Below, one piece after another: positions 1-34,080 of a stretch of 34,080 bases of DNA. Origin of the DNA: a virus; the IMG/VR virus record IMGVR_UViG_3300020205_001474, positions 1 to 34,080 of that record. One strand, 5' to 3'. Numbering within the stretch: the stretch's first letter is position 1; each line of letters begins with the position of its first letter. The notes below the pieces were generated by a model. The model saw only the letters and a list, made by a program, of their open reading frames with translations, was not told the origin of the DNA and made no database searches. A program made the translations under genes and the position numbers.

Positions 1-99
1 CTTTGAAAAGATGTCTGAAGGCCATGAGTACGTCATGGAAGCTGTCGAGATGATGGCCGCACTAATGGGCGCCCAAGAGGAGCCAGTTGAAGACGAGGC
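1..99. repeat. Terminal redundancy, left copy (circular assembly overlap)
   Basis: These 99 bases are identical to the last 99 bases of the window (33982-34080), and the protease reading frame continues in phase across the join. The simplest reading is a circular or circularly permuted genome opened at an arbitrary point by the assembler, because the repeat lies inside a gene and its length is a typical assembler k-mer. A true short terminal repeat is less likely but not excluded. The unique genome length is 33,981 bp. Confidence 0.95.
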
Positions 100-211
100 C
101 GCAGTCCATGAGGACGAGGACGAACTTGAGGACATCATGGAGACCGAAGCCGCAACACCGCGCTCGATCTCACTTCGTCTTGCAAAAGCCCTAGTCAATA
201 GCACAAAATAA
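2..211 (+). CDS. Prohead protease, C-terminal part (continues from window end)
   Basis: This is the end of the protease gene that starts at 33209. Position 1 equals position 33982, and the frame of 33209 continues here at position 2 without a break, ending with TAA at 209-211. The segment codes for an acidic tail rich in Glu, Asp and Ala after the catalytic domain, with many Met residues. An apparent ATG at position 11 is internal and not a real start. Counted across the join, the whole protein is 327 aa. The acidic tail may act in scaffolding or capsid targeting, but that is inference. Confidence 0.9.
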   Translation, partial: FEKMSEGHEYVMEAVEMMAALMGAQEEPVEDEAAVHEDEDELEDIMETEAATPRSISLRLAKALVNSTK

Positions 212-327
212 GATTCTGCTGGCAAGTCGCTAGCAGATACCGAAGTCGGAGCGAGACTCACACCCTAAAAGCGCCGTGAGCACAATCGCCACCACCTCGA
301 TTTCAAACTCATAAGGAGCAGAATACA

Positions 328-1674
328 ATGTCATACCTTGACAAAGTAATCGAGCGCCGTGATGCAGTTAAGGCAGAAATGGACGCAGTTCTTGAAGCAG
401 TTGCTGAAGAGAACCGCACCGACCTTACTGCAGAGGAGACCGAGAAGGTTGACGCTCTCGTTGAAGAGTCACGTTCACTCGATACAAAGATCGAAAAGCT
501 GAAGGCACAAGCCGACGCTGATGCAAAGGCCTCAGAGGCCCGCGCTTCAGTTGCAGCAGTTGCAACTCCAGCATCTACAAGCATCAAGGTCGTGTCAGAA
601 GCACGCACCTACGCACAAGGTTCTGAGAACTCATTCGTACGCGACGCATTCAATGCACAAGTACGCAACGACTTCGCAGCATCTGAGCGCCTTGCTCGCC
701 ACATGAAAGAGGAAGCTATCGAGCGCCGCGATGTCGGCACTTCAGCTTTCGCAGGCTTAGTGGTACCTCAATATCTCATCGAACTAGCCGCACCTCTAGC
801 CAGGGCTGGCAGACCGACTGCAGATTTCGCAACCAACAAGATGACCCTGCCTACAGCTGGCATGAAGTTGGAAATATCCCGTATGACCACTGGTTCATCA
901 ACTGCGATTCAGGCAACTGAAAATGCAGCTGTCAGCGAGACTGACGTTGATGACACACTGTTAACTGTTGACGTGCGTACAATCGCTGGACAACAGGACC
1001 TTAGCCGCCAAGCAATCGAGCGCGGAACTGGTATCGACACCTTCGTCGTAGCGGATCTCGTTCGTTCATGGCACACCACTCTTGACAACCAAATCCTAAA
1101 CGGTGCTGGTACTTCAGGAACAATCAAAGGCATTCGCAACTCAGGTGGTAACGCAGTTACTTTCACATCAACTGCACCAACTGTTGCACTCCTTTACCCA
1201 AAGCTAGCTGATGCGTTGCAGCAAGTACAAAGCAACGTCTTCACAACACCAACACACTGGATTATGCACCCACGTCGCCTAGCGTTCTTGCTAGCTGGCG
1301 TTGACAGCTCAAATCGTCCACTTGTTGTGCCAGCAGCGGGTTCACCAATGAACGCTGTATCAACTGGAGCTGGAGCTGCGCAATATGCAAACTCAGGTTA
1401 TCAGTTGCTCGGACTTCCAATCATCACAGATGCAAGCGTAGGCACAACCTACGGCACAGGCACAAACCAAGACGAAATCTACTTGGTTGACAGCCGTGAA
1501 ATGCACCTGTGGGAGCAACCAGGCACACCGTTCGCACTACGCTTTGATGCAACTGCCCCAGGCAACTTGACTATCAAGACCGTAGTTTACGGATACGCAG
1601 CGTTCACCGCAGAGCGTTATCCATTAGCCGCTTCCATCATTTCAGGAACAGGCTTAACAGCACCGTCCTTCTAA
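328..1674 (+). CDS. Major capsid protein, HK97 gp5 family
   Basis: This 448-aa protein forms the icosahedral shell. Residues 1 to about 110 are charged and predicted to be coiled coil (many Glu, Lys and Ala), as expected for the delta/scaffold domain that the protease removes. From about residue 135 the typical HK97-fold capsid sequence begins (GTSAFAGLVVPQYLIELAAP), followed by an Ala/Thr-rich body and a C-terminal segment (YGYAAFTAERYPLA) typical of the P domain. The gene lies directly downstream of the protease with a clear AAGGAG ribosome site at about 311-316. A very strong RNA hairpin follows the stop codon. The family call is firm; the cleavage site cannot be placed exactly by eye. Confidence 0.95.
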   Translation: MSYLDKVIERRDAVKAEMDAVLEAVAEENRTDLTAEETEKVDALVEESRSLDTKIEKLKAQADADAKASEARASVAAVATPASTSIKVVSEARTYAQGSENSFVRDAFNAQVRNDFAASERLARHMKEEAIERRDVGTSAFAGLVVPQYLIELAAPLARAGRPTADFATNKMTLPTAGMKLEISRMTTGSSTAIQATENAAVSETDVDDTLLTVDVRTIAGQQDLSRQAIERGTGIDTFVVADLVRSWHTTLDNQILNGAGTSGTIKGIRNSGGNAVTFTSTAPTVALLYPKLADALQQVQSNVFTTPTHWIMHPRRLAFLLAGVDSSNRPLVVPAAGSPMNAVSTGAGAAQYANSGYQLLGLPIITDASVGTTYGTGTNQDEIYLVDSREMHLWEQPGTPFALRFDATAPGNLTIKTVVYGYAAFTAERYPLAASIISGTGLTAPSF

Positions 1675-1695
1675 TCTGAAGGAATACTAGAACAA

Positions 1696-1737
1696 GCACA
1701 GAGCAGGTGAGACTCCCCCGACTCATCTGCTCTGTGC
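1696..1737 (+). terminator. Strong hairpin after the capsid gene (terminator-like, no T tract)
   Basis: GCACAGAGCAG at 1696-1706 pairs perfectly with 1727-1737, and the stem extends inward through one G-U pair to 16 bp with a 10-base loop at 1712-1721. No T run follows, so it is not a classical intrinsic terminator. It may protect the 3' end of the capsid mRNA or cause partial termination. The loop contains CTCCCCC (1713-1719), an exact complement of GGGGGAG (1744-1750), the Shine-Dalgarno of the next gene. Confidence 0.75.
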
Positions 1738-1753
1738 CTCTCAGGGGGAGAGT

Positions 1754-2449
1754 ATGAAAGCAAGCCACAAAGTATCAATCGGGGTCTGCGACCCTGGCAT
1801 GGTAAACGGCGATTTCGCCTTTCGCATGATTCAACTTGCACAATCGCGGGGTTCAAGGCTCGGTCCATTTGTACGCACTAAAGGTTCGGGGCTTCTTAGC
1901 AAGTTGCGCAACCGAGTAGTCAAGTCTTTTCTTGACAACACCAACTCTGATTGGCTTTTACTAATTGATGCTGACGAGCAACTGTCGTTGCAAGCATTCG
2001 ACCAGCTTATTAATATAGCGCACGACAAAGACCGCCCAGTTGTGGCAGGTCTCTATTTTGGAGCTTGGGACGCAAACACCAACCTCTACCCTGTGCCCGT
2101 GCCACTAATATTCAAAGACACACCCAAAGGCTTCACACCCATTAACGACTACCAGCGCAACTCGGTTTTTGAAGTTGACGCTTGCGGGACTGGGTGCATG
2201 CTTATTCATCGCAGTGTGCTTGAAAAAATGCGCGAAGCTGCAGACCCAAATCAAGGCACCGACTGGTGTTGGTTTTGGGACGGGCCTATCAATGGCGAAT
2301 GGGTAAGTGAAGATCTGCTTTTTTGTCGCAGGATTAGGCAACTAGGCTTTCCGATCTACGCAAACACCGCGGCCATCTTGCCGCACCAAAAGACTTACTG
2401 GCTTGACGAGAGGCACCACATTGACAGGCAGCTCAACAAAGACAGCTAG
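1754..2449 (+). CDS. Glycosyltransferase, GT-A (family 2-like)
   Basis: This 231-aa protein resembles a GT-A sugar transferase. It has an N-terminal alpha/beta region and a DxD-type metal and nucleotide-sugar motif in LLLIDADE (residues 72-74). Later parts (CGTGCMLIHRSVLE, and SEDLLFCRRIRQLGFPIYAN) match the acceptor-side blocks common in phage GT2-like proteins, where a Glu-Asp pair follows the aromatic region. It sits between the capsid gene and the head-tail connector gene, so a virion protein is a plausible acceptor, but the substrate is unknown. Its ribosome site GGGGGAG (1744-1750) is complementary to the loop of the hairpin just upstream, which may dampen its translation relative to capsid. 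Confidence 0.8.
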   Translation: MKASHKVSIGVCDPGMVNGDFAFRMIQLAQSRGSRLGPFVRTKGSGLLSKLRNRVVKSFLDNTNSDWLLLIDADEQLSLQAFDQLINIAHDKDRPVVAGLYFGAWDANTNLYPVPVPLIFKDTPKGFTPINDYQRNSVFEVDACGTGCMLIHRSVLEKMREAADPNQGTDWCWFWDGPINGEWVSEDLLFCRRIRQLGFPIYANTAAILPHQKTYWLDERHHIDRQLNKDS

Positions 2450-2464
2450 AGAAAAGGACACAAC

Positions 2465-3073
2465 GTGGCTTTAACCAATTGCTATTGCACTTTGTCTGAT
2501 CTGAAGACCTCGCTTGCAATCGAGGACATACAGGACGACACTGGACTTGAAGCTGCGATTTTGACTGCTAGCCGTATGATTGATGATTACACAGGCAGAT
2601 TCTTTTATAGAGACGGCACCACAGCGGCACCAGTGACTCGCTACTACACACCCGACAGCTGGTACACTACCAACTTAGACGATTTTGTCTCTCTCAATCA
2701 AATCGCGCTAGACGACGACTTTGACCAAACCTACACTACTGTTCTTGCAGCTAGCGACTACTTAATCGACCCAGTCAATAATGCACGGCGTGGTTGGCCG
2801 TACACTCGTATTACCGCCATCGACCGCTACATTTTCCCTTATGCCTATCCGCAATCGGTTCGAGTCCAAGCCGTTTGGGGCTGGCCTTCTGTTCCAGCCG
2901 AAATCGCCATGGCGACCAAGATTCAAGCCTCTCGCTTATTTATTCGCCGTCAATCCCCATTCGGCATCGCTGGCACTCCTGAACTCGGCACAGTGCGTCT
3001 TTCATCTCGGCTCGACCCAGATGTTGAAGCATTGATTCGCCCATTCCGCAAGATGAACGGCTTAGTGTCGTGA
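2465..3073 (+). CDS. Head-tail connector (gp6-like adaptor)
   Basis: This 202-aa protein has the opening typical of phage gp6-like head-tail connectors: a short N-terminal segment (YCTLSDLKTSLAIED), then an acidic helix and a second helix (AAILTASRMIDDYTGRFFY). The family's helical bundle binds the underside of the portal ring and prepares it for tail docking. It is longer than the roughly 100-aa HK97 gp6, with an insert of aromatic beta-like sequence (about residues 55-140) as in actinophage versions. It starts 15 bases after the glycosyltransferase stop and overlaps the next gene by 4 bases (GTGA). The family is inferred from sequence pattern and position. Confidence 0.75.
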   Translation: MALTNCYCTLSDLKTSLAIEDIQDDTGLEAAILTASRMIDDYTGRFFYRDGTTAAPVTRYYTPDSWYTTNLDDFVSLNQIALDDDFDQTYTTVLAASDYLIDPVNNARRGWPYTRITAIDRYIFPYAYPQSVRVQAVWGWPSVPAEIAMATKIQASRLFIRRQSPFGIAGTPELGTVRLSSRLDPDVEALIRPFRKMNGLVS

Positions 3074-3477
3074 TTCCAAGTGAGATCAGAGAAGGCCTCA
3101 AAAAGAATCTCAGCGACATTGAAGGGCTTCGTTGCTACGACCAAGTCCCTGATGTCATAGTCCCACCTTGCGCTATTGTCGGGCAACTCGATTTCACCTT
3201 CGATCTGAACAACGCCCGCGGCCTCGACCAGTCGAATCTTGATGTGTTCGTTATCGTTCAACGCTTTTCAGAGCGCACTGGACAGGACAAGTTAGACAAA
3301 TACCTAGCTGGTTCGGGTAACTACTCAATCAAGGCGGCCATCGAGTCAGACCGAACTTTGGGCGGTGCTTGCAACACCTTGCGAGTCACTTCTGCAGAGT
3401 CTGGCACTTTCCAAATGGGCGATATTGACTACCTGTCTTATCGTTATCGAATCACTGTATGGGGTCAAGGAGACTAA
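3070..3477 (+). CDS. Putative tail terminator or head-tail joining protein
   Basis: This 135-aa protein has a GTG start overlapping the previous stop. Its size, alpha/beta character and position between the connector and the tail-tube genes fit the tail terminator/head-tail joining group (lambda gpU or HK97 gp10 type), which caps the tail tube and joins it to the head. The central stretch (SNLDVFVIVQRFSERTGQDKLDKYL) has the helix-strand pattern common in actinophage tail terminators. No catalytic motif is visible. The role is based mainly on gene order. Confidence 0.6.
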   Translation: MIPSEIREGLKKNLSDIEGLRCYDQVPDVIVPPCAIVGQLDFTFDLNNARGLDQSNLDVFVIVQRFSERTGQDKLDKYLAGSGNYSIKAAIESDRTLGGACNTLRVTSAESGTFQMGDIDYLSYRYRITVWGQGD

Positions 3478-3479
3478 CC

Positions 3480-3653
3480 ATGAACTACACCATCGCCTCG
3501 GACACACTCGAGGTTGGCAACAAGAAAAAAGGCGACTTAATCGCCACCAAAGAATTGCTCGAAGCTGGATGCGACATCGCTGCGCTTGTTAGCGGTGGAC
3601 ATCTTTCTAGCAATAGCCCATCTAAGCCACAAGCAGAAGGAGCCGCAGAATAA
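3480..3653 (+). CDS. Small protein of the head-tail junction region, function unknown
   Basis: This 57-aa ORF starts at ATG 3480, three bases after the previous stop, with AAGGAG just upstream at 3468-3473. It overlaps the tail-tube gene at TAATG. The protein is mildly charged with a Ser/Pro/Ala/Glu-rich end and no recognisable motif. An in-frame GTG-type extension upstream to 3459 would run into the previous gene and lacks a better ribosome site. Tight packing within the structural operon argues that it is real. It may be a small accessory virion or assembly protein. Confidence 0.6.
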   Translation: MNYTIASDTLEVGNKKKGDLIATKELLEAGCDIAALVSGGHLSSNSPSKPQAEGAAE

Positions 3654-4060
3654 TGGCCCGTTTAGTCCTAACAAATGCTTATATCACAATCAACTCAGTG
3701 AACCTGAGTGATCACATCGCTAGCGTCACATTGACAACAAATGACGACGTTGTTGAGACGACTGCTTTTGGTTCAACCGCACGCACACGTGTTGGCGGCC
3801 TTGGAGACAACTCAGTAGCACTCGAGTTTCACCAAGACTACGCAACCAGCAACGTTGAAGCAACGATTTACCCACTGCTTGGCAACACCACTGCAGTCGT
3901 AATCAAGCCAAACGGTGCAACAACCGCAGCAGACAACCCTGCTTACAGCTTCACAGCCTTGGTATCCGAGTGGACTCCTTTGAATGGCGCTGTCGGCGAG
4001 TTGGCCACTGCTAGTGTTACCTGGCCAATCAGCGGCGAGGTCACAAAGGCGGTTTCATAA
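3653..4060 (+). CDS. Major tail tube protein, copy 1
   Basis: This 135-aa protein is rich in Thr, Val and Ala with alternating beta-strand patterns. It includes a VVETTAFGSTARTRVGGLGDNSVALEF-type block typical of siphophage tail tube subunits and a C-terminal EWTPLNGAVGELATASVTWP segment. It stacks into the tail tube through which DNA passes. The next gene is a close paralogue with the same motifs in the same order, so the tube gene is duplicated in tandem. It starts at TAATG, overlapping the previous stop. It is short compared with lambda gpV but normal for small actinophages. Confidence 0.85.
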   Translation: MARLVLTNAYITINSVNLSDHIASVTLTTNDDVVETTAFGSTARTRVGGLGDNSVALEFHQDYATSNVEATIYPLLGNTTAVVIKPNGATTAADNPAYSFTALVSEWTPLNGAVGELATASVTWPISGEVTKAVS

Positions 4061-4449
4061 TGGCACGTATCGTCCTCACCAACGTTGCCGTCACTTTCGG
4101 CACAACAGACATTTCAAGCTACGTCACTTCAGTGACACTTGGCTCTACCTACGACGTAGTTGAGACAACAGCTTTCGGCAACACAGCCCGCACAAGAGTG
4201 GCGGGCCTTGCAGACAACAGCGTAACCTTCGAGTTCAACCAGGACTACGCAGCAGGCGCTTTGGAAGCAACTATCTACCCAACACTTGGCACAGCAGTCT
4301 CAGTGACTGTGCGCCCAGTTGCGGGCACAACACCTGCGTACTCATTCAGTGCGTTGGTTTCCGAGTGGACTCCTCTCAATGGAGCCGTCGGCGAGCTTGC
4401 AACCGCATCGGTCACCTGGCCAATCAGCGGCGTAATAACAAAGTCATAA
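4060..4449 (+). CDS. Major tail tube protein, copy 2 (tandem paralogue)
   Basis: This 129-aa protein is clearly homologous to its upstream neighbour over its whole length. Shared blocks include VVETTAFG, RTRV, GLADNSV, ATIYP and the nearly identical end WTPLNGAVGELATASVTWPISG. It is slightly shorter, lacking residues in the loop before AYSF. The TAATG junction with copy 1 gives translational coupling. Either copy could be the main tube subunit. The other may form the tube end, decorate the tube or alternate within rings. Nothing in the sequence says which is more abundant. Confidence 0.85.
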   Translation: MARIVLTNVAVTFGTTDISSYVTSVTLGSTYDVVETTAFGNTARTRVAGLADNSVTFEFNQDYAAGALEATIYPTLGTAVSVTVRPVAGTTPAYSFSALVSEWTPLNGAVGELATASVTWPISGVITKS

Positions 4450-4467
4450 CCTAACAAGGGGGAACAA

Positions 4468-4746
4468 ATGGACGGCTTATCAATCAAGGTCAAGACCACA
4501 GACGGCGTCGAGGCATCATACAAACTGACACCTCGAGTTATCGTGGCATTCGAGCAGCAATATGGCAAAGGAATGCCGAAACTGCTTGGCGAGGAACAAA
4601 AGATCGAGCACGTTTTTTGGCTAGCTTGGAAATCAATGCAGGTCAACGGAGTGGTCGTAAAGCCATGGGGTCCAGAGTTCTTGGATACCATCATCACGGC
4701 AGAGCTGGACTCTGACGCGTCTTTCGAATCCACCGAGATAGCTTAA
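4468..4746 (+). CDS. Tail assembly chaperone, short form (gpG-like)
   Basis: This 92-aa protein lies between the tail tube and tape measure genes, the invariant place for the tail assembly chaperone. It has a beta-rich start (SIKVKTTDGVEASYKLTPRVIVAFEQQYGKG) and a helical middle with aromatic residues (EHVFWLAWKSM). It keeps the tape measure protein soluble during tail assembly and is not in the virion. A GGGGGAACAA ribosome site precedes ATG 4468. The -1 frame is open from about 4716 past this stop to 4871, the usual sign of a programmed frameshift making a longer form. Confidence 0.8.
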   Translation: MDGLSIKVKTTDGVEASYKLTPRVIVAFEQQYGKGMPKLLGEEQKIEHVFWLAWKSMQVNGVVVKPWGPEFLDTIITAELDSDASFESTEIA

Positions 4747-4871
4747 CGTACACAGTCGCCGCTATCTCGGTGGAGACTGGCATATCTCCGATTGACTTGC
4801 TTGATGCCCCCGAGGGGGTACTTGAAGCAATAACGGCTTACCTCAAAGAACGGGCGAAAAAGAATGGCTGA
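4716..4871 (+). CDS. Tail assembly chaperone, frameshift extension (gpGT-like T part)
   Basis: This -1 reading frame opens after TGA at 4713-4715 and runs to TGA 4869-4871, overlapping the short chaperone's 3' end. It encodes a compact segment including TVAAISVETGI, SPIDLLDAPEGVLEAITAYL and a basic end, a pattern seen in actinophage chaperone T domains. It has no good start codon of its own, so it is probably reached by a -1 ribosomal slip within 4716-4746. TCT TTC around 4719-4724 is the best slip candidate, though it is not a perfect X XXY YYZ heptamer. The exact slip site is uncertain. Confidence 0.65.
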   Translation, partial: RVFRIHRDSLTYTVAAISVETGISPIDLLDAPEGVLEAITAYLKERAKKNG

Positions 4872-5418
4872 AGAGAGCGAGATTGTCCTCGTAGGAATCC
4901 AGGAGACGCTAGACGGTCTCAAGCAGTTCGACAAGGACGCAGTCAAACGCTTCAACAAGGTCTTGAACGACGTGCTGACAGACGCAGAACGTGCGGCTCG
5001 AGGCTTCGTCAAAGCTGACCCGCCTATGAGAGGCTGGAAAACCACAGACCCACTCAAGCCTAAAAAGACAACCCGCGGTGGTGCTGGCTGGCCCGCCTAT
5101 AACCAAGGCGTAATCCAGCAAGGTATTCGCAAGACGAAGTCACAAGGCAAGGTCCGAGGCGACTACACCACAAGCGCTGGTGCGTTGATAAACAACTCGG
5201 CCGCTGGTGCTATCATTGAAGTCGCAGGTCGCAAGACTGGCGGCACAGGCACGGGCATTCAGTTCATTCGCAACTTGACAGACGAGATCAAAAATCCTTC
5301 TCGTTTGATTTGGCAGGCTGTTGACGCCAAAAAGAAACCAGCTGAGATCAAAGTCCTGGCAGCTCTAAACGAGGCCAAGGCAGATCTGCAGAGAAACTTA
5401 GACAGAGAGCGAGTATAG
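4864..5418 (+). CDS. Tail or head-tail protein (HK97 gp10-like), uncertain
   Basis: This 184-aa protein begins with an acidic helical region (EIVLVGIQETLDGLKQFDKDAVKRFNKVLNDVL) and continues with a basic Gly/Lys/Arg-rich middle and a helical C-terminus. The start resembles HK97 gp10-like proteins, which have a helix of this kind followed by a basic region, but gp10 usually sits before the tail tube gene. Here it lies between the chaperone and the tape measure. It overlaps the chaperone extension by 8 bases. It is probably a minor virion or assembly protein; the precise role is unclear. Confidence 0.5.
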   Translation: MAEESEIVLVGIQETLDGLKQFDKDAVKRFNKVLNDVLTDAERAARGFVKADPPMRGWKTTDPLKPKKTTRGGAGWPAYNQGVIQQGIRKTKSQGKVRGDYTTSAGALINNSAAGAIIEVAGRKTGGTGTGIQFIRNLTDEIKNPSRLIWQAVDAKKKPAEIKVLAALNEAKADLQRNLDRERV

Positions 5419-5419
5419 C

Positions 5420-6991
5420 ATGGCAGTTGGAGCAGTAGTCGCTCGCATACTCACCCAGTATTCAGACAAAGGCACGAAAGCCGCCGTCAAAGACATCTCC
5501 AAGATGGAAAAGAAGTTCGGCAAGTTCGCAGACGCAACTGCTAAGAAGTTCGGAATAGCGGCCCTCGCAGTTGGCGCTTTTGCCGCCAAAGTCGGTTATG
5601 ACGCAGTCAAAGCAGCAGCCGAGGACCAAAAGTCTCAGACTCTGCTTGCAAACTCTCTCCGCAACACAGTCGGCGCAACAGACGCCGCAATCGCAGCTAC
5701 TGAAGAGTATATCACCGCGATGCAGTTGGAGTTTGGCGTTGCCGACGACCAGCTTCGTCCAGCGCTTGGTAAACTCGCTGCAGTCACTGGAGACGTTGGC
5801 AAGGCTCAGAGCCTGCTCGGCGTCGCTATGGACATTTCGGCTTCTAAGGGCATCGACCTTGAAACTGCAGCCGCTTTGCTCTCAAAGGGCTACGGCGGCA
5901 ATATCGGCGCACTCAAAAAGCTCTTTCCACAGATCTCAGCCGCTACCGTCAAATCAAAAGACTTCGCTGCAGCGCTCAAAGACATTACAGCAGAGACCAA
6001 GGGAGCAGCGGCCGCAGCCGCCAACACTTTCGCAGGACAAATGGAGCGCATCAGGCTTGCATTCGGCGAGGCTTCAGAGTCTCTCGGCTACAAACTCCTG
6101 CCACAAGTCAAGGCCTTTGCAGACCTCATCATTCAAAAAGCAATCCCAGCGATTCAGAAGTTCGTGGACGAAAACGGCGACAAGATCGCCGCTGGCTTCA
6201 AGACTTCAATCAGTTATGGAATCGCTTTTGCCAAGCTGATGTTCGACGTGTTCTCGTTTGTATCCCGCAACATCAAAGTATTTGCAACACTCGGTGCAGT
6301 TATAGTGGCGGCCTTTTTTGGCGCCAAGGTGGCAGCTGCAACTCAGGCTCTTATCGGTGGCGTTATGGCAATCATCAAGGTGATGAAGGCTTTGCGCACC
6401 GTCTCACTCGCATCAGCAGCAGCCACAGCGCTTGCCACTGGTGGCGTTTCTGCCGCTACTGGAGCCGCTGCATTTGCAGTTGCATTGGGCGCAATCGGCA
6501 TCGCTGCCAATAAGTTCAATAAAGACTCAGATAAAGCGCTTGACACACTAGGCAAGTTCGGTGTGGACACCAAGGGCTTCTCGGCAAAAGCTAGCGACTA
6601 CACCAAGGGCATCGAGGGCATGACCACTGCAACCCAGGGTCTGACAGCTGCACAAAAAGAAGACATCGAAGTCACCAAGGCTTTGAACAGACTGAAACAG
6701 TTCGGACTTGGTGGAAGTAAAGACTTGAAGGCACAAGACCCAGTCACACTTGAAGCTATTCGACGCAACCAGCTCAAACAGCGAGCGCTTGGACTTTCTA
6801 GTCCGACTATCTCGCTGCTTGCTTCAGCTGGGCATGGCAACATCGCAAAGAACACCACAATGAACGGGGGCAACATCACGGTGAACGTAGCTGGCTCTGT
6901 GGTCTCACAAGGGGATCTCGTCAACGGAATCAAGAACGGTCTTGCGACTCTAATGCGCCGTCGTGCGGGCAGTCAGTATTCGGTGCTCTAA
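5420..6991 (+). CDS. Tape measure protein
   Basis: This 523-aa protein is rich in Ala, Lys and hydrophobic residues. Its N-terminus has a helical repeat pattern (SDKGTKAAVKDISKMEKKFGKFADATAKKFG), and there are two or more strongly hydrophobic stretches (about residues 290-325 and 330-365), as in tape measure proteins that enter the host membrane. It fills the tail lumen and sets tail length. At roughly 1.5 angstrom per residue, the family rule of thumb predicts a tail near 80 nm. No peptidase or muramidase domain is evident. Position after the chaperone and before the distal tail gene supports the call. Confidence 0.9.
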   Translation: MAVGAVVARILTQYSDKGTKAAVKDISKMEKKFGKFADATAKKFGIAALAVGAFAAKVGYDAVKAAAEDQKSQTLLANSLRNTVGATDAAIAATEEYITAMQLEFGVADDQLRPALGKLAAVTGDVGKAQSLLGVAMDISASKGIDLETAAALLSKGYGGNIGALKKLFPQISAATVKSKDFAAALKDITAETKGAAAAAANTFAGQMERIRLAFGEASESLGYKLLPQVKAFADLIIQKAIPAIQKFVDENGDKIAAGFKTSISYGIAFAKLMFDVFSFVSRNIKVFATLGAVIVAAFFGAKVAAATQALIGGVMAIIKVMKALRTVSLASAAATALATGGVSAATGAAAFAVALGAIGIAANKFNKDSDKALDTLGKFGVDTKGFSAKASDYTKGIEGMTTATQGLTAAQKEDIEVTKALNRLKQFGLGGSKDLKAQDPVTLEAIRRNQLKQRALGLSSPTISLLASAGHGNIAKNTTMNGGNITVNVAGSVVSQGDLVNGIKNGLATLMRRRAGSQYSVL

Positions 6992-8082
6992 TGCCAGCAA
7001 ACGCACCCACTCTTACGGTCGCATTCGGCATCAGCGGTTCGTTTACTAACGTCAGTGCAGATCTGCTTCTCGAGGTTGATATTCGCCGTGGACGTCAGTA
7101 CCAAAACGACTTTTTAGAATCTGGCACTGCAGCGGTTGTGCTCAACAACCAATCAGGAGCCTTCGACCCAAGCAACACCTCAAGTCCGTGGTACGGAGTT
7201 TTGATTGCTGGCATGCAGGTTCGTATCACTGGCAACAGCACTGTCATTTTCACTGGGTTTCTAGAGGATAACGCAGTAAACCAAGGTATCTACCCGACTG
7301 TCTCTTTGACTTTCGTTGATGGCTTGGCACAGATCGCCAAAGCGATAGCGCCTGCCCTTGCAACCAGCTCCTTCCAAGAAGCTGCGAATGTTCGTGCTGC
7401 TCGCGCTCTTGACCTCGCTGACTGGTCTGCGACTGCCCGCAGTCTAACAGGCACCACCGTCATGCAAAAGACAAAACAAAACATGAGCTGCCTCGAGATG
7501 CTCGAGCAGTGTGCAAACTGCGTCGGGGGTCGTTTTTATGTCAGCCGCACAGGCGTGGCTACTCTCGTCAATATCGCAGACAAGTTCACTCGCCCAACCA
7601 GGCTCCTTTTTTCAGACCAAGGCGACGCCAACAGCGTCGGCTACGACGGCATTATCACCAACCCTGGCACCGACTACGTTTACAACGAGGCTATTGTTTT
7701 TAGAGGCCCAAAGAAAGCGCAAAAGACGGCCCGTTATACTTCAAGCGTTACGACCTACGGCCTAAAGTCCAAAAAGCTCGACGCTCCGATCTTCAGTGAG
7801 ACCAGCGCTGCCAACCTTGCACTTTATGCAGCACGCAAAGACGCAGACGCCGTGGTTTTGGCTGAGCAGATCGACTTCACGGCTATCGGTATCGGCGCGC
7901 TTGCCACCGACATGCTAGAGACTGAACTGAATGACTTGGTTCAAGTAAAACGCGAGACTTATGACGGCCGTTTTATCACGATCGACTGCGTAGTTGAGGG
8001 CCTTGCCCACTCTATCACTGCCGACAACTGGCGCGTCAGCTATTTTACCTCAGTAGTTGACCCTTACACGATTACACTCTAG
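6991..8082 (+). CDS. Distal tail / baseplate hub protein
   Basis: This 363-aa protein follows the tape measure with a TAATG overlap. It starts with beta-rich sequence and the motif VDIRRGRQYQNDFLESGTAAVVLNNQSGAFDP (about residues 27-60), widely seen in actinophage minor tail proteins at this place. The middle contains a helical segment (NMSCLEMLEQCANCVGGRFYVSRTG) typical of hub-like proteins. Such proteins form the tail tip on which receptor-binding proteins sit. It has no enzymatic motif. The fibre gene follows after 8 bases with a GGGGGAG ribosome site. Confidence 0.75.
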   Translation: MPANAPTLTVAFGISGSFTNVSADLLLEVDIRRGRQYQNDFLESGTAAVVLNNQSGAFDPSNTSSPWYGVLIAGMQVRITGNSTVIFTGFLEDNAVNQGIYPTVSLTFVDGLAQIAKAIAPALATSSFQEAANVRAARALDLADWSATARSLTGTTVMQKTKQNMSCLEMLEQCANCVGGRFYVSRTGVATLVNIADKFTRPTRLLFSDQGDANSVGYDGIITNPGTDYVYNEAIVFRGPKKAQKTARYTSSVTTYGLKSKKLDAPIFSETSAANLALYAARKDADAVVLAEQIDFTAIGIGALATDMLETELNDLVQVKRETYDGRFITIDCVVEGLAHSITADNWRVSYFTSVVDPYTITL

Positions 8083-8090
8083 GGGGAGCG

Positions 8091-9686
8091 ATGCCACTTT
8101 GCCCGCAAATCACAATCACACCAGTCACAGTCACCACAACAGGCATGACTCAGACTTCTATCATTCCAATCGTGGCAGCCACAACCGAGGAGACCGACGA
8201 ACTCCAAACCGAAATCAACACGATTGAAGCATCTGTCAACGGCAAGAACCACATCTACCGCCAGGCCACAGCACCCGACGGCTCTGTCTATCCACTAACC
8301 GAGGGCGACGTTTGGTTTGACACAGACGACGGTAACAAGCAATACTACTGGACAGGCACGGCCTGGGTTTCAGTGCAAGATGCTGGAATCGCAGCAGCAG
8401 AAGCTGGAGCAGCAGCGGCAGTGGCCGCAGCAGCTGCAGCGGCAGCGGCAGCTACAGCAGCACAAACAACAGCTGACGGCAAAAACCGCATCTACCGCCA
8501 AACCACCATGCCGACTACTGGCCCATTTACTGAGGGCGATCTTTGGTTTGACACTGACGATGACAACAAGTTCTATAGATACACAAGCGGCGCTTTTTCT
8601 GCCTTCTCATTGGGAAACAACGCAATCGCAGACCTTTCTGCCACAAAACTCACAGCAGGCACGATTGATGCTTCAGTTATCACGGTTTCAAACATCAACG
8701 CTGGCAACATCTCAACTGGTTACTTAGCTGCTGGCCGTATACAAGCAGCATCTTTGGACGCTAGCGTACTTGTGGCGGGTTCAATCACAGCATCTCAAAT
8801 CGCTGCAGGCACCATCACTGGCTCAAAGATAGCGGCTGGCACCATCGTTGCTAGCAACATCGCCACTGCCACGATCACTGCAGATCAAATCGCAGGTGGC
8901 ACTATCACCGCAGCCGAAATCGCAGCTGAAACCATCACTGCAGCTGAAATCGCAGCAGACTCAATCACTGTGGACCGCTTGACAGCTGGCACACTTACTG
9001 CTTTCACACTCCAAACGTCAACTGGCGCTCGCAGAGTTACTGTGTCTGCGTCAACAAATGCCATTTCTTTCCGAGAAGCGAATAGCATAGTCGGGTATGT
9101 GGGTCCAGCCTCTATAAGCGGCGTCATCATGCATTATGGCGCGACTTTTACTCCAGCAGCTACTGCGTACCCCCACGCTTATGTTTCATCGGGAGCAGCT
9201 CAAATTGCTTATGACGCAACAACGTACGTTATTGCCAATTCCACTGGCGTCCAATTAAGTGGCGACGTTTACACACTGGCAGCATTTTACAACCAAGACT
9301 CTTCAACCAGCGCCAACGCCGCGAACACCCGCATGGACACTAACGGACGGACACGCCGCAGCACAGCTTCAAGCGCTCGCTTCAAAGAGGAGATCGTTAG
9401 CCTCTCTACAGTGGCAGACCTTGACCCAAGCAAGCTGCTGACCTTGCCGATTAGAGCATTCAAGTTCAAAGCAGACTACCTAGACGCCACAGACAACAGA
9501 TCTGGCGTGGTGGTGCCAGGGTTAATCGCTGAAGAAGTAGCAGAACACTACCCAATCGCCGCCGACCGTGGCAACGACGGGCTAGTTGAGAACTGGAACG
9601 AGCGCTTTGTTATTCCAGGCATGCTGGCATTAATTCAAGATCTGCACGCACGTGTAGAGTCGCTCGAGGGGGGCACAAATGGATAA
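8091..9686 (+). CDS. Tail fibre with C-terminal S74 intramolecular chaperone
   Basis: This 531-aa receptor-binding fibre candidate has several parts. Two copies of a small module (KN-IYRQ ... EGD-WFDTDD) lie at residues 52-80 and 131-157, separated by a polyalanine stretch at 100-125. Residues 185-300 carry repeats of the form AGTITASKIAAGTI, typical of thin fibre shafts. A beta-rich region follows, and from about residue 424 an S74 peptidase domain with SSARFKEEI (Ser427 and Lys432, the expected Ser-Lys dyad spacing). In this family the domain trimerises the fibre and then cleaves itself off. The end (PGMLALIQDLHARVESLEGG) is the usual coiled-coil exit. Confidence 0.85.
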   Translation: MPLCPQITITPVTVTTTGMTQTSIIPIVAATTEETDELQTEINTIEASVNGKNHIYRQATAPDGSVYPLTEGDVWFDTDDGNKQYYWTGTAWVSVQDAGIAAAEAGAAAAVAAAAAAAAAATAAQTTADGKNRIYRQTTMPTTGPFTEGDLWFDTDDDNKFYRYTSGAFSAFSLGNNAIADLSATKLTAGTIDASVITVSNINAGNISTGYLAAGRIQAASLDASVLVAGSITASQIAAGTITGSKIAAGTIVASNIATATITADQIAGGTITAAEIAAETITAAEIAADSITVDRLTAGTLTAFTLQTSTGARRVTVSASTNAISFREANSIVGYVGPASISGVIMHYGATFTPAATAYPHAYVSSGAAQIAYDATTYVIANSTGVQLSGDVYTLAAFYNQDSSTSANAANTRMDTNGRTRRSTASSARFKEEIVSLSTVADLDPSKLLTLPIRAFKFKADYLDATDNRSGVVVPGLIAEEVAEHYPIAADRGNDGLVENWNERFVIPGMLALIQDLHARVESLEGGTNG

Positions 9687-9825
9687 CACAACAGAGCTCG
9701 ACATCAATGTCGTCATCGCCGCACTAAGAGAGCAGATCGGTTTGCTAGCTCTAGACAAAGCGATGTTGACTGCGAGAATCGGAGATCTCGAAAAAGCACT
9801 CAAGGAGAAGAATGACCGTGAATGA
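9679..9825 (+). CDS. Small helical protein after the tail fibre
   Basis: This 48-aa ORF starts at ATG 9679, overlapping the fibre stop by 8 bases, and its end overlaps the next gene by 14 bases. The sequence is a single long amphipathic helix with heptad-like spacing (VVIAALREQIGLLALDKAMLTARIGDLEKALKEK), so a coiled coil is likely. Its ribosome site GAGGGGGG lies inside the fibre gene. It could be an assembly helper or a small lysis-region regulator; nothing identifies a function. Tight coupling suggests it is translated. Confidence 0.55.
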   Translation: MDNTTELDINVVIAALREQIGLLALDKAMLTARIGDLEKALKEKNDRE

Positions 9826-10015
9826 CTGGGCTGCACTGATACTTGCAGTTATATCGATACTGGGCTCGTTTGTCGTGGCCGTGCGTTGGCTTGTCAAGCA
9901 TTTCCTGAACGAACTGAAGCCGAACGGTGGTGCCAGTCTGCGAGACTCCGTTGACAGATTGGAGAGACAGATTGAAGAGATTTATAGCATTCTTATCAAT
10001 CGCGGCAAGCCTTAA
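9812..10015 (+). CDS. Small single-span membrane protein (holin or spanin-like candidate)
   Basis: This 67-aa protein has one N-terminal transmembrane segment (about residues 6-29, AALILAVISILGSFVVAVRWLV) followed by a charged helix. It sits at the start of the lysis cassette, preceded by AAGGAG at 9801-9806. Phage proteins of this shape near endolysins are often holins or regulators of lysis. The lipoprotein gene begins inside its 3' end in another frame, an arrangement also known for overlapping two-component spanins, although the host is probably Gram-positive. Function is inferred from shape and place only. Confidence 0.6.
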   Translation: MTVNDWAALILAVISILGSFVVAVRWLVKHFLNELKPNGGASLRDSVDRLERQIEEIYSILINRGKP

Positions 10016-10163
10016 CCTTCTTGCGGGTTGTGGGTACCAAGGCTGGGTTAGGTACCCGTGCCAAGAGTACAAGAACTGGGAAAACCCCGAATGTAAACCC
10101 CCGCAGTGCGTACCAACAGGCACCTGCACAACCGATCTAATACCACAGGAGAGCGATGGCTAG
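9972..10163 (+). CDS. Small cysteine-rich lipoprotein (TTG start)
   Basis: Starting at TTG 9972, 7 bases after GGAG (9961-9964), this frame gives a textbook lipoprotein signal: MKRF, a hydrophobic stretch and the lipobox LLAGC, with the acylated Cys at residue 20. The mature part is only about 44 aa, with several Cys and Pro and the pattern YPCQEY, NWENPECKPPQC, TGTCTTDL. An upstream ATG in frame (9927) would spoil the signal peptide and has no good ribosome site. Similar tiny lipoproteins occur in lysis regions of aquatic phages. It might act in envelope disruption or superinfection exclusion; this is not shown. Confidence 0.7.
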   Translation: MKRFIAFLSIAASLNLLAGCGYQGWVRYPCQEYKNWENPECKPPQCVPTGTCTTDLIPQESDG

Positions 10164-10431
10164 AGCAAGGTTCACAAATGAACAACTAAAGGCGAGATTA
10201 ATCGTTTTCATTGGCGTCGTTTTAGCGCTTGTTTTTTTAGGCTCCGTCTTTGGCATTCTGTGGGCACTGATATTCGTGACGCAACCGCTAGGCGACCAAG
10301 CACCAAACGACAGAGCTTTCATTGAGTTGTTAACCACACTCACTGTCTTTTTGACGGGCAGCTTGGGTGCGATGCTTGCAAGTAATGGACTTAAAGACAA
10401 AAACAGAACCACTGAAGGGGAAAACGAATGA
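10156..10431 (+). CDS. Putative holin, two transmembrane segments
   Basis: This 91-aa protein has a short basic N-terminus, a first membrane segment (about residues 15-41) and a second (about 57-78), and ends in a charged tail. Two spans with a charged C-terminus directly upstream of, and overlapping by 4 bases, the endolysin gene fit a class II-type holin that releases the endolysin. The start overlaps the lipoprotein stop, with AGGAGAG ahead of ATG. Other small membrane proteins in this cassette (9812 and 10901) compete for the role. Confidence 0.65.
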   Translation: MARARFTNEQLKARLIVFIGVVLALVFLGSVFGILWALIFVTQPLGDQAPNDRAFIELLTTLTVFLTGSLGAMLASNGLKDKNRTTEGENE

Positions 10432-10901
10432 CGCAACTCAAAGAAATCGCCGACAAGTACGTCGGCTACACAGAAGGTGCCAACAACGACACTAGCTTTG
10501 GCAAGTGGTTCGGACTCAACAATCAGCCGTGGTGCGCGATGTCGGCATCAAAGATCTACCACGAAGCAGGGCTGATTGACACTGTCGCTCCAAAGAGCAA
10601 GTCAAAAGGCTTTGCCTCTTGTGATGAGTGGCTCAAGTATTTGACCAAGAACAACCAGCTGGTTCCAATCGGGCAAGCACAACAAGGCGATCTGGTCTTT
10701 TTCCAGTTCGACGATGACGCACAACCTGATCACGTCGGCATTGTCCGTTGGCACAACACAGCGCTGAAGTACGTCAATGTTTGGGAAGGCAACACTAGCG
10801 CCGACGCCAAGGGCAGCCAATCCAATGGCGACGGCTTCTACGTTAAAAAGCGCACTTACAAGACCATCATGGCAATCGCAAGACCAAAAAAAGGAGCATA
10901 A
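10428..10901 (+). CDS. Endolysin, CHAP-type peptidoglycan hydrolase
   Basis: This 157-aa protein has the hallmarks of a CHAP amidase/endopeptidase. The N-terminal block is EGANNDTSFGKWFGLNNQPW, followed by the catalytic Cys in PWCAMSAS (Cys37) and the catalytic His in PDHVGIVRWHN (about residue 104). A helix with the AG pattern lies between them. The family cuts cell-wall peptide bridges or the amide link at the end of infection. There is no signal peptide and no separate wall-binding domain, so it should depend on the neighbouring holin. The small size is common for phages of tiny actinobacteria. Confidence 0.85.
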   Translation: MTQLKEIADKYVGYTEGANNDTSFGKWFGLNNQPWCAMSASKIYHEAGLIDTVAPKSKSKGFASCDEWLKYLTKNNQLVPIGQAQQGDLVFFQFDDDAQPDHVGIVRWHNTALKYVNVWEGNTSADAKGSQSNGDGFYVKKRTYKTIMAIARPKKGA

Positions 10902-11125
10902 TGAACACCGCATCTATCCCACCAGTCATCATGACTTACCTGAGAGCAGCGGCAGCAGCCGTAGCAGCTCTTTATATGACAGACCCAAACCGCCCCATTC
11001 GGGACTACGCGGCCGCGGGACTGGCAGCCGTCCTTGGACCTATCCTGAAGGCGATCGACCCTAAGGAAAAGCAGTTCGGCATTGGCTCCGACGAGTTTGA
11101 AGCGAATAAGAACGTAGCCGAGTAA
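10901..11125 (+). CDS. Small membrane-associated protein after endolysin (holin-like candidate)
   Basis: This 74-aa protein starts at TAATG, overlapping the endolysin stop. It has an Ala-rich hydrophobic helix (about residues 12-26), then a PNRPIRDYAAAGLAAVLGPILKAIDP segment and an acidic tail. It resembles small proteins found after the lysin in many actinophages, often listed as holins, though it has no strong second transmembrane segment. It is the last gene of the late operon: a clear intrinsic terminator follows 12 bases after its stop. Confidence 0.5.
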   Translation: MNTASIPPVIMTYLRAAAAAVAALYMTDPNRPIRDYAAAGLAAVLGPILKAIDPKEKQFGIGSDEFEANKNVAE

Positions 11126-11137
11126 CCAGCTTTAAAC

Positions 11138-11178
11138 AAGACCCCCACCACTGGCACCCCCAGCGGTGGGGGTCTTTT
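11138..11178 (+). terminator. Intrinsic terminator of the late (structure and lysis) operon
   Basis: A 12-bp perfect stem pairs 11138-11149 (AAGACCCCCACC) with 11165-11176 (GGTGGGGGTCTT), with a 15-base loop, and the descending arm runs directly into TTTT (11175-11178). This is a classic rho-independent terminator at the end of the lysis genes, just ahead of the early promoter. Confidence 0.92.
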
Positions 11179-11230
11179 GCTATGTGACGAACAAGACACA
11201 CGACACGCCGACACGCATTATGCCGCTGTA

Positions 11231-11260
11231 TTGACAGCGTATACACGGGCGTGATTTACT
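11231..11260 (+). promoter_or_regulatory. Early promoter P1 with operator-like inverted repeat
   Basis: The -35 box is TTGACA (11231-11236), with an 18-base spacer and a -10 candidate TTTACT (11255-11260). The -35 lies inside the inverted repeat TGTAT-N9-ATACA, which could be a repressor or activator site. The same 23-base core plus flanks recurs at 12265. Between P1 and the first gene, CGGGAA-AGG-TTCCCG (11274-11288) forms a small hairpin just ahead of the AAGGAAGG ribosome site. The promoter is inferred from consensus and duplication. Confidence 0.75.
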
Positions 11261-11302
11261 TATCTCATAAGGACGGGAAAGGTTCCCGAAAGGAAGGCAC
11301 AA

Positions 11303-11614
11303 ATGAACGGAATCGCAACACCAACAGCACTAAAGATCGACGAAGCAGTTCTGCTAGTAATCGCAGACGGCGAGTGCGCAGTCCCATCGGAGAATCCATT
11401 CGGTGGCGTTGACACTTGGCTAGAAGGCCAAGCTGGCCTTTTGACTGATAGCAAAGGCCGCCAGTACCTTGCAGAAGGCGTTCGTCTTGCAACTGATGAC
11501 GAGACCATCAGCGTCATCAAGTTCGTAGGCAAGGGGTTAGTCGCAAGCAAAGTTACACTTGACGGCGACGTCTCAGTCGAGCTTTTGGCTCAAATCGTGA
11601 AGGGGCTACTCTAA
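11303..11614 (+). CDS. Hypothetical protein, first gene of the P1 early operon
   Basis: This 103-aa protein is not recognised. It is acidic, with a hydrophobic start (ALKIDEAVLLVIADGECAVPSENPFGGVDTWLEGQ), and beta-rich with a short helical end. No Cys cluster or catalytic motif is evident. It has a strong AAGGAAGG ribosome site and lies directly after promoter P1, so it is probably made early and in quantity, a position where phages often keep host-takeover or anti-defence proteins. The next gene overlaps its stop at TAATG. Confidence 0.7.
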   Translation: MNGIATPTALKIDEAVLLVIADGECAVPSENPFGGVDTWLEGQAGLLTDSKGRQYLAEGVRLATDDETISVIKFVGKGLVASKVTLDGDVSVELLAQIVKGLL

Positions 11615-11778
11615 TGATGCTATACGCAGCTCGCATTTGGAAAGACAAGCAGTGGCACGTTGTTCGCTTCTACGACACTTATGAAGCGGCCGAGTTTTTC
11701 GCTAGCAGTATGCTGAGCAAGTCAGAGTGGGACGTCAAGGCCATGACCCTTGAGAATGCAAACCAGGTGGGGGCATAA
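11614..11778 (+). CDS. Small early protein, unknown
   Basis: This 54-aa ORF starts at ATG 11614 in a TAATG overlap with the previous stop; a second in-frame ATG follows at 11617. The sequence is aromatic and mixed charge (YAARIWKDKQWHVVRFYDTYEAAEFFASSML). It resembles small beta-alpha proteins that pair a strand with a helix, but no family is recognised. It lies in the P1 operon with translational coupling on both sides. Confidence 0.6.
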   Translation: MMLYAARIWKDKQWHVVRFYDTYEAAEFFASSMLSKSEWDVKAMTLENANQVGA

Positions 11779-11779
11779 C

Positions 11780-11956
11780 ATGGGCGCAATCAAAGAGCTA
11801 TTCATCGAAATGCAGGACGAAATGAACGAAGTTGCCAAGCAGATCAACTTCGCAACCGAGGACGGCGACCCCGACCTTCTTTACGACACTCTGATCGAGT
11901 GCACCGCCAAGCTGGCGGTAGTCACCCGCCGCTATCACAGGCTGTACAGCAAATGA
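11780..11956 (+). CDS. Small helical early protein, unknown
   Basis: This 58-aa protein starts at ATG 11780, preceded by GGTGGGGG at 11766-11773; an in-frame ATG at 11750 lies inside the upstream gene and is less likely. The protein is almost entirely helical and acidic in the first half (IKELFIEMQDEMNEVAKQINF) with a basic helix at the end (AVVTRRYHRLYSK). It overlaps the next gene by 4 bases (ATGA). No function is recognised. Confidence 0.6.
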   Translation: MGAIKELFIEMQDEMNEVAKQINFATEDGDPDLLYDTLIECTAKLAVVTRRYHRLYSK

Positions 11957-12108
11957 CCGCCTTAGAGCTAACACCCGAGGAGTTTGAGTTAGTCTTGGGT
12001 GGGCTAGGCTCGTTAATCCAAGACAGACGTTATAGCTCAAACCGCCAGTACGAGGCTCAGTTGCTTGCTAAGAAGCTGTGGGCGATTAAAGAGGCCCCAA
12101 GTGAGTGA
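11953..12108 (+). CDS. Small early protein, unknown
   Basis: This 51-aa protein starts at ATG 11953 in an ATGA overlap. It is a helical protein (LELTPEEFELVLGGLGSLIQD ... QLLAKKLWAIKE). Short proteins with a TPEEFELVLGGL-like opening recur in actinophage early regions but have no assigned role. It is coupled to both neighbours by overlap. Confidence 0.6.
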   Translation: MTALELTPEEFELVLGGLGSLIQDRRYSSNRQYEAQLLAKKLWAIKEAPSE

Positions 12109-12232
12109 GCCGATACTTGAGGACGACCATGCCAGGGGCTATGGCGACGTCTGCGAGATCTGCGACGAAATGGCGCATTTCTGCGTCTGCGGCCAACCCG
12201 ACACCATGGAAGAGGCTGCGTTTGAGGTGTGA
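12101..12232 (+). CDS. Tiny zinc-ribbon-like protein (GTG start)
   Basis: This 43-aa ORF starts at GTG 12101, overlapping the previous stop by 8 bases, with GAGG at 12091-12094. It carries a CEIC pair and a CVC cluster (four Cys plus nearby His), suggesting one bound zinc. The protein is otherwise acidic. It is the last gene of the first early operon. It could be a small DNA- or protein-binding factor. Confidence 0.5.
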   Translation: MSEPILEDDHARGYGDVCEICDEMAHFCVCGQPDTMEEAAFEV

Positions 12233-12264
12233 TGAATCTCACACGACACGCATATTGCTCTGTA

Positions 12265-12294
12265 TTGACAGCGTATACACGGATGCAATAGACT
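12265..12294 (+). promoter_or_regulatory. Early promoter P2, near-copy of P1
   Basis: TTGACA (12265-12270) is followed by an 18-base spacer and TAGACT (12289-12294). The surrounding DNA repeats P1: GACACGCAT upstream, the core CTGTATTGACAGCGTATACACGG, and CTTATC-CATAAG downstream. The TGTAT-N9-ATACA inverted repeat around the -35 is conserved. It lies in the only real gap between early genes and precedes 12324 with AGGAAGGAG as ribosome site. Confidence 0.75.
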
Positions 12295-12323
12295 TATCCC
12301 ATAAGCTCAGGAAGGAGCCCAAA

Positions 12324-12557
12324 ATGAACAGCAAAAGCAAGAAGGTACTAGTAGGAAGCGAGACCGTGACAGTCACGATCTGCTTGACAGAGGACGAAGG
12401 ACTTGACATCAATGATGGTGGCAAATGGCTTCTGATATGCGAGGACCACAGCTCAATCATTCAAGACACTAACAAGCGTCGCCTTTGGGGCGCAGCTGAT
12501 GAGGTATCAGACTGGTGCGAGAGCTGCCGCATTAACGACCGTGTGACGGTGGCATAA
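12324..12557 (+). CDS. Early protein with Cys pairs, unknown (first gene of P2 operon)
   Basis: This 77-aa protein has a beta-rich start (VLVGSETVTVTICLTEDEGLDI), a central WLLICEDHSSIIQDTNKRR segment and a WCESCR motif near the end, so a small zinc site is possible. ATG 12324 is chosen because it follows AGGAAGGAG (12309-12317); the frame is open further upstream, but that would run through promoter P2. The pattern of CEDH, later R, and WCxxC is seen in small actinophage early proteins of unknown role. Confidence 0.65.
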   Translation: MNSKSKKVLVGSETVTVTICLTEDEGLDINDGGKWLLICEDHSSIIQDTNKRRLWGAADEVSDWCESCRINDRVTVA

Positions 12558-12697
12558 TGACAAAAGCTGAAATCAAAGAGCTGATCGAGTTGAATCTCGT
12601 CAAAGAGAACGGCATGTACTTTTGGAATCGCGCTTTTGTTGGCACGACCAAAGCCAAAGCGATCGAAACCGTCATGCGTATCGGAGCAGCCAAATGA
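12557..12697 (+). CDS. Tiny early protein, unknown
   Basis: This 46-aa ORF starts in a TAATG overlap and ends in an ATGA overlap with the next gene. It has an N-terminal helix (TKAEIKELIELNLV), a short hairpin region and a second helix (TKAKAIETVMRIG). It may be a mini winged-helix or a protein-protein adaptor, but no family is recognised. Coupling at both ends argues for real expression. Confidence 0.5.
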   Translation: MTKAEIKELIELNLVKENGMYFWNRAFVGTTKAKAIETVMRIGAAK

Positions 12698-12843
12698 ACG
12701 GCGCTCGCGAGTATTTGAAGGAGTTCACATCTGCCAGGTGCGCAACAGACCAGCACGACCGCTGTACCAAAGTCGCCCACATGGGTGCGTTTCCAAGCCG
12801 TCGCCGTCCGTGCGACTGCGATTGTCATAAGGGGGAGAAATGA
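12694..12843 (+). CDS. Tiny Cys/His-rich protein, probable zinc binder
   Basis: This 49-aa protein starts at ATG 12694 (ATGA overlap). Five Cys and three His lie in the pattern RCATDQHDRC and PCDCDCHKGEK, so it probably binds zinc. The CDCDCH ending is a recurrent feature of small actinophage proteins. The middle is basic (FPSRRRP). It could bind nucleic acid or a host protein; no function is known to me. Confidence 0.6.
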   Translation: MNGAREYLKEFTSARCATDQHDRCTKVAHMGAFPSRRRPCDCDCHKGEK

Positions 12844-13010
12844 TGCAGATTAAGCAAATGGCCAACACTGGCGCCTGGCAGATCTCAGATGTGGTCACCA
12901 ATGGGCAGACCAGCTGGGTTGAGATTCGGACTTTCTACGGCATTGACGAGAAGCAAGCGATCGCCAGCTTTTACAATGCGGTTTGGTCAATGGGGTGGCA
13001 ACCACTATGA
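12840..13010 (+). CDS. Small early protein, unknown
   Basis: This 56-aa protein has two adjacent in-frame ATGs (12840 and 12843); the first overlaps the previous stop. GGGGGAGA at 12831-12838 serves as ribosome site. The sequence pattern strand-strand-helix (WQISDVVTNGQTSWVEIRTFYG then EKQAIASFYNAVWSMG) suggests a compact beta-beta-alpha fold. It overlaps the next gene by 4 bases. No family is recognised. Confidence 0.55.
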   Translation: MMQIKQMANTGAWQISDVVTNGQTSWVEIRTFYGIDEKQAIASFYNAVWSMGWQPL

Positions 13011-13162
13011 CTGCAAAAGCTAAGGCGAATATAGAGCTGAAGAAGCTCATGGATTGGCACCTGCACCAAGCAGCCGAGTGCCGCACAGCCGATGAAGTTG
13101 GCGAGCGCGATTTCCATATTTGGGCTGCTACACTGATTTCAATGGTTAGGGAGATACGATGA
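13007..13162 (+). CDS. Small helical early protein, unknown
   Basis: This 51-aa all-helical protein includes ANIELKKLMDWHLHQAAECR and FHIWAATLISMVREIR. It starts and ends in ATGA overlaps. It resembles other small helical ORFs of actinophage early regions. No DNA-binding motif is evident. Confidence 0.5.
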   Translation: MTAKAKANIELKKLMDWHLHQAAECRTADEVGERDFHIWAATLISMVREIR

Positions 13163-13308
13163 AGCTGACAAAGCGGGGCAAGCGAGTTCGAGCTGTTGCT
13201 ATTCTAGCGGCGGCTGTAGCGATTTGGTATGTGTCAGGGCATGTGTGGTGGGTCGGAGATCACTACTGCTGGGGCACGATGACTGAGTGTTTTTTGGGAA
13301 AGGAATAG
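13159..13308 (+). CDS. Small inner-membrane protein
   Basis: This 49-aa protein has a strongly basic start (KLTKRGKRVRA), one transmembrane helix (about residues 12-25) and a short outer part with WWVGDHYCWG and two Cys. The positive-inside rule predicts an N-terminus in the cytoplasm. Proteins of this kind are common in actinophage early regions and may act in superinfection exclusion, but this is unproven. The start is an ATGA overlap. Confidence 0.6.
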   Translation: MKLTKRGKRVRAVAILAAAVAIWYVSGHVWWVGDHYCWGTMTECFLGKE

Positions 13309-13455
13309 ATGAGTAACGAGACACCGATTCGCACTGTCCGAGTGAATGACAAGCTGTGGAAAGCTGCCAAGACGCAAGCCAAACGCAGCGACACCACCAT
13401 CTCTGAAGTTATCAATCAGGCTTTGCGGGATTTCACGTCCAAGAAGGCTTCATGA
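13309..13455 (+). CDS. Ribbon-helix-helix DNA-binding protein
   Basis: This 48-aa protein has the pattern of a CopG/Arc-type ribbon-helix-helix: a short beta strand (IRTVRVNDKLW), then a helix (KAAKTQAKRSD) and a second helix after the turn (TTISEVINQALRDFT). Dimers of this fold bind DNA operators. It overlaps the start of the adenylosuccinate lyase gene (ATGA). It is the only clear regulator candidate in the genome and might bind the TGTAT-N9-ATACA repeats at P1 and P2, which is inference. Confidence 0.7.
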   Translation: MSNETPIRTVRVNDKLWKAAKTQAKRSDTTISEVINQALRDFTSKKAS

Positions 13456-14702
13456 TAGCGCGGTACACCTCGAGCGACATGGCCGCTGTTTGGTCCGACG
13501 AAGCCAAGTATCAGACTTGGGCCGAGGTCGAAATCGCAGTGATGCGAGCACAGGGCAGGCACGGCGTTGTCGCTTCTGACTTGTGGAAGGCTCTGAAGCT
13601 GACCCTGTTGCCAACACCAGCGCAAGTCGCCGCGCAAGAGCAGATCTTGAAGCACGACCTGATGGCATTCCTCGAGGCTTGGCGGCTCAACACCGACAAC
13701 CGCGAACTGCACAGGTGGCTTCACTACGGGCTTACCAGCTCGGACATTGTGGAGACAGGCCAGGCGACTTTGCTAGCTGAAGCCAACTGGCTGATCTCAA
13801 ATGCGGGCTACCGCCTTCTAGATTCTTTAATCGATCACGCTTTCAAATATAAGGACACTAAGCGAAGCGGCCGCACTCACGGTCAATTCGCCGAACCCAC
13901 AACCTGGGGCTATCGGGTGGCGGATTTCGCATTCGCTATCGAACGGGGGCTCGAACGACTCGGCTACTCCTGCGGCGGGGTTCAGACTGCACACATCTCG
14001 GGACCGTTGGGCAACTATGCTCACACCCCGAGGAGCGTAGAGCTGGACGTAGCTAAGGAGATGGGACTAGCCGTGCCCGATAGCGCTACCCAGGTGTTGA
14101 TGAGAGACTCTCTCGGAGCCTGGGCTTATTCATTGGCCAGCCTTGCCACTATCTGCGAGGGTTTCGCTCTCGAGGTGCGGCACGGCCAGCGCTCTGAGGT
14201 GCAGGAGATCTTTGAAGGCAGGAGTGAAGGCCAAGAAGGCTCCAGCTCTATGCCCCACAAGGAGAACCCAATCACCGCTGAGAAGATCTGCGGCTTGGCC
14301 AAGATAGCCAGGTCGTACGTCATGCCACTCACCGAGGGCATCGCTTTGTGGCATGAACGAGACATCAGCCACTCATCTGTTGAGCGAATCGCTCTGCCCG
14401 ATCTGTGTGCTATCACCGAGCACATCTTGATTGAGACTGCTAAGATGGTGAACAACTTACGAATAAATGAAGCTGGCATGTTCGAGAACACCCGCCAGGG
14501 CAGTACGACCATGCTAAACAAATATATTCAAGAAGGTATGACTCGCAACGAGGCTTACCAAGCTGCAAAAAGCGGGCTCCGTGAGAACTGCCCGCCAGCC
14601 GACACCCAGCACACCTGGGACCTTTTGTCAATGCTGAAAATAGCTCTCAACGAGGCGCGTGTCATGAGCGGCGTGTCGCAGTCAGAAATCGGTCGCTCAT
14701 GA
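13452..14702 (+). CDS. purB: Adenylosuccinate lyase-like (PurB family)
   Basis: This 416-aa member of the fumarase/aspartase superfamily has the PurB signature SSSMPHKENP (about residues 262-271) and other hallmark blocks: HYGLTSSDIVET (with the first catalytic His), GRTHGQFAEPTTWG (second His) and LWHERDISHSSVERI. It is closest in layout to the B. subtilis type. The family removes fumarate from adenylosuccinate; together with PurZ it would turn 2-aminodeoxyadenylosuccinate into dZMP. In most B. subtilis-type PurBs the signature reads KRNP rather than KENP; E. coli has KVNP, so this is tolerated. Known Z phages usually rely on the host PurB, so a phage copy is unusual. It lies about 6 kb from purZ in the same early region. 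Confidence 0.92.
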   Translation: MIARYTSSDMAAVWSDEAKYQTWAEVEIAVMRAQGRHGVVASDLWKALKLTLLPTPAQVAAQEQILKHDLMAFLEAWRLNTDNRELHRWLHYGLTSSDIVETGQATLLAEANWLISNAGYRLLDSLIDHAFKYKDTKRSGRTHGQFAEPTTWGYRVADFAFAIERGLERLGYSCGGVQTAHISGPLGNYAHTPRSVELDVAKEMGLAVPDSATQVLMRDSLGAWAYSLASLATICEGFALEVRHGQRSEVQEIFEGRSEGQEGSSSMPHKENPITAEKICGLAKIARSYVMPLTEGIALWHERDISHSSVERIALPDLCAITEHILIETAKMVNNLRINEAGMFENTRQGSTTMLNKYIQEGMTRNEAYQAAKSGLRENCPPADTQHTWDLLSMLKIALNEARVMSGVSQSEIGRS

Positions 14703-14737
14703 TACACTTGGACCCTAACGGGGGAAGGAACCTAAAG

Positions 14738-15013
14738 ATGTACTCATTCAGACACGCGGTTCGAGTAGAGGCTGACAACAACTGGTCTCGACAAGTCTCG
14801 ACGCTATTCAGAGACCCACTGCCTACCCATGTAGAACACGTTGGAGACAACGTCCACGGCAGCTGGTTCAAAATCACACTACCTGCGAGCGTTTGGGCGC
14901 TTGCCGTCAACTCCGAGAGAGGCACTTCAGTGGGCGTTTATCATTCGCCCGCTATCTTGGAGCTTGAACTAAGAAAGGCTTTACATGCCGATTCGAAAAA
15001 GACCAAAGCCTGA
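14738..15013 (+). CDS. Hypothetical early protein
   Basis: This 91-aa protein (from ATG 14738) is not recognised. The frame is open from 14699, where an ATG overlaps the purB stop, but a GGGGGAAGGAA ribosome site at 14720-14730 favours 14738. The sequence has alternating strands (YSFRHAVRVEADNNW, GSWFKITLP, GTSVGVYHSPAILELEL) and a basic tail. The next gene starts inside its 3' end. Confidence 0.6.
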   Translation: MYSFRHAVRVEADNNWSRQVSTLFRDPLPTHVEHVGDNVHGSWFKITLPASVWALAVNSERGTSVGVYHSPAILELELRKALHADSKKTKA

Positions 15014-15146
15014 GATCGACCAACAATGGCTCAGATTTCAAGCGGCCTTCTCGAGAGGGAAAGCTCAAGACTCCAACTCCGTCAGCTGGCTCCATGTCAC
15101 CCTGTTTTTAGCGGTGCTCGTCCTGCTAGTTTGGAGTCTTGGGTGA
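14985..15146 (+). CDS. Small single-span membrane protein
   Basis: This 53-aa ORF begins at ATG 14985 within the end of the upstream gene, with AAGAAAGG at 14971-14978. It has a basic, Gln-rich cytoplasmic-like start (PIRKRPKPEIDQQWLRFQAAF) and a C-terminal hydrophobic segment (WLHVTLFLAVLVLLVWSLG) that would act as a tail anchor. The nuclease gene starts at its stop codon (GTGA overlap). Function is unknown; a role in membrane attachment or exclusion is possible. Confidence 0.6.
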   Translation: MPIRKRPKPEIDQQWLRFQAAFSRGKAQDSNSVSWLHVTLFLAVLVLLVWSLG

Positions 15147-15490
15147 GTAGCTCCCGCGTCCAACGGGGGTACCAAAGTCAGCGCCTTGTCGCTGAGTATT
15201 TTAGAACTAACGGCTGGCCGTACGCGCAACCCGCGGGCTCAGGCCGTTCAGGAACCGACATCACTGGGGTAATAGGGGTCGATGTCGAAGTAAAAGCACG
15301 CCGAGGCATTAAAGTCGCCGAGGCTATGAAGCAACTCCGAGATCGATATAAGGACGGGGTCTTGCCAGTGGCGATTCTGCGTCTAGACGGTCAAGGCGAA
15401 GCTCACATCGCGGATTGGCCCGCCATCGTGCCTCTCCATGTGTTTATCGACCTATTGAAAGCGGCAGGGTATGACAAACCTCAGTTCTGA
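15143..15490 (+). CDS. PD-(D/E)XK nuclease, Holliday junction resolvase-like
   Basis: Starting at GTG 15143 (GGAG at 15132-15135, overlapping the upstream stop), this gives 115 aa. The motif set QRGYQSQRLVAEYF, GRSGTDITG and VDVEVKARRG matches the PD-(D/E)XK core: Asp of GTD, then Glu and Lys of EVK. Small nucleases of this form in actinophages are described as resolvase- or VRR-like endonucleases, acting on branched DNA during replication and packaging. An ATG at 15026 in the same frame would add 39 residues overlapping the membrane protein and lacks a ribosome site, so it was not chosen. Confidence 0.75.
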   Translation: MSSSRVQRGYQSQRLVAEYFRTNGWPYAQPAGSGRSGTDITGVIGVDVEVKARRGIKVAEAMKQLRDRYKDGVLPVAILRLDGQGEAHIADWPAIVPLHVFIDLLKAAGYDKPQF

Positions 15491-15510
15491 CCTGTCCGAG
15501 AGGAGCGCAG

Positions 15511-15927
15511 ATGCGCCCAACAACACAAAGATTCATTCAGATTGTGGGGACGTCGCTTGCGATTGCGGCGATCTCCAGCGCTTTAACAGCTACACCAGCG
15601 AGTCCGATTGTCTATGCACAACGCCCACCTCTGATGCAAGTGGACGCGAAGGCCGTGGCTCGGGAGTTGCTAACAGACAAGCAGTTCAAGTGTTTCACCC
15701 GTCTCATCGGCAAGGAGAGCGCTTGGAACTCGAAGGCCAAGAATCCGTCCAGCAGTGCCATAGGCATTGGACAGCTTCTTGAAAGCACATACAGAAATAT
15801 TGGCATGAAGCACTCAAAGGCTGAAGTGCCACAGCTGGTCGCGACTCTCGCCTATATCGGGCGCAAGTACGGCTCAGCAGGGCCTTGTGGTGCATGGCGC
15901 CACTGGCAGAAACACAACTGGTACTAG
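15511..15927 (+). CDS. Secreted lytic transglycosylase-like protein
   Basis: This 138-aa protein has an N-terminal signal peptide (basic RPTTQRF, hydrophobic core about residues 9-28, Ala/Pro-rich cleavage region near residue 36). A lysozyme-like SLT fold follows, with the pattern GKESAWNSKAKNPSS and AIGIGQLLEST, where Glu of KES would be the catalytic acid. The end (GPCGAWRHWQKHNWY) matches transglycosylases of actinobacteria. It probably cuts glycan strands outside the membrane. It lies far from the lysis cassette, among DNA-metabolism genes, so an early role in wall remodelling or a second lysis activity should be considered. GAGAGGAG precedes the ATG. Confidence 0.75.
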   Translation: MRPTTQRFIQIVGTSLAIAAISSALTATPASPIVYAQRPPLMQVDAKAVARELLTDKQFKCFTRLIGKESAWNSKAKNPSSSAIGIGQLLESTYRNIGMKHSKAEVPQLVATLAYIGRKYGSAGPCGAWRHWQKHNWY

Positions 15928-15935
15928 GGGGGAAC

Positions 15936-16262
15936 ATGAGCGCATTTGACGCTGAAAAGCCAAAGATCGACCTGCCACTTGATGTAGCGGCGTGGATTGA
16001 GTTATACCGCAAGACCCAGGGCGAGATCAAAGGCCTAGAGGAGAAGCTTGACCAGGCGAAAGCCAAGATTCAAGAGATGATGGGCGACAACGAAGTGGGC
16101 TTGCTTGACGGCAAAGTCGCGGTTCGTTGGACCAAAGTTAAGTCGCTTAGACTCGACGTTGCAAAGGCCAAGGAGATCTTGGACCCAAAGATTTACACCT
16201 TTCTATCTCGAGAGTCTGAGTCTCGCCGCTTCACGATTGTAGAGCCTGATGTCAATAGTTGA
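15936..16262 (+). CDS. Nuclease-associated protein (YqaJ/Cas4 partner-like)
   Basis: This 108-aa protein has a helical coiled-coil first half (WIELYRKTQGEIKGLEEKLDQAKAKIQEMMGDNEVG) and a second half with a beta hairpin and an RRFTIVEP end (LDGKVAVRWTKVKSLRLDVAKAKE). The second half is like the extension found after YqaJ-type phage exonucleases (G-V-WK/TK-R-LD). It is followed, after one tiny ORF, by a Cas4-like nuclease. It may be a split-off helper domain of the recombination nuclease. GGGGGGAAC precedes ATG 15936. The role is inference from pattern and context. Confidence 0.6.
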   Translation: MSAFDAEKPKIDLPLDVAAWIELYRKTQGEIKGLEEKLDQAKAKIQEMMGDNEVGLLDGKVAVRWTKVKSLRLDVAKAKEILDPKIYTFLSRESESRRFTIVEPDVNS

Positions 16263-16344
16263 CCCAATCGTGCCAGCTCCTGACTGGGGGCGTCAGCCTA
16301 ACATTCCCGACCACGAAATCTATGAGGACGAGGACGACGAATGA
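16249..16344 (+). CDS. Tiny acidic ORF between nuclease genes
   Basis: This 31-aa ORF (ATG 16249 to TGA 16344) overlaps the previous gene by 14 bases and the next by 4 (ATGA). It is Pro-rich in front and ends in EIYEDEDDE. Coding status rests only on its perfect fit between two genes and the continuity of translational coupling. Confidence 0.35.
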   Translation: MSIVDPIVPAPDWGRQPNIPDHEIYEDEDDE

Positions 16345-17075
16345 GCTATGCCAGACTATTCAGCGACCAAGAGGAGTACGCAAACGCCGTTCGCGACGTT
16401 GTTGTCCAAGCAGGTGTTTGGTCTCCTAGAGCTGGGCAAGTTCAGATCGGCCCCAGCGAAGTCGGCCACAAGTGCACCCGTCGCCTCGCTTACAAGCTGC
16501 TCGACTGGGACAAGCCAAACGAAATGCAAGGCGGTTCGTGGGCCGCGCAGGTCGGCACTGCTATTCATGCGTACCTCGCAGAGGTCTTCGGCAAGCGTGA
16601 GGGTTTCCTCATCGAGCAACGCGTCACAATCCGAGGCAACCTTGCAGGCACCGTCGATCTCTTTGACATCAAGAACGGTGTGGTGCTCGATTGGAAAACG
16701 ACGGGCGCAACTAAGTTGGCAAACTACAAGAAGTTCGGGGCAGATCACCAGCAGCTGGTTCAAGTTCAACTTTACGCCTACGGACTGGCTCAACAAGGAG
16801 CTGAGGTCAAGAAAGTGGCGCTGTGCTACCTACCGACGTCAGGCTCACTCACAGACATGGTCCTTATCATGCACGATTACGACGAGCAAGTCGCCCTCAA
16901 CGCTTTGGCGCGTCTTGACTCGATTCACGCACTACTGGCCGCGGCAGACGTCGAAGCCAACCCCGAGATTTGGAGTCAGATACCAGCGCAGCCTGACAGG
17001 CTTTGTGCTTGGTGTCCATACTTCAAACCATTCAGTAAGTCTCTCGTAGAAGGGTGCCCAGGTGACACTGCCTGA
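16341..17075 (+). CDS. Cas4/RecB-like exonuclease with Fe-S cluster
   Basis: This 244-aa protein is a PD-(D/E)XK nuclease of the Cas4/RecB group. The core is AGTVDLFDI (Asp106) and VVLDWKTT (Asp117, Lys119), with a QVQLYAYGL helix (about residues 141-149) typical of the family's QxxxY motif. Four Cys that could hold an iron-sulphur cluster are at residue 45 (GHKCTRR) and 222, 225 and 239 (CAWC and GCPG), the standard Cas4 spacing. Such phage enzymes resect DNA ends for recombination and replication. It is coupled to its neighbours at both ends and sits just before the SSB-like gene. Confidence 0.88.
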   Translation: MSYARLFSDQEEYANAVRDVVVQAGVWSPRAGQVQIGPSEVGHKCTRRLAYKLLDWDKPNEMQGGSWAAQVGTAIHAYLAEVFGKREGFLIEQRVTIRGNLAGTVDLFDIKNGVVLDWKTTGATKLANYKKFGADHQQLVQVQLYAYGLAQQGAEVKKVALCYLPTSGSLTDMVLIMHDYDEQVALNALARLDSIHALLAAADVEANPEIWSQIPAQPDRLCAWCPYFKPFSKSLVEGCPGDTA

Positions 17076-17166
17076 GAAAACCATCAACGACATCGTCAAA
17101 GAGATGATTGAGGCTGCTGGAGAGGAACCCACCACCAACACCAACCAACAGAAAGCAGGGGAATAA
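17062..17166 (+). CDS. Tiny ORF between exonuclease and SSB-like gene
   Basis: This 34-aa ORF has a GTG start (17062) overlapping the exonuclease stop by 14 bases, with AGAAGGG upstream. It ends directly before the SSB-like ATG at 17167. It has an acidic helix (EKTINDIVKEMIEAAGEE) and a polar Asn/Gln/Thr tail. Coding status is plausible because it fills the gap exactly, but there is no further support. Confidence 0.4.
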   Translation: MTLPEKTINDIVKEMIEAAGEEPTTNTNQQKAGE

Positions 17167-17616
17167 ATGGAAGCATTCGCTTCACCAGCCGCCGCAAGCA
17201 CTGGTCCAAAGCCAGCTGACTTACAAGGTCAGTTGCTCATCTTCAAACCAATCGAATACCGCTCAGGTATCGAGACGGTCAACGGTCCAGCTGACGCGAT
17301 TTCGTGCGACGTCACCAACCTTGACACCAACCAGGAGTACAGCGATGTCCTCTTTTTTAATATCGCAATTCGCAACGCACTTCGTCCGCTAATCGGACAG
17401 CGAGTGCTCGGTCGCATTCAACAAGGCGTGGCCAAGCCTGGCAAGACAGCCCCATGGATTATCGTGGACGCTTCTGCAGATCAGGCGGCGATTGCTAAGG
17501 CTTCGGCTTACAAGCCAGGGGCAGCAGCAGCGCCAGCAGCAACACCTGCCGCAGCGGGTGGAGTCCCACCTGAGGTCGCGGCTCTCTTAGCTCAACTTGG
17601 GGCTAAACCTCTCTAG
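17167..17616 (+). CDS. Single-stranded DNA-binding-like protein
   Basis: This 149-aa protein has a beta-rich core (QGQLLIFKPIEYRSGIETVNGPADAISCDVTNLD, then EYSDVLFFNIAIRNALRPLIGQRVLGRIQQG) consistent with an OB fold, followed by an Ala/Pro-rich linker (PAAAPAATPAAAGG) and a short amphipathic C-terminal helix (PEVAALLAQLG). Actinophages carry this type of protein next to their helicase or primase, where it probably coats single-stranded DNA. It lacks the acidic tip of bacterial SSB. It lies between the Cas4-like exonuclease and the PrimPol-helicase. Confidence 0.7.
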   Translation: MEAFASPAAASTGPKPADLQGQLLIFKPIEYRSGIETVNGPADAISCDVTNLDTNQEYSDVLFFNIAIRNALRPLIGQRVLGRIQQGVAKPGKTAPWIIVDASADQAAIAKASAYKPGAAAAPAATPAAAGGVPPEVAALLAQLGAKPL

Positions 17617-17658
17617 GTTTCTTAGAGCAGTATCCTTCCACTGATCTCTAAGGAAGGC

Positions 17659-17719
17659 GCGGTGCGTACAACGGAAGGGGAAGCCGTCGGGACGCAGCAG
17701 GTTCGAGGCCTGACACCGC
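17659..17719 (+). other. Structured, partly tRNA-like element before the PrimPol gene
   Basis: GCGGTG (17659-17664) pairs with CACCGC (17714-17719), enclosing CAGG-TTCGAGG-CCTG, which looks like a tRNA T arm and loop, and a second hairpin ACGG...CCGT. The total is 61 bases, too short for a full tRNA with D and anticodon arms. Other hairpins lie just upstream (AAACCT-CTCT-AGGTTT at 17605-17620, and CCTTCC/GGAAGG). It may be a tRNA relic, an RNA regulator of the PrimPol gene or part of a replication site. The 137-base gap holds nothing else clear. Confidence 0.4.
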
Positions 17720-17753
17720 ACGCAAAAGCACTACAAACGGGGGAGCCATACAG

Positions 17754-19967
17754 ATGTCTTTAGAGGTACTCACAGCGGCGCTGCGATTCGCGGCAGCTGG
17801 CTGTTCAGTCGTGCCAGTCATGGCCGACGGCTCAAAGCGCCCAGGCATCGGTGCGTGGAAAGAGTACCAACACAAGCTGCCAACAGTTGAAGAACTTCAG
17901 GCTTGGTTCAAGGACGCCAAGGGCGTCGGTATCATCACGGGCAAGATCTCAAACAACCTCGAAATGCTCGAGGTCGAGGGTCGAGCGGTTGCAGACGGCA
18001 TTCACACTGAAATCAAAGACATGGCAATCGAGACTGGACTTGGAGAACTTTGGCAGCGGCTGAACGAGGGCTACTGCGAAATGACTCCGAGCGGCGGTTT
18101 GCACTGGTTCTATCGCTTAGACGGTGAAGTCCCTGGCAACACCAAGTTGGCAAGACGACCTGCTTCAGGCGACGGTGTTGATGTGCTTGCCGAGACCCGC
18201 GGTGAAGGTGGCTTCGTGGTTGCGGCTCCAAGCGGCGGCTCTTGTCACCCATCAGGTGGCTCTTGGTCTTTGATTTCAGGTTCGATTGAGACAATCCCGA
18301 CAATCACTCTCGAGGAGCGCGAAAGTCTCCATTCCTTATTTAGATATTTCGACCAGCTTCCAAAAGCCTCAGTGGTAGCTTCAGAGGTCACGGAGAGGCA
18401 TCGGGACGCGAACTCGACACTGCCAGGCGACGACTACAACGCAAAGACGACTTGGGACGAGATCTTGTTGCCACTGGGCTGGACAAAGGTATTCTCAAAG
18501 GGGCAGACGACCGCTTGGTGTCGCCCTGGCAAGCACGACGGCATCAGCGCCACCACCAACTATGAGGGTTCAGATCTGCTCTTTGTCTTTAGCACTAGCA
18601 CCATCTTTGAAGCAGAGCGCGGCTATTCCAAGTTCGCGGTTTACACCCTGCTGGAGCACGGCGGCGACTTCCATAAGGCAGCGTCAGCGCTAGCTGCGAA
18701 AGGCTTTGGCAGTGGCGTTTCAAGCTCGCTGCAACCGATTGACATTTCACAACTGATGCAAGCGCCCGAGCCTGAGCCATTTGCAGAGCCTGCGACAGAG
18801 CCCGACACCAGTTGGCTTCCAAGGACGATTGAATACGACGAGGACGAGACCGAGGCTGGCCCTACAGTTCTCTATCGCACAGACGGCCAGTGCTTGCTCT
18901 ACGCTGGAAAGATTAACGCGATTTTCGGAGAGTCAGAGTCGGGCAAGACCTGGGTGGCGCTGGAAGCCGTGCGCCAACAGCTGGTGCAGGGCAACAAGGT
19001 CTTTTATATTGACTTCGAGGATTCAAAGCGCGGTATTCGTGGCCGCCTGAAGGCACTTGGCGTCATGCGAGATCACTTTGCTCGCTTCAAGTACGCCAAC
19101 CCTGACGGCTCCTACAATGAGATCGCCCAGCAAGCACTGCTCGGTTCGATTCGCGACTTCACCCCCGACTTGATTGTGATGGACGGTGTCAACGCCGCCA
19201 TGAACCTGTTAGGCTTAGACCTTGAAAAGAACAAAGACGCCACCCAGTTCAGTCAGGTAGTCTTGCGACCGCTTCGCCTTTGGGGTGCAGCTGTCTTGAC
19301 CATTGACCACGTCACAAAGTCCAAGGACAACCGAGGCAACTACGCAATCGGCGCACAGGCCAAGCGTGCAGATATTGACGGCGTTGCGATCTCGGTGGAC
19401 GTGTCTATGCCTTTCGGTCGAGGCTCCAACGGCAAGCTCAACCTGAAGATCACCAAAGACCGCCCAGGCTTTGTTCGCGGCATCAGTCAAGAGGCCTCTT
19501 ATGTCGGCCACGTCGATCTGATTTCGCAAGCTGATAGCCGAATCGAGATCTCTATTGTCGGCGGGCAGATCGGCTTCACTCCTCACGAATATCTGATGCG
19601 CAAGGTATCGGAGTTCATGCAGAACCACGGCGCCGAGCTCTCAACCAACCAAATCGTCCAAGCGATTGACGGCGGCACCGACCAGATTAAAAAGGCGCTT
19701 GCTCAACTCGAGGGCCAAGGCTTCTTGGCGATTAGAGCTCAGGGCCAAGGGCGCTATTACAAGCACCTAAAGTCCTATGTCTTGGGAGCGCCCCAGCCGT
19801 TTGGCGGTGCTTTGGATAACTTGACCGACTTGACCGACCCTGACCGTGGGGGTATCGGTCAAGTAGGGGCAAGAGGCGACCGAAACTTGACCGACTTCGC
19901 CCCCCCCTATAAGGGGGGGCGGTCGGTGAAGTCGGTCAGCAGTGATGATGGTGAACCTGATGCGTGA
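17754..19967 (+). CDS. PrimPol-helicase: DNA primase/polymerase fused to RepA-like ATPase
   Basis: This 737-aa protein is the phage's main replication protein. Residues 1 to about 185 form a bifunctional primase/polymerase domain: a GCSVVPV opening, an acidic pair in EMLEVEG (Glu73 and Glu75) where the metal-binding acids are expected, TPSGGLHWFY, and GVDVLAETRGEGGFVVAAPS. Residues about 380-590 form a RecA-type ATPase like RepA or AAA_25, with Walker A GESESGKT (392-399) and Walker B LIVMDG (473-478). A winged-helix-like segment follows at about 610-670. The C-terminus is low complexity and its DNA carries dense repeats (19821-19938). No separate DNA polymerase gene exists here, so host Pol III must do most synthesis unless the PrimPol domain does. 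Confidence 0.88.
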   Translation: MSLEVLTAALRFAAAGCSVVPVMADGSKRPGIGAWKEYQHKLPTVEELQAWFKDAKGVGIITGKISNNLEMLEVEGRAVADGIHTEIKDMAIETGLGELWQRLNEGYCEMTPSGGLHWFYRLDGEVPGNTKLARRPASGDGVDVLAETRGEGGFVVAAPSGGSCHPSGGSWSLISGSIETIPTITLEERESLHSLFRYFDQLPKASVVASEVTERHRDANSTLPGDDYNAKTTWDEILLPLGWTKVFSKGQTTAWCRPGKHDGISATTNYEGSDLLFVFSTSTIFEAERGYSKFAVYTLLEHGGDFHKAASALAAKGFGSGVSSSLQPIDISQLMQAPEPEPFAEPATEPDTSWLPRTIEYDEDETEAGPTVLYRTDGQCLLYAGKINAIFGESESGKTWVALEAVRQQLVQGNKVFYIDFEDSKRGIRGRLKALGVMRDHFARFKYANPDGSYNEIAQQALLGSIRDFTPDLIVMDGVNAAMNLLGLDLEKNKDATQFSQVVLRPLRLWGAAVLTIDHVTKSKDNRGNYAIGAQAKRADIDGVAISVDVSMPFGRGSNGKLNLKITKDRPGFVRGISQEASYVGHVDLISQADSRIEISIVGGQIGFTPHEYLMRKVSEFMQNHGAELSTNQIVQAIDGGTDQIKKALAQLEGQGFLAIRAQGQGRYYKHLKSYVLGAPQPFGGALDNLTDLTDPDRGGIGQVGARGDRNLTDFAPPYKGGRSVKSVSSDDGEPDA
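19821..19938. repeat. Iteron-like GACCG repeats and large hairpin (candidate origin)
   Basis: The motif TTGACCGACTT and its core GACCG recur in both orientations at about 19821, 19830, 19841, 19855 (inverted), 19878, 19888, 19919 (inverted) and 19931 (inverted). TGACCGACTTC (19888-19898) and GAAGTCGGTCA (19928-19938) are a perfect 11-base inverted repeat. Inside lies GCCCCCCC/GGGGGGGC (899-906 and 913-920 of the 19 kb block) with a 6-base loop. All of it lies within the 3' end of the PrimPol gene, where it codes for low-complexity sequence. It could be a replication origin, a regulatory site or a pause/terminator hairpin. Confidence 0.7.
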
Positions 19968-20307
19968 TCTTAGTAGCAGGGATTTTTTGCAGGATAAAGT
20001 AGCTGAAGAGAGTTTCTGTCGTGTTTGTGGAGCTGCGTTTTGGAAGGCGCAGTGGTGCGGTTTTTCGGTGTTTTCGGACTGCACCCCCATTGACACCAAG
20101 ACAGAGATCGAGTGCTTCTTAACAAAGCGCCCGACGTACGGTGTTTCTAGGTGGTCGCCCAGCTTCTACCTAGAACACCGATCAATGCTCAACATACACA
20201 AGCAATACGAGTTCATACTCGCCAAGCATCTTTGCGGTTCAACCCAGGCCGTGAAGGAGCACCTAACCTACTGGGCAGCACCAAAACAACTCGAACCTAA
20301 CTTCTAA
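19960..20307 (+). CDS. Hypothetical protein with Cys pair, overlapping PrimPol end
   Basis: This protein of about 115 aa is not recognised by function. ATG 19960 overlaps the PrimPol stop by 8 bases; in-frame ATGs at 19942-19948 are also possible and no start has a good ribosome site. It has CRVCGAAFW near the start, then SDCTPIDTKTEIECF, RPTYGVSRWSPSFYLEHRSML and a helical end with KHLCG. The conserved-looking Cys, Arg, Pro and Tyr suggest a compact zinc-binding protein. It may take part in nucleic-acid binding near the candidate origin. Confidence 0.6.
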   Translation: MRDLSSRDFLQDKVAEESFCRVCGAAFWKAQWCGFSVFSDCTPIDTKTEIECFLTKRPTYGVSRWSPSFYLEHRSMLNIHKQYEFILAKHLCGSTQAVKEHLTYWAAPKQLEPNF

Positions 20308-20319
20308 AAGGGGGAACAA

Positions 20320-21354
20320 ATGGCAGGACGTCTCATCGCCGTAGTCGGCGGTCAGTATGGCAGTGAAGGAAAGGGCGCCGTAGCAGGTTACCTATCCGCA
20401 ACCTCTGATGTACCGTTCATGGGAATCAGAGTGGCAGGACCAAACGCAGGGCACACCGTCATCGGCAAAGGCCCTAACGGCGAGGAGTCATACGCATGGC
20501 GACTTCGCTCAATCCCAGTCAACGCAGTGACTGCACCCGAGTCTGACCTCATCATCGCGGCAGGCTCTGAGATCGACATGGAAGTCTTTAACAGAGAGCT
20601 TTCAGAACTAGACCAAGCTGGCTACCAGGCTAGTTCACGCATCATCGTGGACGACCAAGCCACAATCTTGGAGCCTCGCCACCACGACATTGAGACCAGT
20701 GACGGCATTCAAGCCCGAATCGGCTCAACAAGCAAAGGCATCGGCGCTTCACGTGCCGACCGCATTATGCGCAAGGCCTCTCTATTCGGCGGTGGTGTAG
20801 ATACTTCACAAGTTATTCGCGAGCACCTACAAAGAGGCGGCACTGCTCTAATCGAAGGCACACAGGGCTACGGCCTTGGACTGCACGCAGGTCTGTACCC
20901 GTTCTGCACAAGCCAAGACTGCAGAGCCTTGGACTTCTTAGCGCAAGCTGGCGTCAGCCCGTGGGACCGTGCAGTTGATGTCTTTGACATTTGGGTCACA
21001 GCTCGCACTTACCCAATCCGCGTTGCTGGTAACTCAGGGCCGCTGGAGAACGAGACCAGCTGGGAACAGCTAGGACTAGAGGCTGAACGCACGACCGTGA
21101 CTCAAAAGATTCGCAGAGTCGGGCACTTTGACAGCAAGCTAGTTCGAGATGCTGTTATTGGCAACGGTGGTGCTCCAACTGTCAAGATCGCACTCACCAT
21201 GTTTGACTATATCTTTCCTGAGCTGAAAGACCAAAGCCAAATAGACATCTTGTCTGAGGAACAACAACGCTACATCACCGACATCGAGAGTGCAGTGAAC
21301 GCACCAGTTAAGCTGGTCGGCACTGGACCTTCAACGATGGCGTGGGTCAAATGA
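20320..21354 (+). CDS. purZ: PurZ-like 2-aminodeoxyadenylosuccinate synthetase
   Basis: This 344-aa enzyme is related to adenylosuccinate synthetase (PurA) but has phage PurZ features. The P-loop is GGQYGSEGKG (residues 10-19) with Ser15 where PurA has its catalytic Asp, a change that makes room for the 2-amino group of dGMP. The catalytic His is kept (PNAGH, His45). The segment YPFCTSQDC (193-201) matches PurZ rather than the YPYVTSSN type of bacterial PurA, and TTVTQKIRRVGHFD (258-271) is the aspartate-binding loop. It is far shorter than the roughly 430 aa of PurA. PurZ joins aspartate to dGMP in the pathway that puts 2-aminoadenine into phage DNA. It starts after AAAGGGGGAAC and overlaps the next gene. 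Substrate choice is inferred from motifs. Confidence 0.88.
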   Translation: MAGRLIAVVGGQYGSEGKGAVAGYLSATSDVPFMGIRVAGPNAGHTVIGKGPNGEESYAWRLRSIPVNAVTAPESDLIIAAGSEIDMEVFNRELSELDQAGYQASSRIIVDDQATILEPRHHDIETSDGIQARIGSTSKGIGASRADRIMRKASLFGGGVDTSQVIREHLQRGGTALIEGTQGYGLGLHAGLYPFCTSQDCRALDFLAQAGVSPWDRAVDVFDIWVTARTYPIRVAGNSGPLENETSWEQLGLEAERTTVTQKIRRVGHFDSKLVRDAVIGNGGAPTVKIALTMFDYIFPELKDQSQIDILSEEQQRYITDIESAVNAPVKLVGTGPSTMAWVK

Positions 21355-21746
21355 GAAACGGGTTCAATGAGTGGCAGGACATGGCAGCGGCCTTCAGAAA
21401 AGAGACTCCCACACAAGACGCACCGACCGTGCAGAGTCTTGCGAATTGGTGGCTGGACGAGACCAAGAACGAATTAGACTCTGTCATACCAAAAGCCGTG
21501 GAGTACGGCAGCGCAGATCTGAAAGTCATCGGCTTTGCTTTGAGTCAGATGATTGGCAAACCGACTAACGTGACAGATGATGAACTAGGCATCGCCTTTT
21601 ACGTGCTCGGCAAGGTCGCACGTCTAATCGGTGGCTATGCAGATGGCCGAGCGCCTTCTGACGACACATGGCACGACATCGCTATCTACACCAAGATGGC
21701 GCAATACGCACGCAAGCACAACGGCTGGGGTGGATTCGTCGAATGA
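21351..21746 (+). CDS. MazG/MazZ-like candidate or nucleotide-modification-associated protein
   Basis: This 131-aa all-helical protein starts at ATG 21351 (ATGA overlap with purZ). It has ESVIPKAVEYG-like spacing (acidic helix, then KAVEYGSADL) and a C-terminal helical block DDELGIAFYVLGKVARL ... SDDTWHDIAIYTKMAQYAR, whose acidic D-D-E and D-xxx-D positions recall the metal-binding acids of all-alpha NTP pyrophosphohydrolases. In known Z phages, MazZ turns dGTP into dGMP, the substrate of PurZ, and lies beside purZ. Direct coupling here supports that role. The match is weak by eye and the classical EExxE motif is not clear. Similar proteins are common in actinophages without PurZ. Confidence 0.5.
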   Translation: MRNGFNEWQDMAAAFRKETPTQDAPTVQSLANWWLDETKNELDSVIPKAVEYGSADLKVIGFALSQMIGKPTNVTDDELGIAFYVLGKVARLIGGYADGRAPSDDTWHDIAIYTKMAQYARKHNGWGGFVE

Positions 21747-22171
21747 TAGTCTACCTCGCTGGCCCGATCGATTTCGTCACTGGTTCAAAAGTGAACAAGC
21801 TAAAAGACGAAATCAAAGCACACTTCAAAGAGCAGGAGTGTGTGTGGGTGTACGACCCAGCTGGTGCATGGAACGCACCGAGCGACCTTGTCCCCGATGA
21901 GTTCGTGCACTGGGCTAACTTGCTTGTGCTCGAGCAATCCGACCTTGTTGTTGCAGTGTTGACGAAAGGCGTGCTTACAGTGGGCACGATTCTTGAAATC
22001 CAACATGCACACGACAACGAGATTCCTGTCGTCGTAATTGGCGACCTTGGAATTAACAGCGTAGGACTGGCAGCGCTAGACGTGCCAGTGTTTGAATCAA
22101 TAATGGAATGGAGTGATTATGGCAGCCCTGTTGTACCGCGTACTGACGCCGACTGGCTTAGCGCCAACTAA
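21743..22171 (+). CDS. Nucleoside 2-deoxyribosyltransferase-fold protein
   Basis: This 142-aa protein has the fold's opening IVYLAGPIDF and its active-site region LLVLEQSDLVVAVLTKGVLTVGTILEIQHAHD, in which the Glu of LEI is the likely nucleophile; the usual closing strand VVVIGDLG follows. Family members move or remove the base of deoxynucleosides, and some act as deoxynucleotide hydrolases. It is coupled to the MazG-like gene (ATGA) and overlaps the dUTPase gene by 53 bases, so it belongs to the nucleotide-pool cluster with PurZ. It might remove unwanted dNMPs such as dAMP or salvage bases. That specific role is speculation. Confidence 0.7.
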   Translation: MIVYLAGPIDFVTGSKVNKLKDEIKAHFKEQECVWVYDPAGAWNAPSDLVPDEFVHWANLLVLEQSDLVVAVLTKGVLTVGTILEIQHAHDNEIPVVVIGDLGINSVGLAALDVPVFESIMEWSDYGSPVVPRTDADWLSAN

Positions 22172-22550
22172 GGCGTACGGCGACGATGCAGGTTTCGATC
22201 TGTATTGTGACGCAGAAATGGTGATCGAACCAAGCACTTTTGTGGACGTTCCACTTGGTGTTGCAATCAAAGTGCCCGAGGGGACTTGGGGCTTGCTAAC
22301 AGCTCGCTCCAGCACCTTGCGCAAGCACGGCCTCATGGTGGCACAAGGTGTCATTGATTGTGGCTACACTGGCCCACTTTTTGCAGGAGTGTGGAACATG
22401 ACTGACAAACCAGTCAAAATCGAACCTGGCATGCGCCTGGTTCAGTATATTCTTATGACCAACGCTTCTCTTGATGTTCAAGCACAAGAGGTGGCAGAGC
22501 TTCCCAAAACCGACCGTGGCGCCTCGGGTTTTGGGAGTTCAGGTGTCTGA
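22119..22550 (+). CDS. dut: dUTPase (deoxyuridine triphosphatase), trimeric family
   Basis: This 143-aa protein carries all five dUTPase motifs in order: DAGFDLY (1), ARSSTLRKHGLMV (2), GVIDCGYTGPLFAGVWN (3), PGMRLVQ (4) and RGASGFGSSG (5). It hydrolyses dUTP to dUMP, keeping uracil out of phage DNA and feeding thymidylate synthesis. ATG 22119 follows GGAG (22109-22112); a GTG at 22113 is possible but less well placed. The C-terminal Gly-rich motif is complete, so the enzyme should be active. It completes the nucleotide-pool cluster after purZ. Confidence 0.92.
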   Translation: MAALLYRVLTPTGLAPTKAYGDDAGFDLYCDAEMVIEPSTFVDVPLGVAIKVPEGTWGLLTARSSTLRKHGLMVAQGVIDCGYTGPLFAGVWNMTDKPVKIEPGMRLVQYILMTNASLDVQAQEVAELPKTDRGASGFGSSGV

Positions 22551-23130
22551 GAAGCCTCTTATTGAAACCGCCCAAGAACTCAGAGACGTGGCCACATGGT
22601 ACAAAGAACTAAGCGCAGAACTGACGCCTGGACGCACTGGCGAGCGCTCCAGCCGTTCGGTTCCTGGCCCAAGACTCCCACTTCGTGTCGATGTGCTTGA
22701 CGCGATTGTGAGTATTCGAACTGATACACTTATGTGGGAAGCTGAACTGAGGCTCGAAAGAGATCAGGGTGCTACACCAAACAATGACACAGAACGGTCG
22801 TTGTATTGGGTCGCAGATACGATTGAGAGCTGGCCGACTGCAAATCGGACACGGTTGATTGAAGAGATCAGCCACTCAATGAGCAAGCGGCACACACAAA
22901 TCAAAATCCTACTAGGATTGGAGCAGAGGCCTTTGACGGCAAGACTAAGATGCCCACATTGTGAAAAGAACTTAGTTATCAAGCTGGACCAAGGGCTTCT
23001 GCTCTGCCGCAATCACAGCTGCAGATGTGCGGTTGAGGATTGTGATTGTACGAGAGGGAAAGGGCACGCATGGAACGAAAAAGAGTGGCCAAGACTCGGA
23101 CTCATGCTCGACACGCCGAGGACTGATTGA
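22543..23130 (+). CDS. Zinc-ribbon protein, putative DNA-binding
   Basis: This 195-aa protein starts at GTG 22543, overlapping the dut stop, with GGGAG just upstream; the open frame further up lies within dut. The first 140 residues are helical and charged. A zinc ribbon follows (RCPHCEKNLVIKLDQG, then LCRNHSCRC), with a further Cys pair in EDCDCTRGKGHAW. Proteins of this shape are frequent in actinophages and may be transcription or replication factors. It is the last gene of the early cluster before the promoter near 23165. Confidence 0.65.
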   Translation: MSEKPLIETAQELRDVATWYKELSAELTPGRTGERSSRSVPGPRLPLRVDVLDAIVSIRTDTLMWEAELRLERDQGATPNNDTERSLYWVADTIESWPTANRTRLIEEISHSMSKRHTQIKILLGLEQRPLTARLRCPHCEKNLVIKLDQGLLLCRNHSCRCAVEDCDCTRGKGHAWNEKEWPRLGLMLDTPRTD

Positions 23131-23161
23131 GTCATGTGGGTGGCGCAAAACACGTTTCGTG

Positions 23162-23170
23162 TGGTAGAAT
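23162..23170 (+). promoter_or_regulatory. Extended -10 promoter candidate before packaging genes
   Basis: TG-G-TAGAAT (23162-23170) is a good extended -10 element, with no clear -35. It sits in the 80-base gap after the zinc-ribbon gene and upstream of the small protein at 23211, so it could start the late transcript through the HNH and terminase genes. Confidence 0.5.
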
Positions 23171-23210
23171 TATCCTCTTGGGGTAGAGTTGTATTTCTAA
23201 GGGCGATATT

Positions 23211-23414
23211 ATGGGCCTAACCGTTTCAATGTCAATCGGTGCTCTACAAACCGAGCTAGATACAGACCAAGATCTCAGTTTCGATGCAATCGAATCCATA
23301 CTAACTAGGGCCGTCAGGTCCACCCTTGATGCGTATATGTCCTTGCCCCCTGAGGAAAGAATGCGCGTCATCTATGACGTTTTTAGTGGACACGATGATG
23401 AGGACGATGACTAA
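23211..23414 (+). CDS. Small acidic protein before HNH nuclease, unknown
   Basis: This 67-aa protein starts at ATG 23211 after a TAAGGGCG ribosome site. It is helical with an LTRAVRSTLDAYMSLPPEERMRVIYDVFSG middle and a very acidic end (HDDEDDD). The HNH gene begins inside its 3' end. No family is recognised. The SLPPEER helix-turn pattern is common in small actinophage and actinobacterial proteins of unknown role. Confidence 0.6.
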   Translation: MGLTVSMSIGALQTELDTDQDLSFDAIESILTRAVRSTLDAYMSLPPEERMRVIYDVFSGHDDEDDD

Positions 23415-23691
23415 GCCTTGTGTTGATTGTGGCGTCTTAGTACGCGATTGTTCTCGTTGTTTAAAGTGTCATGCTAAGTATAGGACTACCAAGTTAAGTG
23501 CAAGCAAACGCGGCTACGATAGCAAATGGCGCCGTTTATCAAGAGAGCTGAGGCGATTGCAACCTTGGTGTTCGTTTTGCGGTTTAGCCGCTGATCTCAC
23601 TGTTGACCACATAGTACCCCTATCTATGGGTGGCAGTAATGACATCACTAATCTAAGGGTGCTCTGTCGCAGTTGTAATTCAGGCAGGTAA
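23407..23691 (+). CDS. HNH endonuclease beside terminase
   Basis: This 94-aa protein (ATG 23407, overlapping the previous gene by 8 bases) has a front zinc site (CVDCG and CSRCLKC), a basic helix (KRGYDSKWRRLSRELRR) and the HNH core CSFCG ... TVDHIVPLSMGGSNDITNLRVLCRSCN, with the expected His, Asn and zinc Cys. HNH proteins next to terminase genes in HK97-like phages assist specific DNA cutting during packaging. The frame is open further upstream but a start there would lie within the previous gene. The gap before the small terminase gene may hold the cutting site. Confidence 0.88.
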   Translation: MTKPCVDCGVLVRDCSRCLKCHAKYRTTKLSASKRGYDSKWRRLSRELRRLQPWCSFCGLAADLTVDHIVPLSMGGSNDITNLRVLCRSCNSGR

Positions 23692-23846
23692 TACGCGCTA
23701 AAAAGCGCAATATCCCCCCTGGCATTTTTCCACCCCCCCTCGAAGTTCAAAAATCCACGGAATAAGAGACCCCGCTGCCCCAAAGAACGCGGCGCGTACG
23801 GGTTCGGGATTTGACATATTCGCATTCTTTGCATTTTAGGAGACAC
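23692..23846. other. Intergenic region before small terminase, candidate packaging site
   Basis: This 155-base gap is one of the longest in the genome. It contains a GC hairpin GCGCT-AAAA-AGCGC (23695-23708), two C-rich tracts (around 23713 and 23742) flanking TGGCATTTTTCCA, which is itself an inverted repeat, and a GC-rich stretch near 23771-23802. A TTGACA at 23811 lacks a good -10. Its place between HNH and terminase suits a cos or pac site, but no cutting site can be assigned from one genome. Confidence 0.4.
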
Positions 23847-24296
23847 ATGGCAGGCAAAGGTCCAGCACCAAAAGACGCAGACCAGCGCAGACGCAGGAAC
23901 GTTGACCCAGTGCCTACTCAGGTGGTCATACAAGATGGCATTTTGCGCGGCCCAGATCTGCCAGCTGGTTACCCTTGGCACTCGCAGACATTCCGTTGGT
24001 GGGACACTTGGCGCAAGTCAGCACAAGCTGCTACTTTCACCGACACTGATTGGGACTTTTTAATTGATACAGCCTTGTTGCACTCGTCCTACTGGAACGG
24101 TGACAACGTAGGAGCAGAATTGCGACTCCGAGTCGCTAAGTTTGGCGCTACACCCGAAGACAGAATGCGACTGCGGTTGCAAGTTGACGGTGAAGCAGAG
24201 GGGGCCAAATCGAACAAGACCCTGTCTGACCAGCGACGAACTCGTCTGTTGAGAGTGGTGGGGGAACTTGACAAAGAAGAAACGACAACAGAGTAG
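23847..24296 (+). CDS. terS: Terminase small subunit
   Basis: This 149-aa protein starts GKGPAPKDADQRRRRNVDP, the basic opening common to actinophage P27-like small terminases, followed by LPAGYPWHSQTFRWWDTWRKSAQA and a helical body with TDWDFLIDTALLHSSYWNG. It recognises phage DNA for packaging and hands it to the large subunit. ATG 23847 follows TAGGAG at 23836-23841. Its end overlaps the large subunit start by 29 bases. The family is judged from pattern and position. Confidence 0.85.
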   Translation: MAGKGPAPKDADQRRRRNVDPVPTQVVIQDGILRGPDLPAGYPWHSQTFRWWDTWRKSAQAATFTDTDWDFLIDTALLHSSYWNGDNVGAELRLRVAKFGATPEDRMRLRLQVDGEAEGAKSNKTLSDQRRTRLLRVVGELDKEETTTE

Positions 24297-25827
24297 TTTC
24301 ATCTCACTCGGTTGGGACGCGATTGACTGGATTGAGACTTATCTAGTTCACGGCCCAGGCGACGTGCAAGGTGAGGCCATCACTTTAGACGACGAGCAAG
24401 CGGCTTTCATATTAAAAGCCTACGAACTGGACAAACATGGGCGGCGAGTTACACGGCGAGCTTTCTTTTCTCGACCAAAAGGTCGTGCGAAGTCGGAGCT
24501 TGCTGGAATGCTCGTTTGCTTTGAGGCTCTCGGCCCTGCTCGCTTTGACCATTGGGACTCCGCGGGTAATCCAGTTGGACGACCAGTGCAGTACCCGTTC
24601 ATCAGATGTCTAGCAACTGAAGAGTCACAGTCGGGCAACACATACGACAACGTGCGCTACATGCTCGAGCACATCAAAACGAACTTTGGTACTGAGTATC
24701 CAGGCATTGACGTCGGACTCACACGCACTTTTTTAAAAGGTGGCGGCGAAATCGTCCCATCAACAGCAGCATCAGCATCAAAAGACGGTGGAAAAGAATC
24801 TTTTGCTGTTGCTGACGAAACACACCTCTATTCGAGCCCCGAGCTCAAGCGAATGCACGAAACCGTAAGGCGAAATCTCGCCAAGCGAAAGGCTGCAGAC
24901 CCTTGGATGCTGGAGACTTCGACAATGTACTCGGTAGGCGAGGAATCAATCGCCGAACAGACGCACCGCTTATGGATTTCGATACAAGAAGGCCGCACAA
25001 AAAATCCAGGCCTGTTATTCGACCACAAGCAAGCGCCCGAGGTCCCCGACCTGCAGGACAGTGAGCAGCTTAAAAAAGCACTTGCTGTCGTGTATGGGCC
25101 CGCTTTTAAATGGCTAGACATTCCACGTCTAATGGCCGAAATACAAGACCCGATGACAAAAGCATCGGACGCAAGACGCTACTTTTTAAATCAGCCGTCC
25201 ACAGACACCGACCGTTACATGAGCATCACAGCTTGGAACGCAGCGGCAGAACCTGAGGAACTGGCAGAAGGCACCGAGGTTGTACTCGGATATGACGGTT
25301 CTCGCAAAGACGACGCCACAGTGCTTGTTGCTTGCAGAATTGAAGACGGCAAGATCTTTCAACTCGAATGTTGGGAAAGACCGCCTGGCCCTGCGGGCTA
25401 CGGTTGGGAAGTTCCAAGAGTCGAAGTTGATGAAGCTGTTCGAATCGCATTTGCAAAGTACAAAGTCCACAAGATCTGGGCCGACCCTTCAGGTTGGCAA
25501 TCTTATTTGGACGCTTGGAACTCGACTTTTGCTGACAAAGTAGTTGCAGTCTATCCTTCCAGCCAGCGAAAGCTGATGGCACAAGGACTTGACAGGTTCC
25601 TTGAGGACATACTTGAAGGACGCCTGAAGCACAACGGCGCAGCCGAGCTGACAAGGCACGTGACAAATGCAGTACCAACTCGGTACGGTCAAGTCATGAA
25701 GCCTTCTCAGAGTCACAAGATCGACGGCTTAATCGCCGCAGTTCTCGCTTACCTAGGCCGCACCGAAGCTCTTGTCAATCCTGAGCCCGTTGCCCCAAAA
25801 GTCGCTTACCACACTATTCAAGTCTAG
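24268..25827 (+). CDS. terL: Terminase large subunit
   Basis: This 519-aa protein is the DNA-packaging motor. The ATPase domain has a variant Walker A SRPKGRAKSE (residues 68-77) and Walker B FAVADETHLY (Asp183, Glu184), followed by the coupling region with LETSTMYS. The nuclease domain starts at VVLGYDGSRKDDATVLV (Asp343), continues with KIWADPSGWQ and ends with HKIDGLIAAVLAYLGR. The start is a TTG at 24268 with GGGGGAA just upstream, inside the small subunit gene; no ATG would preserve the N-terminal domain. The length is normal for HK97-type terminases. Confidence 0.93.
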   Translation: MTKKKRQQSSFISLGWDAIDWIETYLVHGPGDVQGEAITLDDEQAAFILKAYELDKHGRRVTRRAFFSRPKGRAKSELAGMLVCFEALGPARFDHWDSAGNPVGRPVQYPFIRCLATEESQSGNTYDNVRYMLEHIKTNFGTEYPGIDVGLTRTFLKGGGEIVPSTAASASKDGGKESFAVADETHLYSSPELKRMHETVRRNLAKRKAADPWMLETSTMYSVGEESIAEQTHRLWISIQEGRTKNPGLLFDHKQAPEVPDLQDSEQLKKALAVVYGPAFKWLDIPRLMAEIQDPMTKASDARRYFLNQPSTDTDRYMSITAWNAAAEPEELAEGTEVVLGYDGSRKDDATVLVACRIEDGKIFQLECWERPPGPAGYGWEVPRVEVDEAVRIAFAKYKVHKIWADPSGWQSYLDAWNSTFADKVVAVYPSSQRKLMAQGLDRFLEDILEGRLKHNGAAELTRHVTNAVPTRYGQVMKPSQSHKIDGLIAAVLAYLGRTEALVNPEPVAPKVAYHTIQV

Positions 25828-25834
25828 GAGAAAC

Positions 25835-25975
25835 ATGAAGCGTTTTGATTTTAGCATTTTGGTCGAGATCACTGGCGTCGCGTTGGTGACTGTCGGACTT
25901 GCGTTGTTCTCTCCACCGATTGCATTAATCGCTCTCGGTTCATTCCTCGTTTGGGCTACAGAAAAGGCTGATTAA
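25835..25975 (+). CDS. Small hydrophobic membrane protein after terminase
   Basis: This 46-aa protein starts at ATG 25835 after TAGGAG. It consists of two hydrophobic segments (ILVEITGVALVTVGLALF and PPIALIALGSFLVWA) joined at SPP, a helical hairpin in the membrane. Its stop overlaps the next start (TAATG). Function is unknown; membrane hairpins of this size may be holin-like or affect superinfection, but it is far from the lysis genes. Confidence 0.6.
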   Translation: MKRFDFSILVEITGVALVTVGLALFSPPIALIALGSFLVWATEKAD

Positions 25976-26322
25976 TGACCGCTGGCATTTACAACACCAC
26001 TATCGACCAAGGCTCAGTGTGGTCTGTCGTGTTGGTGTACACTGACTCCAACAATGCGCCCGTGAACTTGACTGGTTACACTGCGGCCATGCAACTGCGA
26101 CAAAGTTACAATTCAACAACAGCTGACCTGACGCTGACTACAGCGAACGGCGGCATTACAATCGTCGGTGCAACTGGCACTATCACAATCACTGCTACAG
26201 CAGTGCAAACAGGGGCTCTTGACCCAGGCTTTTACGTTTATGATTTAGAATTGACATCGGGTTCCAATATCTCTCGCCTAATCCAAGGCCAGTTGACCGT
26301 AGCAGAGCAGGTGACACGATAA
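25975..26322 (+). CDS. Small beta-rich structural protein (appendage module start)
   Basis: This 115-aa protein includes [38 protein letters not shown], a form widespread in phages as an N-terminal docking domain of fibre or head proteins. Then come strands with [18 protein letters not shown] and [15 protein letters not shown]. It precedes the collagen-like gene (TAATG overlap) and may attach it to the virion. It is probably a base or adaptor for a head or tail appendage. Confidence 0.65.
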
Positions 26323-28121
26323 TGGCAGCCAATAAAGTCACCATCAATGAAACCAACAACAACGTCGAGATCTCAGCCCCAGGCCCACAAGGTTCACAAG
26401 GACCAACTGGTCCCACAGGCGCCACAGGCCCAGCGGGTGCTACAGGTGCAACAGGTCCAGTCGGAGCTACAGGTGCCACAGGTCCCACAGGAGTCACAGG
26501 CGCAACTGGCCCAACTGGAGCTACAGGCCCAGTCGGTGCAACAGGCGCAACAGGCCCAGTTGGAGCCACTGGTCCAACAGGTGCAACAGGAGCCACAGGC
26601 CCACAAGGTATTCAAGGTGACACGGGCGCGACAGGACCAACTGGTCCAGTTGGCGCTACAGGTCCAGTCGGTGCGACTGGCGCGGTTGGCCCAACAGGCC
26701 CAACAGGTGTCACGGGAGCAACAGGCCCACAAGGCATTCAGGGTGTTCAAGGCATTCAAGGCGACACTGGTGCGACTGGTCCGATAGGGCCAACTGGCGC
26801 TACTGGCCCAACGGGTGCTACAGGTGCAGACTCAACTGTTCCTGGACCTACTGGCCCAACAGGCCCAGCTGGAGCGACAGGCCCAACAGGAGCCACAGGC
26901 GCAGCTTCAACAGTGCCAGGCCCGACAGGTGCGACAGGCCCAGCGGGTGCAACAGGCCCAACTGGAGCTACAGGCCCACAAGGAATCCAAGGCCCAACTG
27001 GAGCTACAGGCCCGCAAGGTGCTGCTGGCGCAAACGGCGGCTCTACGAGCCTATTCGATTTTTTGGCAGACACGACTGCCACGTCGGGCGACCCTGGCGC
27101 TGGCGATATCCGTTGGAACAACGCCACTCAGATCAACGCTACTTCACTTCTGATCGACCACTTAGACGTCAACGGCAACGACATTGATGTCTTTATAGCG
27201 CTGCTCAAGGCAGACGATTTCATCATCGTGCAAGATCGAGACGTTCATACCAACTTCCAAAAGTTCAAGCTTACAGCAGCAGCAACTGTTTTAGGCGGTT
27301 ACAGCACCGTTCCAGTTGTACTTGATTCATCAGGTGGCACTGGCACAACCAACTTTTTCAATACACAATCACTTGCGTTGTTGCTTATCAATGTCGGCTT
27401 AACTGGAGCGACAGGCCCAATCGGTCCTACAGGCCCAACAGGTGCCACGGGTCCAACAGGCCCTGCGGGCGCAACTGGAGCAACTGGCCCACAAGGCGTT
27501 GCTGGTCCAACTGGAGCCACTGGCCCAGCTGGTGCAAACGGTGCAACTGGAGCAACAGGCCCACAAGGCGAAGTTGGCCCAACAGGCGCAACAGGTCCAG
27601 TCGGTGCGACAGGTCCAGTCGGTGCAACAGGTGCAACTGGTCCACAAGGTATTCAAGGAATCCAAGGCGTCCAAGGCGTTCAAGGCGAAGTCGGTCCAAC
27701 AGGCCCAACAGGCCCAGTCGGTGCAACAGGCCCAGCAGGAGCCACAGGCCCAGCAGGTGCCACAGGTGCAACTGGTCCACAAGGAATCCAAGGCGATGTC
27801 GGCGCTACTGGCCCAACAGGTCCAGCTGGTGCGACAGGTCCTGCAGGTGCGACAGGCGCAACTGGCCCGCAAGGAATCCAAGGCGACACTGGAGCAACTG
27901 GTCCATCTGGTGCCACGGGAGCCACTGGTCCACAAGGAGACGCTGGCCCGATCGGTGCTACAGGTCCAATCGGTGCCACGGGGCCCGAGGGCGCAACTGG
28001 CCCAGTCGGCGCAACTGGTCCAACGGGGCCAACTGGAAATACTGGCGCAACAGGAGCAACTGGTCCGCAAGGCGCAGATGCAACCGCACTGCCTGGGATT
28101 TTAATGCTCGGCGGAATGTAA
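26322..28121 (+). CDS. Collagen-like fibre protein with central globular domain
   Basis: This 599-aa protein has two long collagen-like blocks (about residues 20-235 and 357-590) made of Gly-X-Y triplets, mostly [12 protein letters not shown] and GIQ. A compact non-collagen domain of about 120 residues separates them (starting [14 protein letters not shown]). The C-terminus ends in [11 protein letters not shown]. Collagen-like phage proteins trimerise into rods and bind hosts or surfaces. Its place between terminase and portal genes hints at a head appendage. The DNA is repetitive and opens long false frames on the other strand. The copy number of triplets may vary in nature or be misassembled. 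Confidence 0.9.
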
Positions 28122-28133
28122 CTTAGGAGAAAA

Positions 28134-28463
28134 ATGCCAACAACATACAAAGTGCTAGGGCAATCAGCCCCAGCAGCAGCAACAGCTACAACGCTGTATA
28201 CAGTGCCATCTGCAACAAGTGCTATTGTGTCTAGCATTAACGTTGCTAATACTGGCGGTGCAGCAGATCTGATTCGCATAGCGATACGACCTGCAGGTGC
28301 ATCTCTTGCTAACCTGCACTATCAAGCATTTGGATTACAGGTTCCACCAGGGTCTGTTTATACCTGGACAACAGGAGCAACACTTGCAACAACAGATGTT
28401 ATTACCATTTACTCAACAACTGGTACTTCATCATTCTCAGCATTCGGATCGGAGATTTCATAA
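28134..28463 (+). CDS. Small beta-rich virion protein
   Basis: This 109-aa protein is rich in Ala, Thr, Ser and Val with alternating strands (TTLYTVPSATSAIVSSINVANTGGAADLIRIAI, and GSVYTWTTGATLATTDVITIYS). This pattern is common in phage capsid decoration or fibre-tip proteins. It follows the collagen-like gene with TAGGAG as ribosome site and overlaps the next gene (TAATG). It probably forms part of the appendage. Confidence 0.65.
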   Translation: MPTTYKVLGQSAPAAATATTLYTVPSATSAIVSSINVANTGGAADLIRIAIRPAGASLANLHYQAFGLQVPPGSVYTWTTGATLATTDVITIYSTTGTSSFSAFGSEIS

Positions 28464-28831
28464 TGTCAGTATCCATTGTAGGCGGTACGGTTCAAGCATC
28501 GGCTGCACTTGCAACCAATGCTCAAACTGGCACCACATATACCTTCGTGTTAACCGATGCTAATAACACCGTTGTTGAGTTTAACAACGCATCAGCAATT
28601 ACGGCAACTATTCCACTTAACTCATCCGTTGCTTACCCAACAGGTTCACAGATTCAGTTGCTACAGACAGGTGCGGGTCAGGTAAATGTTGCAGTAACCG
28701 CTGGGGTAACACTTAACGTGTCACCATCTGCTGGAACTAATGCTGGTAAACTTAGAGCACAGTGGTCATTTGCAACGCTTATCAAGCGTGGCACTGATAC
28801 TTGGGTGCTAGTAGGCGATGTGACTGCATAA
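28463..28831 (+). CDS. Beta-rich virion protein of the appendage module
   Basis: This 122-aa protein has successive beta strands (TTYTFVLTDANNTVVEFNNASAITATIPLNSSV, and SQIQLLQTGAGQVNVAVTAGVTLNVSP), a known form of phage fibre domain in which a hydrophobic jelly-roll-like core ends in WSFATLIKRGTDTWVLVGD. The same end motif (K-GTD-WVL-GD) occurs in many environmental phage fibre proteins. It is coupled on both sides by TAATG. Confidence 0.7.
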   Translation: MSVSIVGGTVQASAALATNAQTGTTYTFVLTDANNTVVEFNNASAITATIPLNSSVAYPTGSQIQLLQTGAGQVNVAVTAGVTLNVSPSAGTNAGKLRAQWSFATLIKRGTDTWVLVGDVTA

Positions 28832-29397
28832 TGCCAGTATCGTTAGCCTCATCATCAGCAGCCTCAATGCACGGTGCAATGGTGCCAATTGGTTACGCTA
28901 CAGCCAGTGGCTCAAGTAACTTATTGTCATTTAGTAACATTCCTTCAACATATCAAGATCTAATGATTGTGCTAAATGCCCGTTCTACAAATGCATCAAC
29001 AACAACTCAAGCAATTATGTTCTTTAATGGCGATACGGGACCATCAAACTACTCGGCGACTTGGTTAGATGGAAATGGCTCGTCTGCAACGTCTGGCCGC
29101 CAAAGCAACTTTGCGCAACTTTATTGCGTTGATGGCATGCCAGCAGCCTCGGCCACCGCAGGTATTTTTTCATCAACCACTATCCAAATCCTGAATTACA
29201 CAAGCACATCAACATTTAAGACTGTTCTTATTCGTCAAGCAGCAGACCTTAATGGTTCAGGATTGACTCGCTTGACAATTGGATTGTGGAGAGCCACACC
29301 AGCGGCAATTACTTCTCTAGGCATCAATACTGTGTCTGGCAACTATGCAACAGGCTCAACGATTGCTCTTTACGGCATCAGATCGGTAGGTCAATAA
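28831..29397 (+). CDS. Appendage or fibre-tip protein, paralogue 1
   Basis: This 188-aa protein starts at ATG 28831 (TAATG overlap). It shares with the next two genes an opening strand, the block FSNIPSTYQDLMIVLNARS, a GNGSS segment, a QILNYTSTSTFKTVLIRQA block and an ALYGIRS ending. These features suggest a receptor-binding or decoration domain that was copied in tandem. Its base composition is like the rest of the genome, unlike the other two copies. Confidence 0.7.
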   Translation: MPVSLASSSAASMHGAMVPIGYATASGSSNLLSFSNIPSTYQDLMIVLNARSTNASTTTQAIMFFNGDTGPSNYSATWLDGNGSSATSGRQSNFAQLYCVDGMPAASATAGIFSSTTIQILNYTSTSTFKTVLIRQAADLNGSGLTRLTIGLWRATPAAITSLGINTVSGNYATGSTIALYGIRSVGQ

Positions 29398-29398
29398 T

Positions 29399-29938
29399 AT
29401 GAGTATGTATCCTATTGCAAGTGCAGTTGTGCCAACTGCAACATCACCTGGTACAACTTTTGTATTTACAAATATTCCGCAAACATTTACACATTTACAG
29501 TTACGTCTGTTTGTACGCTCTGCATCTTTATCAGCAAGTACAAATTTGTATACCAATGTTTACAAAACAGGTTTTCAGTCAACAACTTTATCAAGCCACA
29601 ATTTAATTGGTAATGGTTCATCTGCTTCATCAAATGGTTGGACTGGTTTATCATATATCTTTGCGGGAAATGTATTTCCAGGTCTTAACTCAACTTCTGG
29701 AGTATATGCAAATGTGATTATTGATATTTTAGATTATACAAATACCAATAAAAATAAAACAATGCGTATTATGGGAGGTAGAGACGAAAATGGAAGCGGT
29801 TACGTCCAGCTTGCTTCTGGGCTAAGCGTTACTACAGATGCTGCCGATTATCTGTATGTTGATACTGAAAATGGTTTCACTCAGTACTCTCGTGCAGACC
29901 TTTACGGCATCTCAACTTCATCAGCAACTGGGGCATAA
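29399..29938 (+). CDS. Appendage or fibre-tip protein, paralogue 2 (AT-rich)
   Basis: This 179-aa protein shows homology to its neighbours through FTNIPQTFTHLQLRLFVRS, LIGNGSSAS, IDILDYTNTNKNKTMRIMG and a LYGISTS ending. Its DNA is clearly richer in A and T than the surrounding genes, which suggests recent transfer or relaxed codon use. It starts two bases after the previous stop. It may give an alternative receptor specificity. Confidence 0.7.
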   Translation: MSMYPIASAVVPTATSPGTTFVFTNIPQTFTHLQLRLFVRSASLSASTNLYTNVYKTGFQSTTLSSHNLIGNGSSASSNGWTGLSYIFAGNVFPGLNSTSGVYANVIIDILDYTNTNKNKTMRIMGGRDENGSGYVQLASGLSVTTDAADYLYVDTENGFTQYSRADLYGISTSSATGA

Positions 29939-29941
29939 ATA

Positions 29942-30460
29942 ATGTCAGTATTTTTACAACCGATTTATACGCAGACTGTTGGTAGTGGTGGAACTACTAC
30001 AATAAACTTCAACAATATCCCTCAGACATTTACAGATTTGCAATTAACTATTAGTTCAAGAACGGATGGAACTAGTGCAGCGCGTCTTATTGGAGCATAT
30101 TTTAATGGAACTGGGTATCCATCAAATGCTAGTTTTAGGGAACTTATTGGAAATGGTTCAAGCGTCTCATCTTCAACTAATTCAGCGTATTCAACATTAG
30201 GATATACAAACGACGCTTCGCAAACATCAAACACATTTTCTTCACACAATATTTACATACCAAATTATTCAAGTACATCAAATTTTAAGCAATTGATAAT
30301 TGATTCTGTATCTGAAAATAATGCAACAACTGCAAGACAATATTTGGCTGCAAATTTATGGCGTTATACAAATGCAATTACATCAATCCAAGTGGATTGT
30401 GGTGGTGAAGTTTTTCAACAATACACAACATTTACAATCTACGGAATCACGAAAGGATAA
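29942..30460 (+). CDS. Appendage or fibre-tip protein, paralogue 3 (AT-rich)
   Basis: This 172-aa third tandem member has FNNIPQTFTDLQLTISSRT, LIGNGSSVSSS, IYIPNYSSTSNFKQLIIDS and a TIYGITKG ending. It is AT-rich like paralogue 2, and the two share nucleotide stretches such as ACATTTACA around the NIPQTFT codons. The differences lie mainly in loop regions, as expected for proteins under receptor or immune-type selection. Confidence 0.7.
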   Translation: MSVFLQPIYTQTVGSGGTTTINFNNIPQTFTDLQLTISSRTDGTSAARLIGAYFNGTGYPSNASFRELIGNGSSVSSSTNSAYSTLGYTNDASQTSNTFSSHNIYIPNYSSTSNFKQLIIDSVSENNATTARQYLAANLWRYTNAITSIQVDCGGEVFQQYTTFTIYGITKG

Positions 30461-30463
30461 ATA

Positions 30464-30682
30464 ATGGCAACAGTAATCGAGGTTGACTGCTCAACTGGAA
30501 TCTCAACAGAGCGTGAGATGACAACAGCAGAAGTAGCCAATATGGAAGCAGTGCGGGCGGATGCAGAAGCACGTCGTGCTGAAGAAGAAGCACAAGCAGA
30601 AGCAACCGCAACTGCTAAAGCATCAGCTGAAGCAAAACTTGAAGCACTTGGTTTAACTGCAGAAGAAATCGCTGCACTTTAG
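30464..30682 (+). CDS. Small coiled-coil protein after fibre paralogues
   Basis: This 72-aa protein has a short strand (ATVIEVDCSTGISTERE), then a long Ala/Glu-rich helix (AEARRAEEEAQAEATATAKASAEAKLEALGL) and TAEEIAAL. The same form, a conserved front followed by an Ala/Glu helix and LGLT-EE, closes fibre modules in many aquatic phages. It may be an assembly helper or fibre cap. Confidence 0.65.
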   Translation: MATVIEVDCSTGISTEREMTTAEVANMEAVRADAEARRAEEEAQAEATATAKASAEAKLEALGLTAEEIAAL

Positions 30683-30702
30683 TGAATAAGGTCGGGGGAC
30701 CA

Positions 30703-31779
30703 ATGAGATTTCACGTTGTATCACTTCCACACACGAATACAACAAAAGACTTTACAAGTTGCGCATTCACTGAAAAGGTGAGGCGCTTCTGCATCATGAT
30801 GACGAACCTCGGACATGAGGTTTTCCTTTACGCTGGCGAGCAAAACGAAGCACCAGTGACAGAGCTCATCACTTGCATTTATGAAGACCAAAGAGCGGCT
30901 GCAACCGCGGGCGGTCATTACACGACAGCCTCGTTTAACACGACTTTGCCGCATTGGCAAGTCTTTAATACGAACGTCATTCGCGAAATGACAACAAGGC
31001 TCCAACCAAAAGATTTCATTTGTTTGATCGGCGGCTACGCACACAAACCAATCGCAGATGCTTTCCCTGACCACATGTCGGTGGAGTTTGGCATTGGCTA
31101 CGGTGGCACCTTCGCACGGTACCGCGTTTTCGAGTCCTACGCATGGATGCACTCCGTTTATGCTGGGCACAAGAATCCGACCACTATAGATGGCAACTTC
31201 TTTGATGGAGTCATCAACGGCTACCTAGAACCTGAGCAATTCCCAGCTGGTAAAGGCGACGGCGACTACTACTTTTTTATCGGCAGACTGATCGAGCGAA
31301 AAGGCTACAACATCGCGCAAGAAGTCTGCGAGCGCCTTGGCAAGAGGCTTATAATCGCTGGCCCTGGCCAACCAAATGGCGGCTATGGCGAGTTCATCGG
31401 CAACGTCGGCCCTAAAAAGCGGGCAGAGCTCATGGGCTCAGCGATTGCGCTTTTTGCGCCGACTACCTACATCGAGCCCTTTGGCAATATCGTGATCGAA
31501 GCTCAGACCTGCGGCACTCCGACCATCACAACTGACTGGGGCGCATTCACTGAGACCAACGTTCATGGTGTCACAGGCTTCAGGTGCCGCACACTCGCGG
31601 ACTTCATGAAGGCGGCAGAGGACGTCAAGTCTTTGAACCGCACAAAGATCAGAAAGCAAGCAATCGAGAAATACTCACTCGAAGCGATAGCACCAAAATA
31701 CCAAGACTATTTTGAGAGGCTGTTGACCCTTTGGGACGACGGCTGGTACCAACTAGACACAGAAAAGGCTGGCAAATGA
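30703..31779 (+). CDS. Glycosyltransferase, GT-B fold (family 4)
   Basis: This 358-aa protein starts at ATG 30703, chosen because GTCGGGGGACC precedes it; a GTG at 30682 would add seven residues. It has a GT4-type C-terminal half: FIGRLIERKGYNIAQEVCERL (donor-domain start), RLIIAGPGQP, MGSAIALFAPTTYIEPFGNIVIEAQTCGTPTI with the E-x7-E nucleotide-sugar motif, and GVTGFRCRTLADF. It probably adds sugar to virion proteins, maybe the collagen-like or capsid proteins; the acceptor is unknown. Its stop overlaps the portal start (ATGA). Confidence 0.88.
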   Translation: MRFHVVSLPHTNTTKDFTSCAFTEKVRRFCIMMTNLGHEVFLYAGEQNEAPVTELITCIYEDQRAAATAGGHYTTASFNTTLPHWQVFNTNVIREMTTRLQPKDFICLIGGYAHKPIADAFPDHMSVEFGIGYGGTFARYRVFESYAWMHSVYAGHKNPTTIDGNFFDGVINGYLEPEQFPAGKGDGDYYFFIGRLIERKGYNIAQEVCERLGKRLIIAGPGQPNGGYGEFIGNVGPKKRAELMGSAIALFAPTTYIEPFGNIVIEAQTCGTPTITTDWGAFTETNVHGVTGFRCRTLADFMKAAEDVKSLNRTKIRKQAIEKYSLEAIAPKYQDYFERLLTLWDDGWYQLDTEKAGK

Positions 31780-33209
31780 GCTTATCGAAAAGACTGCGAG
31801 CAGCAGGCGAGCAACGCGCTCAGAACATGTTCATGGAGCCACTTATTCCGTCACGACCAGCTTACGCAACTCCAGCTGGCGTTGATGTCAATGCTGAGAC
31901 TGCGATTCGCATGTCCACCGTTTACGCTTGTGTTCGCCTTTTGGGCGACACTATTTCATCTTTGCCGCTTGGCGCTTATGTTCGCCGCGGCCGCAACCGA
32001 ATCCCGTACGCCGCAGTCTATGGCGAGCAACCAGCTTGGGTGAACAAGCCAAATCCAGATTGCACTCGTTTAGATTTCTATGAGCAAGTGATCTCATCTT
32101 TAAACTTACACGGCAACGCCTTTATCATCACAGTGCGCGACGACCTTGGCGACGTTGTTGAACTCTACGCTGTTAATCCGCTGAATGTCCGCATTCGACG
32201 CCCTGACCCAAACGCAGAAGTCCTCTACGAAGTTACTATCGGCATTCAACCAGGCGGCGTGGTTTACGAGGACATGCAGTCTGTGACGCAAGAAGTCAAG
32301 ACCATGGTGTTGACCAAGCGCGAGATGCTTCATATCCCAATGTTCAAACTCCCAGGCCAACTTCTAGGCCTTGGTCCAATAGGCGCGGCTCGTATCACTT
32401 TAGGCTCTGCGATGGCAGCCGAGGTTTACGCAGCTAGCTACTTTGGCAATGCTGCCAACCCAGGCGGCGTCATTGAGGCGCCAACCGAGTTGACCGAGGA
32501 ACAAATCTCAGACATTGCTCGCAACTGGAACCTTTCACATTCGGGCCCGTACCGCGCAGGCAAGCTCGGTGTTCTAACTGGGGGTGCTTCGTTTAAGCCG
32601 TTAACGCTTAACGCCGCAGATGCTCAGCTTCTCGAAGTACGCCGCTTTGGTGTCGAAGAGATCGCCCGCTTGTTCCGTGTTCCGATCTCACTCCTTGGTC
32701 ACCCAGTGGCTGGAGCCATGAGCTTTGCATCAGTTGAAGCTCAGAACTTGTCTTTTGTACAGCACTCACTGCGCCCACTCCTTGAGCGCTTAGAACAAGC
32801 ACTCTCACCTCTTTTGCCTGAGCCTGACGGCTTTATCAAGTTCAATCTTGATGCACTGCTTCGCGGCACCACACTCGAGCGCTACGACGCTTATACTAAA
32901 GGTTTAAACGAAGGTTTCCTCTCACTCAATGATGTCAGAGCTGTTGAAGATCTGAGCCCACTCGGTGAGGCTGGAGATCAGTACCGAGTTCCACTGCAAA
33001 ACATCGACGCATCGGACGCAAAAGACGTGGGTTTGAAGTTGCGCACCGAAATCGCTACCAATCTGATTCAAGTCGGCTTCGAACCGAAATCAGTGCTTGA
33101 AGCAGTCGGTTTGCCACCTATGGACCACACGGGCGTTCCAACTGGCCAGTTGCAACAAGTCTCAACGATCGACCCTGAAGACCCACTTGCGGTCTATGAG
33201 GTTAAATAA
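31776..33209 (+). CDS. Portal protein, HK97 gp3 family
   Basis: This 477-aa protein starts at ATG 31776 (ATGA overlap). It contains blocks typical of HK97-like portals: TAIRMSTVYACVRLLGDTISSLPL, a TRLDFYEQVISSLNLHGNAF segment, GLGPIGAARITLGSAMAAE, GGVIEAPTELTEEQI and the C-terminal EVRRFGVEEIARLFRVPISLLGH. Twelve copies form the ring through which DNA enters the head. It is directly coupled to the protease gene (TAATG), the standard portal-protease-capsid order. Confidence 0.95.
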   Translation: MSLSKRLRAAGEQRAQNMFMEPLIPSRPAYATPAGVDVNAETAIRMSTVYACVRLLGDTISSLPLGAYVRRGRNRIPYAAVYGEQPAWVNKPNPDCTRLDFYEQVISSLNLHGNAFIITVRDDLGDVVELYAVNPLNVRIRRPDPNAEVLYEVTIGIQPGGVVYEDMQSVTQEVKTMVLTKREMLHIPMFKLPGQLLGLGPIGAARITLGSAMAAEVYAASYFGNAANPGGVIEAPTELTEEQISDIARNWNLSHSGPYRAGKLGVLTGGASFKPLTLNAADAQLLEVRRFGVEEIARLFRVPISLLGHPVAGAMSFASVEAQNLSFVQHSLRPLLERLEQALSPLLPEPDGFIKFNLDALLRGTTLERYDAYTKGLNEGFLSLNDVRAVEDLSPLGEAGDQYRVPLQNIDASDAKDVGLKLRTEIATNLIQVGFEPKSVLEAVGLPPMDHTGVPTGQLQQVSTIDPEDPLAVYEVK

Positions 33210-34080
33210 TGCCATATTATATCTCGGACCAACAAAGTGATTGCTCGGGCTGGGCAACTGTAATGCAAGAATCAGACGGCAGCTACACCACAATAGGCTG
33301 CCATGACACCAAACAAGACGCGATTGACCAAATGGTCGCAGTCTCTATTTCTGAGGATATGGAGCCTGGGGGCGAAGTTGGCCAACGAACAACCGTCGGG
33401 GACGATAGGAGCAAGATGAAGAAGATCGAACGTCGTACTTACACAGTGCGAAACGTGGAGACACGAAAAGAGGACGACGGCAAAATGCGCTTGTCGGGCT
33501 ACGCTGCTGTGTTTAACAACGCCAGCGTGCCGCTACCGTTCATCGAGTACATCGCACCTGGCGCTTTCCGTAAGACCCTAAGCGAGACTCCTGATGTACG
33601 CTTGTTAATCAACCATGAGGGCCTGCCGCTAGCACGCACTAAGAATGGCACTCTTACTTTAACCGAGGACGAAGTTGGCTTGCGGTTTGACGCAGAACTG
33701 CCTGACACAAACGAAGCTCGAGATCTTTACACACTTATTGAGCGAGGCGACGTCGATCAGATGAGCTTTGCATTTCGCGTGATACGACAGAAGTTTAACA
33801 AAGACCGCAGCGAGCGCACACTGACTGAAGTGTCACTGTCTGACGGAGACGTCAGTGTTGTCACCTACCCAGCTTATCCAACAACTTCAGTTGAAGCGCG
33901 TGAGCATTTGGCTCGGGCAATTCAAGCCGTTAAAGAAGGTCGCGAGGTTTCAGGCGAATCACTTATCGTCTTGCAAAGCGTCTTTGAAAAGATGTCTGAA
34001 GGCCATGAGTACGTCATGGAAGCTGTCGAGATGATGGCCGCACTAATGGGCGCCCAAGAGGAGCCAGTTGAAGACGAGGC
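33209..34080 (+). CDS. Prohead protease with extra N-terminal domain (continues at window start)
   Basis: This open frame starts at ATG 33209 (TAATG overlap with portal) and continues across the circle join to position 211, giving 327 aa. Residues 1 to about 69 form an extra small domain (PYYISDQQSDCSGWATV, TIGCHDTKQDAIDQMVAVSI), common in actinophage proteases. The HK97 U35-type protease follows: SGYAAVFNN, YIAPGAFRKTL, VRLLINHEG with the catalytic His, and the Ser in DQMSFAFRV. It cleaves the capsid delta domain during head maturation. A good internal ribosome site (AGGAG, 33407-33411) precedes ATG 33416, so a shorter 258-aa form is likely also made. Confidence 0.9.
   Translation, partial: MPYYISDQQSDCSGWATVMQESDGSYTTIGCHDTKQDAIDQMVAVSISEDMEPGGEVGQRTTVGDDRSKMKKIERRTYTVRNVETRKEDDGKMRLSGYAAVFNNASVPLPFIEYIAPGAFRKTLSETPDVRLLINHEGLPLARTKNGTLTLTEDEVGLRFDAELPDTNEARDLYTLIERGDVDQMSFAFRVIRQKFNKDRSERTLTEVSLSDGDVSVVTYPAYPTTSVEAREHLARAIQAVKEGREVSGESLIVLQSVFEKMSEGHEYVMEAVEMMAALMGAQEEPVEDE
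33982..34080. repeat. Terminal redundancy, right copy
   Basis: This is the same 99 bases as 1-99. See the left copy: the genome is best read as a circle of 33,981 bp with the protease gene continuous across the join. Confidence 0.95.

Follow-up and report, generated by a model that had tools for sequence, protein, structure and literature searches.

A phage-encoded PurB-family lyase that accompanies PurZ0-type synthases and probably serves 2-aminoadenine synthesis

Introduction

The synthesis of 2-aminoadenine (Z) by phages depends on PurZ, a family established to convert dGMP and aspartate into 2-amino-deoxyadenylosuccinate (dSMP). In the described Z phages the following step, from dSMP to dZMP, is assigned to host enzymes (PMC12884076, PMC12783734). 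A 2026 study of Gordonia phage Ghobes (PMC12884076) showed that its DmtZ and DutZ hydrolyse dAMP and dATP/dGTP, respectively; there too the lyase step is credited to the host and no phage lyase is mentioned. The public record of Ghobes annotates a PurB-like protein. In titles and abstracts of the searchable literature, outside which many primary Z-DNA papers lie in subscription journals, we found no phage-encoded PurB in Z phages. In cyanophage S-2L, a PrimPol is the sole polymerase (PMC8065100).

Here we analyse IMG/VR virus record IMGVR_UViG_3300020205_001474, from a small, uncultured bacterial virus; the whole stretch of 34,080 nucleotides is called the window below. Like Ghobes, this virus carries a PurZ0-type PurZ, DmtZ-like and DutZ-like genes and a PurB-like protein, but it has no DNA polymerase I (DpoZ). 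With S-2L (PMC8065100, PMC8342488) it shares PurZ and a PrimPol as only polymerase; it differs in its DutZ/DmtZ-like enzymes and its PurB, S-2L using DatZ and MazZ. The Hiyaavirus phages Hiyaa, Keanu, Galactica and Spocter resemble it in combining a PurZ (51-53% identity to that of the window) with a PurB (39%) in the same genome; they differ in their genomes of about 82 kb and, in Hiyaa, by a purB downstream of purZ and the presence of a DNA polymerase I.

Results

The window encodes a conserved PurB

The first and last 99 bases of the window are identical and the junction is spanned by a sister contig (L083), so the record represents a whole genome, closed or terminally redundant, of 33,981 bp. 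Its structural region includes, at 26322-28121, a long collagen-like protein of Gly-X-Y repeats. The repeat, and purB with its immediate neighbours, are as follows.

1 to 99, no strand: terminal repeat, left copy, exact, 99 bp (right copy at 33982-34080)
13309 to 13455, + strand: 48-aa ORF, ribbon-helix-helix-like, a weak assignment read from the sequence
13452 to 14702, + strand: purB, adenylosuccinate-lyase family, 416 aa, proposed dSMP lyase (TIGR00928, conserved residues, dN/dS about 0.05)
14699 to 15013, + strand: 104-aa ORF with no PHROG match

An earlier note, made from the sequence alone, had read the 416-aa product as a PurB-family lyase, and its model score, residues and relatives all confirm this. 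The ORF, which starts with ATG, reaches 332.1 bits with the NCBIfam purB model TIGR00928, above the equivalog cut-off of 326.2. As a check on the canonical C-terminal domain, the TIGR00928 alignment covers 414 of 436 positions, while Pfam gives Lyase_1 alone (1.4e-31). Thermotoga adenylosuccinate lyase 1c3u is matched at 1.2e-76. Taking as reference the AMP-binding and catalytic residues of Staphylococcus aureus PurB (PMC2917274), the alignment shows that the phage protein keeps His68, His143, Ser265, Lys270, Asn272, Glu277, Gln214 and Arg312 (His68, His141, Ser263, Lys268, Asn270, Glu275, Gln212 and Arg310 in S. aureus), as well as Arg4, Tyr5, Asp69, Ser96, Gln261 and Ser308/309; its SSSMPHKENP is the catalytic signature loop. 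It thus resembles cellular PurB (TIGR00928; 1c3u, 1f1o, 2x75) in fold family, in catalytic and phosphate/N6-contact residues and in length, but is phage-encoded, belongs to a separate, supported group and has a few residues of its own, one of them beside a catalytic His.

Near relatives share 70-99% identity along the whole protein, with pairwise dN/dS of 0.04-0.08, which excludes a chance ORF; the gene is under strong purifying selection. Both ends of purB overlap the neighbouring ORFs in an ATGA, the stop of the upstream ORF with the start of purB and the stop of purB with the start of the downstream one. The arrangement is operon-like, and the upstream overlap suggests translational coupling of the 48-aa ORF and purB.

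A PurZ0-type module lies downstream

The same note had placed PurZ in the same early region, and a purZ is indeed found about 5.6 kb downstream of purB, both genes lying in the rightward early region. It is preceded by a replicative protein and followed by three further genes:

17754 to 19967, + strand: Prim-Pol / AAA helicase-like replicative protein (PF09250; PHROG DNA polymerase/primase)
20320 to 21354, + strand: purZ (PurZ0 side), 2-aminodeoxyadenylosuccinate synthase (NF038379; Ser replacing Asp13, GSEGKG)
21342 to 21746, + strand: 134-aa protein with no Pfam match, directly 3' of purZ; homologues only in actinophages of PurZ0-carrying groups
21743 to 22171, + strand: dmtZ-like, nucleoside deoxyribosyltransferase family (PF05014; the longest ORF opens at 21668)
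22113 to 22550, + strand: dutZ-like, dUTPase family (PF00692)

PurZ scores 341.6 bits against NF038379 (cut-off 300) and, in a quick tree, groups with the PurZs of Ghobes and Arthrobacter phage Preamble, away from those of phiVC8 and SH-Ab. The DmtZ-like protein is 33% identical to Ghobes DmtZ and keeps equivalents of all five residues Tyr6, Asp12, Pro57, Asn77 and Glu103, whose roles are described in PMC12884076; the DutZ-like protein is 47% identical to Ghobes DutZ, and its hydrolysis of dATP and dGTP is putative. DatZ, MazZ and DpoZ of known Z phages, including DatZ of phiVC8 and SH-Ab and MazZ of SH-Ab, have no counterpart that we could find in the window.

The 134-aa protein encoded directly after purZ, for which an identity as DUF5664 was considered and dropped when Pfam gave no match, finds homologues by tblastn in 31 phage records, all belonging to groups of actinophages (Microbacterium, Gordonia, Streptomyces, Curtobacterium and Micrococcus) that, where listed, turn up in the PurZ search too. 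It also matches Ghobes gp51 and Hiyaa gp68 in their C-terminal regions. This protein is likely to be an uncharacterised component of the Z pathway.

The Prim-Pol is the sole polymerase-type gene recognised in the window, and no DNA_pol_A is present anywhere in the complete genome. Since DpoZ is lacking, complete substitution of Z for A is not guaranteed. A PurZ0-type module with PrimPol, and with neither DpoZ nor DatZ, is an unusual combination compared with described PurZ0 phages.

PurB and PurZ occur together across phage lineages

Scanning IMG/VR with PurB gave 17 close loci in the genus of the window and scanning with PurZ gave 43; the partner was then sought in the whole records. All 16 testable contigs, that is, those long enough to show both genes, carried both. 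Three contigs (L019, L041 and L042) were considered as genus members with PurZ and without PurB, and were rejected as such when they proved to begin downstream of purB. Two of the three are lengthened by a C5-methyltransferase insertion (between 17725 and 17763 of the window); this C5-cytosine DNA methyltransferase gene (L019:2682-3881; L041:2645-4072) is cleanly missing from the same site in the window.

Beyond the genus, co-occurrence was followed in both directions. Of 80 loci in a PurB alignment scan, 54 fell outside the genus, and 20 of these carry a complete PurZ with Ser13, including two (L179 and L190) whose PurZ scores, 273 and 276 bits, lie just below the cut-off of 300. One more (L181), taken at first for PurZ-less, ends inside a true PurZ and so has a truncated one. 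Most of the very large records (100-430 kb) are among those with PurB but no PurZ. Selection by PurZ alone is the unbiased direction for PurB co-occurrence: among environmental contigs of at least 20 kb outside the genus, PurB is present in 16/22 and absent from six, a proportion that describes only the branch near the PurZ of the window, towards which the set was ranked.

Two of the very large contigs with PurB, L290 (157 kb) and L292 (427 kb), also encode a PurA-like protein whose Asp13 site reads GSCGKG or GSSGKG. These proteins have a Ser like PurZ and are otherwise unlike it; they are possibly another purine-modifying synthase. The PurA-like protein of L291 (38.8 kb) has GSEGKG and 205 bits to the PurZ model, with no match to the TTVT pattern.

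Public records contain eight isolated phages with both genes, four of Streptomyces (Hiyaa, Keanu, Galactica and Spocter, the Hiyaa group) and four of Gordonia (Ghobes, Frizzle, Sapo and Archimedes, the Ghobes/Archimedes group), the PurZ of Frizzle being deduced from the Gordonia count in the PurZ search and not from its own record. The PurB of Ghobes is gp36 and that of Hiyaa gp76. In the PurZ phages phiVC8, SH-Ab 15497, Preamble, FireCastle and Parvaparticeps, PurB was not found. Unannotated 'phage' records with PurB were set aside as evidence, those examined being flagged UNVERIFIED, and Microcystis phage MaAM05 was also left uncounted, bacterial-type genes surrounding its purB. The statement of the earlier note that known Z phages are described as using host PurB agrees with the literature (PMC12884076, PMC12783734); that other Z phages lack a PurB of their own is contradicted by these eight isolates. 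The search for PurZ and PurB in phage genomes that it had proposed as a check came out strongly in its favour, both within the genus and outside it, and this co-occurrence supports its view that the phage PurB goes with PurZ and makes the Z pathway more self-contained.

The relative order, strand and spacing of the two genes differ among lineages, from head to head (110-144 bp apart in one lineage) to 24 kb apart. Shared synteny alone thus does not explain the pairing; both genes have been retained while their arrangement changed.

The phage PurBs form one group and diverge in parallel with PurZ

With broad sampling of Actinobacteria, a PurB tree places the 33 PurBs of PurZ phages on one side of a single branch with 100/99 support, found in every bootstrap tree; on the other side are 25 bacterial, seven sister-type actinobacterial and seven PurZ-less viral PurBs, the last placed among the bacterial ones. 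The nearest cellular relative is an actinobacterial PurB (L193-type); within a single actinobacterial family, 26 of 41 genomes have it. An earlier, less well sampled tree had set the group L175-L191 apart, beside long-branched PurZ-less viral sequences, so that the single origin depends on sampling; we regard it as likely, although not proven. Pairwise PurB and PurZ distances are strongly correlated (Mantel r 0.885, n=28, p=0.0001), also when close relatives are removed (r 0.787, n=23, p=0.0001), and the PurZ tree contains the same groups as the PurB tree. An ancient capture from an actinobacterial PurB is the best reading of these trees; as for the direction of gains and losses, we infer a single capture followed by losses.

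Few residues are private to the phage PurBs

The earlier note had also suggested that the phage enzyme may be tuned to the 2-amino-deoxy substrate; its other suggestion, that the enzyme may make up for a small host with weak purine flux, is speculative. A candidate Z-specific signature (Pro185, Leu221, Ile/Val293, Gly296 and Ala314) was obtained with a first bacterial PurB sample that was biased by the DNA patterns used, and bacteria were re-sampled in 296 Actinomycetota genomes and then in the 41 genomes of the single family. The L193-type PurB, unlike most bacterial PurBs, carries Pro185, Ile221, Val293, Gly296 and usually Ala314; as most of the signature thus occurs in cellular actinobacterial PurB, it was dropped as a sign of tuning. 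Seven columns still set the PurBs of PurZ phages apart from both the cellular sister and bacterial PurBs in general: Arg78, Gln145 (two residues after the catalytic His), Leu221, Ala225, Leu244, Ala286 and Leu318. These are candidates for mutagenesis only.

Discussion

We consider it probable that the phage-owned PurB performs the second step of Z synthesis and that it has been passed down together with PurZ of the PurZ0 type. In the proposed pathway DutZ, by analogy with Ghobes, would convert dGTP to dGMP and dATP to dAMP; PurZ would join dGMP and aspartate; and the phage PurB would then split dSMP into dZMP and fumarate, by the same chemistry that PurB applies to adenylosuccinate. Host kinases would take dZMP to dZTP, for incorporation by the PrimPol and/or a host polymerase, and the genome of this phage would accordingly be expected to contain Z. 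The lyase would go back to the capture of an actinobacterial PurB, apparently a single event, after which many phage lineages would have inherited it along with the PurZ0-type synthase and some, such as Arthrobacter and Microbacterium phages, would have lost it. A phage PurB is not strictly required, since cellular PurB is stated to do the step in the described phages. The new element here is the assignment of the lyase to the phage; the gene already stands in public annotations, and others may have made the same point before.

PurB is bifunctional, acting on SAICAR and adenylosuccinate (PMC2917274), PurZ0 is reported to prefer ATP, and PurZ-less viral contigs with PurB exist, many of them large and with PurA-like genes, all of which would suit an ordinary auxiliary metabolic gene that raises AMP/ATP and SAICAR flux and is unrelated to Z. 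We nevertheless hold that explanation to be unlikely, given that no purine synthesis gene other than purB and purZ was recognised in the window, that the PurBs of PurZ phages group together and track PurZ divergence while PurZ-less viral ones lie among bacterial PurBs, and that annotated isolates with PurB also have PurZ, bar MaAM05 and the draft contigs of Acinetobacter MD-2021a (exceptions of bacterial context or contig type). Far less probable again is a link by shared ancestry only, in which a block with both genes was inherited and purB has no selected role: the constant gene order within the genus of the window would fit it, but the low dN/dS, the variation of order, strand and distance between lineages, and the retention of PurB in most of the diverse contigs selected by PurZ argue against it.

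A stronger form of the preferred reading, compatible with it, is that the lyase has become adapted to the 2-amino-2'-deoxy substrate and has ceased to act in the ribonucleotide pathway of the host. Its seven own residues and its long co-inheritance with PurZ point that way, but the stronger-looking set at 185, 293, 296 and 314 was already present in cellular actinobacterial PurB, and Gln145 is found in PurZ-less viral PurBs too; we think such re-tuning possible but doubtful. It is with similar reserve that we raise the idea that the PurBs of PurZ phages are a dedicated 2-aminodeoxyadenylosuccinate lyase, which would have arisen once from actinobacterial PurB, would belong ancestrally to the PurZ0 system and would prefer dSMP over adenylosuccinate and SAICAR. 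Were this so, the phage would control every step from dGTP to dZMP.

If most of the environmental lineages sampled on this branch do inherit a phage lyase together with PurZ0, the usual catalogue of Z genes would be incomplete for a large part of Z phages. The supply of Z may be limited by the host enzyme, and transfer of the Z pathway to other bacteria may work better with three genes than with two. The paired enzymes would also offer a natural set in which to study how the specificities of PurZ and PurB evolve jointly.

Follow-up and report, generated by a model that had tools for sequence, protein, structure and literature searches.

The stretch of viral DNA analysed here (the window; 34,080 bases, of which 33,981 are unique once the terminal repeat is subtracted) appears to be the genome of a PurZ0-type phage that would make 2-aminoadenine (Z) DNA by a largely self-contained route to dZTP. 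We put the probability of this reading, in which the enzyme activities and the base Z itself are inferred from sequence, at roughly three in four. On the proposed route, a DutZ-like enzyme, perhaps together with the product of orf134, would convert dGTP and dATP to dGMP and dAMP, PurZ0 would join dGMP and aspartate to give dSMP, a phage PurB-type lyase would cleave dSMP to dZMP and fumarate, and host kinases would raise dZMP to dZTP. A DmtZ-like enzyme would destroy dAMP and could also recycle free Z base to dZMP. Replication would probably fall to a PrimPol that, like the PrimPol of cyanophage S-2L, need not prefer Z; adenine would therefore be kept out through depletion of dATP, with no need for a polymerase that selects Z. 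The features that bear on this route are as follows.

1..99, no strand: terminal direct repeat, copy 1 (exact 99-bp identity with 33982-34080)
13452..14702, + strand: purB-type lyase, predicted to convert dSMP to dZMP and fumarate (TIGR00928; catalytic-type residues; linkage)
16341..17075, + strand: Cas4/PD-(D/E)XK exonuclease within the purB-to-dutZ block (phrog_1674, PF12705)
17754..19967, + strand: PrimPol with an AAA/RecA-like domain, the sole polymerase candidate detected (PF09250, PF13481)
19942..20307, + strand: orf121, between PrimPol and purZ0 (phrog_10480; present in 43 related loci)
20320..21354, + strand: purZ0, predicted 2-amino-succinyl-deoxyadenylate synthetase, dGMP + Asp -> dSMP (NF038379, PHROG 1211, PurZ0 clade, dGMP-pocket residues)
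21342..21746, + strand: orf134, possible MazG-like dNTP pyrophosphohydrolase, start codon uncertain (synteny, pLDDT 88.8, weak fold matches)
21668..22171, + strand: dmtZ-like gene of the nucleoside deoxyribosyltransferase family, alternative start at 21743 (PF05014; Ghobes DmtZ residues)
22113..22550, + strand: dutZ-like gene of the dUTPase family, alternative start at 22119 (TIGR00576 over cut-off; 44.6% to Ghobes DutZ)
33982..34080, no strand: terminal direct repeat, copy 2 (exact 99-bp identity with 1-99)

Because the terminal 99 bases are identical at both ends, the assembly is complete and self-closing, and two relatives (L062 and L063) span the portal-to-capsid junction that corresponds to the window ends. 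Capsid, portal, terminase, tail and lysis genes are all encoded. Two glycosyltransferase-like genes lie amid the structural genes, one right after the capsid gene (1754-2449) and the other before the portal gene (30682-31779). Nearly all TerL relatives belong to phages of Actinomycetota and the N-terminal half of the PrimPol is 52% identical to proteins of Arthrobacter globiformis phages, so that the host is likely an actinobacterium. The genes of interest form a block in the order purB, a 104-aa ORF, rusA, two small ORFs, the Cas4-like exonuclease and a 149-aa ORF, followed by PrimPol, orf121, purZ0, orf134 and the dmtZ-like and dutZ-like genes, and this whole block is kept across related IMG/VR loci. 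orf121 overlaps the end of the PrimPol gene, and its conservation (about 50-95%) is below that of its neighbours. One relative carries about 1.3 kb of additional sequence ahead of the PrimPol gene (L026:2669-4080); in another (L041, 10895-12593) purZ is cut and the end that carries orf134, dmtZ and dutZ has the opposite orientation, which may reflect an assembly fault.

The initial annotation had read the protein encoded at 20320-21354 as PurZ-like, and the motifs it had listed (GGQYGSEGKG, YPFCTSQDC and TTVTQKIRRV) were all found. The ORF begins with ATG, encodes 344 aa and is preceded by aaaaggggg, which resembles a ribosome site. Its PurZ-like identity was borne out by the NCBI PurZ model NF038379 (341.6 bits, E 3.5e-102, against a curated cut-off of 300 bits), by a nearly whole dGMP pocket and by its place in the PurZ0 clade. 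The Pfam adenylosuccinate synthetase fold is retained, and the scores for the PurA equivalog models are far under their cut-offs (e.g., TIGR00184, 163 bits versus 395.55 needed). The best match among solved structures was 7VF6, the PurZ0 of Gordonia phage Archimedes (PMC12884076). The same annotation had named Vibrio phage phiVC8 as its example of PurZ, but the closest kin lie elsewhere: the phiVC8 enzyme is 30% identical, whereas actinobacteriophage PurZ0 proteins, those of Streptomyces phages Keanu, Galactica and Hiyaa, reach 51-53%. In a quick tree, a check that the annotation had proposed, grouping with PurA was absent and the protein fell in a PurZ0 clade (window, Keanu, Wayne, Archimedes and Ghobes) that stands apart from both PurZ and PurA with an SH-aLRT support of 100. 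A PurA origin was thus ruled out by model scores, residues and tree. The PurZ type of phiVC8 and S-2L, which goes with datZ and mazZ, was rejected as well: it forms a separate clade, and tblastn detected no DatZ, MazZ, DUF550 or DUF5664 homologue in the window. We conclude from these comparisons that the protein is a member of the PurZ0 branch and not of the phiVC8 branch, with a predicted activity on dGMP.

With the ligand contacts of S-2L PurZ as the pocket reference (PMC8342488), the base pocket proved intact at Y13, G14, S15, N42, A43, T137, Q182 and V235, while Tyr203 of S-2L PurZ is replaced by Phe195. The aspartate loop T258-T261 is intact, with Thr258 in place of the PurA glycine. Asp296 occupies the position of S-2L Gln308, and an aspartate is also found there in archaeal PurA and in all PurZ0 proteins tested. 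This residue hints that GTP rather than ATP supplies the energy, but where PMC12884076 links the two groups to ATP and GTP, the order seems to be reversed.

Ser15 stands where PurA has its catalytic aspartate, in a column that is invariant across PurZ0 and PurZ. The annotation had relied on this serine and on the length of 344 aa; both are present, but neither is diagnostic alone, because a large cellular PurA-like family has both, and a short length is also common to archaeal short PurA. A scan of species genomes with the PurZ alignment returned hundreds of cellular PurA-like stretches, and GSEGKG occurred in nearly all of the 80 that were kept, a share that gives no estimate of frequency since the scan patterns included the serine. 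Members of this cellular Ser-type family (L068-L146; e.g., L071:1385-3833 and L075:2725-5446) occur in many bacteria and archaea. Of 79 loci, 59 have a dCTP-deaminase-like gene near the PurA-like gene, in most cases immediately downstream and in the same orientation, and a deoxynucleoside kinase gene comes next in 23. The PurA-like and DCD-like members that were compared with PADLOC matched nothing there, and the neighbourhood looks like an uncharacterised nucleotide operon. The purZ0 protein might have the function of this cellular family, unrelated to Z-DNA, since the serine, most pocket residues and the threonine of the aspartate loop are common to both. We regard this as scarcely credible: the tree puts the cellular Ser-type sequences outside the phage PurZ0 clade, and the cellular genes adjoin dCTP-deaminase-like and deoxynucleoside kinase genes, not DmtZ or DutZ. 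The argument for a PurZ0 identity of the phage protein is one from the tree and not from the serine.

As in the described PurZ0 Z-DNA phages, where dmtZ is frequent, homology and tblastn searches found both a dutZ-like and a dmtZ-like gene in the window; tblastn showed PurB homology as well. The best matches of the DutZ-like protein are from PurZ0 phages, and its identity to the DutZ of Gordonia phage Ghobes is 44.6%. Identity of the DmtZ-like protein to characterised DmtZ is low (33%). All five residues of Ghobes DmtZ that were tested by mutation (Tyr6, Asp12, Pro57, Asn77 and Glu103; PMC12884076) are aligned in it, while the lid residue Trp124, whose role was modelled and not demonstrated to be essential (PMC12884076), is a serine in the clade of the window. 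The activities of DutZ, DmtZ and DUF5664 from PurZ0 phages were established in the same work (PMC12884076).

The window lyase passed the TIGR00928 cut-off (332.1 versus 326.2 bits), its residues H68, H143 and S264/S265 are invariant among phage homologues, and the GSSSMPHK loop is kept. It shares the family and the active-site residues of host PurB (solved homologue 1C3U, Thermotoga maritima), but differs in being phage-encoded, in lying in one block with purZ0 and in its predicted substrate, dSMP. purB was found in every relative whose contig extends to its position; L026 apparently lacks the gene because its contig begins at the RusA gene, short of that position. Eighteen of 36 further PurZ0 contigs gave a PurB match, in several contigs purB adjoins purZ0 or sits between purZ0 and dutZ, and PurB-like annotations exist in PurZ0 phages of Streptomyces and Gordonia. 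This linkage of purB and purZ0 in separate lineages argues that the phage PurB serves the Z pathway; its specificity for dSMP, which cannot be read from sequence, is what we infer. Published accounts assign the step from dSMP to dZMP to host PurB (PMC12884076, PMC12783734, PMC8342488), and a search of non-subscription papers found no published link between phage PurB and Z. A phage-encoded PurB alongside PurZ0 goes beyond the accounts found and suggests an exception to the host-PurB rule. One PurZ0 phage contig with PurB-, orf134-, DmtZ- and DutZ-like genes (L067) was binned with a bacterial genome, as a contig of the Verrucomicrobia MAG LaPlata bin-0894.

PurA and PurB form the standard pair of steps from IMP to AMP. 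A host-derived PurA-like enzyme and PurB could thus supply ordinary adenine for DNA with normal A, as the retained synthetase fold and a PurB annotated in a Microcystis jumbo phage might also suggest. Yet the protein widely misses the PurA equivalog cut-offs and passes the PurZ model, carries Ser15 for Asp and Thr258 for the loop glycine of PurA, and falls with PurZ0, and the adjacent DmtZ- and DutZ-like genes have dATP- and dAMP-destroying enzymes as homologues, all of which makes an adenine supply very unlikely. Synthesis of 2-aminoadenine is the predicted function supported by the tree, the curated model, the pocket residues and the DmtZ-like, DutZ-like and PurB neighbours; Z is probably present in the virion DNA, be it as whole or partial replacement.

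The gene that follows purZ0 may add a further enzyme. The orf134 family lies directly after purZ0 in 50 of 55 diverse loci, and in four of the five loci without it the place is taken by DUF5664, a dATP/dGTP pyrophosphohydrolase (PMC12884076). The two families are mutually exclusive, with the DUF5664 protein of Arthrobacter phage Wayne in the same slot, but hhalign detected no similarity between orf134 and single DUF5664 (Wayne's among them), MazZ or DUF550 sequences. No Pfam family matched orf134. Among 50,697 phage records, 31 hits were found (Microbacterium 18, Gordonia 6, Streptomyces 5, Curtobacterium 1, Micrococcus 1), and the counts for Microbacterium, Gordonia and Streptomyces equal the respective PurZ hit counts. 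K49, Y53, K89, R92, D106, D110 and Y114 are invariant. An AlphaFold model built from 54 sequences was all-helical and confident (pLDDT 88.8); one from a shallow alignment (pLDDT 56) was discarded. Searched against BFVD, the model matched its own orthologues first, then DUF6378 and Nmad1 with marginal E values of 0.05-1. A PDB search returned no significant match, and its low-Z rows include, below the top, MazG-type pyrophosphohydrolases with S-2L MazZ among them. Position, the mutual exclusion with DUF5664 and these weak fold hints suggest that orf134 is a dGTP/dATP pyrophosphohydrolase, a proposal on which we are evenly divided. The family as a near-constant follower of purZ0 goes beyond the published accounts found.

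DpoZ-1 is reported to follow PurZ0 (PMC12884076), and PolA was reported in all Z phages except S-2L (PMC8342488). The family A polymerase model PF00476 matched nothing in the complete window or in 12 close relatives; as a control, it scored in nine of ten reference Z phages, the exception being S-2L. Family B and C polymerases (PF00136, PF07733) were not detected in the window or in any PolA-less record tested, and neither tblastn nor PF00476 revealed DpoZ in the window. Of the 36 further PurZ0 contigs, 24 carry PolA and 12 do not. Several of the PolA-less contigs, 40-45 kb long, make up one clade (L225, L228, L232 and L234), and L235, L239, L242 and L256 a second; some short PolA-less contigs (G017, G018 and G041) may be fragmentary. 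On the tree, a minimum of six changes of PolA state is required, S-2L counted. PurZ0 occurs without a family A polymerase in the clade of the window and probably in two further clades; as far as we found, such a lack has been published for S-2L only. Raw counts hint that loss of PolA goes with DmtZ and PurB (Fisher p 0.004 and 0.006, respectively), but tree-independent pairs are too few for such a link to be claimed. In the survey of L204-L258, a DmtZ-like gene was present in 17 of 17 PolA-less and 26 of 26 PurB-bearing PurZ0 records, a suggestive pattern for which tree-independent pairs are again too few.

Most PolA-less PurZ0 records encode a PrimPol. That of the window retains the motifs ExE, SGGLH and GVDV, and the acids of the first motif may be Asp or Glu (PMC8065100). 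It is probably the replicase, although this task could also fall to a polymerase of the host. The protein looks mosaic: besides the N-terminal half with its 52% identity to Arthrobacter globiformis phages, it has a C-terminal half that shares 36% identity with a Microcystis phage MinS1 AAA ATPase. Because a Z-selective polymerase is absent, PurZ0 might make dZMP and Z nevertheless replace only part of the adenine; DpoZ was not found, and the S-2L PrimPol, on which replication of that phage relies exclusively, accepts A and Z alike (PMC8065100). S-2L, however, reaches full replacement with this non-selective PrimPol through removal of dATP (PMC8065100), and the DutZ-like and DmtZ-like genes of the window would serve the same purpose. 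We therefore consider partial replacement unlikely.

The phage predicted here, with PurZ0 and a route to Z-DNA, shares features with two known groups. With the actinophages Keanu, Archimedes, Ghobes and Wayne (PMC12884076) it has in common the PurZ0 clade and the downstream DmtZ-like and DutZ-like genes, and with the first three of these also a homologue of orf134 and a gene resembling purB. All four, unlike the window, have a DNA polymerase I, their genomes are larger (44-82 kb versus 34 kb), and tblastn at E 1e-4 detected no similarity in structural genes or PrimPol. S-2L (PMC8342488, PMC8065100) resembles the window in Z synthesis, which is predicted for the latter, and in a PrimPol as the sole polymerase candidate. 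It differs in having PurZ instead of PurZ0, and DatZ and MazZ where the window has DutZ- and DmtZ-like genes and PurB; at a tblastn E of 0.01, no similarity is seen between their PrimPols.

These observations hint at a wider PurZ0 programme, which combines a phage PurB dedicated to dSMP, orf134 as an unnamed kind of dNTP pyrophosphohydrolase that almost always accompanies PurZ0, and PrimPol-based replication of Z-DNA without a Z-selective polymerase in several lineages, that of the window among them; we advance it tentatively, with the odds leaning slightly against the combination as a whole. The genome of the window and its relatives break the rule that a Z-selective DNA polymerase I comes with PurZ0, and they suggest that the rule of host PurB taking the step after PurZ has an exception. 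The lack of a detected Z-selective polymerase hints that Z-DNA is made here by another route, and, if this is true, Z-DNA can be assembled repeatedly from different parts. The phage PurB and orf134 are two testable genes that may be of use for making Z-DNA inside cells.
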